The notes beneath the pieces are model-generated. The model was not told where the DNA came from, made no database searches, and saw only the letters and a list, made by a program, of their open reading frames with translations. DNA of 64,000 nt from positions 17,910,706 to 17,974,705 of the forward strand of contig CM067356.1 of the NCBI GenBank assembly GCA_034190875.2. Direction: 5' to 3'. The stretch comes from Urechis unicinctus. Taxonomy: Eukaryota > Annelida > Polychaeta > Xenopneusta > Urechidae. A program made the position numbers and the translations under genes. Positions 1 through 64,000 of this stretch are shown in pieces; position 1 is the stretch's first letter, and every line of letters starts with the position of its first letter.

Positions 1-277
1 AACCATCGATTCATAACAATCAATGGCGCCTTGCTGGATATTGCTTGAGGTGAATCAGTCTAGCAGGAGACTGGCTGGCATCGAGCCTCTGATGCCAGAC
101 ATCTATTACTCAAGGGCTTTATTCGACATATCACGAATAAAACTTTACAAAGGCCGGCACAATAATCGGGCTCACGGATTCGACTTGACGGGTATCAAAA
201 GAAGTTGGGAAACGGTTTAATAATTGATTTTTACAATAGAAATTTGATGCTTGTTGAAGAAATGCAACAACAAAATA

Positions 278-475
278 AATCAAACACATAAACCAACCAA
301 ACGAACCAAACAAACAAACGAACCAACCAACCAAACAAACAAACCAACCGAACCAACCAAACGAACCAACCAAACGAACCAACCAAACGCAACCAACCAA
401 CCAAACGCACAAACCAAACGAACCAACCAACCAAACGAACCAATAAAATGAACCAGGCAACTTAACCAGCCAATT
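278..475. repeat. AACC/AAACG microsatellite
   Basis: Tandem short units of AACC and AACCAAACG fill this stretch. The open frames across it on both strands (Thr/Asn/Gln-rich one way, Trp/Val/Leu-rich the other) are products of the repeat and not genes. Confidence 0.9.
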
Positions 476-491
476 AACCATTCAAATTAAC

Positions 492-1340
492 AACCAGTGT
501 CGGTGGACTATTCGAGAAACTATTACCAGCTTATCTCCAAAGTACACACACGATTAGGGTTATCCGTAGATCGTGTTTATTAAACTAAATAATTGCATAA
601 TCAGTAACAAATGGGGGGAAATATTTGCATAAATAACTGTGCCTCAGTACAACTTACTTTGATTGAATCATTGTTATGTACGAAATCATAGAAATATTTC
701 TCGTTTATCAGATGGTATGGTTCATACAGTACAACATTATGCGTTAAGTTGTTCATTCGTTTCACCTTTCTCTGTGCAAAGTATGCCACTATCAATCGAA
801 TTTCAAAAGATTCGTCAATTTGAAATCATCGATTGCCATTTATATGTAAATTATCACAGATATACAATCTATGCAGAAATGCATTATAGAAGAAAAAAAT
901 CTTCCTCGGCAACCCGCATGCGTGGTACCCTGAAGAGAGGGAAGAGATACCGTGCGGGACTGCAGGTCATGAGAAACAGACGCTTATTTAAGTCGATCCG
1001 TGCTAGCACCTCACGATTCTCTGAAGTAATAATAGCGATATTCTCCGTAACCGAGGATATGCCAGAATATTTATGTATTTCTAACAATAATCGGATAGGG
1101 TTGTGTTTGATGATATGTTCCTAACAAAAATTGTCCACATCACAAAATGAAATGACCTCCTGTCATCCGTTCTCCGGGGCCACCAGTGGTGACATCACAG
1201 TCCTTGATGTCAGCAATAAGCACCGCGGATTCACGTAGGCTTGATGACGTCATTCACGGCGGTGACGTCATTCGCGGCGGTGGAGGAGCTGGCCTCGATT
1301 TCCATGTATTTACATAGGGCCCTGACAACCAGACGTAACA
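492..1340. other. 3' flank of the membrane protein gene, no gene seen
   Basis: This lies downstream of the minus-strand membrane protein gene ending at 1341. A minus-strand AATAAA (TTTATT on the given strand at 576-581) could be its polyadenylation signal, which would give a 3' UTR of about 750 bases. Two short plus/minus open frames at 660-1124 have no recognisable content. Confidence 0.4.
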
Positions 1341-4300
1341 TCAGGAACTCCAATCGCTGGACGAAGGAGAACAGCAAATTGCTTTGACGGTTTTGAAGAT
1401 GACGCCAGCACAGAAGACGACGTTGACGACCATGAAGATATCAAAGAGACCGCCTGCTATGGCTGACGTCAGCTTCTCGTCATAATCACTATCCGACATA
1501 ATGATGATTTCTGGAAATAAATACACATCAGTGAAAACATGCTAAGTAAGCCGTTCTGCTCCACAGCAGAATAGATACCGTATTTTTTGGAAACGTATAC
1601 ATCAATTACAGATTACAATTCGCTTACAACTGTAATGTTGGATGTGGTTGCACTGTGGTGAATGGTAATGGGTGTGACAAGACCAAGTCGTAGGTACATA
1701 AATGAACGGCTGTCTAGAAACCTGTAGATTGTGTATTTCATGTTGACTGGTGCTTTATTTTATTGAGTGATTTTACCTAAGGTGTAAGTCGTGAATGATT
1801 GAATGGAAGGCTGTTTTGAAATTCCGTGTATTTAGTAAATGGACATCGGAAATGTGCGAGTTGTGACGGGAAAGTAATAGCAATAAATAACTAAACCGGA
1901 AAGTCTGATGCTTCCATGACAACTATGCGCAACTGTACAATATTTAACTTTCAAACTGTTTATATATATCCGACGACTTATTGAACGGATGCTTGAGGGA
2001 GACCAGGTCGCTGTGATACCATCACAATGATCACATTAATGTCGCCTAACCAGACCAGAGACACATACCCGTCAGTAAGATCCACACACCTGTGGTCATT
2101 CTCACCTGCATTGTGATCCATCACGTGACGGATGTCGTTCACCATGTTAAGGTTGATGATGATTGTAGCCACTGAGCATGCGCCGAGAGCTCCCAACTGC
2201 ACCAACACGCTAAACCCTCCCTGCATACACAACACATGTGACATTGTCATAACCTACTTAGAAGACATCAAACGTAACACCGCGCACGTGATAAAGTCAT
2301 TTCACAACACATACGGAGACAGCGCCCTTGGTTTAGTTATTGCACAACACACAATTTTAAATAAAATGGTCGAAAATTATTCTTCATGTTTCTTTTATAC
2401 TGTTGGTATGGATAAAGCGTCTTGTGGATGGTAGGATAGTGAAGTGGTCAGGGTTAACTGAGAGCGGGGTCAGGGTGGACTAAGAGCGAGGTCAAGGTAG
2501 ACTGAGGGTGTGGTCAGGGTAGACTGGGTGCGGGGTCAGGGTAGACTGAGAGTGCGGTCGGCGTGGAATGAGAGTGAGTTCTGTCGGGCTTAGGGTTGAA
2601 TGTGGCGAAAGCGGAGCACACGACCACCGTCGTCTCCTTCCCCTCGACACTCCTTTGTCTCCCACACCTCGACACTCCTTTCTCTCCCCCACCTCGACAC
2701 TCTTTCATCGACACTCCTTTGTCTCCCCCACCTCGACACTCCTTTGTCTCCCGCACCTCGACACTATTTCATCTCCCCCATCTCGACACTCCTTTGTCTC
2801 CCCACCTCGACACTCCTTTGTCTCCCCACCTCGACACTCTTTCATCTCCCCCACCTCGACACTCCTTTGTCTCCCTCCACCTCGACACTCTCCCGCACCT
2901 CGACACTTTGTCTCCCCACCTCGACACTCCTTTGTCTCCCCACCTCGACACACCCTCCCGCACCTCGACACCTCGACACTCCTTTGTCTCCCCACCTCGA
3001 CACTCCTTTGTCTCCCCCACCTCGACACTCCTTTGTCTCCCCACCTCGACACTCCTTTGTCTCCCCCACCTCGACACTCTTTGTCTCCCCCCCACCTCGA
3101 CACCTCTCATTCATCTCCCCTACCTCGACACTCCTTTGTCTCCCGCACCTCGACACTCTTTCATCTCCCCCACCTCGACACTCTCCCCCACCTCGACACT
3201 CCTTTGTCTCCCACACCTCGACACTCCTTTGTCTCCCCACCTCGACACACCTTTGTCTCCCCACTTCGACATTCCTTTGTCTCCCACACCTCGACATTCC
3301 TTTGTCTGCCCCACCTCGACACACCTTTGTCTCCCGCACATCGACCCTCCTTCGTTAACTCCCATGCCATTCGCATCCACGTTCAATTAAATCAAGTAGC
3401 CTTCACGAGACACGATTATATCCCGTTACTTACCAGGCCTTTGCGATCGGGTCTCTTCCCATAGCAGATGGACACAAACCCCGCCAAGATCACCTGTATC
3501 CACAGAGTGCAGAACGCAAAGGTATCATATGGTCGTCCGCACAATAGGAGCCGAGTTGTTCAGTCAAGGCGTTATTCTAAGGGTGAAGGAATAATAGCAT
3601 GGGGAAAATGGTCAAGGCTTATATGGCAGCCCTATCTGATGAAACAGGTGTGTACATGCAGGTGTGTACACGCAGGTGAGCTTTATGATAAAGTTGAATG
3701 GCATAAAACAAAGATTTCAATCATCTACACATTTAAATGTATAAAAAGAGCTAAACATACTTTAGTGCACCTTATCACTGGTGTGATGAAAGCAGGTATT
3801 TATGTAGGTGTTTATATGTGCATTAGACTTGCATATAACCGGTTATACACACAGGTAATGGTAAGTAGTTCATGAAGGTATGTGTAACGGTTGGCACTTA
3901 CAATTGCTTACATGCGGGTATCTGCTTCCAAGAATAAATAGCTGCTTTATCGCCTAGCATAAATCGTCCATACATGTGAAGCATAACAAACCATGACCTG
4001 ATTGTCAGGTGAGGTGTACAGTCACTGACCATAGCGCCACACCAGGCCGGGCTGTGGTAATGGTAGAGATCGGCCTCTGTCTTCAATGTATTTACAATCG
4101 AGACGAACACGATCCCAGCTAGCGACGTGGCCTGGCCCAGGGAGCTCTGCTCCATAGGACTAAAGGCACGCGGGTTCCCACGATGATCGCACTGTTACAA
4201 CACGTCATAACGAAACATCTTACCAGAGCACGTCATAATGAAACATCTTACCAGAGCACGTCATAATGAAACAGATAATAAGAACACGTCATAACGAGAC

Positions 4301-7300
4301 AGCTATTAAAAACACGTCATAACGAGACATCTAATAAGAACACGTCATAACGAGACAGCTATTAAGAACACGTCATAACGAAACAGCTATTAAGAACACG
4401 TCATAACGAGACAGCTATTAAGAACACGTCATAACGAAACAGCCCACTGACTAGATTCTGAGGTCAGTAACCTCCAGAATAATAAGTCGATTAGAGGTCA
4501 CTAGTTATGACGACATGTTAATCTTGGTTATAACACTAAAGAGTCAATTATTAGTTAAAGCAAGAACACAAATAGCAAGCTGAATATTAGGTAATTCACT
4601 TAATACAAATCATTGACCTTTATTACACGATCACCGTGATCGATTGAAATGTACAAGTTGACTAACTCTTGTATTGATAGTCAAGTCACCAACTCACTCT
4701 GACTCTGTTACATAAAGATGCATCAATGCAATGAACGGTCATACCTCGCCTGTCGTGTCGAAAGCGGCGTCATAATGGTTACTAAATGCCATCATAGCGG
4801 CCGACAGCACGAAGAAGCAGACAAGCAACAGCAACATAGCAGCGGATGCCAGCGCCACAGACAACCACGTGACAACATCGCCGCCCAATGCCACCCCCAC
4901 CAACCTGTGACGTCATCACAAACAGATGGTTGTCGGCAATAATAAATAACGATGACAAATTGAACTACAAGTGCTGGTGAGCCCGCTGAACACGACAAAT
5001 CAAATGGTCACTTTAGGAGAGCTACTGTGTTTCGTATGCTACTGTTCATGGCGCGCACCAGACAGACAACAGAAAGTTTAAAAAAAGCCAACATGACGTG
5101 ACATTTGTGTTTCAACATGTTAACTACTTACGTTTCGTTTCGCCACCGAGTGAAGGTCACCTTAGTGGGGATGAGGGTCGTGTTGGTGTCGTCCACCAAT
5201 AGCTGGACGGTGGGTACGAGGACTGCGAGGACGAGACCGCAGCTGAACAGAGTGGCCGCCGCGCCCACGTAACCCAGGATGATGTAAAGCCGCGTCTGAG
5301 GGCATATACCAGGTAGATGTTAAATGCGATCTGATGATAAGGTTATGCCAAGTGTGAATGGAGGTGATCAGCAGGCCAGGTGATGTCAGGTGAAAATGAA
5401 GGTGAATATCTGACCTTGAATTATCAGTTGTATATGGAGGTGATAAGCTGGCGAGGAAATATCAGGTGTAACTTATGATGATCAGCAGGCAAGGAAATGT
5501 CAGGTGAGAATAGAAGTGATAAGCTGGCAAGGAAATGTCAGGTGTAATTTGAGTTGATCAACTAGTCAGATGATGTCAGGTGTAATTTGAGGTGATTGTT
5601 AATCTCATGTGTGAACGGAAGTGATCGGCTAATCAGGTCAGTTCAGGTGTTAATAAAGGTTATGTAATAAACATGCGAATGGGGAAAAAAGCAATCGAAT
5701 ATATGAAGATGGATCCAGATGAAGAGGTGGAAAAGCTGCCGGGTTACCTGGCAGTCCGAGAGCCGGGCAACAAAGCGACTATTAACGTCTTTACATAGAA
5801 GGGTTATGCAGCCTTTGTCATAACTAGACAGCCTTGTTGAGGAGCTCGTGTACCTGTGCATATACAAGGTATGAACTGGGGAATCAATCACATCGGCCAA
5901 GAATGATTCCGTCTGTGCTCACCTGCTCACCCAGTCAACTTATGTCGAGAAACTAATTGAATGACGGTCGATACTAAGAGAATAACGTGACATTGTTTGT
6001 CCTCGACAGGCACTCTTCTTTGTTTAGCACTGTTCACAACATAGTTGATTCGAGTGACTTCTACGTAAGCACAAGTCGCCTGTTGTCAATATAACCAGAT
6101 AACTCTCCCAGTTAAAAGATGAAATCGGTCAAATATAGCGGTAACACTGGGGTCAAGCCAGCCTAACATGAGCGAAGCACATGGATTTGCATTGTCCTGC
6201 CGGCCGCTATCTTCAATGTATACATAAACCCAAGGGGGACAACGATTTCGCCACCAGCTCACCACAAATCTCACCTAAACCATCTTTTGTCCCGTTAACG
6301 AGCCTGGCGCGCCCCATAGCCATTGAGAATAAGTTCTGCTACCTAACAAAACCATCCGCCCCGACATTTGCCACTTTAAAGAGTACTTTTTTCGAGTTCA
6401 AACGCTATTTTAGCCGTTTAGGCGATTTACTGTACCCGGAAGTTTCTCTTTGTCTGCCCATCGTCGGGGGAAAAGAAATCGCGAGCTCTGATTGGAGCTC
6501 GTAATTAGATTGTCCAATTAGAGCTCGCAGGCCAATGTAAATCTCTGTGGAGTGAAGGACGTTGAATCGAGCCAGTGAGTTCAAAAATCAGCAAGCGACG
6601 CATTGTTACGCTTTTAGTCAGGTTGTAATTATTCTCGGATATATCCGGCGCTGGCGTTGCATAACGCTGTTATGACCCGGGATATCAACATCAATAAATA
6701 CACCCTCCACAAAGATTGAGATTTAAAAGAGAATCGAAGTTAACGACTAACGCAGCTCTTAAAGGTAAACACGGAGACGTTGAGCGACTTTTACTAGTGG
6801 GCCTATGCGTCTCGCGACGTATTGCGCACTAACTTGAGTTCGGCGGTTCTTTGCCAGAGACAACATGCTACCACAACTACTGGTCTTTCTTTAAGCCCGA
6901 TAATAGCACACCACGGAGATCCAATGGTAAATACTTGAAGATAAAGTTGTTTCACTCACTTTTAAATTATCCAGGTATCTCGCCTTGTGTACAGCACCTG
7001 TAATTCCCATCGTTAACACCTATAATCAGATAGGGGAGGGTCAGCCATCTCATTGGTTCACATTATGTATCCTAACTACTTTAAATGATTTATAAAAGAA
7101 AGCGCTGGCATGAATTATTAATTTTATCTACAACCAAGTTATATGATTTTCCTTACCAGCGCTCCGGTCCACAGTAGACAGAAATATTCATGCCAGTACA
7201 GAAGCAGCACTCGGACAAGTCCAAGAATCAGCAGGAGTGGTCCCGCCACCAAGAACAGCCAAAACGGCAACCGTTCCTCGTGGAGTCGTCTGCTGCGGAA

Positions 7301-7928
7301 CATTGGATCGCCATCTAACAACATAGATTTACTGCTGCCGTTCATTTTCTCACTTGGGTACAATTTTTTATCCTTCATGCCTTTTCTATTATAGAGAGAG
7401 TCTCTCGCGAGAGAGCCTGAATTTAACGAGAGCTGATCCAGTTTCTGTCGTCTGCTTTCTTCTTGCTCTTTCTTCTTCTTGCGCAGTGTGTCGGCAAATT
7501 CTGGCGTTATTTTAGGTGTGTCCCCTCGAATTTTCCGCCCTCGACCTGTCGATCCGCCCACGGAATCCTTCGTGCTGAAACTTTGCATCTTCTCCTCCTT
7601 GCGTTCGTGGACGCTTTTGCTGCGACGAAGACGTCGACCTAAACTGTGTGAGCTCTGAGTGGAGACTGTTCCCGATAGCGTGGCCACTTCCTGTTTGTAG
7701 CGATTTGCACGTTGCTTGAATCGGGCTTTGTTGTTCTCTCGCTTGGGGTCGTAACTTCGGTAACTCTCAACTTCGGGCTCGGAAAACCCAAGGTTACGAA
7801 TGTCTTCCTTTCCAGATTTGCCATGTCGGAGAGGGAATGTCCCGTCCCGATCCGTAACGAAGATGGTTCCATCACAAGATAAGGATACATCCGGAATAAG
7901 ATTGCTGCGATGTTTGTTAAGCGTCATG
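1341..7928 (-). CDS. Multi-pass membrane protein with C-terminal CD20/MS4A-like module (7 exons)
   Basis: Minus-strand gene built by eye. Coding exons in order are 7928-7157, 5295-5132, 4904-4745, 4146-4030, 3493-3434, 2220-2106 and 1510-1341. Every intron is GT-AG and all phases agree (0, 2, 0, 0, 0, 1), giving about 518 residues from the ATG at 7927. The first exon encodes a long charged, Ser/Arg/Lys-rich segment, presumably cytoplasmic, ending in a hydrophobic helix (LPFWLFLVAGPLLLILG). The next two exons carry one helix each (YIILGYVGAAATLFSCG; SAAMLLLLVCFFVLSAAMM). The last four exons carry four shorter helices, including HSPAWCGAM joined to VILAGFVSICYGKRPDRKG, which resembles the second helix of CD20/MS4A-like proteins (P-x-W-x-G...G-x-x-S). 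The tail ends CCSPSSSDWSS. The function is unknown and the family link is tentative. The exact acceptor of exon 4 is uncertain (4146 or 4131). A further in-frame ATG at 7978 lies in a minisatellite and is probably intronic. Confidence 0.72.
2640..3355. repeat. Minisatellite, ~25-bp units, in an intron of the membrane protein gene
   Basis: About 27 variable copies of a unit with core CACCTCGACACTCCTTTGTC lie between exons 3493-3434 and 2220-2106 of the minus-strand gene. The lack of stops makes long open frames on both strands (up to 298 residues), which are not genes. Copy lengths vary through loss or gain of the CTCCTTTGTC part. Confidence 0.92.
4196..4442. repeat. 28-bp minisatellite
   Basis: About nine copies of a unit with core AACACGTCATAACGA followed by GACAGCTATTAAG. 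It lies in the intron between exons 4904-4745 and 4146-4030 of the minus-strand gene. Each unit holds a CACGTCA element similar to half a CRE. Confidence 0.88.
5325..5645. repeat. Degenerate ~45-bp tandem repeat
   Basis: Six to seven diverged copies with the shared words GTGATCAGCAGGC, AAGGAAATGTCAGGTG and TAATTTGAGGTGAT. It is in the first internal intron of the minus-strand membrane protein gene, just upstream (in gene sense) of exon 5295-5132. Confidence 0.75.
5900..7150. other. Intron of the membrane protein gene, with a hairpin at 6480-6528
   Basis: Apart from one strong inverted repeat (GCGAGCTCTGATTGGA facing TCCAATTAGAGCTCGC, 15 of 16 pairs, 16-base loop) nothing is recognised. A 107-residue plus-strand open frame at 6181-6504 runs into the hairpin and has no recognisable motif. 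Confidence 0.55.
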
Positions 7929-7959
7929 CTGATCAGGTGAATTACCACGAGTAGACTTA

Positions 7960-8285
7960 TCAACAGGTGAGTTTCCATGCACCGCGAATTGTCTAATCAA
8001 CAGGTGAGTTTCCACGCACCGCGAAGAGTCTAATCAACAGGTGAGTTTCCACGCACCGCGAAGAGTCTAATCAACAGGTGAGTTTCCACGCACCGCGAAT
8101 AGTCTAATCAACAGGTGAGTTTCCACGCACCGCCAAGAGTCTAATCAACAGGTGAGTTTCCACGCCCCGCGAAGAGTCTAATCAACAGGTGAGTTTCCAC
8201 GCACCGCGAAGAGTCTAATCAACAGGTGAGTTTCCACGCACCGCGAAGAGTCTAATCAACAGGTGACTTTCCACGCACCGGGAAG
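7960..8285. repeat. 37-bp minisatellite at the 5' border of the first coding exon
   Basis: About nine near-identical copies containing AATCAACAGGTGAGTTTCCA and CGCACCGCGAAGAGTCT. It abuts the acceptor of the first coding exon of the minus-strand membrane protein gene. Each unit contains CAGGTGAGT, a perfect 5' splice-site word on the plus strand (opposite to the gene). Confidence 0.93.
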
Positions 8286-8289
8286 AGGC

Positions 8290-8845
8290 TCCCTTGTAGA
8301 TGCTTCCCGGCCTATGTGACTCTATGTGCCTCTCTCGTGTGCTCACAGTGAATAGGGGTGGATACTAGTAGACATAGTTGAGCCCCTGAAAAATGAGATC
8401 CAACTGACATTTAGTGAAGACATTTCAAATATATAAGTTACCAAGACTGATAGGAACATTGCATGTATCACCAAATAGAGTGTGTGATATGAGTGGTTAG
8501 TGCGCTATATAGACGCTGAGTTCGCAAAAGTCATTGCCACTTATCCACCGCGGTAAACTACGTTTGGTTGGATTGACAACTGGATGACTTCATCAGGACC
8601 GAGGGGTGATCGTAAGGCGAATGATGAGCAGAGATCAAGTCGGGCGTGAATGCCTCCCTCTGTCATAACGTATGGGTCTTATGCCCAGCACCGGACGTCC
8701 AACACAAGACGCCGACTGGCAGCGTGTGATAGGTGACCGCTCCTCTCCTGTGAGGCTACTGCCGCTTGGACGGACTTGTTCACCTCTATGGCTGTAGGTT
8801 GATTTGGTTGAGTCGTTTAAACGAGATCAAGAATTAGGTTATTAC
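8290..8845. other. No gene seen
   Basis: Unique-looking sequence between the 37-bp array and the first 72-bp satellite copies. No open frame, splice-site pair or RNA gene could be supported. If the candidate untranslated exon near 19 kb is real, this is part of a long intron. Confidence 0.4.
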
Positions 8846-8849
8846 GCAA

Positions 8850-9087
8850 TCACTAGAACCTCGTGGAGTGGACGACGTGAAAAAGGCTATTCTTACGGAA
8901 GTTACGGTGAATTATTACGTCATCACTAAAATTATTACGTCATCACTCCTTGTGGAGTGGACGACATAAAAAAGGCTTTTGTTACGGTGGTACCGGGAAT
9001 TATTACGTCATCACTACAACCATGTGGAGTGGACGACGTGAAAAAGGCTTTTGTTACGGTGGTACCGGGAATTATTACGTCATCACT
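8850..9087. repeat. 72-bp minisatellite, left segment
   Basis: Three and a fraction copies of the unit seen again at 16843-17700 (words GGACGACGTGAAAAAGGC, TTACGGTGGTACCGGGAA, TTACGTCATCACT). The array is interrupted after CATCACT at 9087 by the retrotransposon copy that starts at 9088. Confidence 0.9.
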
Positions 9088-11606
9088 CCTCAAAAGATTA
9101 TACATATACTAATTTTGCTTTAAATCAGATGTCTTGTATCGACCATTTTCTAGTTAGTGATAATGTTTTCAGTAAGTTGCTATGCAGTAATGTTATTCGT
9201 GACCCAACAAACCCGTCAAATCATAATGCTATATTCATCACAATAGATGTAAATATTGACAACGTTATGTCTACAGATAGTCAGGGATTCCTGCGAGATG
9301 ATCGGCTCTCGTGGAGTCAGGCAACAGAGGTAGATGTTAATCGGTACAAGAGTGAATTGGATATTTTGCTTGATGGTGTGTTTGTATCGCATGCTGTGTT
9401 TCAATACACCGATAAGCGGTGCCGTGATAGCAATCACAAAACCGCTATTGATGCATTTTGTTATTCAATTGTTGGCTGTTGTACTCAAGCTGGTAAAAAA
9501 AACTATTCCGTCAAAGAAGCCTGTTTCAAGGAAAATTACGGGATGGTTAGAGATTGTAAAACCAGAGAAAGAACGATCACTTTTCTGGCATTGGATTTGG
9601 ATCGAGTGTGGCAAACCTAACAAAGGCACTGTGTATGACATAATGAAGCAGTCACGTCATAAATATCATTATGCCGTACGCGCAGCCCAAAAAAAATTAG
9701 TTCGATATAAAGAAGGCAAAACTGGCTGAAAACGCATGTAGTAATACAGACTTTTGGCGTGAACTAAAAAAGATCAATCCAAACTGTAAGAGTGTACCTA
9801 CTGTGGTAGATAATGCAAGTGGACCAGTGCCTATTGCAAACCTTTTTCTGGATAAATACTCGGCGTTATTCAATAGTGTTCCCACAAAGGATAATGAAAT
9901 GCGTGATGTGATGAAAGCGGTTAATGCTGGTATTAATTATGACAGTGCAAGATATGATGTTGTTACATCATCTGTTTTATCTGAATGTATAGGAAAATTG
10001 AAGAGTAACAAAAGCGATGGCAATCGTGAGCTTTATTCTGACCATTTGATTTACGGGACGCCCAAACTTGCTGGTCTCTTATGTAAACTATTCAGTGCTA
10101 TGATTTCACATGGCCATACAGCTGATAATTTATTAAATTCAACGATTGTTTCGATACCAAAAGATATGCGATCATCATTAAGTTGTAGTGATAATTACAG
10201 GGGAATTGCATAATGTAGTTCAATTTGTAAAGTTTTAGATATGATAATTCTTAAACAGTATGGCAATGTTTTATGTACGTCTGATCTTCAATTTGGCTTC
10301 AAAAAGGGACATTCTACAATCCTTTGCACGACTGTATATAAAGAAACAATTAGTTATTATACACAAAGAAATAGTGATGTTTTTAGTTGTCTGTTAGGTG
10401 CTAGTAAAGCCTTTGACAGGGTACATTATGGAAAATTATTCAAATTGCTATTGCAGCGTAAAGTGCCTCCGCTTATAGTTAGGTTTCTTATGGATAGCTA
10501 TTCGAGACTATATCTGTTGAATGGAATGCATGCTTATCAAAAGAGTGTCATGTATCAAATGGTGTTAAGCAAGGTGGTGTCATATTATTTACTGCGTACA
10601 TTGATGAGCTGATACAAAGGTTAAAAAAGTCTGGACTAGGCTGTCATATAGGCAGCGAATATGTTGGTGCGCTTGGTTACTCAGTCCAAGTCTCATTGCA
10701 CTGAACAATATGTTGAAAATATGTGAACGATTTGCTGATGAATATAACGTAGTTTTCAATTCTTTGAAAACAAAATGCATAAAATATGGCAGGGCAGTAA
10801 ATGAATTTGATAAGGTGATATTGTATGGCTCTACTATTGAATGGGCTACAACTATTAAACACTTGGGGAACGTCATTGATAACAAGTTGAATGATTATAG
10901 TGATTGCACATCAAAATGTTCTATGTTTAATGTTGCTTTTAACAAAATGATGGGGAACTTTGGAGAGTTGCATAAAAACACATTGTGTAAATTATTCAAT
11001 TCCTATTGCTGCAGTTTTTATGGCTCCCAGTTATGGACCATTGATTCTGATGGTTATAGAAAAATATGTGTTCAGTGGAATAAGGCTGTTAGGCGAATAC
11101 TCAACCTTCCAATTGCTTCGCACACTTGGGTACTGGGGCCATTAAGTGGCCAACTACACATTAGTGTTTCCTTACGCATAAAAACGCTGAAAATGATTGT
11201 TCAAATGAATCACAGTGACAATGCAGTAGTTAAGTATGTGATCAAACATGCTTGTTCTAATGCCCTTTCACCTTTGGGTCACAATATTGCTTACCTTAGA
11301 CACAAATACAGCATTAATGTACATAATGAGGTGGGGTTCAATATCACACAAATTATCAAGAAAGAGTCGTTAACAGATGAACAGAATGCTTTGGTCTGTA
11401 TCTTAAATACATTGTTTTGTGTGTAAAAACAATGAAATTATGATTGATGAATTTGACGATGAAATGATTTATTTGATGATACAAGATATTTTAGTATCGT
11501 AACAGTTTTATCTCTTTTTCCGTTGAATGTAGCACTATAGTTTAAATTTATGTATCACAATTATTGTTTATGCAGGTACCTTGAGTACGAAATAAACATA
11601 TATATA
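9088..11606 (+). mobile_element. Non-LTR retrotransposon fragment, tandem copy 1 (inactive)
   Basis: A 5'-truncated LINE remnant. It begins in the C-terminal part of an APE-type endonuclease (CIDHFLVSDNVF, SNHNAIF), continues into reverse transcriptase (DNYRGIA, LQFGFKKGHST, SKAFDRVHYGKL, HVSNGVKQGGV in copy 2) and ends in AATAAACATATATATA with no poly(A) tail. It is broken by frameshifts, by a stop after NYRGIA and by replacement of the first catalytic Asp (expected DASKAFD, read GASKAFD). Unique to this copy is an 18-base deletion after GCGCTTGGTTA, near 10678, that removes the YTDD active-site motif. It also has the 4-base loss near 10508 shared with copy 3. It keeps the NKSDG codon that copies 2 and 3 have lost. 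The clade was not determined. Confidence 0.9.
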
Positions 11607-11682
11607 CTACAACCACGTGGAGTGGACGACGTGAAAAATGGTTTTTTGTTACGGTGGTACCGGGAATTATTACGTCATCACT

Positions 11683-14222
11683 CCTCAAAAGATTATACAT
11701 ATACTAATTTTGCTTTAAATCAGATGTCATGTATCGACCATTTTTTCTAGTTAGTGATAATGTTTTCAGTAAGGTGCTATGCAGTAATGTTATTCGTGAC
11801 CCAACAATCCCGTCAAATCATAATGCTATATTCTTCACAATAGATGTAAATATTGACAACGTTATGTCTACAGATAGTCAGGGATTCCTGCGAGATGATC
11901 GGCTCTCGTGGAGTCAGGCAACAGAGGTAGATGTTAATCGGTACAAGAGTGAATTGGATATTTTGCTTGATGGTGTGTTTGTATCGCATGCAATACACCG
12001 ATAAGCGGTGCCGTGATAGCAATCACAAAACCGCTATTGATGCATTTTGTAATTCAATTGTTGGCTGTTGTACTCAAGCTGGTAAAGAAACTATTCCGTC
12101 AAAGAAGCCTGTTTCAAGGAAAATTACGGGATGGTTAGAGATTGTAAAACCAGAGAAAGAACGATCACTTTTCTGGCATTGGATTTGGATCGAGTGTGGC
12201 AAACCTAACAAAGGCACTGTGTATGACATAATGAAGCAGTCACGTCATAAATATCATTATGCCGTACGCGCAGCCCAAAAAAAAATTAGTTCGATATAAA
12301 GAAGGCAAAACTGGCTGAAAACGCATGTAGTAATACAGACTTTTGGCGTGAACTAAAAAAGATCAATCCAAACTGTAAGAGTGTACCTACTGTGGTAGAT
12401 AATGCAAGTGGACCAGTGCCTATTGCAAACCTTTTTCTGGATAAATACTCGGCGTTATTCAATAGTGTTCACACAAAGGATAATGAAATGCGTGATGTGA
12501 TGATGAAAGCGGTTAATGCTGGTATTATTATGACAGTGCAAGATATGATGTTATTACATCATCTGTTTTATCTGAATGTATAGGAAAATTGAAGAGTAAC
12601 TAAAGCGATGGCAATCGTGAGCTTTATTCTGACCATTTGATTTACGGGACGCCCAAACTTGCTGGTCTCTTATGTAAACTATTCAGTGCTATGATTTCAC
12701 ATGGCCATACAGCTGATAATTTATTAAATTCAACGATTGTTTCGATACCAAAAGATATGCGATCATCATTAAGTTGTAGTGATAATTACAGGGGAATTGC
12801 ATAATGTAGTTCAATTTGTAAAGTTTTAGATATGATAATTCTTAAACAGTATGGCAATGTTTTATGTACGTCTGATCTTCAATTTGGCTTCAAAAAGGGA
12901 CATTCTACAATCCTTTGCACGACTGTATATAAAGTAACAATTAGTTATTATACACAAAGAAATAGTGATGTTTTTAGTTGTCTGTTAGGTGCTAGTAAAG
13001 CCTTTGACAGGGTACATTATGGAAAATTATTCAAATTGCTATTGCAGCGTAAAGTGCCTCCGCTTATAGTTATGTTTCTTATGGATAGCTATTCGAGACA
13101 GACTATATCTGTTGAATGGAATGCATGCTTATCAAAAGAGTGTCATGTATCAAACGGTGTTAAGCAAGGTGGTGTCATATTATTTACTGTGTACATTGAT
13201 GAGCTGATACAAAGGTTAAAAAAGTCTGGACTAGGCTGTCATATAGGCAGCGAATATGTTGGTGCGCTTGGTTATACTGATGACATTACCTTACTCAGTC
13301 CAAGTCTCATTGCACTGAACAATATGTTGAAAATATGTGAACGATTTGCTGATGAATATAACGTAGTTTTTAATTCTTTGAAAACAAAATGCATAAAATA
13401 TGGCAGGGCAGTAAATGAATTTGATAAGGTGATATTGTATGGCTCTACTATTGAATGGGCTACAACTATTAAACACTTGGGGAACGTCATTGATAACAAG
13501 TTGAATGATTATAGTGATTGCACATCAAAATGTTCTATGTTTAATGTTGCTTTTAACAAAATGATGGGGAACTTTGGAGAGTTGCATAAAAACACATTGT
13601 GTAAATTATTCAATTCCTATTGCTGCAGTTTTTATGGCTCCCAGTTATGGACCATTGATTCTGATGGTTATAGAAAAATATGTGTTCAGTGGAATAAGGC
13701 TGTTAGGCGAATACTCAACCTTCCAATTGCTTCGCACACTTGGGTACTGGGGCCATTAAGTGGCCAACTACACATTAGTGTTTCCTTACGCATAAAAAAA
13801 CGCTGAAAATGATTGTTCAAATGAATCACAGTGACAATGCAGTAGTTAAGTATGTGATCAAACATGCTTGTTCTAATGCCCTTTCACCTTTGGGTCACAA
13901 TATTGCTTACCTTAGACACAAATACAGCATTAATGTACATAATGAGGTGGGGTTCAATATCACACAAATTATCAAGAAAGAGTCGTTAACAGATGAACAG
14001 AATGCTTTTGGTCTGTATCTTAAATACATTGTTTTGTGTTAAAAACAATGAAATTATGATTGATGAATTTGACGATGAAATGATTTATTTGATGATACAA
14101 GATATTTTAGTATCGTAACAGTTTTATCTCTTTTTTCCGTTGAATGTAGCACTATAGTTTAAATTTATGTATCACAATTATTGTTTATGCAGGTACCTTG
14201 AGTACGAAATAAACATATATAT
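11683..14222 (+). mobile_element. Non-LTR retrotransposon fragment, tandem copy 2 (inactive)
   Basis: Same element as copy 1 at about 97-99% identity by eye. It has the longest reverse-transcriptase frame of the three (12832-13806), including TISVEWNACLSKE, SNGVKQGGV-ILFTVYIDEL and GYTDDITLLSP. It carries the shared defects (stop after NYRGIA, Asp-to-Gly at the first catalytic position, missing LSP after QGGV). It also has its own breaks: an 8-base deletion near 11992 in the linker after the endonuclease, extra A residues near 12290 and 13800, an extra ATG triplet near 12503 and a 2-base loss near 12527. A TAA replaces the Lys codon of NKSDG at 12601, shared with copy 3. Confidence 0.9.
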
Positions 14223-14297
14223 ACTACAACCACGTGGAGTGGACGACGTGAAAAATGGTTTTGTTACGGTGGTACCGGGAATTATTACGTCATCACT

Positions 14298-16842
14298 CCT
14301 CAAAAGATTATACATATACTAATTTTGCTTTAAATCAGATGTCATGTATCGACCATTTTCTAGTTAGTGATAATGTTTTCAGTAAGGTGCTATGCAGTAA
14401 TGTTATTCGTGACCCAACAATCCCGTCAAATCATAATGCTATATTCTTCACAATAGATGTAAATATTGACAACGTTATGTCTACAGATAGTCAGGGATTC
14501 CTGCGAGATGATCGGCTCTCGTGGAGTCAGGCAACAGAGGTAGATGTTAATCGGTACAAGAGTGAATTGGATATTTTGCTTGATGGTGTGTTTGTATCGC
14601 ATGCTGTGTTTCAATACACCGATAAGCGGTGCCGTGATAGCAATCACAAAACCGCTATTGATGCATTTTGTAATTCAATTGTTGGCTGTTGTACTCAAGC
14701 TGGTAAAGAAACTATTCCGTCAAAGAAGCCTGTTTCAAGGAAAATTACGGGATGGTTAGAGATTGTAAAACCAGAGAAAGAACGATCACTTTTCTGGCAT
14801 TGGATTTGGATCGAGTGTGGCAAACCTAACAAAGGCACTGTGTATGACATAATGAAGCAGTCACGTCATAAATATCATTATGCCGTACGCGCAGCCCAAA
14901 AAAAATTAGTTCGATATAAAGAAGGCAAAACTGGCTGAAAACGCATGTAGTAATACAGACTTTTGGCGTGAACTAAAAAAGATCAATCCAAACTGTAAGA
15001 GTGTACCTACTGTGGTAGATAATGCAAGTGGACCAGTGCCTATTGCAAACCTTTTTCTGGATAAATACTCGGCGTTATTCAATAGTGTTCACACAAAGGA
15101 TAATGAAATGCGTGATGTGATGAAAGCGGTTAATGCTGGTATTAATTATGACAGTGCAAGATATGATGTTATTACATCATCTGTTTTATCTGAATGTATA
15201 GGAAAATTGAAGAGTAACTAAAGCGATGGCAATCGTGAGCTTTATTCTGACCATTTGATTTACGGGACGCCCAAACTTGCTGGTCTCTTATGTAAACTAT
15301 TCAGTGCTATGATTTCACATGGCCATACAGCTGATAATTTATTAAATTCAACGATTGTTTCGATACCAAAAGATATGCGATCATCATTAAGTTGTAGTGA
15401 TAATTACAGGGGAATTGCATAATGTAGTTCAATTTGTAAAGTTTTAGATATGATAATTCTTAAACAGTATGGCAATGTTTTATGTACGTCTGATCTTCAA
15501 TTTGGCTTCAAAAAGGGACATTCTACAATCCTTTGCACGACTGTATATAAAGAAACAATTAGTTATTATACACAAAGAAATAGTGATGTTTTTAGTTGTC
15601 TGTTAGGTGCTAGTAAAGCCTTTGACAGGGTACATTATGGAAAATTATTCAAATTGCTATTGCAGCGTAAAGTGCCTCCGCTTATAGTTAGGTTTCTTAT
15701 GGATAGCTATTCGAGACTATATCTGTTGAATGGAATGCATGCTTATCAAAAGAGTGTCATGTATCAAACGGTGTTAAGCAAGGTGGTGTCATATTATTTA
15801 CTGTGTACATTGATGAGCTGATACAAAGGTTAAAAAAGTCTGGACTAGGCTGTCATATAGGCAGCGAATATGTTGGTGCGCTTGGTTATACTGATGACAT
15901 TACCTTACCTTACTCAGTCCAAGTCTCATTGCACTGAACAATATGTTGAAAATATGTGAACGATTTGCTGATGAATATAACGTAGTTTTTTTTTAATTCT
16001 TTGAAAACAAAATGCATAAAATATGGCAGGGCAGTAAATGAATTTGATAAGGTGATATTGTATGGCTCTACTATTGAATGGGCTACAACTATTAAACACT
16101 TGGGGAACGTCATTGATAACAAGTTGAATGATTATAGTGATTGCACATCAAAATGTTCTATGTTTAATGTTGCTTTTAACAAAATGATGGGGAACTTTGG
16201 AGAGTTGCATAAAAACACATTGTGTAAATTATTCAATTCCTATTGCTGCAGTTTTTATGGCTCCCAGTTATGGACCATTGATTCTGATGGTTATAGAAAA
16301 ATATGTGTTCAGTGGAATAAGGCTGTTAGGCGAATACTCAACCTTCCAATTGCTTCGCACACTTGGGTACTGGGGCCATTAAGTGGCCAACTACACATTA
16401 GTGTTTCCTTACGCATAAAAACGCTGAAAATGATTGTTCAAATGAATCACAGTGACAATGCAGTAGTTAAGTATGTGATCAAACATGCTTGTTCTAATGC
16501 CCTTTCACCTTTGGGTCACAATATTGCTTACCTTAGACACAAATACAGCATTAATGTACATAATGAGGTGGGGTTCAATATCACACAAATTATCAAGAAA
16601 GAGTCGTTAACAGATGAACAGAATGCTTTGGTCTGTATCTTAAATACATTGTTTTGTGTTAAAAACAATGAAATTATGATTGATGAATTTGACGATGAAA
16701 TGATTTATTTGATGATACAAGATATTTTAGTATCGTAACAGTTTTATCTCTTTTTCCGTTGAATGTAGCACTATAGTTTAAATTTATGTATCACAATTAT
16801 TGTTTATGCAGGTACCTTGAGTACGAAATAAACATATATATA
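14298..16842 (+). mobile_element. Non-LTR retrotransposon fragment, tandem copy 3 (inactive)
   Basis: Third tandem copy. Its endonuclease-to-linker frame is the longest (14255-14938 with the preceding satellite) and its C-terminal frame runs to 16738. It shares the NKSDG stop with copy 2 but the 4-base deletion near 15718 with copy 1. It has its own 5-base duplication (CCTTACCTTAC) just after the YTDD motif near 15905, and extra T residues near 15985. The 3' end again reads AATAAACATATATATA, followed directly by 72-bp satellite. Confidence 0.9.
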
Positions 16843-17700
16843 CTACAACCACGTGGAGTGGACGACGTGAAAAATGGTTTTGTTACGGTGGTATAGGGAA
16901 TTATTACGTCATCATTACAACCTTGTGCGCGGACGACGTGAAAAAAGCTTTTGTTACGGTGGTATCGGGAATTATTACGTCATCACTAGAACCTTGTGCC
17001 GCGGACGACGTGAAAAAGGCTTTTGTTACGGTGGTATCGGAAATTATTACGTCATCACTAGAACCTTGTGCCGCGGACGACGTGAAAAAGGCTTTTGTTA
17101 CGGTGGTACCGAGAACTATTACGTCATCACTAGAACCTTGTGGCGTGGATGACGTGAAAAAGGCTATTGCTACGGTGGTACCGAGAACTATTACGTCATC
17201 ACTAGAACCTTGTGGCGTGGATGACGTGAAAAAGGCTATTGCTACGGTGGTACCGAGAACTATTACGTCATCACTAGAACCTTGTGCCGCGGACGACGTG
17301 AAAAAGGCTTTTGTTACGGTGGTATCGGGAATTATTACGTCATCACTAGAACCTTGTGCCGCGGACGACGTGAAAAAGGCTTTTGTTACGGTGGTATCGA
17401 GAATTATTACGTCATCACTAGAACCTTGTGCCGCGGACGACGTGAAAAAGGCTTTTGTTACGGTGGTATCGGGAATTATTACGTCATCACTAGAACCTTG
17501 TGCCGCAGACGACGTGAAAAAGGCTATTGTTACGGTGGTACCGAGAACTATTACGTCATCACTAGAACCTTGTGGCGTGGATGACGTGAAAAAGGCTATT
17601 GTTACGGTGGTACCGGGAACTTTTACGTCATCACTAGAACCTTGTGGTGTGGATGACGTGCCCGCGGCTATTGTTACGGTGGTACTGGGAATTATTACCT
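16843..17700. repeat. 72-bp minisatellite, right segment
   Basis: About eleven to twelve copies with period 72 (start of GAACCTTGTG at 16989, 17061, 17133 and so on). Because 72 is divisible by three and the unit lacks stops, a 259-residue frame stays open at 16923-17702 (repeat VDDVKKAIATVVPRTITSSL), with a second frame open beside it. There is no start context or flanking coding sequence, so this is not called a gene. Each unit contains TTACGTCATCA, close to an ATF/CREB site. Confidence 0.92.
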
Positions 17701-18235
17701 AAGATAGTTGCCTTACGATCACAAACTGATCTGTTGCCTTCAACTGTCTTAGCATTAAAGTGCGTCCCCTTCAAGTCACACAGAAACTGAACCATTTGGC
17801 AGTAACAAATTGCTTGCTGTTTCTCACTCCTGCAGGACTTACAAGTTGATAAAATGAAAACCACCAACTTGTTATTGACAACAGTGATTTGCATGTTATA
17901 GCGCGGGGTGTCGGTAGGGTTTAAAGATTCCATCTAAGACACCTAATACGACCTGACCCCGCCCCGAGACCACGCCCATCACGAGACGGTCGCCCACCAA
18001 TAGACCCCACCCCCGTTCATAACTTCCATCTCCTCAACACCGGCCTAAATAGTTGTCTTCTGTCTGAAAGTTATGATATGACTTCCAGCGAGTCCATTGG
18101 CTGAATCATAATGGTCTAGCCCAAGCAAACGTGTCAATGATCACGCGATGTTCGTTACGCGCGTCAACAACGTGGACGTTTCTAACTTCTTCCGTGTTCC
18201 AAAAACGCGGCGCATTATATTGGGGCAATAATATT
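17701..18235. other. No gene seen; contains a MITE end
   Basis: Mostly unique sequence. At 18105-18126 the word CATAATGGTCTAGCCCAAGC matches one terminal inverted repeat of the hairpin element at 43979-44117, so a decayed relative probably ends here. No coding region is supported. Confidence 0.45.
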
Positions 18236-18244
18236 GCAAATGCT

Positions 18245-18254
18245 GTGTGTGTGT

Positions 18255-18285
<31 letters not shown>

Positions 18286-18293
18286 GGGGGGGG
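18245..18293. repeat. (TG)n(G)n microsatellite
   Basis: A run of about 14 TG dinucleotides is followed by 24 or more G residues broken by none or few other bases. Length here is likely to be unstable and error-prone. Confidence 0.93.
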
Positions 18294-18539
18294 AGTGGGA
18301 TTTGGTGAATGTATGGATAGGATGTGGGGAACCTCATCGGGTAGAGTATAGGGGTGGGGGAGGGGGCATGACAGAAGTTCTTGAAACGTCTATTCATCCG
18401 TTACCTGGTTACGGAAATGCAAATTATTAAACACCTTGAACTAAGGCCCAGGAAGGCTTCAATGTCGTGCTTAGCATGTGTCTGCAAGAGAGAGAGAGTC
18501 AATGATGGTGAGGCCTGGTTGCCACTGTCGAGTTAACTA

Positions 18540-18895
18540 CGACTGACGAGTTTTGGGTCACTAACGAATTTAGGACCACTGACGAGTTTAGGATCACTGG
18601 CAAGTTTAGGGCCACTGATGAATTAAGGACCACTGACGAGTTTAGGGTCTCTGGCGAGTTTTACACTGACAGGCTGTATTCGTCATCTAGGCTTGCTATT
18701 TGTGTATATGGTATTCTCTGACGTGTATGGGTCTGTGGTGAGTCGGGGGCTCTGATGAGTCGGGGTCTCTGATGAGTCGGGGTCTCTGATGAGTCGGGGT
18801 CTCTTGCGAGTCGGGGTCTCTGGTAAGTTGGGTCTCTGGTGAGTCGGGGTCTCTTGTGAGTCGGGGGCTATGGTGAGTCGGGTCTCTGTCAATGG
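18540..18895. repeat. Two short minisatellites (GACGAGTTTAGG; GAGTCGGGGTCTCT)
   Basis: At 18540-18665 diverged copies of ACTGACGAGTTTAGGACC occur. At 18728-18895 about ten copies of a 17-18-bp unit GATGAGTCGGGGTCTCT follow. No coding content. Confidence 0.85.
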
Positions 18896-18924
18896 GTACA
18901 GAAAGACGGTGAGGTTAAACTTAC

Positions 18925-19230
18925 CTTACGACGGTATGAGTTCGGGCGGAGCACGGTTACTGCGTCTGGCACACGCTGCAAGCGGGGCGTCGCTTGGTGG
19001 TAGAGTTGCTGTATCACTCGCCGATAATCCCGGCTGAGAGCGAGGCTCGTTCCGAAATATCCCAGGAAGATTCACCTGGAGGAAGGTGTCTCGTACTCTA
19101 TTCCAGCCGGTGTCGTGCCGCAGCTCGCAATGACTCACCTCCAATGATCAAACACACCGGCGGCAGCGTGAACCTACGACGAGTTTAAAGACGGCCCAGC
19201 CACTACTCTACCAGTGACAGGCGGAGAAGC
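18925..19230 (-). other. Candidate untranslated first exon (minus strand)
   Basis: A GC-rich minus-strand block ends in a near-perfect donor, CGTCGTAAG then GTAAGTTT, at 18925/18924. A 72-residue open frame (19144-18926) stops just before the donor, which fits a 5' UTR better than coding sequence. The next good minus-strand acceptor upstream of a start codon is at 7929, where the ATG lies one base inside the first coding exon of the membrane protein gene. If joined, the retrotransposon array would sit in an 11-kb first intron. This link is inference only. Confidence 0.35.
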
Positions 19231-19339
19231 AGTGAAGGCGGAGAAGCAGTCAAGTGGAACTGAGTAAGACCGCCCACCTGACTGACCTCAGTCAACTCCA
19301 AACACTCGCCTTAAACACCATCCCCCACCCCCGGCAAGG

Positions 19340-19612
19340 CGAGTCCGCTTGATGAAGCCGCCTGGTGAGTCCGCTTGGTGAGTCTACCTGATGAGTCCGC
19401 TTGGTGAGTCCGCTTGGTGAGTCCACCTAATGAGTCCGCTTGGTGAGTCCATCTAGTAGGTCCGCTTGGTGAGTCCACCTGATGAGTCCACTTGGTGAGT
19501 CTGCTTGGTGAGTCCAGCTGATGAGTCCGCTTGGTGAGTCCATCTAGTGAGTCCGCTTGGTGAGTCCATCTAGTGAGTCCGCTTGGTGAGTCCGTCTAGT
19601 GATCTGTTGGCC
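19340..19612. repeat. 13-bp minisatellite
   Basis: About twenty copies of GTGAGTCCGCTTG and variants (GTGAGTCCACCTGAT, GTGAGTCCATCTA). Each unit includes a GTGAGT donor-like word. Confidence 0.88.
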
Positions 19613-21855
19613 AACAGCTTACCGCCCCGCGTGGAGGTCACATGACTTTTAACTATTTTCTTTGCCGATAGGGATTATTATCACTTCCTCTTGTGGCTAT
19701 GTTCCTTGCACATACGATTTTTATTTCCCTATCCCACCCTCCACTGTTTTCCTGTCTTGATGTAATTTATTTAAATGTACAACCTTTTCATGTCGTGGTG
19801 GCTATTTTCTCCCCCACCTTTGCTGTGTGCAATGTATTTTTGTTTATGCAATTTCTTATATGCACCTGGCTTAAATAAATAAGCCCATTTATCAACTCTA
19901 ATCATGTTTTATCTTTCACAGCAAACTAGTTGCAAGGTTTTTGTTTTAACGCTCATTACTCCTACAATTTCAGTCCACTTGATTTTACTATATGACCACC
20001 AATCATAAAATATATTTTGTCCATGATAATTAGATTTTTCCATGTGTCAATTTCCCAGAACTTTAAAATAAAGATGGCTATGTGTTGCACAACAGTGAAT
20101 TTTGGTAATATTTTCACACCATAATTTCACCTTCGTTTATTAAAACAATTACTTTAGCGCCTCATTATTTATTATTGCAGAGGAATTATATTGGGAGACC
20201 ATTATCTCGCTTAAATTACCACTCAGCCCCTGCATTCACCCGATTTACCAATGGCAATACCGGTCGCTTCTTGAAATAAGAAATATGAATATCAACACCC
20301 TTTTCGATCTTAATTCATGTTCAGAGATGCTAGGGACAGGATGAGACCCATTTTCGATTACCTTACCCCCTACCCTTTCCGTGCCCACCACGTCGGGGTT
20401 TGTGTACACATGATTTCTTTTGCTCCAATTTCTTCAACCCAGCAGATAAATATGAATGCGAAGAACTCGTGATTTTTCTAATATAAGCATCGGTAATTAC
20501 TAAGTATTAGAATCATATGAAGAAATCAGTTTTCGCGGACCTTGCAGCGAACTGATTGCGATGTAAAACCACGTGCAGAATTTGACTCGAATGTTTACTT
20601 GTATTGAGTAGTAATTTTTAGAACTATGTATTTGGCGTAAGGAGACTCCCGAGAATCTCGGGCCTGGTGAATCAGCTATGACAAAGGGGTATGCTGTAAG
20701 GGACAGGAAGCGGCCCTTCTGCGGGAGAAAATGGGAGAAGCGAAGATGAACTTTCTTGAGAACTTGCACGAGACATTAAACAGAGAATGAAATCCAGGTA
20801 TTACTGGATCAGGTCGGGTATAAAACCCGTATGGAGAGATGAACTAGCAGCCATATCACAATGTGAAGGAAGATTTATTTTGAAGAATGTGTGATCAACT
20901 GGGGCCCTGGGGGTTGTCATTGCTTTCTTTGTCCATTGGGGTTGGAGGGGGGTGAGGGCGGAAGCTATGATGCTGTTGACAGTCGTACATGACACGTGAC
21001 TTGGTAACACGGTATAACGGCCTCGGGACCAGCCTGGACATTTCAGAATCAGCCTGCATACGCCTGTTGCTTCATCGACTCCAAGTTTACCAAAGTAAAA
21101 AGCAACTTATTAGATGAGTGTTTCTTAAACGTTTGATATGTGAACAGGGTGAATGGCGGGAACGGAATTAGCGGGGGTGCAATAAGACCGGAGGCAGGAT
21201 GAAATCAAGTCGCCGGTGAACGATATTTGGCGTGAAATACTCGAGTGAGTAAATGAGACTGAAATAATTGAAGAAGCTCGGGCGTACATGATAATCTTGA
21301 GTGTCACGTGCCCTAACGGTGTCACCATTGGCGCCAACTCGCGTGCAGTGCATGGAGCGTATGTGTCAAAGATGGCTTAGTTATTTGAAGATATACAAAC
21401 AACAATCGTTATACATTTATTATGCTTGAATCCGACCTTGTTTCAATGTGGTAGTAATCAATCAATACATTCAGTCAAGAAATCTTGAAGCATATTTTTT
21501 AAGTTTTGAGTTTTTAAAAGTTTTGATGATGATTATAGCGCCATCAGTTGACATCAGTGACACCCTGGATGACGTCATCGTCTCACGTGATCACCTGACC
21601 GGAAGTCAATACACGCGTCTTCGCGGGAAGATGTCGACTCCACGGAACTCCCACTTTTACTCCCTATGGGCGGGACCAGACACACGTAAGAGGGAGCCAC
21701 CTTTAATCACTCGACTTCAGATTGCCATATCAGTGCATTCATTAGCAGAATCATCCTTTATAACGTACCGCTGGTCAGTTGAGACTTGTCCTCAGTGTTA
21801 TTGGCGCACGGCAACTTGGGCGAGTCTGAGACGAGAGTAAGACGATGTCTGGCCA
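19613..21855. other. Intergenic sequence, no gene supported
   Basis: AT-rich to about 20.5 kb and mixed after that. Several open frames of 60-130 residues (20500-20769 minus, 21448-21840 plus) lack recognisable motifs, paired splice sites or codon character. A TGACGTCA-like element (GATGACGTCATCG) occurs at about 21568. Confidence 0.4.
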
Positions 21856-21859
21856 TAGT

Positions 21860-21955
21860 GCGATGAAGAGAGAGATATAGAGAGGGTTCGTACTATATAG
21901 ATAGAGATATAGAGATAGAGAGAGAGAGATTATAGAGAGAGAGAGATATAGGAGA

Positions 21956-21990
<35 letters not shown>

Positions 21991-22118
21991 ATATATAGAG
22001 ATAGATATATATATATTCTATATATATATATCTCTATCTAAGGAATCTATATATATATATATATATCTATATCTATATATATATGTATATATAATATATA
22101 TATATATATATATATCTC
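21860..22118. repeat. (GA)n/(TA)n low-complexity tract
   Basis: AGAGAGATA- and TATATA-type simple sequence. It is self-complementary in places (TATAGAGATAGATATATAT versus ATATATCTCTATCTA). Confidence 0.92.
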
Positions 22119-22379
22119 TACAGTAATCGTATTTTGATTCGTAGTCGGTGATTAATATATTTACTAAGATTCGTGGTGAATTGGCGTTGATTGTCCGACG
22201 GCTGTATCGTCCGGTGTTCCGGAAACATCCCACGATATCTTGGAAGACGCCAGTGTGCTATCGCTTGGGGATCGCTGAATCTTCGTGCAATTCATGACTG
22301 CCGGTTACATCCCACTTGTCTTGTGCACAACGTTAGTGTGCTATTGTTTGTGAAAGCTGGTATCTTCGTGGTAGCAATG

Positions 22380-22650
22380 CGTGTGTTCGAAAAAGCAGAA
22401 TTCACTGTGCACAAACAGTTATGTTTGATTGATACCGTGAGCGAAGCGGTATGATACATCGAGCAATGACAAAAAAAACATAATGACACGCGCGAATCGA
22501 GGTAAAAGTTTTTGTGTACGAACAAGCAGAATTATGTAATACGCTCGAACAGAAAATTTTCTGAGGTGTGGATACCGATACTGAGCGAATGCGGTATGAA
22601 GTACGAATGAGGCGTGACAAAAAACATAATGACACGCGCGAGTTGATGTC
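22380..22650. repeat. ~125-bp tandem duplication
   Basis: Two diverged copies share GTGTNCGAANAAGCAGAATT, TGAGCGAANGCGGTATGA and the exact word ACATAATGACACGCGCGA (about 22480 and 22625). The origin is unknown. A short repeat of GTCTACTGTAGCGTTATGAC follows at 22731-22795. Confidence 0.7.
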
Positions 22651-22962
22651 TCTGCGGTAACCCTAAACCCGAGTCTCGGGTTGATGACACAAGAGCCAGT
22701 CTTCTCAGGCTGCGGGAGATCAATGCAATATGTCTACTGTAGCGTTATGACAGACCGCGTGTCTACTGTAGCGTTATGACAGACTGCATGTCTACCGGAG
22801 CGCATGGATATACTCGGAATACGCCAAATGTTGACAATTGTCGCTGGGCAAGTGTTCAGTGAGGTCACAACTCGATATGAGAAGCTCTTCCCATTTAGAT
22901 CTAGCCTGGTCATACGTTTTCCAAGGTGGATTCCCTGAAACATACATTTTTCAGAACTGTAA

Positions 22963-23214
22963 AAATTACTGATATGGTTTGTGCTGAATATTGTGTATGT
23001 CTATGAGGGATTCCAATATCTGGTCAAACACCTGCTGTCTTGTTCCTAGCGTCAATTCGCAGTGCTTTAGAAACAAGGCGGTGTTGCTTGTTAAGTAAGA
23101 ATCCAACCGTTTCACGGTTTCCTTGACCTTGTGGACCGAAACATAAATTTGGGGTTGGTTTGAATCGATGTCCTCAAATGTTTGGTTCGTCCTGTCCCAT
23201 TTCTTCTTACGCAC
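22963..23214 (-). CDS. Unassigned short open frame (82 codons)
   Basis: A minus-strand frame with protein-like composition (KKKWDRTNQTFEDIDSNQPQ near the start, LTLGTRQQVFDQILESLIDI near the end) and no ATG; it opens in CAA-rich DNA at the edge of the 42-bp satellite. It could be an exon or a transposon relic. The upstream side on the minus strand is satellite, and no partner exon was found. No family recognised. Confidence 0.25.
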
Positions 23215-23224
23215 ACGTTCTTGT

Positions 23225-25030
23225 TGTTGTTGTTTTAATGATATTTAGACTTAACGAAGTCCTGTTCGCTTAAGCTCGTTTGATATTTGGAATTGACGAA
23301 TTTCGATATTTGGGCTTACGGAAGTCCTGTTCTTGTTTGATATTAGGACTCGTCCCAAAGGGTAGTGCGTCCTGTCCTTACTTACGCACACGTTCTTGTT
23401 GTTGTTGATTTAATGATATTTAGACTGAACGAAGTCCTGTTCGCTTAAGCTCGTTTGATATTTGGACTTGACGAAGTCCTGTTCGCTTAAGCTCGTTTGA
23501 TATTTGGGCTTAAGGAAGTCCTGTTCGCTTAAGCTCGTTTGATATTAGGACTTAACGAAGTCCTGTTCGCTTAAGCTCGTTTGATATTAGGACTTAACGA
23601 AGTCCTGTTCGCATAAGCTCGTTTGATATTTGGACTTAACGAAGTCCTGTTAGCTTAAGCTCGTTTGATATTTGGGCTTAAGGAAGTCCTGTTCGCTTAA
23701 GCTCGTTTGATATTAGGACTTAACGAAGTCCTGTTCGCTTAAGCTCGTTTGATATTTGGACTTAACGAAGTCCTGTTCGCTTAAGTTTTGTTTGATATTA
23801 GGACCTAACGAAGTCCTGTTCGCTTAAGCTCGTTTAATATTTGAACTTAACGAAGTCCTGTTCGCTGAAGCTCGTTTGATATTTGGACTTGACGAAGTCC
23901 TGTTCGCTTAAGCTCGTTTGATATTTGAACTTAACGAAGTCCTGTTCGCTGAAGCTCGTTTGATATTAGGACTTAACGAAGTCCTGTTCGCATAAGCTCG
24001 TTTGATATTTGGACTTAACGAAGTCCTGTTAGCTTAAGCTCGTTTGATATTTGGACTTAACGAAGTCCTGTTAGTTTAAGCTCGTTTGATATTTGAACTT
24101 AACGAAGTCCTGTTCGCTTAAGCTCGTTTGATATTTGGACTTAACGAAGTCCTGTAAGCTTAAGCTCGTTTGATATTTGGACTTAACGAAGTCCTGTAAG
24201 CTTAAGCTCGTTTGATATTTGGACTTAACGAAGTCCTGTTAGTTTAAGCTTGTTTGATATTTGAACTTAACGAAGTCCTGTTCGCTTAAGCTCGTTTGAT
24301 ATTTGAACTTAACGAAGTCCTGTTCGCTGAAGCTCGTTTGATATTTTGACTTAACGAAGTCCTGTTAGCTTAAGCTCGTTTGATATTTGGACTTAACGAA
24401 GTCCTGTTCGCTTAAGCTCGTTTAATATTTGAACTTAATGAAGTCCTGTTCGCTGAAGCTCGTTTGATATTTGGACTTAACGAAGTCCTGTTCGCTTAAG
24501 CTCGTTTAATATTTGAACTTGACGAAGTCCTGTTCGCTTAAGCTCGTTTGATATTTGGACTTGACGAAGTCCTGTTAGCTTAAGCTCGTTTGATATTTGG
24601 ATTTAACGAAGTCCTGTAAGCTTAAGCTCGTTTGATATTTGGACTTAACGAAGTTCTGTTAGTTTAAGCTCGTTTGATATTTGAACTTAACGAAGTCCTG
24701 TTCGCTGAAGCTCGTTTGATATTTGGACTTAACGAAGTCCTGTTAGCTTAAGCTCGATTGATATTTGGACTTAACGAACTCCTGTAAGCTTAAGCTCGTT
24801 TGATTTTTGGACTTAACGAAGTCCTGTTAGTTTAAGCTCGTTTGATATTTGGACTTAACGAAGTCCTGTTAGCTTAAGCTCGTTTGATATTTGGACTTAA
24901 CGAAGTCCTGTAAGCTTAAGCTCGTTTGATATTTGGACTTAACGAAGTCCTGTTAGTTTAAGCTCGTTTGGTATTTCGACTTAACGAAGTCCTGTTAGCT
25001 TAAGCTCGTTTGATATTTTGACTTAAGCTC
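23225..25030. repeat. 42-bp satellite array, ~43 copies
   Basis: Uniform 42-bp period. Core words are GACTTAACGAAGTCCTGTT, GCTTAAGCTCGTTTGATATT; the first contains the inverted halves GACTT and AAGTC and the second the palindrome GCTTAAGC. Variants (TTCGCTTAAG, TTAGCTTAAG, TAAGCTTAAG, TTCGCTGAAG) recur in blocks, which suggests higher-order copying of several units at a time. It ends about 650 bp beyond the stop codon of the neuropeptide gene. Confidence 0.95.
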
Positions 25031-25374
25031 TTTTTCTGATTGATTGCTAGTCTACAAGCTTCGCTGTCCTAGCTTTGTTTATGCAGTTGCGTTTTGTAGA
25101 CTCCTTTACAACAACCACATACATGATGCAAAGCCCCAGTGAACTTACACAGAAAGACAAATTCTTGTTAAATTCAAACTTTATTTTTATACTTTTTCTT
25201 ATTGCTCCAACAAAGGTGAAAGGCAACCATAGATCATGTGACTTCCGGTTGAACTGGGCATGGGAAGCGACGTCTCCTCCGAATTCAACACAAAACCACA
25301 GGACAACTACTAGAGCATGTATCATAATAAGAACAGGATCCTGTACCACGCTGCATCATGACTAGTACACGCTG

Positions 25375-25562
25375 CATGCTAGATCTGTACTCACGCTGTA
25401 TCACGACTAGTACTGTATCCAGTATCGCGCTGTATCATGACTAGTACTGTATCCTGTAATCACGCTGTATCATGACTTGTACTGGATCCTGTAATCACGC
25501 TGTATCATGACTAGTACTGGGTCCTCAATCACTCAGTATCATGACTATTGATTAGGAGTCAG
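25375..25562. repeat. ~36-bp minisatellite in the 3' flank of the neuropeptide gene
   Basis: Five copies of a unit with CACGCTGTATCATGACTAGT and ACTGTATCCTGTAAT. It lies just beyond the stop codon at 25675 on the gene's 3' side. A minus-strand AATAAA is present beyond it (TTTATT near 25185), and TTTTATTTG at about 25634-25642 may also serve. Confidence 0.82.
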
Positions 25563-25674
25563 CATGGACTACGTATCCCTGCTGCCGTTGCTCGGATTTT
25601 CGCGGCGAAATTTTGTCCACAGTTCACGAATCAAATAAAACATTTTGTAAATCTTTCATTTCCTATTTTCTCGA

Positions 25675-28600
25675 CTAAGACCGGGGCGTCCCCGTGCCGA
25701 GTCGTCGCTTCATTTCTTTGATCAGTGACTCATAGTCGTCTGTTTGTGGTTCATGGACGGACTGCGAGGATTTTCCAATGTCCCACCAATGACTTCCGGT
25801 TCCAAATGGTCGCTTGGAGGCGCTGATGGCCTCAGTATGTCTCAAGTTACTCAGGAGAGCAGCGGTTTCATCGGCTTCCTCCATCTCTTGAATCTGCTTT
25901 TCTGCGAGAGAGTTCGACTTAGATTTCGGTATACTTCCTAACCGTGACAAGCTGTCTATAAAATGGCGTCTGGGGAAATTCCAGTTGGACCCTACAAAAG
26001 GGCGTTTGTCGGAATCAGTCAAATCCGAATCTTCAAACGAATCTTTATCAAAACCTTGAAAGTCTCTAACTTCAAATGGTTCCTTCGTCAGCTCTTCCCT
26101 GAAAAGTCGTTTTTCATCCAACTTCCAATTAGCACCGCCAAAGGGTCGCTTTTCATCTACCTTCCAATTAGCACCGCCAAAGGGTCGCTTTTCATCTACC
26201 TTCCAATTAGCACCGCCAAAGGGTCGCTTTTCATCTACCTTCCAATTAGCACTGCCAAAGGGCTGCTTTTCATCCAACTTCCAATTAGCACCGCCAAAGG
26301 GCCGCTTTTCATCCAACTTCCAATTAGCACCGCCAAAGGGTCGCTTTTCATCTACCTTCCAATTAGCACCACCAAAGGGCCGTTTTTCATCCAACTTCCA
26401 ATTAGCACCACCAAAGGGTCGCTTTTCGTCAAACTTCCAATTAGCACCGCCAAAGGGCCGCTTTTCATCCAACTTCCAATTAGCACCGCCAAAAGGCCGC
26501 TTTTCATCCAACTTCCAATTAGCACCGCCAAAGGGCCGCTTTTCATCAAACTTCCAATTAGCACCGCCAAAGGGTCGTTTTTCATCCAACTTCCAATTAG
26601 CACCGCCAAAGGGCCGCTTTTCATCCAACTTCCAATTAGCACCGCCAAAGGGCCGCTTTTCATCAAACTTCCAATTAGAACCGCCAAAGGGCCGCTTTTC
26701 ATCAAACTTCCAATTAGAACCGCCAAAGGGCCGCTTTTCATCAAACTTCCAATTAGAACCGCCAAAGGGCCGCTTTTCATCAAACTTCCAATTAGCACCG
26801 CCAAAGGGTCGTTTTTCATCCATCTTCCAAATAGCACCGCCAAAGGGCCGCTTTTCCTCAAACTTCCAATTAGAACCACCAAAGGGCCGCTTTTCATCCA
26901 ACTTCCAATTAGAACCGCCAAAGGGTCGTTTTTCATCAACCTTCCAATTTGAACCGCCAAAGGGTCGTTTTTCATCGACCTTCCAATTTGAACCGCCGAA
27001 GGGCCGCTTTTCATCAGTATTTTGGGAACTTGAAATGGATCTACCAATATTCCAGTTTCCGCTTCCGAACGGTCGCTTCATGGCCGAGCTCTGTGGGTCT
27101 GAGCCATCTTCTTCTTGGACATTGCCATCAACATTAAAACGGAAGAATTCTGCTCCATCTGCAAGGTGAGCTGGCTGCTCTGCTGAGAAACCTTCGCCGA
27201 CCACCTCTGGCACGCGTCTTGCTCGAAGGCCTGCAACAGCAACACATAGCTCGTAGCATTTGGCTGGTGTTGTGAGGGTATTTCTTGTTTCTCTTCTGTA
27301 GTGGCCTGAGCAGTATACTCAGACAGATCAAGACTTCACTGCGTACGAGATATATTTATTGACTACGATACCAACACCGCGTTATTACCGGTCTTATGCT
27401 GTATATATTGGAGTCGCGTCCACCCGCTTCGGATCCTGGGGGTAAGCTCCCGAAACTTGGACGCTCCTTCAATATATACACAATCCCATGTCCCCTCATG
27501 AGACCAGCACTACCTGTAATTGGCTGACCAATCACAGGCGGCCACTTTACTGACCGATTACAACGAGGCCCATACATATTATGTTACAGTGGAGTATACC
27601 TTTAAGGGCATGATGTGGAGTTTAAAAATAAACGGATTAAACCATACAACACTGGTAACCTGCCCCCGTGCATTGCTCACGTTTGATCTCATTAGGAGAG
27701 ACGCTATGGTTTTTTTTATTCTCGTGAGTAAAATATGTTTCGGGGTAGCATCGCACGGATTGGTAGAACTCCCCAGTCTGCATATTTAGGTCACGATCGT
27801 CATTGAAGAATCGACTTGTCTGATATTGCATCATCAACATTGAGACTTCTTTCCGTACTTTCTATTGCGCAGTGAAATACAGTTGATGATATGGTATGCA
27901 CATTTTCTACTTCATTTCAAGGAGAACTATGACCTTTTTTCAAGTGCAGTCTGATTGGTTAAGCTTGACATAATTAACATAAATCCGGTTTTGTTCTCTT
28001 TCAAATGATTCGACTGGAAAGTCAAGACTGAAAGTCAATATTTTTACACGTGGCCGCCGCCATAACTGTTTATATGATGCCACAGATCGGCTGTGGTGCG
28101 GTGCTGCTGACAACTTCCTTCTTAACTGAGCTACAGACCAGAAGTGTTAATAATCTTCCGCACAACTGCCAACAGGCTAACGGGTGAAACGTTGATTTCG
28201 CGAGCAACATCAATAAGGACCGCTGTTACTGGTAGCATTCGGAACGAGTTTGGTCAAATTTATCAACACTGTTCTGTTCCCCTTCCATTAACGCCTTCCA
28301 CTTTACAACTTTTGAGTCGGATTGTATACCCTATCCGATCGGGAACGGCTACGTTATGATCTCAAATCACGACTCAAGTCACTAAAAAACCACGAACAAC
28401 GCGCTAAGAAAAATGGAATAATCTGTATGGGGAGGGATTAAAGGTGTTCAGGGAAACGCCCCCTCGATATTCATGTCAAGGCTTCCACGGAGGAGAGACC
28501 GATGTCAGTGTGCCTTTACAGATGCGAATGCCCTCACAGCGCCTCCTATCGTCAGTCGCTATCCACATGAACCTCGTCAATAATCGATGAAATCAAGCCT

Positions 28601-29490
28601 GCTACCAACCCGAACAGATCAGCAGAACACGACTGTTACAGCGGCCATTAACGAACCTTAATAGCAGTAATACCCAATCGATCCTTCACACGGCCTGAGG
28701 TTCGCTGTCTGGCCATCAGAGCTGTCCCAGCATTTATCAGGAAGGATCGCATCGCCGAGCGACACCTACCTCATTAGCATGCATAGGATACGGATGCCCG
28801 GATCAGCAATCTACTCAGTAGCAGCTAGACTAACGCCATCACCTATCTAGATGCAAATTGTCTGCATCTGAATGAGGAGCCTCCCCCAACCGACCTGGGA
28901 TCAGCGAGATCTCGTCTAAACTAACCGACAGAGGGCACCACCCACATGAGCGGTCACCTGACATTACACCCACAGTGCCAGAGTCCGCAAATCACCAAAT
29001 ACGCACGTAATCCAGCTACTCCGATTTGTGTGTTGTGACCATGTTTCTCTGGGGGTAACACTTCGACATCTGACTACAACAGCAGCTGCTGTACCAACGA
29101 ATCCGTTTACACTCAAATCATACATAATCGTGTTCACCATATATTCCTCGAATGTGTTTCCTTTTATCTGTTCTAACAACTTGACGATCCTGACCAAAGT
29201 GAAACATAACCTTCTAAACAACCTACTTGCTACCAAACACAGAGAACACCTAGCTAGGTGAGTGACGGACTCTCTATATCGCTCCTTCATGCTACCTACA
29301 CAAAACGGGCATCTGGGATTTTTTTCCTGACTTCAACGCTGGCGGTACTGGGTGCGACAATACTTACCCCCTGTGGATTCCTTAGCGATGACCCCATCAT
29401 CCAAAGAGATCACCATGGCAACAACAAATAATTTCCATGACAACACACCCGCCACTGCCATCATTGCGGTGCAGTCTGATGATGGCCAGT
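25675..29490 (-). CDS. Multi-copy neuropeptide precursor (PFGGxNWK-type peptides), 575 residues
   Basis: Two coding exons, 29490-29368 (ATG at 29464) and 27305-25675, are joined by a GT-AG intron with matching phase 1; the acceptor at 29491 follows a TTTTTTCAG tract. Residues 1-27 form a signal peptide (hydrophobic LFVVAMVISL, likely cut after GVIA). An acidic spacer with KCYELC and an RARR site follows. PFGSGNWNIGR comes next, then 23 tandem 13-residue units, PFGG(S/A)NWKxDEKR with x = V, L, F or M, spanning residues 134-432. After an acidic spacer come PFVGSNWNFPRR and PFGTGSHWWDIGK. Lys-Arg sites predict release of peptides such as PFGGANWKLDE by prohormone convertases in the secretory pathway. 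The first and last family members end in Gly-Arg or Gly-Lys, so they could be amidated. One unit junction reads EKQ instead of EKR. No named molluscan neuropeptide family was recognised. The architecture resembles pedal-peptide or FCAP-type precursors, but the sequence does not. Confidence 0.88.
26107..27003 (-). repeat. Coding 39-bp tandem repeat of the peptide precursor (23 units)
   Basis: In-frame repeat inside the neuropeptide exon. Ser-type units (GGSNWK) cluster at the 5' end and Ala-type (GGANWK) at the 3' end, with runs of the same x residue. This indicates spread by unequal exchange. The opposite strand also stays open for 329 codons, which is a by-product. Confidence 0.95.
27306..29367. 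other. Intron 2 of the neuropeptide gene
   Basis: GT-AG intron on the minus strand (donor GTAAGTATT at 29367, acceptor TGCTCAG ending at 27306). It holds only short open frames and no recognisable element. Confidence 0.6.
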
Positions 29491-29505
29491 CTGAAAAAAC
29501 ATATG

Positions 29506-30520
29506 AAGACACGCTCAGTTTGTCGGCAGCCATCATGGAGACTCTCAATATATCTGGAGTCTCATTCAATTTGTAGGGGACATTATGGGGATTCGCAATA
29601 TATCTGGAGACACACTCAATTTGTAGAGGACATTATGGGGATTCGCATTATATCTAAAGACACACTCAGTTTGTAGGAGACATTATGGGGACTCGCATTA
29701 TATCTAAAGACACTCAATTTGTAGGGGACATTAAGGGAACTCGCAATATATCTAAAGACACACTCAGTTTGTAGGGGACATTATGGAGACTCGCAGTATA
29801 TCTAAAGACACACTCAGTTTGTAGGAGACATTATGGGAACTCGCATTATATCTAAAGACACAATCAGTTTGTAGGGGACATTATGGGGATTCGCAATATA
29901 TCTAAAGACACACTCAGTTTGTAGGAGACATTATGGGAACTCGCATTATATCTAAAGACACAATCAGTTTGTAGGGGACATTATGGGGATTCGCAATATA
30001 TCTAAAGACACACTCAGTTTGTAGGAGACATTATGGGAACTCGCATTATATAAAGACACAATCTAGGGGACATTAAGATCACACTCAGTTTGTAGGAGAC
30101 ATTATGGGAACTCGCATTATATCTAAAGACACACTCAGTTTGTAGGGGACATTATGGGAACTCGCAATATATCTAAAGACACACTCAGTTTGTAGGGGAC
30201 ATTATGGGAACTCGCATTATATCTAAAGACACACTCAGTTTGTAGGGGACATTATGGGAACTCGCATTATATCTAAAGACACACTCAGTTTGTATGGGAC
30301 ATTATGGGAACTCGCAATATATCTAAAGACACACTCAGTATGTAGGGGACATTATGGGAACTCGCAGTATATCTAAAGACACACTCAGTTTGTAGGGGAC
30401 ATTATGGGAACTCGCATTATATCTAAAGACACACTCAGTTTGTAGGGGACATTATGGGAACTCGCAATATATCTAAAGACACACTCAGTTTGTAGGGGAC
30501 ATTATGGGGACTTGCAATAT
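29506..30520. repeat. 50-bp minisatellite adjoining the signal-peptide exon
   Basis: About twenty copies with period 50 and words TTTGTAGGGGACATTATGGG, AACTCGCAATATATC and TAAAGACACACTCAG. The most diverged, apparently founding, copies lie at 29506-29600, directly beside the exon acceptor at 29491. The array is therefore in intron 1 of the neuropeptide gene. Confidence 0.94.
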
Positions 30521-30795
30521 ATCTGTCACACTTGAACTTATAACACTTTTGTGTGTGTATATTTAGATACAGAAGCGACTCGGCTCTCGGAAGCTTGGCA
30601 TTGGAAAGCGGGCGCCTGTGGATTAAGCGCCAATCTCGGTCCTAGCTACCCCACGGCCACAGGAGGCGCTCATCTCTATCAACTCTCATCCGGGTCTTAG
30701 TGTACTGTTATTTATCAAATTAGCCGATAAGCATTCAGCCAACAGAAATACACCGAGGTTCTTGATGACTTCAGATGTGGCATTTTCATCGTTAC

Positions 30796-31476
30796 ACCTG
30801 ATCCCAGGAGTAACACCTGCTCACTTGAGTCACTCCTGGTCACTGGGGTCACACCTGATCCCCGGGATCACCCATGATCACTGGGGTCACACCTGATCAC
30901 AGGAGTAACACCTGATCACAGGAGTCACTACTGGTCACGGGATTCACACCTGATCATTGGGTTCACACCTGATCACAGAAGTCACACCTGATCACAAAAG
31001 TCACACCTGATCACTGAAGTCACACCTGATCACATGAGTAACACCTGGTCACTGAAGTCACACCTGATCACAGAAGTTACACCTTATCAGAGGAGTTGCG
31101 CCTTGTCACTAGAATCACATCTGATCACTGGAATCACCCCTGATCACTGAAGTCATACCTGATCACAGAATTCACGCCTGATCACAGGAGTCACACCTGA
31201 TCCCTGCGGTCAGCCCTGATCACTGGAGTCACACCTGATTACTAGAGTCATACCTGATTTCTAGAGTTACTCCTGATCCCTGAAAACTGGGGCCACCCCT
31301 GATCTCTAGTGTAACCCCTGATGTGTGGAATCACACATGATCTCGCGAGTCGCATCTGATCATTGAGATCACACCTGATCACTGTATTCACACCTGATCA
31401 TTGAGATCACACCTGATCACTGTAGTCACACCTGATCTCTGGAGTCTCACTTGATCACTGTAGTCACACCTGTGAC
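30796..31476. repeat. 19-bp minisatellite (TGATCACNGNAGTCACACC)
   Basis: About 35 copies, some degenerate, with period 19. Most units contain TCACACCT, the T-box core, plus the palindrome TGATCA. The array lies in the proposed intron 1 of the neuropeptide gene. Confidence 0.92.
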
Positions 31477-31489
31477 CTACTATCTATTC

Positions 31490-32370
31490 TCGACGACATC
31501 CCACTGTTAAAAGCGCGATTGTTGGAGTGAGAGATCTTCCATGCAGTCACTGATACAATATGTAAGTCAATGCTCGGCTGCATTATATGTGGTGCCCTCT
31601 GGCGGACAACAATGCATCTCGTGTCAGGCTCCTGTTGAACAAGCTACATTGTTGTCGGACGCTGGGCAAACACTGGGAAAATGACGCGCGCCTGCAGCGT
31701 AGCGCGTAGTCAAGCACACTACACCCCCCCCCCCCCCAACTTAACCCCTCCCCACTACAGGTGTTTGTTGGACGCCTCAGTACGCAGGAACGCAGGCACT
31801 AACGCTACCCTCGGAGTACAATAATGGTGATATAGGTTTAAACGCGATGGAACACATTCAAGAAATTACGCATGCACCCTGTCCAGCTCGGAAAGTGACA
31901 TCGAGAACCGAATGTCCATTATCGCAACAATTAATTCTCCGATAAATAAATTATTCCCCAGAATAAATCAATTACTAGTCAAGTGGTATTTGTGCAGCCT
32001 AATGGGCGCGTCATTGTTCGAGAAATAGCAAATCTCTTCCGCGCTTGCGCAATCTCGTCGACTTGAGTTAGTCTCATCAGCATAGGTGCTGCTGTATGTA
32101 AATCACCAAGAAAATGGATTGTGATAATACAGGCGATATTATGCTGTATTCGCGCACTGGGAGCGGGATGACGTGGTATGGGGAGAGTGGCGTAGTTGCC
32201 GCGTGAGCCATAAAGCTGATGATGACAGGCGAGCAAGCTAATGAAGCTCGGCTTGTTGTGCAATCGTCCTAAAAAGGAGTGTTCTTTAGTGGCACACGTA
32301 CGGGACCTCCTGGTGGGCGGAGCCAATGAGGAGGGGCATAATTTGATTTACTGTTACAATAGGACAATTA
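31490..32370. other. No gene seen (within intron 1 of the neuropeptide gene)
   Basis: Unique sequence with a poly-C run at about 31726-31737. A 115-residue minus frame (31979-32326) has no recognisable features. Confidence 0.4.
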
Positions 32371-32379
32371 CCCCACCCG

Positions 32380-32577
32380 CACTCGTTGGACTACCCCACC
32401 TTACCCCACCACTAGTTGGACTACCCCACCCTACCCCGCCACTTGTTGGACTACCCCACCTTACCCCGCCACTAGTTGGACTACCCCACCTTACCCCGCC
32501 ACTCGTTGGACTACCCCACCTTACCCCGCCACTTGTTGGACTACCCCACCTTACCCCGCCACTCGTTGGACTAATTC
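32380..32577. repeat. 30-bp minisatellite
   Basis: Seven copies of GTTGGACTACCCCACCTTACCCCGCCACT-type units (core TTGGACTACCCCACCTTACC). The period of 30 keeps both strands open, but this is not a gene. Confidence 0.93.
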
Positions 32578-32579
32578 TA

Positions 32580-33552
32580 GTTAATAAGTGAATGTTGAAT
32601 GTTAACGCTCTGTTTGGCATTAAGAAGAAAATGCACCACCTGGTGGCCTGTGATCCATTGCTGATGACTTTCAGTGCTGCTCTAACGTTCTCATCACTCA
32701 CTGGTCACTACCCGACGATAGCCTCAGGACATGGTCGGCGCCGCATTCGGCGGGACTCAGCGATTGTGTGGTCAGCGAATGCAGACGTCTACATACGTAG
32801 AACTTGCGAAAGATGTTTGCGATTCCTATGTGAATAAATAACAGACTGTAGTCTAAACTGACATCAGGCGCCGATTGCTCTACTTCTGTGGCTTCGCAGC
32901 GCGTCAATTGTACAATAAGCTGGTCAGCCAACCATGTCGAGGCAGCACCTGCTGTTAACGGCCATGTGAGGCGTCTACAAACATGGCCGCCTAGCCTACT
33001 CTTCTGTGAAATATTAAATTGTTGTAGGTTATTTCGTAATATTTGCTGTTTGAATCTTTTACAATTTATGATAACCACTCATTTGTCGGCCAAATTTTCC
33101 AAATAGCAAGCATTTCCTTGAGAACGTCCGCTTGGTGTGGACTGGTCTTGAGAGCGTCCGCTTTGTGTGGACTGGTCTTAAGAGCGTCCACTTGGTGTGG
33201 GCTGGTCTTGCAGGTGATAAATAACCTCACTCGACGAATGGCCTTGCGTATATATTTTGTCGATTAAGTGGGAAAAGTATGTGATTTTGGCATATTTGAT
33301 AGAAATAAACATGAGCAAGGGGGTGTGGGGAACCCCCCCCCCTCTTATGACACGACACAGTTGACCCCCCCCCCCCCCCCCCCCCCCCCCATTGAATGAA
33401 GCCCTTCTTGCTTGCCATATCTCCGCATGGTCACATTACATACCGTAACTGGCATCATATTTGCCTTCGTTTGATTATATATCGCAAGTCTTTATGGTTT
33501 GTGAGGCGCTCTAAAATATTGGACACCAACAACAAGTATTTACCAACATTCA
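32580..33552. other. No gene seen; small repeats
   Basis: It contains three copies of a 30-bp unit (GAGCGTCCGCTTTGTGTGGA, 33122-33215) and a 24-base poly-C run at 33366-33390. It lies in the proposed intron 1 of the neuropeptide gene. Confidence 0.5.
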
Positions 33553-33557
33553 CTTAC

Positions 33558-33654
33558 CTGTGACGGGAATGGATCGCTGGTTGACTTCACCTGTCTCTGG
33601 GTCGTAAAAACTGGGTGTCCCGCGGAGAAGAGGGAAGGTAGCCGCGGTCTGGCT
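33558..33654 (-). promoter_or_regulatory. TATA promoter and untranslated first exon, probably of the neuropeptide gene
   Basis: On the minus strand, CTTATAAAGCC (TATAAA at 33679-33674) is followed about 25-30 bases on by TCAG (A at 33654), a plausible initiator. The transcribed sequence then reaches a consensus donor, GTCACAG then GTAAGTGAATG, at 33558/33557. The next strong minus-strand acceptor before a signal peptide is at 29491. A non-coding first exon is therefore inferred for the neuropeptide gene, with a 4.1-kb intron. The TATA box and donor are seen directly; the link to the gene is inference. Confidence 0.55.
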
Positions 33655-33794
33655 GACTGCAGGGACGTCTGGCTTTATAAGGGAGCTGGCGGTGACGCAG
33701 CTAGCCTCCCACAGACTACATTCACTTCACGACAGGAGTTCGTATTGATCCCTTCATACGGCGCAAACAACTATAAGCAGTTATCATCAGGAGA

Positions 33795-34545
33795 GTTTGT
33801 GGTCTAGCGAAAAAGGTTGGTGGTCTTAGTGAGAGTTGGAGGTGGAGCGAAGGCAGTCTGATTGAGAGTTGAGGCGTGGCGAGAGAGGGAGGTTGTCTGA
33901 GTGAGAGTTGGAGGTGGAGCGGGAGAGGGACGTAGTCTGAATGAGAGTTGAGGCGTCGCGAGAGAGGGAGGTAGTCTGATTGAGATTTGAGGCGTCGCGA
34001 GAGAGGGAGGTTGTCTGAGTGAGAGTTGGAGGTGGAGCGGGAGAGGGAGGTAGTCTGAGTGAGAGTTGGAGGTAGAGCGAGAGAGGGAGGTAGTGTGAGG
34101 GAGAGTTGGAGCGGGAGAGGGAGGTAGTCTGAGTGAGAGTTGGAGGTGGAGCGGGAGAGGGAGGTAGTGTGAGGGAGTGTTGGAGGTGGAGCGGAAGAGG
34201 GAGGTAGTCTGAGTGAGAGTTGGAGGTGGAGCGGGAGAGGGAGGTAGTCTGAGTGAGAGTTGGAAGTGGAGAGGGAGGTATTCTGAGTGAGAGTTGGAGG
34301 TGGAGCGGGAGAGGGAGGTAGTCTGAGTGAGATTGGAGGTGGAGCGGGAGAGGGAGGTAACCTGAGTGAGAGTTGGAGGTGGAGCGGGAGAGGGAGGTAT
34401 TCTGAGTGAGAGTTGGAGGTGGAGCGGGAGAGGGAGGTAGTGTGAGGGAGTGTTGGAGGTATTGTGAGAGTTAAAAGTGGCTGAGTGAGAGTTTGTGGTG
34501 GAGCAACAGAAGGAAGTGGTCTGAGTGAGTGTTGGTAGTGTGTGA
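33795..34545. repeat. 40-bp purine-rich minisatellite upstream of the neuropeptide promoter
   Basis: About seventeen copies with words GAGAGTTGGAGGTGGAGCGG and GAGAGGGAGGTAGTCTGAGT. It starts about 120 bp upstream of the TATA box at 33679. Confidence 0.94.
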
Positions 34546-34604
34546 GGGGGCGAACTGAGTAATAGTAATGGTAAAATTGGGGTTCGACGTCACTTTCAAC
34601 AACG

Positions 34605-34893
34605 AGGTGATATCGCGACGGTGATGGATGAGGATGATTGTGATGCTTGGACAGCTCCCATTAAGTGTCAGAGTACAAACCTGTTGCCCAGACCGGGCTG
34701 CGAAACCCACGCCGCTGGGACGAAGGTCCAGCACGGTACTATTGAGCTGCCGGGTCGGGTGCATCCTCTTTCAAAGGTGGGACCGCCATTGAACGTGATC
34801 GTCCGAGTCACGGAGAGCCAGTCAGGTTTTCACACCTTGGTATCGAACCCACAACCTGTGGGTCGCAGTTTACTCACTACGCCACGGGAACCG
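34605..34893 (-). mobile_element. tRNA-derived SINE
   Basis: On the minus strand from 34893 a pol III-type head is visible: an A-box-like TGGCGTAGTGAG and, 30 bases on, a B-box-like GGTTCGATACC. A tRNA-unrelated body follows, and the element ends near a CATCATCCTCATCCATCACC simple tract. Repeat units of the same minisatellite (CTGAGTGAGTGTTGG) lie on both sides, so the SINE inserted into that array. The A and B boxes are close but not perfect matches to consensus. Confidence 0.7.
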
Positions 34894-34897
34894 ACTG

Positions 34898-35282
34898 CGG
34901 ACTGAGTGAGTGTTGGTGGTGTAGTGAGGGGCGAACGGGGAGGCGGACTGAGTGAGTGTTGGTGGTGTAGTGAGGGGGGAAAGGGGAGGCGGACTGAGTG
35001 AGTGTTGGTGGTGTAGTGAGGGGGCGAACGGGGAGGCGGACTGAGTTAGTGTTGGTGGTGTAGTGAGGGGGCGAACTGGGAGGCGGACTGAGTGAGTGTT
35101 GGTGGTGTAGTGAGGGGGCGAACGGGGAGGCGGACTGAGTGAGTGTTGGTGGTGTAGTGAGGGGGCGAACTGGGAGGCGGACTGAGTGAGTGTTGGTGGT
35201 GTAGTGAGGGGGCGAACGGGGAGGCGGACTGAGTGAGTGTTGGTGGTGTAGTGAGGGGCGAACGGGGAGGCGGACTGGGTGA
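34898..35282. repeat. 47-bp minisatellite
   Basis: Eight copies with words GTGAGTGTTGGTGGTGTAGT and GAACGGGGAGGCGGACTGA. Related units occur at 34518-34552 on the far side of the SINE. Confidence 0.93.
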
Positions 35283-35735
35283 GAAAGGGTCACTTTTTCG
35301 GCTGGAAGATGTACGCGACAAACAGTGCCATAAAGTCATGCAATCGATTGATGAACATTCAACTATTTACAAAGTTGATCGACTGTTTGCGCAATGCGAT
35401 GCCTATACGACTATTGAATGGTAGCCATTTTCCCATGCAGCCTTCTAAAATGTTATCATTACAGCGAAAAATATTGAGCTTGCTGTCAGTACGCGATCAA
35501 TTATTGCCTTCGATTCCCTGAAAAGGCAAACCAAGCCCTCAGTTTATGCATAGCAACAGAGCTATTGCAAATTGTGATATGTGAGATCTTTGTCACTAGA
35601 AATTTCCAGTATTAAAGACATTAGCTGCCGATGTTTACATTTCGCTATCCCTCGACAACCGTGCTGCAGCTTACACAACTCAGCTCCAGCACCTTTGACT
35701 GACGCAGACACAAACCTCCGTATACAGGTATGCAT
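35283..35735. other. No gene seen
   Basis: Unique sequence with short overlapping open frames (35233-35521) that begin inside the minisatellite. Nothing was recognised. Confidence 0.4.
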
Positions 35736-35793
35736 ATATATATATAGATATATATATAGGAGAGATAGAGAGAGAGATATAGAGAGAGGATAT

Positions 35794-35850
<57 letters not shown>

Positions 35851-35860
35851 GAGAGATCTC

Positions 35861-35922
<62 letters not shown>

Positions 35923-36114
35923 GAGAGAAAAGAGAGGGGGGGGAGAGAGAGAGAGAGGGAGAGAGAGAGAGAAGAGAGAGACAGAGAGAGAGAGAGAGGA
36001 GAATAGAGGGATTATCTAGAGAGTAGGAGAGAGAGACATATATAGAGAGTAGAGAGAAGAGAGATATCTCTATATATATATATATATAGATATATAGATA
36101 TATCTATATATATA

Positions 36115-36187
<73 letters not shown>

Positions 36188-36212
36188 ATATATATATATA
36201 TATATTCTTTTA
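35736..36212. repeat. (GA)n/(TA)n low-complexity tract
   Basis: GAGAGA, GATAGA and TATATA simple sequence, including a pure TA run of about 70 bases around 36118-36184. Confidence 0.95.
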
Positions 36213-37200
36213 CCCCCCTATTTCCTATTCACAGTGTGTCATCGGGTATTATGTTAATTACAAACTTCTTAAATTATGCACATCAAGGGGAAGACAGAGC
36301 AGCGCATAATTCCAGCAACGCAACACGAACCAAGTACAATGTGCGCCACATTACAGGCTCTATTAACAGCAAAACAGTTGGCACTCCTCCCTAATATATG
36401 TTACTAATATCTGACATAGAGCCACGGGAGACTGGCGGACCCTCTCACCGACGCATCTGTAACAGCTGTCACTTCAGACAGAGAACCACACGTGACTGAG
36501 AGACCCTCATACCAACTGATCTGTAACAGCTGTCACAAATAGCTGGCAGAGAACCACGTGAAATTGATGGACCCTCACACCGACTTATCAGTGAGTTGAG
36601 CATCCTCTCATGATTTAAGTCCCCGGATTGAAATCTGTCTTGCTGTCCGATATCCAGCGTTACTATGGTGATTCGTTACCTAGATCTTGTGATTTGAACC
36701 ATCGATATTCTGGACATTGCTAAAGCTGAGCCGAGTATTCCACTAGCGAGTATTCCACACGAAGCTTGTCACGTGACGTACATCATCAGACAGGTGCGCT
36801 GAAGTGGATCAGGGGTTCACCGTGAAGCTTGTTATGCGAGGCTGTTTACGCTGACGACAACGACACACATACAGCTGGTCTGTCAATGTATTGTCAAGTT
36901 CCATTCAAAATAAGTTCTACCTTCATGACTGAAATAAAGCTTTTGTGGTGGATCATTTGTGTCCAAAGAGTCTGCGCAACCCCAACAAGTAGTGGCCAGT
37001 ATCTCGTATCTAGTGTCTAGTGGGTACACGTAAGGAGGGTGTGACGGGCACCTCTCAAGCCAGTCAGCTTACGACCTGCTGTTTCTATAGCGACTTTCCC
37101 TGAAGCTTATCAACCCGATCGCCGAGCCGCAGACTAGCGTTTCTCTTTGAAGCATATTTCACTCTCTATTTTGAGCTGTTGGTCTAATGTGCACTACCAA
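36213..37200. other. No gene seen
   Basis: Unique sequence. Three diverged, spaced copies of an AGAGAACCACGTGA...CTGTAACAGCTGTCAC-type segment occur at about 36420-36590. No coding region supported. Confidence 0.45.
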
Positions 37201-37204
37201 GCTA

Positions 37205-37652
37205 CGAAGAATGAACTTTCTGAGAGCAGGTCGCATGCTGAGAAAATTAGCATCGGAGGGCAGGTCGCATGCTGAGAAGACTAGCCTCTGAGAGCAGGTC
37301 GCATACTGAGAAGATTGGCCTCTCTGAGAGCAGGTCGCATGCTGAGAAGATTGGCCTCTGAGAGCAGGTCGCATGCTGAGAAGATTAGCATCGGAGGGCA
37401 GGTCGCATGCTGAGAAGACTAGCCTCTGAGAGCAGGTCGCATACTGAGAAGATTGGCCTCTCTGAGAGCAGGTCGCATGCTGAGAAGATTGGCCTCTGAG
37501 AGCAGGTCGCATGCTGAGAAGATTGGCCTCTCTGAGAGCAGGTCGCATCCTGAGAAGATTGGCCTCTCTGAGAGCAGGTCGCATGCTGAGAAGATTGGCC
37601 TCTGAGAGCAGGTCGCATGCTGAGAAGACTGGCCTCTCTGAGAGCAGGTCGC
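37205..37652. repeat. 36-38-bp minisatellite
   Basis: About twelve copies with words GAGAGCAGGTCGCATGCTGA and GAAGATTGGCCTCTCT. The minus-strand open frames over it (up to 168 codons) are repeat-made. Confidence 0.93.
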
Positions 37653-38530
37653 TCTTTTTGGGCAATGTACGCGACTAAAATTAACGGCCACTATTTCATT
37701 CAGTACACAGTCAAAGTAGACCGATATATTAATATATACATTGCCATGTATCTCCTTGTAATTACCGGCGGATCAGGGCCAATTTATGAATGCTTCCAAC
37801 TGGCAGCATATAAAAATCGAATGACTGTCGCTACGGCAGCTAGCGGCTACGGCAGCTAGCGGCTACGGCAGCTAGCGGCTACGGTACCTAATGAGGTGCC
37901 GTAATGGTTATGTCAAAGAAGAAGACCCAAACAGTTATAAATGTGATATATTAGCATGAAATAATGTAACGCTCATTCCAGATTAATTTTGAGAAAATTA
38001 AACGATGTTCCGGTCGTTCGATATCGCGAAAACAATTCAGCTTTAAGTCCGCCGCGCCAGATTAGCTACTAGGCTATAGTAAATTTATAAAAATACTTCC
38101 CCCATAATTTTTTTCCATGGAGGTATTATATGTATTATGTATGTATCTTCATGAAAATTGACTACATGATTTCGATTCTTATGTAATCCTACGTTGAAAT
38201 ATGAACAGTGCTGTCGATCTGTGACGAACTTCACAGATGTGTGCCGTTGTTAACCCTTGTTTATCAGTTTGTATTCATAGCGAAATCTGTTTAAGGCCGT
38301 ATATGGGGGCTTACTGTGGTAGTTCATAGGTTTCTGATATTAGTAATTATTATACAATGGTCAATATATTGTACACATAATGTAGGATCCACACTTGAGC
38401 AAGGGAGGCAAACTTGGGACCCCGGATTTCACCGACAGGTGGCACAGCCAGTGCATGTGGATGTAAGGCCATTGATTGGATTCTGGTTATCTCAGGTATA
38501 CCTACCTGGTATCAATTCATTCAACGAGCG
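37653..38530. other. No gene seen
   Basis: Includes three and a half copies of CTACGGCAGCTAGCGG at 37831-37881. The remainder is AT-rich unique sequence. Confidence 0.4.
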
Positions 38531-38535
38531 CGTTC

Positions 38536-38724
38536 GCCTAGAGATAGAGATATATAGATAGATATAGATAGATATATATAGAGATAGAGAGATAGATATA
38601 GAGAGAGATATAGAGAGATATAGAGATATATATAGAGGAGAGATATAAGAGAGATCTCTCTCTATATCTCTCAGAGAGAGAGATCTCTATCTCTCTCTCT
38701 ATACCCACCCCCATATCTCTCAGA

Positions 38725-38766
<42 letters not shown>

Positions 38767-38965
38767 GAGACAGGAAGAAGGAGATCTAGAGAGATCTAGG
38801 ATAGATCTCTCTGTTCCTTCCTTTCTCCCTGCCTCCCTCTCTATCTCTCTCTCCCTCTCTCTCTGTATCTCTCTCTCTCTTTCTCTCTCTTTCTCTCCCT
38901 CCCTCTCTCTCTCTTCTCTCCCTCTCTCTCTCTCTCTCCTCTCTCTCCCTCTCTCTCTCTCTCTC

Positions 38966-39008
<43 letters not shown>

Positions 39009-39504
39009 CATAGAGATAGAGACTCTCTCTAGAGAGAGAGAGAGTCTCTCCTGCCCCCCCCTCTATCCTCTCTCTCTAGGAAGGGAGAGAGGAAGAAAGA
39101 GAGAGAGACTCTGTCTCCCTCTATCTCTCTCTCTCTACTATCTCTCTATCTATTTCCTCTAGAAAGAAAGATCTCTCTCTCCTACAGATGGATATATATC
39201 TATCTCTATCCCTTCTCTGGCTCTATCTCTTTCTATAGATATCTCTCGAGACTCTCCCCCCTATACCTCTATAGAGAGAGGAGATACATATCTCTCTACA
39301 TATAGCGATAGAGAAAACCCTCTCATCTATATATATATATATATATCATTATATATATATCTATATATAGAGGGATATATATGAGGAGGGATATATATCT
39401 CTATCTATCCATAGAGCATATAAATATATATCGGGACTATATATAATATCCCTATATCTATATATATATATATATATATATAAAATATTTATATACATAT
39501 TTAC

Positions 39505-39541
<37 letters not shown>

Positions 39542-40398
39542 CAAATATATATATATATTTATATATATATATATATATAGATATATATACATGTATACAT
39601 ATTTATATATATATATACGTATATATATATATATATATATTTATATATGTATATATGGATATATATCTATATATATATATAGTAGGGATGACATATGTAT
39701 ATATCTATATATAGAGAGATAGAGATAGATAGAGAGGAGTAGAGAGACGTAGATATGTATATAGATGTATATATAGATATATGATAGATGAGAGATATCA
39801 TATATATAGAGAGATATATGCACAAGAGAGATATATATATATATAGATAGAGAGAGATATATGATAGTATGCTATAGATAGAGAGAGATGAGTATCCTAT
39901 ATACATATATCTCCTATGAGATATACGCTAGACAGAGAGAGGTATACATAGATATATATATTAGACATATATACATATATAGAGAGATAAGAGGAGAGAG
40001 AGGGATAGGAGGCATATATACAGATAGAGAGGACACATATAGAGAATATAGATAGAGAGAAGGCTCCAGAGATATATCTCGAGGAAGATAGACATAGACT
40101 ATATTTCTATATAGATGTACATCTAGAGGAGACAGATATAGAGAGACAGAGAGAGAGAGAAACTACACACACTCTCATATATCTCTCTAGAGACAGAGAT
40201 AGAGATAACATAAACAGAGGCATAGATAGAGCGATAGATATATAAAGAGATAGATAGATTATTTAGATATTTATAAATATATATATAGAGAGATATATAT
40301 ATATCTATCTATATATCTCTTCTCTCTATATATATAGATATATATATATAGACTATATATATATATATCTCTATCTATATATATATATATATATATAC

Positions 40399-40433
<35 letters not shown>

Positions 40434-40465
40434 CTCTCTTCTTTCTTCTCTCTCTCTCTCTTTCT
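38536..40465. repeat. ~1.9-kb GA/CT/TA low-complexity block
   Basis: Long purine tracts, pyrimidine tracts and TATATA runs alternate. Several are mutually complementary (GAGAGATATAGAGAG against CTCTCTATATCTCTC). It is likely to form hairpins and to be poorly assembled. Confidence 0.95.
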
Positions 40466-40609
40466 GGTCTCCCATTCCCCGAACTACAAATCCTGGCTAC
40501 GGGCCTGAATGCCTGAGTGCGAATTCTCACTTCGCTCTGGTGTCGTACTGACTTGGGGCCGTAGTGGTTAAGGGGCCGTATCGACCGGCTACCTAAAAAT
40601 CAGATAGCA

Positions 40610-41100
40610 TAGCGACGTCCAACGCTATCTACTGTGTGAATGCTCGCCATAGTGACGTCCAACATTATCGCCCCTTTTGTGTGAATGCTCGCCATAGCGA
40701 CGTCCAACATTATCGCCCCTACTGTGTGAATGCTCGCCATAGCGACGTCCCACATTATCGCCCCTTCTGTGTGAATGCTCGCCATAGCGACGTCCAACAT
40801 TGTCGTCCCTACTGTGTGAATGCTCGCCATAGCGACGTCCAACATTATCGCCCCTTCTGTGTGAATGCTCGCCATAGCGACGTCCAACATTATCGCCCCT
40901 TCTGTGTGAATGCTCGCCATAGCGACGTCCAACATTATCACCCATACTGTGTGAATGCTCGCCATAGGCATGACTAAACGAACCATCCCTACTGTGTGAA
41001 TACTCGCCATAGGGATGACTAACCGTACCGTCCCTACTGTGTGAATACTAGCCATAGGGATGACTAACCGTACAGCCCCTACTGTGTGATGACCCACGGT
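40610..41100. repeat. 45-bp minisatellite
   Basis: Seven regular copies (GTGTGAATGCTCGCCATAGC, GACGTCCAACATTATCG), then about three diverged ones in which GACGTCC is replaced by GATGACTAACCGTACCG. The period of 45 keeps three frames open (up to 165 codons on the minus strand), but this is not a gene. Confidence 0.93.
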
Positions 41101-41670
41101 ACCGCCTCTCTGTGAATGTCTTGGTTTAGCGACGTCCCACTATACATACGGCTTTAATCCACGACAAACTGGAGATATCGCGAACTGCCTTCATATCATC
41201 AAACTGAACTACATCATAACGGTCTGGTCCAAGTGGGACTCCTGAGTGTGAGTCAGTTCATTCGATGTCAGGTTTTCTTAATTTGTATGGAGGTGTTCCT
41301 CTTGAATGAAAATAAAGCTTTGTTGTTAAGTAGGAAACTAACTGCCTGACGCCTTATCGTACTTTCGGATCTCATTTATTTCAGTTATCACGAGGCTGGG
41401 GTGAAATGAACAAGCTTGAATGAGTCGGCGTCGATAAGGAAAGAATAAATAGAACATCTCGAACATGACAGATTACTTCTTTGACGTCATAGCGGAACTG
41501 GACTTAAGTTATGCAAAAAGGTAATAAGAAAGTTGAGTTTGTCTGTTGGTGTGTCTGATGGCAAGACGATGTAACTCGTTAGATAAGGTGGAGCTCACCA
41601 GTCTACAGGTGTACTTTCCAATAGACGGGTCCATTCGTCCATTTCCACATCCTCACTTGACAAATTGACT
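41101..41670. other. Upstream flank of the small orphan gene
   Basis: No gene recognised. A solitary AATAAA (AAAATAAAGC) lies at about 41311. Confidence 0.35.
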
Positions 41671-41672
41671 CA

Positions 41673-41738
41673 TATAAATATGGACCAAACATCCTTTTCA
41701 TCATCGTGGACCGTCTGTATCTCCGAGCCCCATTTCAG
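41673..41738 (+). promoter_or_regulatory. TATA promoter and untranslated exon of the orphan gene
   Basis: TATAAATA at 41673-41680 is followed about 27 bases later by TTCATCATCG, a plausible start. The exon ends in CATTTCAG at 41738 before GTAGGTTC. An excellent acceptor with a branch-like CTATAAC and CTTCCAG ends at 41933, giving a 195-base intron in the 5' UTR. Confidence 0.55.
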
Positions 41739-42013
41739 GTAGGTTCTGTTTCCATAACGCGGACGGACTGGTTGTATCCTGGGTCTTTTCGATCATTTCC
41801 CAACCTTTCACTAAGTAAACTGCTCGAAGAGGTGTTCCTGGCAGACGTGGCGGAGGGACCACATCTCATCAATGTCCCTACCTCGAAAAAAGCTATCACA
41901 CACCACCCTACTTCTATAACCAACTCCTTCCAGGTGAGATCTCATCAGGAGAAAGTTCGCGAGCTGTGACCAAGTGAATTCAGTGAAATCTAGGGAGCGT
42001 CATAGACAGTACG

Positions 42014-42412
42014 ATGGCCGGGTACACGCAGTCGGTGGAAATCAAGAGTTACGCGGAGGAGTCTCGTTACGTTCTCATCATCAGTGGTGCGGCCAGAAGT
42101 CTCCTCATTCTAGCTCCCCATATCCCTCTCCGTAAAGACCTTGACCTCATGGGCGTCATCAAGACAGCTCAGACCGGATACATGCCACAGCAATATTACG
42201 ACGAACTCGGCTCCAACATCCGTAACTTCGCCAACAACTACGTCAGGTTAATGCATATCACGAAACGCTCTCATTCCGAAGAAACTCTCGTCTTCTCGCG
42301 AGAACAGCTCTCCGATATAATGCTGAGTAAGGGCTGGACGCTGATTGGTTTCTCGTCGCATCCGGGACCCACCGTAACTGGCATGGCGATCTGTGAACGA
42401 TGGATGAAATAA
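42014..42412 (+). CDS. Orphan protein, 132 residues
   Basis: An intact ATG-to-TAA frame begins MAGYTQSVEIKSYAEESRYV and ends GMAICERWMK. It has no signal peptide and one cysteine, with a mixed alpha/beta-like pattern (hydrophobic YVLIISGAARSLLILAP, then charged stretches) and a Gly/Pro-rich segment, IGFSSHPGPTVTG. Codon choice favours C/G at third positions, unlike the repeat-made frames around it. A TATA promoter and a spliced 5' UTR sit at the right distance upstream. No family was recognised. ATTAAA near 42900 could be a weak polyadenylation signal. Confidence 0.6.
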   Translation: MAGYTQSVEIKSYAEESRYVLIISGAARSLLILAPHIPLRKDLDLMGVIKTAQTGYMPQQYYDELGSNIRNFANNYVRLMHITKRSHSEETLVFSREQLSDIMLSKGWTLIGFSSHPGPTVTGMAICERWMK

Positions 42413-43978
42413 TGTTGTGTTGTCTTGTCTGCGTTATGATGAATCACCGCAATGTTAATTTCCATTTCTATTAACAACCAATACAAGCCAACAGAAACAT
42501 GTGAATCAGGCGAGGTAGCAATTCGACAGTCATACACCGACGGAGGGCTCAGAGCACCAGAAAAAGGATAATCCAAGTTGAGTATGTCTATTGGTGAATA
42601 GCACAACCAGGTGTCGGTACTCCACATCCGGCGCGTTATGATGGCAACTTGTCGGACATCAATCAGCCCAACAAACGTTATGATCATGATTGTAAAAGGA
42701 CGTAAAACTATGTTTACTTGTGCGAGTATCCGCCGAGTATGACCGAATACAGAGTTGCCTTTAGACCAGTTTCCGTTGTACCCTGCTGTACGTGGATGGT
42801 GCCTGGACAGAGTTCAACAACACATGTTTGATTTGTGCATATTGCATTTAATTGCCTCGAATTTCTTTGCGATTTTCTATCAGAATGTTAGTTGTGATAA
42901 TTAAAAAAAATTCTATGAAAGATTTACCACTTTCATTTTCATGATAATCTACCATTGATAGCATCAGCAAGACTTCTTGGCACATGGCGTTGTTTTGGAG
43001 TTTACCATTGACCTAGATCACGGCTGTAATATGATGTCAGAATGTTATATATAGTACAATGGTTCAATTAATTACACAGTCATATAAATCAACTGGCAGT
43101 GTCGCCATCTGTGACAAAGAAAACCCCCTATTTCTGACACACCATGTGGTTCTGTATCTCATTCCCGGCAAATAATGAAAATCACCATAAAGAACAATCG
43201 TTAAAGCCGCACGTATGTTTCATGTTTTATTGGCAGTTCTTTTACGGTTGACCCCGTGACCCATTTAACCTCCGACCTTGGCCTTGTCTAGACTTTAATC
43301 TGAACGATGTCTTATTGTAGTAGCATCATACGATGATGACATTTATTGGTTGATATACGACAGCTGTAGCCTGTGATTGAGTGCTTATCGGTCCCTCATT
43401 TGACGCGGACATAAGTTCCCGCTATAGACATCATAACGCTCAGGTAGTTTCATAACGTATTTATCGCTATTGGGATTGTCATGTGTTAAATGATTGCTGT
43501 CGCCCAAGAAGACGACAAATTGTTATTATGTTTTGCATTTGTGTTGGCCCCTAACCCAACCCAGATCAGTAACCCAACATTGATAACACCCACGTCATCC
43601 GATAACCCGCAAACCTCGACCTGACACCCACACCGGGCACACCCGTCTTCACTCCCATCCACGACACGACAAATCAGACGTTATCAGGTAAAACGGATGC
43701 AGTCAAACAATCGTTGGTCCGCGTACACAAACGCAGCCAGACATACAGACAGAGACACAGATTCCAACATGTACGTTATGAGAGATTGTTTCATTTCAGA
43801 CTAGACGAGAGACACAGCGTGAAGTGCACACCTGGCTGCACATTACATGCATCCTGCGGGGGTCATTGACCTCAGCGCTCTCCTCTATCAACTCTGCCAG
43901 CCAAAACTGTCTCGCCAGAATCACTCACAAAACGCCCCTGCTGTTTGCGCATGGTCACCCAAGCTCATCTCAGCATAC
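42413..43978. other. Intergenic, no gene seen
   Basis: A 138-codon minus frame at 42271-42687 overlaps the orphan gene antisense and lacks features. The rest is unique, AT-rich sequence. Confidence 0.4.
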
Positions 43979-44117
43979 GGGCGCTTGGGCTTGACCATTA
44001 TGATTATATCATCAAGTTCATATTCAATTGTAACATACCAAAGACTTCTATATGCAGATAAAATACTACAACACGAGAGCTATATGGTAGGGTCATAATG
44101 GTCTAGCCCAAGCGCCC
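43979..44117. mobile_element. Short MITE-like hairpin element
   Basis: 25-base terminal inverted repeats match at 24 of 25 positions. The left begins GGGCGCTTGGGCTTGACC and the right ends GGTCTAGCCCAAGCGCCC, flanking an 89-base centre. No clear target duplication is visible. A related end occurs at 18105-18126. It has no coding capacity, and the superfamily is undetermined. Confidence 0.72.
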
Positions 44118-44862
44118 ATGTGAGCCGCTTACGCCATGTATCATTTCCTCCCCCATTAAACTCCTCCCAAACGACACCTACGCTTTCTGTTCCCGACTCT
44201 CGTCTTTAAATCAGTTCGGTGTTGTCGACTGAAGTCAAGTCGAGCACGCTTTCCGCTGAGAAACCCTCGACTGATGTATGCAAGTGTACCGTGAAACCGA
44301 GAGCACATTGAGTCCAGCCACAGGTTTAGCTTGAGCGAGCCGGCCGCTGGATCGATAGCATCGAGGAAGCCGAGAAAGCAGAAACATTGGGCTGATCCCG
44401 GAGTCTGGAGTGTACGTCAGTGAGTGTGGCGTCCTGACCCGCCATTATTGAATGACCTCTAAATCAGCGTCTGTGAAGGTCGTCACGTGGAATAGCGACT
44501 CGGAGCAGGGCAGAGGAGGCGGTGTGTCGATAAGGTGTGTGTTTGTTTCTTCTCATTGCTATAAACCTCGCACTGCAACGTTCATCGGTATGCCGTGCTA
44601 GCAGTTTGGAGGGGGCTCTCGTTGGCTCGCTAAACAACTGCGTGCTTGTCGGAGGGGGCACTCACACATTCTTGACAATATTGCACTTTTTGCACCGCAA
44701 ACGCTCTCTTCTTCATCGTGTACAGTACTGGACCTTCTCTGAGACATCGTCGTAATAAAAGCTCTGGTTGATTACATATGTTGAACGCTTCCACATCCAT
44801 CATCGTCGCTGCGTTACTTTTATTTCTCGATGGACGTTTAGTCCACATGTTTCACGTCATTC
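44118..44862. other. No gene firmly supported
   Basis: Mixed unique sequence. An AATAAA with GT-rich context lies at 44754-44759 (TCGTAATAAAAGCTCTGG) and may be the 3' end of an unrecognised plus-strand transcript. No coding exon could be identified before it. Confidence 0.35.
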
Positions 44863-44864
44863 CA

Positions 44865-45972
44865 TAAGGTGGCATGGGTGGAGCGTTCGGCAGGGGAGAG
44901 GGCATGGGGTGGAGCGTTCGGCAGGGGCGAGGTGGGGTGGAGCGCTTAAGGTGGGGAAGGGGGCATGGGTCGGAGCGCTTTAGGTGGAGGAAGGGGGCAT
45001 GGGTCAGAGCGCTTTAGGTGGAGGAAGGGGGCATGGGTCGGAACGCTTTAGGTGGGGAAGGGGGCATGGGTCAGAGCGCTTTAGGTGGGGGAAGGGGGCA
45101 TGGGTCAGAGCGCTTTAGGTGGAGGAAGGGGGCATGGGTCAGAGCGCTTTAGGTGGTGGAGGAAGGGTGCATGGGTCGGAGCGCTTTAGGTGGAGGAAGG
45201 GTGCATGGGGGCACTTTAGGTGGGGAAGGGGGCATGGGTCAGAGCGCTTTAGGTGGGGAAGGGGCATGGGTCAGAGCGCTTTAGGTGGGGAAGGGGGCAT
45301 GGGTCAGAGCGCTTTAGGTGGGGAAGGGGGCATGAGTCAGAGCGCTTTAGGTGGGGAAGGGTGCATGGGTCAGAGCGCTTTAGGTGGAGGAAGGGTGCAT
45401 GGGTCAGAGCGCTTTTTAGGTGGGGAAGGGGGCATGGGTCAGAGCGCTTTAGGTGGGGAAGGGGGCATGGGTCAGAGCGCTTTAGGTGGAGGAAGGGGGC
45501 ATGGGTCAGAGCGCTTTAATGGGAGGAAGGGTGCATGAGTCAGAGCGCTTTAGGTGGGGAAGGGGGCATGGGTCAGAGCGCTTTAGGTGGGGAAGGGTGC
45601 ATGAGTCAGAGCGCTTTAGGTGGAGGAAGGGTGCATGAGTCAGAGCGCTATAGGTGGGGAAGGGGGCATGGGTCAGAGCGCTTTAGGTGGAGGAAGGGTG
45701 CATGGGTCAGAGCGCTTTAGGTGGAGGAAGGGTGCATGGGTCAGAGCGCTCTAGGCGGGGAAAGGGGGCATGGGTCAGAGCGCTTTAGGTGGAGGAAGGG
45801 TGCATGGGTCAGAGCGCTTTAGGTCGAGGAAGGGTGCATGAGTCAGAGCGCTTTAGGTGGAGGAAGGGTGCATGGTCAGAGCGCTCTAGGCGGGGGAAGG
45901 GGGCATGGGTCAGAGCGTTTTAGGCGGGCGAGGAAGGGTGCATGGGTCAGAGCGCTTTAGGTGGAGGAAGGG
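44865..45972. repeat. 33-bp G-rich minisatellite, ~33 copies
   Basis: Units read GGGTCAGAGCGCTTTAGGTG, then GGGAAGGGGGCAT. The palindrome AGCGCT is in every unit. Variation is between GGGGAAGGGGG and GGAGGAAGGGTG. G-rich runs could form quadruplexes on the plus strand. Confidence 0.95.
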
Positions 45973-47520
45973 TTAAACATGCGTCCACATAAACAACGTC
46001 TCCTTACGCGCTCATGTCCACATGTCGTCACTGACTTGCGGCTTTTATTCTCAGCCACTAGGTTCCGTTGACACCATTTGGGTTATTTGACCCGTGTCAA
46101 TGGTCAGCGGTGACCGTTTGACTTTGCTGCTGCTTGGGTCACTGGTTACATCTTGGCTCTTCTCTCTCAATCCTCCCCCATCTTATCTCTTCTCTCAACT
46201 TCTCTCTCGTATTGTCTCCTCTGTCGACCCTTTCTCGTCTGTCTCCTTTCTCTGCTCTCTGCACCACGCCCCAACCCGCCCGCTCCCCCCCCCCCCCCAA
46301 ACCCACCTCGAGCACGTGCATCCAACTCCTCGCCATTTATCGGACATCATAACTACCATTGTTGGTTATTTGTGGTGCAGACATCAGCGACTGTAGCCGC
46401 CACAACAACTCCGCCCCAACCCGCACGCGCCAGATATACATCATCCGGGCTCCTGCTGCCTCCGTCGTGCAACACGAGCCTCGGTCCCATGCTTCACATA
46501 CATCTGGCCACCTCTCTCTCGAGGGCCGGCCAAACTTTTTTGTCTGTAGGTTTCGCATTTTTATAATGTTGTCGAAGTTTTTAGTTGCAAGGTCATTCAC
46601 TCAGCGGCTTAGCATTTACTGATCTGTTTGTGAAAACGTGTTAACCAGTTCGTTTGCCATGTTATTCCGTGGTATTACGTCTATTATCTGTGGGATGTGA
46701 TGCTATCCCTGAACGCCGTAGTCCGCTCTCTCATTTACCTGTCATTTACCTGTCATTTACCTGTCATTTACCCCATTGATGATATCTTATCCACAGACAG
46801 CTTATAACTCGCCTTCATGGATGCCCCCCCCCACCCCCCTCCCGACCCCTCGCTATTGTAGTGGGCTTCAGACGTTCTGATCATTGTCAGTTTGTTGTAA
46901 AGTACTCACGACTCTTCTGTATGTCAAAAGCCGCCTGGTATGAGACAAGAATGACAAATGTATCTGATGAGAAGTTGTCTTTTTGTAGCTTGCTACCCGT
47001 GTTTAGCGTTTATCTCTCAGATAAGCTTATCTCGGTAGTGGGGGACGCTGCGGTCATGACCTGGTAGATGTCGCATTGTTAAGAAGCCTCGCACCAATGA
47101 TTAAGACAACACTGCTTCGCGTTTATCGACTCCACATCAGCGAATGGAAAAACTTGTCCCCCGACGCGCTAGTTTGCGTGGGAACTTGGAAAGCGGGTGT
47201 ACACATGTTGTACTTGACTGGTCGATGACGGTGTGGATAGACCAACGGTGTTGTGCGAAATGAACAGGTGACGATGCGGTCGGGAAATGTACACCACCGC
47301 GTCACCTCCAACACCACCCCACCTAGACCACACGGCGAAGACGTGTGTTGCTTTATGGGCAATAGGAGTTAATTAATTATAAGTGGGTAAGTTATGGCGA
47401 AATATGAGTGGCAGGGGACACAGTCAATGCATGTTACAGGTGTTAATTACATTGAATGTTATACTGGAAGTCACATGGAACATGAGGCTGGCTAAGAACG
47501 GCATATAACTACAGGAGGGA
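45973..47520. other. Intergenic, no gene seen
   Basis: Contains C-runs (46280-46300, 46827-46850) and four copies of ATTTACCTGTC at 46735-46775. Open frames up to 137 codons lack features. Confidence 0.4.
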
Positions 47521-47534
47521 TGTTATTAACATTC

Positions 47535-49725
47535 GCTCCTCATCCCCATCCACCCCCACCCAATGGATCGAGGAACCGGCTCCTCGCTTGCCACCTCATC
47601 CCTAATGGATTAATGGATCGAGGAACCGGCTCCTCGCTTGCCACCTCATCCCCATCCACCCCCACCTGGTGGAGTTAGGTACCGGCTCCTCGCTTGCTCC
47701 CCTCATCCCCATCCACCCCCACCTCTGGATCGAGTACTAGCTCCTCTACCGGCTCCTCGCTTGCCCCCTCATCCCCATCTGGTGAGCTAGGCACTAGCTC
47801 TAGTGGAGTTTCCCCACCAAATGGATCGAGGAACCGAGCTCCTCGCTTGCTAGCTCCTCATCCCCATCCACCCCCAGTGGAGTTAATGGATCGAGGAACC
47901 GGCTCCTCGCTTGCCACCTCATCCCCATCCACCCCCACCAAATGGATCGAGGAACCGGCTCCTCGCTTGCCAGTCATCACCCTCCCACCCCCACCAAATG
48001 GATCGAGCAGTAACCGGCCCCCTCGCACTTTGCCACCTCATCCCTAATGGATTAATGGATCGAGGAACCGGCTCCTCGCTGGTGGAGTTAGGCCTACCTC
48101 ATTTCTCCCCTAATGGATTAATGGATAGTGGAGGCAGTAGCTCCCAATTGCTCCTCGAGTTAGGCCAGCTCCTCCTCATCCCTAATGGATTAATGGATCG
48201 AGGTGCCGGCTCCTCAATTGCTTCCCACCTCATAGCTCCTAATGGATTAATGGATCGTAGCTCCCCAAACCGGCTCCTCGCTTGCCACCTAAATTACTCC
48301 CCTCTAATGGATTAAGGCACTAGCTCTCGAGGTGCCGGTTCCTCCTTGTGGAGTGAGGCACTATCTCCTCAATTGCTCCCCTCTGGGTGGCACTAGTTAG
48401 TTAGGGCTTCCTCAATTGCTCCCCTCTGGTGGAGTTAGGTACTAGCTCATCTATTGCTCCCCTCTAGTGGAGCTGGCCACTAGCTCTAGTGGAGTTAAGC
48501 ACTAGCTCCTCAATTGCTCCCCTCTGGTGGAGTTAGGTACTAGCTCCTCTATTGCTCCCCTCTAGTGGAGCTAGGCACTAACTCTAGTGGAGTTAGGTAC
48601 TAGCTCCTCTATTGCTCCCCTCTAGTGGAGCTAGGCACTAGCTGTAGTGGAGTTAGGTACTAGCTCTAGTGGAGTCTAAGCAGTAGCTCCCCAATTGCTG
48701 TCCTCAAATGGAGTTTAGCAGTAGCTCCTCTATTGTTCCCCTCTAGTGGAGCTAGGCACTAGCTCTAGTGGAGTTAGGCACTAGCTCCTCTACCGCTCCC
48801 CGCTAGTGGAGTTAAGCAGTAGCCCCTCAATTGCTCCTCTCTAGTGGAGTTAGGCACTAGCTCCTCAATTTCTCCCCTTTAGTGGAGTTAGGCACTAGCT
48901 CTAGTGGAGTTAAGCAGTAGCTCCCCAATTGCTCCCCTCTAGTGGAGTTAGGCACTAGCTCTAGTGGAGTTAAGCAGTAGCTCCCCAAATGCTGTCCTCT
49001 GGTGGAGTTAGGCACTAGCTCATCTATTGCTCCCCTCTAGTGGAGTAAGGCACTAGCTCTACTGGAGTTAAGCGGTAGCTCCCCAATTGCTCCCCTCTGG
49101 TGGAGTTAGGCACTAGCTCCTCAATTACTCCCCTCTAGTGGAGTTAGGCACTAGCTCTTGTGGAGTTAAGCAGTAGCTCCCCAATTGCTGTCCTCTGGTG
49201 GAGTTAGGCACTAGCTCCTCTATTGCTCCCCTCTGGTGGAGTTAGGCACTAGCTCTAGTGGAGTTAAGCAGTAGCTCCCCAATTGCTGTCCTCTAGTGGA
49301 GTTAGGCACTAGTTCTAGTGGAGTTAAGCAGTAGCTCCCCAATTGCTGTCCTCTTGTGGAGTTAAGCAGTTGCTCCTCTATTGTTCCCTTCTAGTGAAGC
49401 TAGGCACTAGCTCTAGTGGATTTAAGCAGTAGCTCCCCAATTGCTGTCCTCTGGTGGAGTTAAGCAGTAGCTCCTCAATTACTCCCCTCTGGTGGAGCTA
49501 GGCACTAGCTCTAGTGGAGTTCAGCACCAGCTCCTCAATTGCTGTCCTCTGGTTGAGTTAGGCACTAGCTCCTCAATTTCTCCCCTTTAGTGGAGTTAGG
49601 CACTAGCTCTAGTGGAGTTAAGCAGTAGCTCCTCAATTACTCCCCTCTAGTGGAGTTAGGCAGTTGCTCCCCAATTTCTTCACTCTGGTAGAGTTAGGCA
49701 CTAGCTCCTAAATTGCTCCCCTTTG
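47535..49725. repeat. 2.2-kb compound minisatellite
   Basis: The left part (47535-48300) is built of GGATCGAGGAACCGGCTCCT, CGCTTGCCACCTCATCCC and CATCCACCCCCACC. The right part is made of TAGTGGAGTTAGGCACTAGC and TCCTCAATTGCTCCCCTC modules arranged irregularly. Both share the word CTCCTC and the spacing of self-complementary CTAG elements, so one probably evolved from the other. Confidence 0.93.
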
Positions 49726-49894
49726 GTGTACTGAGGTACTGGTTCCTCGCTTGTTCACCCGGTTACAATGGAGAGAGGCCAACACTCGATATAAATGTGA
49801 CCCAGACTAATGAGCGGACTATATGTTTTGGCCTCGCTCCTGAAACACAATTCTGCCAAATTGTTCATCAGGGCACAGAGGCAGATTAGTTGTC

Positions 49895-49979
49895 TGTCTC
49901 GATGTCTGTCTGTCTGTCTGTCTGTGCTCTGTTTGTTAGTGGGAGTGTTCGTTTGTTTGTTTGTTTGTGTATGTATGTA

Positions 49980-50045
<66 letters not shown>

Positions 50046-50112
50046 GGTGGGTGGGTGGGTTGGTGGGTGGGTTTGTTCTTTGGGTGGGCGGATCGGTGGG
50101 TGGGTATATGTG
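49895..50112. repeat. Compound microsatellite (TCTG)n(GTTT)n(TG)n(GGGT)n
   Basis: Five adjacent simple tracts: TCTG, GTTT, ATGT, about 28 TG, then GGGT. Confidence 0.95.
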
Positions 50113-50229
50113 TATGGGGGCTGGGGGCGGGCTGTTACTTACCACAGCAGGTCATATTTTAATCTCTGTGAATCTCTCGTTGGGAAATATATCTCTGATG
50201 GATGACAATGAATCGGGAATGATAGTTGT

Positions 50230-50460
50230 CAAGTGCTAGTTGGTTGAGGTTGATGATTGTTTTCAAATGTGGGTTGATTGAGGTTTATGATAGATGACAA
50301 GTGTGGGTTGATTGAGGTTGATGATTGGTGTCGAGTGTGGGTTGATTGAGGTTGATGATTGGTGTCGAGTGTGGGTTGATTGAGGTTGATGATTGGTGTC
50401 GAGTGTGGGTTGATTGAGGTTGATGATTGGTGTCGAGTGTGGGTTGATTGAGGTTGATGC
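50230..50460. repeat. 34-bp minisatellite
   Basis: Six copies with words GAGTGTGGGTTGATTGAGGT and TGATGATTGGTGTC. The four central copies are identical. Confidence 0.94.
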
Positions 50461-50464
50461 AGAT

Positions 50465-51622
50465 GAATCTAGGATCCTTAAGTGCGGTAGGGACCGGAAG
50501 CAGGTGACCAGGTAAGTGCGGATAGGAGCAATGATCTAGTGACCAGGCAAATATCCAAACGAGCAGATGGCCGTGGGGATTTTGAATAATTTCAGATTAA
50601 CGGAAATGTGCATTCACTCGAGGGTCCTGTACGTGCTCTCAAGAAAACAAGTCAACATGGTCTCCTACTCTTGGAGAGTAACCCTTTTTTTCGCATCCCG
50701 CGGAGACTTACGTTCCTTTCTGTCCTCTCTATATCCCAAGCGGTTCTGTCAACATTTCCCCATCTATTTTGTCTTTCAATGACATAACTACCAATCAGAT
50801 ACTCGAAAATACCTTTATTGATTCCTGGTCGGTATCGTCCTGATTATACAGAATTGAAATTCATTCACTTTCTCTGCCTTTAGCACGTCCCGTAGCTACC
50901 TCTATCTGGTCGCCCCCTGTCCCCTCGACATTGTCGACCATGTCGCAATGTTAGTGCAATGTCAGGTGGTTCTCCTTTTTTCATGGATGATTTATATGTC
51001 TTAGATGGAGCAGCTCAGTGTGTTATCACATATAGTAACTTAAGTATATCCCCGTTCGCGCGAGTGTCTCCATATAAGGAAACTGGTGAATTCGCTGAAG
51101 AGGTGTGAAGTCTTCTTGAGATAAGAAGACTCAGTAGGATGAATGTATGCTGTTTAAGCTATGTCATAGAGGGAAAGTAAGTCAAGGAGGGGAATCCAAT
51201 TGGTAGCTCAGCCCGCAACCCCGGCCCCTCAGACCGCCACCCCGCCCCCTCAGACCGCCACCCCGCCCCTTCAGCCCGTGTCCCCGCCCCTCTCATCACT
51301 CCTCGTCCTTCTGGCGACTGCCATCTTGTAACGCAAATCATTATATAATTTCCCATCCAATGAAAGTCGTCCATCTTGAGTAGACAGCCACTCCCCCATT
51401 GTCGCTACTTGTAGCGTGCCTCAGCTCGTATACCACTCACATTAACCTATATTTTCAGAATCGGAGCCGATCAGCTGAGTCATAGCGTCCTGGGCTTCTT
51501 GTTACCTGTCTGCGTTGTTATACCGCTGTCGTACTGCACCCCCCAGCACCACTAGCGGCATTAAAATCAAGCACAGCTTGTCATTTCTTCTCTAGTCGAC
51601 CAGCACATCACAGCAAGACAAC
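50465..51622. other. Upstream region of the carbonic anhydrase gene
   Basis: A TTAAAA element at about 51563 lies some 60 bases before the start codon and could be a weak TATA box for the carbonic anhydrase. Four copies of CAGACCGCCACCCCGCCCC-type sequence lie at 51225-51300. No other gene seen. Confidence 0.4.
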
Positions 51623-54600
51623 ATGGCTGAGTGGGGATACAGCAGAAACAATGGTCAGTACTTATTTCATATCAGAATCTTAGCAGTTTTATCGATGGTT
51701 TACCAATGATATAGTCATCGCTCCTTCGCATTGTTGCCGTGAGATTTGTATGTATCATATATATATGGCCAACGATGGACTTAGCTGTATTTGCACGCAT
51801 AACAGCACTAGCGCTCAGAACTCCGTGTCTGGTTTCCGAGCGTTTCGGGGACATGACACTCTCCGGACCGGTCTCCCTTGTCCGACCTTGTGTTCAGGGC
51901 GTTTGCTTGGAATTGTTTCGCTGCTAATTTGTGACCAAGAAGGCGCGACTCGGTTAATCTATTTATATTTCCGTTCGGTTACGGCTTTCAAATTGAACTT
52001 CACTTTCAACTTTGAACTCTCGGATGTTTGGCGGGCCAATATCTTATCTAAAGTATTATTGTCAGAGCCGTTCTGTGTGTTGTAACTGACAAGTGCTGAA
52101 AAAAACGTCCGATGTCTCTGGGAACTGGAGATTATGTGTCATTCCGTTCTGTAATAATACCATGATGTGAGCGCCTCCAGTGGTGCTCTCGCTCATTATT
52201 TAATGGATGCTGGAATCATTTTTATGGTGCATTACCGTAGCCAGGATTGCGATATAAGTCACTACTGGAGACTGATCCTGGTGTCAGCACGCTGAGTGTC
52301 GTCACGTCCGATTCGTCTTGTTGTTGTTGTTTAATCGAACATTAGGTAGTTTTGGGCGACTTTTGGACATGTACTGACAGTTGTATTTCCTCATGTCACC
52401 ATATGATGTACTGTTGTATTTTCTCATGTCACCATATGATGTCATGTTGTATTTCCTCATGTCACCATGTGATGTTATGTTTCCTCGTCATTTCATTGAT
52501 GAAATCTGTTTTGATTAATAATGTTCTTGGGGATGGCGGTCAATCTATGGACAGCAGTCCCCCTGTGGGTCCGAGGTTAGAGTAGGTCCACTGTATCCTC
52601 CTGTATGTCGTAAGAGGCGACTAATAGGGGGCAACCTGTTGGCGGTGGGTTGCGACTTGTGTCGGTGGACAATGGGATCCAGGTGGTTGAGTGGAGCGGT
52701 TCTTTTGAGGACCATATCTGCAACACACTACTCTGGCCCGGATTTCGCCTAGACGAGAGGCTGGAATGGCCTGGTCCAGTCAATCGGCTGGTGGTGACAT
52801 TTTTATCTTTTCCATCTCCATTTTCATTTATCCTTGAAGTTGGCTGCTTAATAGGTCAATCTAATCTTTTAACATTTCTTGGCACCATATAACGCATGAG
52901 TGTTGGTGTGCCGTTTAACGATATACTTACCTTACCTTACAATGGGCAGCAGACTATGTCTTGCCACCCTCAACAGATCGGTGCCTATCAAAAAAATCTA
53001 TATCATATCTGTTGTTTTGCTCCTTCCCGCTCCCCTACCCATAACAAAAAAAAATAGCGACAGATTTATTTCCGGAGACCTGAGCGCCGCTCAACCTTGC
53101 CAGGCAACCTCGTCCCCGACAATGGGTTGGAACACCTCTTTAACATATTGACGCAGTAATGCATTTCCTAGCCGGTTAACGACGTCAGATGTCGGGATCT
53201 TGGATTAAAGGCCGGGATCTTGGATCAGACGTCGGGGATCTTGGATCAGATGTCGGGTTGTTGGATCAGATGTCGGGTCGTTGGATCATATGTATGGGCG
53301 ATTTATGTTTGATGGACGAGACACCGTGTCGGTTCGGTTGGCCTTGCGATCAGTGGATTGGGTGAGAGCGGCGCCAGGTGGCTGTCTGACATACCATGGC
53401 CAACGTAAGAGTCTTTACTTGGGTCGAAACTAGTCTACGTCCCAGACTCCAGGGGTTCCGCTACGCTTCTCGCCCTAGAGTCTACGACAGGACAAGGTCT
53501 AAAACTGGCGCGTCCGAATATTCATTAGACACGCTTGTTAATCTTCGTGGCCAATCAACGCAAAGGTTGTGACCCGGATTGACCTTAATTGCGCGTGTCT
53601 GGCTCATGAAACTGGCCTGTGATACGCACCCTCGGTTTTATGTGACGCCATGTACATTGTTGTGGTCTGCGTCCAATGAGAACACATTGAATGTCTTCTG
53701 GATTTATGGGGCGTCCCAAAAGTTCAAATTGGCACCACAACAAGCGCTCTAATCGCTTAGCTGCACGATAGTATGTTTACGTAATAGTCAGTTAAAAAGA
53801 ACCAGTTGTGTGTCTGCTTCTCTCGCCGACTGTGTGATTAACGGTGCCACTCAGCGTGAAACAACATATCGGAGTGTTGTAGATTGTATGCCCGGCTCAT
53901 AAAAATCACTCGTCCGGTTGGACAAGTTCTTCGGAAATTGTAGAACTGACCAATGAGAGACAGCGACCCAAAAGTACCCGAGAGTGACCGAGAGACACGG
54001 CTTGTGATTGGAGCATCACAAATCTGGGATGCCTGTCCAGTTCAAGACATTAATCTCGCCTAGACCTGAAGGCGAGACTGTTGAATATCAGTAACATGTA
54101 AACAGCGCCCGCAGCCATCAGGCTAGGGGACCTTGACTAGGTCAAAACATTAGGTAGAAATAATAATCCGACGCCCTGGTTGAGTTGAATATTGCGTGTG
54201 ATGCATTCATCACGCGCTATCAATAGACCCGCCGCGTGGCGAGGTTCCTGTCGGTAGATGGCGCCTGCTGTGGTGGTGCAGTGACTGTCGGTAAGTGAAA
54301 CCTGCTGTGGTGGTGCAATGCCTGTCGGTTGGTGGCGCCAGCTGTGGTGGTGCAGTGCCTTACAATTTTATTCAACATTGAGTATTTGAATACAACTCTC
54401 CAAGGTTGGATGGAATGGCATGGTCCATTCAATCGTCTGGTGGTGACTTGCCCGAGGATAATTATTTGCCTTTAGGTCCATTTCGTCTTCATCCACGTAG
54501 TCAAGGTCCCCTAGCCTGATGGCTGCGGGCGCTGTTTACATGTTACTGATGTTCATTAGTCTCGCCGTCAGTCTAGGAGAGCTTAATGTCTTGAACTGGA

Positions 54601-57600
54601 CGGGCATCCCAGATGTGGAATGCTCCAATCACAAGCCGTGTTTCTCGGTCACTCTCGGGTACTTTTGAGTAGTTGTCTCTCATTGGTCAGTTCTACAATT
54701 TCCGAAGAAATTGTCCAACCGGCCGAGTGATTTTTATGAGCCGGTCACACATTCTACAACACTCCGATTTGTTGTTTCACGCTGAGTGGCACCGTTAATC
54801 ACACATTCGGCGAGAGAAGCAGACACACAACTGGTTCTTTTTAACTTACTATCACGTAAACATACTATCGTGCAGCTAAGCGATTAAAAAAGCTTGTTGT
54901 GGTGCCAATTTGAACTTTTGAGACGCCCCATTATTCCAGAACACATTTCAATGTGTTCTCATTGGCAGCAGACCACTACAATGTCCAGACGTCACATAGA
55001 ACCGAGGGTGCGTATCACAAGCCAGTTCCATGAGCCAGACACGTGCAATTAAGGTCAATCGGGTCACAACCTTTGCGTTGATTGGTCACGAAGATTAACG
55101 AATTGCCTAATGAATATTCGGACGCGCCACTTTTAGAGCTGGTCGTGTCGTAGACTCTAGGGCGAGAAGAGTAGCGGAACCCCTGGAGTCTGGGACGCAG
55201 ACTATCATCCACGTGTATTTCCCTCTTTTTTCCATTTATCCTGGGTAATCAGGTCAATCTTATTTATTCACCATATAACACTCCAAGGTATCAGCTCCTC
55301 CCAACGCCTCCCCGTGTTTGCGCGGAATGTAATATCTGAAGTTCCGGCTGACGTTCTTGTCTGTGTGTACTCATACATCACTAGGTGCCTTGTTGACTGG
55401 TAGACCTACCACCAGCCGCTATGTCTGTTGTAGCCCAGAGAGACAACAATAATTAGATCTGGTACCGGGCTAGATATTCGGATGCTCCTGGTGACAAGTT
55501 TCCAAGCATTGATAACATCATGTGCTCGGACCTAGAAGGCAGGGTTTCCGAGCTTTATACTGATGCCAGCAACGCTTCTTTATCGACCGATGCTCGGTAC
55601 CTGAAGCCATCTAGTACAACTTCATCTCACTGCTCGGAATCCCTGTCTTCGAGATCCGAGCTTCTGTCGCATTCTCGTCCAGTCTTATCACCCTGTTCGG
55701 AATCTTTGTCATTGAGTTCCGAGCTTTTGTTACCACCGCCTGACTCATTTAAGACTCTACCGTACAAACTGAGATTAGATATGAGCGAAGATTTCTCCGA
55801 TTTCTCCACCCATAATTGCCGTTTGTCTATCAATTTGACATGCAGAGTTAGTGTTTGGTTACCTTGTATTGGTGTGCTCATCATTGACTCCCCACAGTCT
55901 ATCTATCACCCCGCCTTATCATGCTATCTCCCTGTGACGCGTGCTCACGATTAGAGTCGCCCAAGTCTCGTGCCTTCATTCCTGTACGATATACCGTTTG
56001 ACGTTTCACCCATACACATGCACCGAGAACCGGGCACCGACAAATGCCTGTTGATCTGATGCCACACTCTGTGGGTCCGGGGTAGAATAGGCCCGCTGTT
56101 TATCCTTCTGCATGTCGTAAGAGGCGACTAATAGGGGCAACCTGTCGGCCGTGGGTTGCGACTCGTGTCGGTGGACAATGAGATCCAAGTGGTTGAGCGG
56201 ATCGGTCATTTTGAGGGCCATATCTGCAACACACATTTTCCCTAGGATTTTGTCCAGTCAATCGGCTGGTGGTGATTTGCCCTAGGATAATCGTTTCCTT
56301 TTCTATCTTTTTCTATCTCCATTTTCATTTATCCTAGAAGGCGGCTGCTTAATCAGGTCAATCTTATCTATTAACGTTTTTTGGCACCATATAACGCATG
56401 AGTGTTGGTGTGCCGTTCAGCCCCTTACCTTACCTTACCTTACCTTACCTTACCTTACCTTACCTTACTTTACTTTACTTTACCTTACTTTACTTTACTT
56501 TACTTTACTTTACTTTTACTTTTACTTTTATTTTGCTTTACTTATGATCTGATGCCCGTGTTGTTGTGAATACAGGTCCCGCTACGTGGACCAACGTGGC
56601 CCCGGCCGCCAAGGGATGTCGCCAGTCTCCCATCGACATCACTAACGCTACGTACGATGCTAGCCTGGCAACTAACCCTCTCAAGACGACGTACGTACCC
56701 GCCCACTCCAGGACCGTGACGAACGGAGGCAAGTCGATCACGGTGGCCATCGACAGCTCGGGCTCCAGTAAGTACTCCTTCACGCACCTGCCATCATCTA
56801 GGCTGCTGATTGATTTACCTGGCTACGATACACGTGACTGGGTTTGGTAAAAAGTACACAACAGATTCGACGTTGAGCGGTAGAGTTACTGGCTCCTAAA
56901 TGGTATGATGACTACCTGTTTTACCTGCTTATTGGATGATTATGATTAGCGCTGTCACAGGTAATCGGGCTAATCACCTGTCGCTAAGGACCTGTTAAGC
57001 GATGCTGAGTTTGGTTTGTTCACGAGAGGACCAATGTTAGGGATGCGAGTGAGGGTCGTTGTGTATTTGTTCAGCCATTGTGGACATTTCCGTGTGTCAG
57101 GTTTAACCGGCGGCCCTCTGACGGACAAACACCAGATTGCACAGTTCCATTTCCACTGGGGCAGAACCAGCTCTTCTGGGTCCGAGCACCGTATCAATGG
57201 CCAGATGTATGCCGCGGAGGTCAGTACAAGGTCGTGACGATCATTAGTCTATCGCTTTAAGTGGGAGTCATGATCGGTACATTGCTATACGCGGGAATAG
57301 CTGGTGTCCAATGTGAGCAGTGTCCACATTACCACGAGCGAATTGTCCTCTGCTCTCTGCCCCTCCCATCCAACCCTCACACTGCCCGATCCTATGCTTA
57401 AAGGTCAACGCTCAAAATCAATCTGCATATTAAGTTGTCATCAACCCAGCTTCCTCCTTTAACACGCCAACATAACACTATAGTACCTCACCCAACCTAG
57501 CCCTGCGAGGACCTTTTACCCCACTCTTCCTGGCCTTGTGCAGACCTTTTACCCCACCCCTAGCTTTGCGCGGACCTTTACCCCACCCCATCCAGCCCTG

Positions 57601-59171
57601 AACGGACCTTTACCCCACCCCACCTAGCATTGAGCGGACCTTTACCCCACCCCACCCAGCCCTGAGCGGACCTTTTCCCCACCCCACCTAGCCCTAAGCG
57701 GACTTTTACCCCACCCCACCCAGGCCTGAGCGGACCTTTACACCTCCCCACCTAGCCCTAAGCGGAGCTTTACCCCTCCCCACCTAGCCCTAAGCGGACT
57801 TTTACCCCACCCCACCCAGGCCTGAGCGGACCTTTTCCCCACCTAGCCCTAAGCCCTTTACCTACCTACCCTAAGCGGACTTTTACCGCACCCCTACCCA
57901 GGCCTGAGCGGACCTTTACACCACCCCACCCAGCCCTGAGCGGACCTTTACCCCCACCCCACCTAGCCCTAAGCGGACTTTTACCCCACCCCACCCAGCC
58001 CTGAGCGGACCTTTTCCCCCCCCAGCTAGCCCTAAGCGGACTTTTACCCACCCCACCCAGGCCTGAGCGGACCTTTACACCACCCCACCTAGCCCTAAGC
58101 GGACCTTCACCCCTCCCCACATAGCCCTGCGCAAACCTACACACCTCATGACGTCACCTGGTCTACCTGTCCAACCCCAATATAAACCCTGCTCCCGTCC
58201 ACCTTTTACCCCAACGCCTCTCGGCATGAACCTTATCACGTTATATTCATCGAGCACCTGTCGTCTCTTCTCAGGGTCACTTGGTGCACTACAACACGGA
58301 CAAGTTCTCCAGCTTTGCGGAAGCGGCTCAAAAAGAGGGCGGCCTCTGTGTCCTTGGAGTCTTCCTTAAGGTCAGTAATCAGCCTTGAGCAGAACGTCCT
58401 TGACCTTTAGTTGTTATCTTATGGCGAATGACATTAACTTTGAGGATGTCAATGAGTGAACCCTGCATGGTCAAAACGTTATGACGATTGCCTAAATAAC
58501 GAAATAATGCGTCATTATGGGTTGTCTTGTATATGATTGCGTGTAATGTTTGCAGGCTGGCGCTGAGAACCCTAAGTTCGCCAAGATCGTTGAACTATGC
58601 GGCAAGGTACCGTACGCTGGGGACGAGGCAGCTGTCGATGGTGGTTTCGACCCCTCTCTCCTCCTACCAGGTCAATCTCTGAAGATATCATTGATGGTCT
58701 TATCAATTTACTATTTTATAGGGAGCTCAAACACTTGAAAAATTTGTGCTCACTTGGTTCAGAATAGTATATTCGTCGCATTTCCGGCGGCGACATTTTT
58801 GTCAAATCATTCACCAATTTAAAAGCATCGCCTTTTGTCATAGTGACCGCTATCGAGTCCCCTGGCGGCATTCTCGGCCGGAAGGGATCTCGTATTTGTC
58901 ATCATCCACGGCTCTACAGCTAGAAGACATTTTCAAACATTGTTTACTATTATGATGTCAGCTGGAATTCAAGTGCTATAACATGATGTGTATCAGCGGA
59001 TACAACCAAATACTGGACGTACAGCGGCTCGCTTACAACTCCCCCCTGCTTCGAGTCAGTCACGTGGGTCGTGTTCCAGGAGGTTGTGGAAGTCTCAGAG
59101 GCTCAGGTGGGCATTCGATGTACAAGTTTGATACACAGACACAGACACACACAGACACACACAGACACACA

Positions 59172-59251
<80 letters not shown>

Positions 59252-59504
59252 ACTTGTTGAACAATAGAGTCAGACTTGACTCATCAGGTGGCTGTTTGAC
59301 CCCGATTGACTCCGCTGTTTGACCCCGATTGACCCTGCTGATTCATGATAAACTGGGTTTGTTTCGCAGCTGAACGCTCTTCGCTTCCTTCACAGCCACA
59401 AGAAGGGAGAGTCTTGTAAGGATGACTTCCACGGCAAGATCGTGGAGAACTACCGCCCACCACTGCCTCTGGGTAGCCGCACTCTGCGCTCGTCCTTCCA
59501 GTAA
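51623..59504 (+). CDS. Alpha-carbonic anhydrase, intracellular type, 265 residues (7 exons)
   Basis: It catalyses reversible hydration of CO2 to bicarbonate. Coding exons are 51623-51653, 56576-56767, 57101-57219, 58275-58370, 58556-58670, 58997-59106 and 59370-59504. All introns are GT-AG and the phases agree throughout. The start [15 protein letters not shown] matches the N-terminus of cytosolic animal forms, with no signal peptide. Zinc ligands are His91 and His93 (QFHFHWG) and His116 (EGHLVH). The gate-keeping Glu103 (GSEH), Glu114 and Thr198 (GSLTTPPC) are present. The position of the proton-shuttle His (human CA2 His64) is Lys63 (NGGKSITV), as in vertebrate CA3, so turnover may be slow. 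Gly115 replaces the usual Leu between Glu and His in the ELHLVH motif. In a mollusc such an enzyme would serve acid-base balance or shell-mineral supply; that role is inference. Confidence 0.95.
51660..52340. other. Carbonic anhydrase intron 1, proximal part
   Basis: Unique sequence after the donor at 51654. Open frames at 51739-52085 have no recognisable features. Confidence 0.4.
52375..52497. repeat. 33-bp minisatellite in carbonic anhydrase intron 1
   Basis: Three to four copies containing TTGTATTTCCTCATGTCACC and ATATGATGT. Confidence 0.85.
52525..52950 (+). mobile_element. SINE-like dispersed repeat, copy A
   Basis: About 400 bp alignable by eye with 56045-56430: shared words include TGTCGTAAGAGGCGACTAAT, GTGGGTTGCGACT, TGTCGGTGGACAATG, CAGTCAATCGGCTGGTGGTG and CACCATATAACGCATGAGTG. 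The 3' end runs into CTTACCTTACCTTAC. The TCGTAAGAGGCGACTAA block is a word I associate with gastropod SINEs, from memory. No clear pol III boxes were identified, so the class is tentative. Confidence 0.65.
53185..53290. repeat. ~21-bp minisatellite
   Basis: Five copies of GATCAGATGTCGGGATCTTG and variants in carbonic anhydrase intron 1. Confidence 0.85.
53431..54139 (+). mobile_element. Non-autonomous DNA transposon (MULE-like), copy 1
   Basis: A 709-bp element beginning TAGTCTACGTCCCAGACTCC and ending GGGGACCTTGACTA, with imperfect 13-base terminal inverted repeats (TAGTCNNNGTCCC). It is flanked by a 9-base target duplication with one mismatch: GGTCGAAAC at 53422-53430 and GGTCAAAAC at 54140-54148. 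It is the inverse of the copy at 54498-55204, about 88-92% identical by eye. It has no open frame of note. The 9-base duplication fits Mutator-like elements; the superfamily is inferred from that alone. Confidence 0.82.
54238..54362. repeat. ~42-bp minisatellite between the two MITE copies
   Basis: Three copies with CCTGTCGGTNGATGGCGCC and GCTGTGGTGGTGCAGTGNC. Confidence 0.85.
54365..54497 (+). mobile_element. SINE-like dispersed repeat, copy B (left part, interrupted)
   Basis: It matches copies A and C (GGAATGGCATGGTCCATTCA, ATCGTCTGGTGGTGAC, GAGGATAATTATTTGCC) and resumes at 55205-55285 after the inserted MITE (CATTTATCCTGGGTAATCAG, GTCAATCTTATT, CACCATATAACA). The MITE therefore inserted into an older SINE-like copy. 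Confidence 0.68.
54498..55204 (-). mobile_element. Non-autonomous DNA transposon (MULE-like), copy 2, inverted
   Basis: A 707-bp element from TAGTCAAGGTCCCCTAG to GGGACGCAGACTA with a perfect 9-base target duplication, TCATCCACG, at 54489-54497 and 55205-55213. It is the reverse complement of copy 1 along its whole length. Together they form a 1.8-kb inverted repeat with a spacer of about 358 bases in carbonic anhydrase intron 1. Confidence 0.88.
55520..55954 (+). CDS. Unassigned open frame, 144 codons, inside carbonic anhydrase intron 1
   Basis: ATG-to-TAG frame, Ser-rich, with an internal duplication ([13 protein letters not shown] and [13 protein letters not shown]). No family, promoter or splice partner seen. 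It might be a transposon relic or chance. Confidence 0.2.
   Translation: MCSDLEGRVSELYTDASNASLSTDARYLKPSSTTSSHCSESLSSRSELLSHSRPVLSPCSESLSLSSELLLPPPDSFKTLPYKLRLDMSEDFSDFSTHNCRLSINLTCRVSVWLPCIGVLIIDSPQSIYHPALSCYLPVTRAHD
56045..56430 (+). mobile_element. SINE-like dispersed repeat, copy C
   Basis: Same orientation and content as copy A (see 52525-52950). It ends in a much longer CTTAC/CTTTA tail at 56425-56530, about 45 bases before the acceptor of carbonic anhydrase exon 2. Confidence 0.68.
56425..56532. repeat. (CCTTA)n/(CTTTA)n microsatellite
   Basis: Tail of the SINE-like copy C. It provides an unusually long pyrimidine-rich tract just ahead of the exon 2 acceptor at 56575. Confidence 0.95.
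57485..58130. repeat. ~33-bp minisatellite in carbonic anhydrase intron 3
   Basis: About twenty copies of CCCTGAGCGGACCTTTACCC, then CACCCCACCTAG, with single-base variants and a few truncated units. Confidence 0.94.
59133..59250. repeat. (CA)n microsatellite in carbonic anhydrase intron 6
   Basis: CAGACACA-type units pass into about 38 pure CA dinucleotides, 27 bases after the exon 6 donor. Confidence 0.96.
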
Positions 59505-60095
59505 AGCCCACCCCTCTCCCGCCTCTTCACCGAGGAACCCTCGATCTACACTGACACGATGCGCTGACTACCCCATCTTTATCAGCAACTTTGGGATATT
59601 TTGTTGGCCAATGATAAGGGGTTCTATCTGTTGTCTGTGAAAGATTGAAAGGCGTTGGATTGTATATTTGTTGGTGTATGATAAGTGCTTAAGGCTAAGG
59701 TACGCTATGGTATGACCTTGTGATTGTATGACCCTGTGATTGAACGACCTTGTGAAGAGTCGACCTAATGATTGTAAGAACTGGGGTGAACTAATGTTTT
59801 CTATAGACATGGACATTATCCTAAAGACCTCCCGGTAATGTATTTCATTTTGACATGTGTATCTCTTTATGAGTGAAGTAGACTTTTATATGTTTTCAAT
59901 CCATATGCAGGTTCAGATAAAGTATTTCAATGAAGATTCTTTACACTTGACATGCAGCACATATTGATTGAGGGTGGGGTCGTTTATGGCCCATTGTTAA
60001 TTCTACTACTTTGACAAACTGTTAATTGTTAACACACAGGCATTGCAAGATTTTCATCTGAACGATCCCCAATAAACATGCTTTGGGAGATGTAA
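59505..60095 (+). terminator. 3' UTR and poly(A) signal of carbonic anhydrase
   Basis: After the TAA at 59502-59504 the sequence is AT-rich and unique. AATAAA at 60071-60076 (CCCCAATAAACATGC) is followed by a T-rich stretch, TTTCTTTCTG. A 3' UTR of about 590 bases is inferred. Confidence 0.65.
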
Positions 60096-60137
60096 TAATT
60101 TCTTTCTGTTGATTTCTTAACGTACACTTACGAAACG

Positions 60138-62415
60138 ATACTCGCGCTGAATAAGCATCCTCCTCGCCTTACTTGTGCTGAATCAGCATCCTCCTCGCCT
60201 TACTTGTGCTGAATCAGCAACCTCCTCGCCTTACTTGTTCTGAATCGGCATCCTCTTCGCCTTACTTGTTCTGAATCGGCATCCTCTTCGCCTTACTCGC
60301 GCAGAATCAGCATCCTCCTCGCCTTACTAGCGCTGAATCAGCATCTTCCTTGCCTTACGTGCGCTGAATCAGCATTCTCCTCGCCTTACTTGCGCTGAAT
60401 CAGCATCCTCCTCACCTTACTTGCGCTGAATCAGCATCCTCCTCGCCTTACTCGCGCAGAATCGGCATCCTCTTCGCCTTACTCGTGCTGAATCAGCATC
60501 TTCCTTGCCTTACTTGCGCTGAATCAGCATTCTCCTCGCCTTACTTGCGCTGAATCAGCATCCTCCTCACCTTACATGCGCTGAATCAGCATCCTCCTCG
60601 CCTAACTTGCGCTGAATCAGCACCCTCCTCACCTTACTTGTGCTGAATCAGCATCCTCCTCCCCTTGTGCTGAATCAGCATCCTCCTCACCTTACTTGTG
60701 CTGAATCAGCATTCTCCTCGCCTTACTTGCGCTGAATCAGCATCCACCTCGCCTAACTTGCGCTGAATCAGCACCCTCCTCGCCTTACTTGCGCTGAATC
60801 AGCATCCTCCTCACCTTACTCGTGCTGAATCAGCATCCTCCTCGCCTTACTTGTGCTGAATCAGCATCCTCCTCGCCTAACTTGCGCTGAATCAGCATCC
60901 TCCTCACCTTACTTGCGCTGAATCAGCATCCTCCCCTCCTAACTTGCGCTGAATAAGCATCCTCCTCACCTTACTTGCGCTGAATCAGCATTCTCCTCAC
61001 CTTACTCGCGCTGAATCAGCATCCTCCTCGCCTTACTTGTGCTGAATCAGCATCCTCCTCGCCTAACTTGCGCTGAATCAGCATCCTCCTCACCTTACTC
61101 GCGCAGAATCAGCATCCTCCTCGCATTACTTGTGCTGAATCAGCAGCATCCTCGCCTTACTTGCGCTGAATCAGCGCCCTCCTCACCTTACTCGCGCTGA
61201 ATCAGCATCCTCCTCGCCTTACTTGTGTTAAATCAGCATCCTCCTCGCCTTACTTGTGCTGAATCAGCATCCTCCTAGCCTAACTTGCGCTGAATCAGCA
61301 CCCTCCTCACCTTACTTGCGCTGAATCAGCATCCTCCTCACCTTATTCGCGCTGAATCAGCATCCTCCTCGCCTTACTTGCGCTGAATCAGCATCCTCCT
61401 AACCTTACTTGCGCTGAATCAGCACCCTCCTCACCTTACTCGCGCTGAATCAGCATCCTCCTCGCCTTACTTGTGCTGAATCAGCATCCTCCTCGCCTAA
61501 CTTGCGCTGAATCAGCATCCTCCTAACCTTACTTGCGCTGAATCAGCACCCTCCTCACCTTACTCGCGCTGAATCAGCATCCTCCTCACCTTACTTGCGC
61601 TGAATCAGCATCCTCCTCGCCTTACTTGCACTGAATCAGCATCCTCCTCGCCTTACTTGTGCTGAGTCAGCATCCTCCTCGCCTAACTTGCGCTGAATCA
61701 GCATCCTCCTAACCTTACTTGCGCTGAATCAGCACCCTCCTCACCTTACTCGCGCTGAATCAGCATCCTCCTCACCTTACTTGCGCTGAATCAGCATCCT
61801 CCTCGCCTTACTTGCGCTGAATCAGCATCCTCCTAACCTTACTTGCGCTGAATCAGCATCCTCCTTGCGCTTGCGCTGAATCAGCACCCTCCTCACCATA
61901 CTCGCGCTGAATCAGCATCCTCCTCGCCTTACTCGCACTGAATCAGCACCCTCCTCACCTTACTTGTGCTGAATCAGCATCCTCGTCGCCTTGTGCTGAA
62001 TCAGCATCCTCCTCACCTTACTCGCACTGAATCAGCATCCTCCTCACCTTACTCGCACTGAATCAGCATCCTCCTCACCTTACTTGCGCTGAATCAGCAT
62101 CCTCCTCACCTTACTCGCGCTGAATCAGCATCCTCCTCACCATCCTCGCGCTGAAATCAGCATCCTCCTAACCTTACTCGCGCTGAATCAGCATCCTCCT
62201 CACCATCCTCGCGCTGAAATCAGCATCCTCCTAACCTTACTCGCGCTGAATCAGCATCCTCCTCACCATACTCGCGCTGAATCAGCATCCTCCTAACCTT
62301 ACTCGCTCTGAATCAGCATCCTCCTCGCCTTACTCGCGCTGAATCAGCATCCTCCTCGCCTTACTCGCGCTGAATCAGCATCCTCCTCGCCTTACTCGCG
62401 CTGAATCAGCATCCT
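60138..62415. repeat. 31-bp minisatellite, ~73 copies
   Basis: Units read TTGCGCTGAATCAGCATCCT and CCTCGCCTTAC. TGCGCTGAATCAGC holds imperfect dyad symmetry (GCTGA...TCAGC) in every unit. It starts about 45 bases after the presumed cleavage site of the carbonic anhydrase transcript. Confidence 0.96.
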
Positions 62416-62419
62416 ATCC

Positions 62420-64000
62420 GCGATGCTCGTCCTACTGAATTACAAAGATGTCTTAAATCGAGTGCGTCATTGTCTATTTACATGATATACAAAATGCGCT
62501 ATCCATCTAACAGATAAAATATAATGAAGACATCGCTTTGCAGGAAGGAACGGTTGCTAGTTCACGTTGACGTCACAGGGCTTGTAGATTTTGGCGGCGC
62601 TTTTTAATGGCGGGTGCTGGCGCTTAGCTCGTGCATCTCCAGCTTCCGGTTGAACGAGTCTTGAGTAAAGAGTAATTGATTATTGAGCTTATTTCACGGA
62701 GCGATTTCCAGAGCAAAAGTTCCCGACAACAAGTCCTTAGCCTTCACCAAGACGACGCCTGTGGTCAACCTACATGGCCGCCCTCGCCGTCAACTCGCCC
62801 GTACCTACAGAACCACACCACGCGCGGGGAATTATCATTTCCATTATATATTTATAGACCGGAAATTAAAACTACTTTGTTTATTTAAATCTATAATCCA
62901 TTAATGGACAATCGCCCTCAGAGTTCATCAGTCAGAGATGAAACTCATTTCCAGCTTCACTCCCTTATCGCGAGACTTTGTTCTTGTCATTTCATGAGGC
63001 TGCTCAAGTTGTGGGGTCTTGTGCGGGTCGTCTTCAAAAAGTCATGATGCATAAATATACTCACAGTAGTAAGATCAACCCTGTCGAGTGGGAATTAAGA
63101 GCTCACATCAAATGTGCTGTATGCTTTGTATATTTCAGCCAAAAGTGGAGTACATTTTGCCAGTTTTGCAGTTGAGTTATGCGATGCGATCAAATGGCCA
63201 TTTTCAGACAAGCCATTCCAATTTGTTTAAAACATATTGCAGCGGACTTTTTTCACCCCCCAACAAACGCATACATACACACATGCACTTACGAACACAT
63301 ACACCTACCACCTCTCCATCCCTCCCAAAAATTTAAGTTAGATTTACAACCTTTCGGCCACTCGGGACATGAAAACTAAACCAATTTAGGCTAATGAAAT
63401 TCACCCCTTTTCACTTGTACCAGATTAATTGTTGTCCAATTTACGTAAACCTTTTGAATCCCTTTAAGTCAATGTTCCGCACGGGTCAGTTTCCAAATTA
63501 TATAGTCCCGGTTTAGCAAATCCAACCCTTTGATGAAAACATTCAAATCCCGTCAATTCCCTTAACAATTAACTTGCCACGTTTGATCTCCAGTTAAAGC
63601 TCTTGATAATTACAAGTCAGTCCGAACGACCCCAAGCCCCCGATCAGCCAATCACAGCTCATCACATCACGCCACCCCCATCTTTCACTATAAATACGAC
63701 AGCATCAGACACACAAGGGCATATTCCACAAGATATTCCTCAACTCGACATATTCATCCCACAACAACAATCAGAAGTAGAACCCGAACGTGCCAGTCAG
63801 CCGCGACCAAATAAAGAAAATAGAAATTCATATAAAGTCTCGGATATTATCTAGCAGGACATCAACCCTCAGCTACCTACAATCACGTCGGCGACCAACC
63901 AAACTAATCATTCTCGTCGCTCATCACCATCCCGACCCAAACACCGGTGACCAGTTGGTCATACTTTCTGAAGTGGGATCTGACTACTCTGTATTCCGGT
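62420..64000. other. Right end of the window, no gene firmly supported
   Basis: Open frames of 65-83 codons (62683-62904, 63603-63854 plus) lack recognisable domains. The latter is Pro/Gln-rich with no ATG in good context. AT-rich elsewhere. Confidence 0.4.

Follow-up and report, generated by a model that had tools for sequence, protein, structure and literature searches.

The closest described systems are two bivalve peptide families whose members start with PFG or PFV. PFGx8amide of the oyster was named as a new family, one of repetitive peptides, in 2014 (Stewart et al. 2014, PMC4200219), and PFVx7amide of the scallop Patinopecten yessoensis, reported in 2018 with 21 variants, is equated by its authors with oyster PFGx8amide (PMC5996578). 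The string “PFG” does not occur in the main texts of the lophotrochozoan surveys PMC6425005 and PMC8557429, nor in those of PMC8398477 and PMC7737342.

We analyzed a whole stretch of 64,000 nucleotides (the window), whose minus strand carries a gene with the same kind of peptide start. The coding part of a putative signal-peptide exon (29368..29464; MMAVAGVLSWKLFVVAMVISLDDGVIAKESTG) runs from an ATG at 29464 to a consensus, phase-1 donor after 29368 (GGGG/GTAAGT) and joins in phase to a 547-codon stop-to-stop frame ending at 25675. Residues 12-22 of the exon 1 product form a hydrophobic core on the Kyte-Doolittle scale (2.45), which makes the product signal-like by hydropathy. As read directly from the sequence, the same exon likely includes a 5′ UTR piece (29465..29490, minus strand) behind the acceptor-like site TTTTTTCAG (29491-29500), which is T-rich and suggests a further non-coding exon upstream. 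The phase-1 intron spans 27306..29367 (27231-29367 with the alternative acceptor), and the main coding exon, stop included, spans 25675..27305 (or 25675-27230), both on the minus strand and defined by the in-phase join and the open frame. A previous, sequence-only reading had joined 29368 to 27305 to give a 575-residue product: the length is reproduced and the join is in phase, but it is not unique, as the acceptor at 27230 (TTGCAG/G) is equally good, also in phase and gives 550 residues. Both acceptors are YAG with 11/18 pyrimidines each, and additional AGs are in phase too. If the acceptor at 27305 is used, the segment between the two sites adds 25 residues, two cysteines among them. An AATAAA at 25180..25185 (minus strand) is a possible poly(A) signal.

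The repeat finder and the reading of the frame together place 23 tandem 39-bp units, PFGG(A/S)NWK(L/F/V/M)DE-KR, at 26107..27003 on the minus strand. Each unit is 13 residues long, and the 23 copies comprise nine distinct 11-mers: PFGGANWKLDE (eight copies), PFGGANWKFDE, PFGGSNWKFDE and PFGGANWKVDE (three each), PFGGSNWKVDE (two) and four singletons. Position 9 is L in nine units, F in seven, V in six and M in one, and position 5 is A in 16 and S in seven; two main positions thus vary, rather than mainly one as had been stated. The units end in KR in 22/23 cases and in KQ in 1/23 (before 26262), where the cut may not be made. Reading of the same minus-strand frame also bears out the three variant peptides reported at the ends, one before the array and two after it: PFGSGNWNI-G-R (27040..27072), with an amidation-type end at a single R; PFVGSNWNFP-RR (25966..26001); and PFGTGSHWWDI-G-K (25771..25809), which is PFG plus 8 residues and an amidation glycine. 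All 23 array units (one of them after KQ) and two of the three end units start with PFG, the third end unit being PFV. An amidation signal (G before a basic site) is present in 0/23 array units and 2/3 end units, and the linkers are acidic. The earlier description of a signal-like, dibasic-bounded multi-copy precursor therefore stands: exon 1 is in phase, there are 23 units and KR closes 22 of them.

This locus very probably encodes a neuropeptide precursor. We consider it, at somewhat better than even odds, to be a secreted multi-copy precursor gene of the PFG type, single-copy as far as searched, with PFGx8amide and PFVx7amide as the closest described systems. It may be a strongly diverged, array-expanded relative of these, with amidation lost in the array. 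It would work like a PFGx8amide-type precursor, and the two may share an ancestor.

A database search of the product, which the sequence-only reading had asked for, returned KR-PFG precursors, two named oysters among them. Our protein searches covered a collection of 5.8 billion proteins, each scoring only the candidates with the most words in common with the query (8000, 7999 and 8000); because candidates are chosen by word sharing, matches sharing KR-PFG are favored by design. The shortened product as query found at least two proteins at E<=0.001, P0001 and P0002. With P0002 as query, at least eight proteins matched, P0002 itself being one and Saccostrea echinata LOC133196650 and Pinctada imbricata FSP39_013588 two others, and a six-row profile gave at least 12 matches at E<=0.1, 5 of which are rows of the query alignment. 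All significant proteins among the matches listed are KR-PFG multi-copy precursors. Nine oyster-type proteins, P0002-P0010, have KR-PFG peptides mostly with G before the basic site (64/78 distinct units end in G), and in each of P0008, P0009 (Pinctada) and P0010 PFG units stand beside PFV and PFT units, much as PFG and PFV occur together in the window gene. Their amidated distinct units have 10 residues after PF in 43/67 cases and 9 (equal to PFG-like plus 8) in 8/67, so the published PFGx8 pattern fits only part of them. We infer that P0002-P0010 are the PFGx8amide family, from this pattern and the two named oysters rather than from comparison with the published sequences. P0001 reads KR-PFGGNMIFSRPREE-KR, with seven KR-PFG copies and free-acid EE-KR ends, and P0011 and P0012 have KR-PFGG starts and three KR-PFG copies each; possibly it is these three to which the window gene is really most closely related.

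The strength of this kinship was assessed with shuffle controls, 60 shuffles per protein for 12 proteins. When everything except the dibasic sites was shuffled, no shuffle (0/60) came up to the observed score of any of the 12 proteins. When the PF(G/V) anchor was left in place as well, 24 to 37 of 60 did so for the nine oyster-type proteins, 1/60 for P0001, 8/60 for P0011 and 5/60 for P0012. What the proteins have in common is thus a PFG start behind KR, and for the oyster-type proteins no likeness beyond that anchor rises above the shuffles. Tests of single units against oyster-type units, using full cores, gave P values of 0.17 for the first unit, 0.165 for the PFV unit, 0.022 for the C-terminal unit and 0.50 and 0.72 for the array, with only the C-terminal unit, 1/5, below 0.05. 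In 18 tests with trimmed ends, the trimming having been chosen after the data were seen, P ranged from 0.010 to 0.27 with 5/18 below 0.05, and the C-terminal unit no longer stood out (0.12 and 0.19). Because only the anchor carries the similarity and the unit tests are mixed, we do not file the window gene as PFGx8amide. The previous claim that the peptides fit no named family holds insofar as membership is unproven beyond KR-PFG; it does not hold insofar as PFGx8amide and PFVx7amide have the same N-terminal signature.

The leading alternative is that the gene is a true neuropeptide precursor of an independent, unnamed family which has the KR-PFG start in common with the oyster-type precursors by convergence. 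That the nine oyster-type proteins do not rise above anchor-kept shuffles speaks for it, as does the DE end with a free acid: 0/23 array copies are amidated, compared with 64/78 oyster-type units ending in G, which we counted against PFGx8amide kinship, as we did the absence of “PFG” from the surveys PMC6425005 and PMC8557429. Six strings from the peptides of the window gene were not found in the literature searched (5.39 million papers), in line with the earlier “apparently undescribed”, nor was PFGG together with “neuropeptide precursor”. No other locus of the genome gave an oyster-type PFG gene at E<=0.01; the best of the 14 matches with E<=1 had an E value of 0.0116. On the other side, the significant proteins among the matches listed are all KR-PFG precursors, though the word-based choice favors them, and the end copies have amidation-type ends, one being exactly PFG+8+G. 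We regard convergence as rather unlikely, and give slightly more credence, still well short of even, to the array peptides forming an unnamed free-acid family, PFGG(A/S)NWK(L/F/V)DE, independent of PFGx8amide, with its own receptor and an unusually large, uniform array.

The genome searched comprises 1,190,315,542 bases in 926 contigs. No second copy of the gene was found at E<=0.001 in these 1.19 Gb. Weaker matches on contigs C16 and C4 were considered as paralogs and rejected as arrays without KR-PFG (motif scan of five regions; repeat finder on three), and two loci considered as oyster-type PFG genes (L016 and L017) proved, when opened, to be minisatellites. A further locus (L036/L037, G000:C10, about 69546617-69547354) is a long tandem repeat reading GARMYHGQR that ends in an N run. 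The genome does encode a MIP/allatostatin B type (Wx7W-amide) precursor (L047, G000:C17:58533000-58538000, plus strand) in a 469-aa open frame, with 13 copies ending MRVW-GKR and one ending QRVW-GKR (counted by eye; KWGSNSMRVW-GKR and relatives) between acidic spacers. We counted this precursor, with its G-KR ends and acidic spacers, in favor of the neuropeptide reading of the window gene. MIP is described as a protostome system in PMC8557429, so its presence on C17 makes the animal a protostome. The more specific “molluscan” of the sequence-only reading is unproven: queries of the genome with APGWamide and PxFVamide, run without a positive control, gave 5 and 3 matches, of which those opened are repeat-like. 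A GnRH pattern and a COX1 stretch, likewise without positive controls, had no match in the genome. The product had no match to a solved structure at E<=1, and neither a tRNA nor an Rfam family reaching its gathering score was found in the window.

It is also conceivable, though very unlikely, that the gene encodes a secreted repeat protein outside signaling (adhesive, mucus, shell or antimicrobial), in which KR would be linker residues. The array is indeed very uniform and unamidated, with a lysine inside the peptide. Against this, KR spacing is strict and the ends are acidic, the diverged end copies carry G-R and G-K, the linkers are acidic, and the Pfam search gave no such protein family. 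One Pfam entry, PF21968, scored above its curated cut-off over the whole protein (31.7 vs 27 bits, E 1.9e-7) with no single stretch passing, and was set aside as a repeat artefact.

Whether the array frame is coding needs more than its openness, which is weak evidence because 39 is a multiple of three and other frames are open too: the array is also open in one plus-strand frame throughout and in two more frames across much of it. We therefore set 30 bases of array unit 3 against each flanking copy in turn. Third codon positions account for 8/11 of the nucleotide differences from the 27072 unit, 7/8 from the 26001 unit and 6/15 from the 25809 unit. Of the six frames, the sense frame preserves the most residues (7, 8 and 5 of 10), closely followed by one antisense frame (5, 7 and 4 of 9). 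Within the array, 8/17 distinct variants are synonymous vs 4.3 expected (P 0.02), and one antisense array frame also looks constrained (10/17 synonymous, P 0.0085). The signal exon, which joins in phase, and the regular dibasic sites favor the sense frame. On the base differences from the diverged flanking copies, which supply the signal, we judge that the array frame is protein-coding. A minisatellite whose 39-bp unit leaves frames open by chance is scarcely credible: tandem repeats abound in the window (141 overlapping rows from the repeat finder over its whole length) and further 39-bp arrays exist elsewhere in the genome, but the way in which third codon positions differ between the array and its diverged flanking copies, and the in-phase signal-peptide exon with its consensus donor, oppose it.

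Among other features of the window are large minisatellites at 23414-25026 (42 bp x 38 copies) and 60139-62415 (31 bp x 74 copies). The stretches 9042-11426, 11931-13806 and 14252-16738, judged by the resemblance of their open frames, are a broken LINE-like element in three copies lying nearly in tandem, within which a 333-aa frame (12805-13806) matches the reverse transcriptase RVT_1 (E 2.7e-17). A 285-aa open frame on the minus strand (7139-7996) has a hydrophobic stretch towards its C terminus; it gave no Pfam match at E<=0.1 and resembles a piece of an ordinary gene.

If the locus is a neuropeptide precursor as we favor, the putative signal peptide would direct the product into the secretory pathway, where a prohormone convertase would cut at the KR sites, followed by trimming. 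The array would then yield up to 23 free-acid 11-mers, PFGG(A/S)NWK(L/F/V)DE, and the ends PFGSGNWNI-amide, PFVGSNWNFP and PFGTGSHWWDI-amide, with amidation presumably at G-R and G-K. The internal lysine is possibly another single-basic cut. Once released, the peptides would serve as hormones or transmitters, probably by way of a GPCR that recognizes what is constant in them, PFG at the N terminus and the aromatic residue. Probable receptor contacts are the PFG start, the tryptophan and the hydrophobic residue at position 9, the freest of the positions. If the gene is a PFGx8amide relative, a family described from bivalves has here lost amidation in the repeats and kept it at the ends, which would offer a natural experiment on the receptor's requirements. 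If it is independent, one more orphan neuropeptide family is gained, whose well-defined peptide could be synthesized and assayed.

The peptide motif of pedal peptide/orcokinin is not known to have a PFG start. Precursors of this type, which are named in PMC4200219 and PMC6425005, resemble the window gene in having many non-amidated copies. Scallop PFVx7amide shares the PFV start, found in PFVGSNWNFP of the window gene, and differs in being amidated, judged by its name. The likeness to oyster PFGx8amide lies in the PFG start and in amidation, again by name, which the end copy PFGTGSHWWDI-G-K matches as PFG plus 8 residues plus an amidation glycine. The array peptides differ from it as free acids ending in DE, and from the oyster-type units in the length of the core up to the hydrophobic residue: 7 residues after PF in the array vs 10 in 43/67 oyster-type amidated units. 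P0001, P0011 and P0012 (KR-PFGGNMIFS(R/K)...) have longer peptides in fewer copies, 7 in P0001 or 3 in the others vs 23 in the window gene. They share with it the KR-PFGG start, to which P0001, the only protein with a score almost clear of the anchor-kept shuffles, adds free-acid EE-KR ends.
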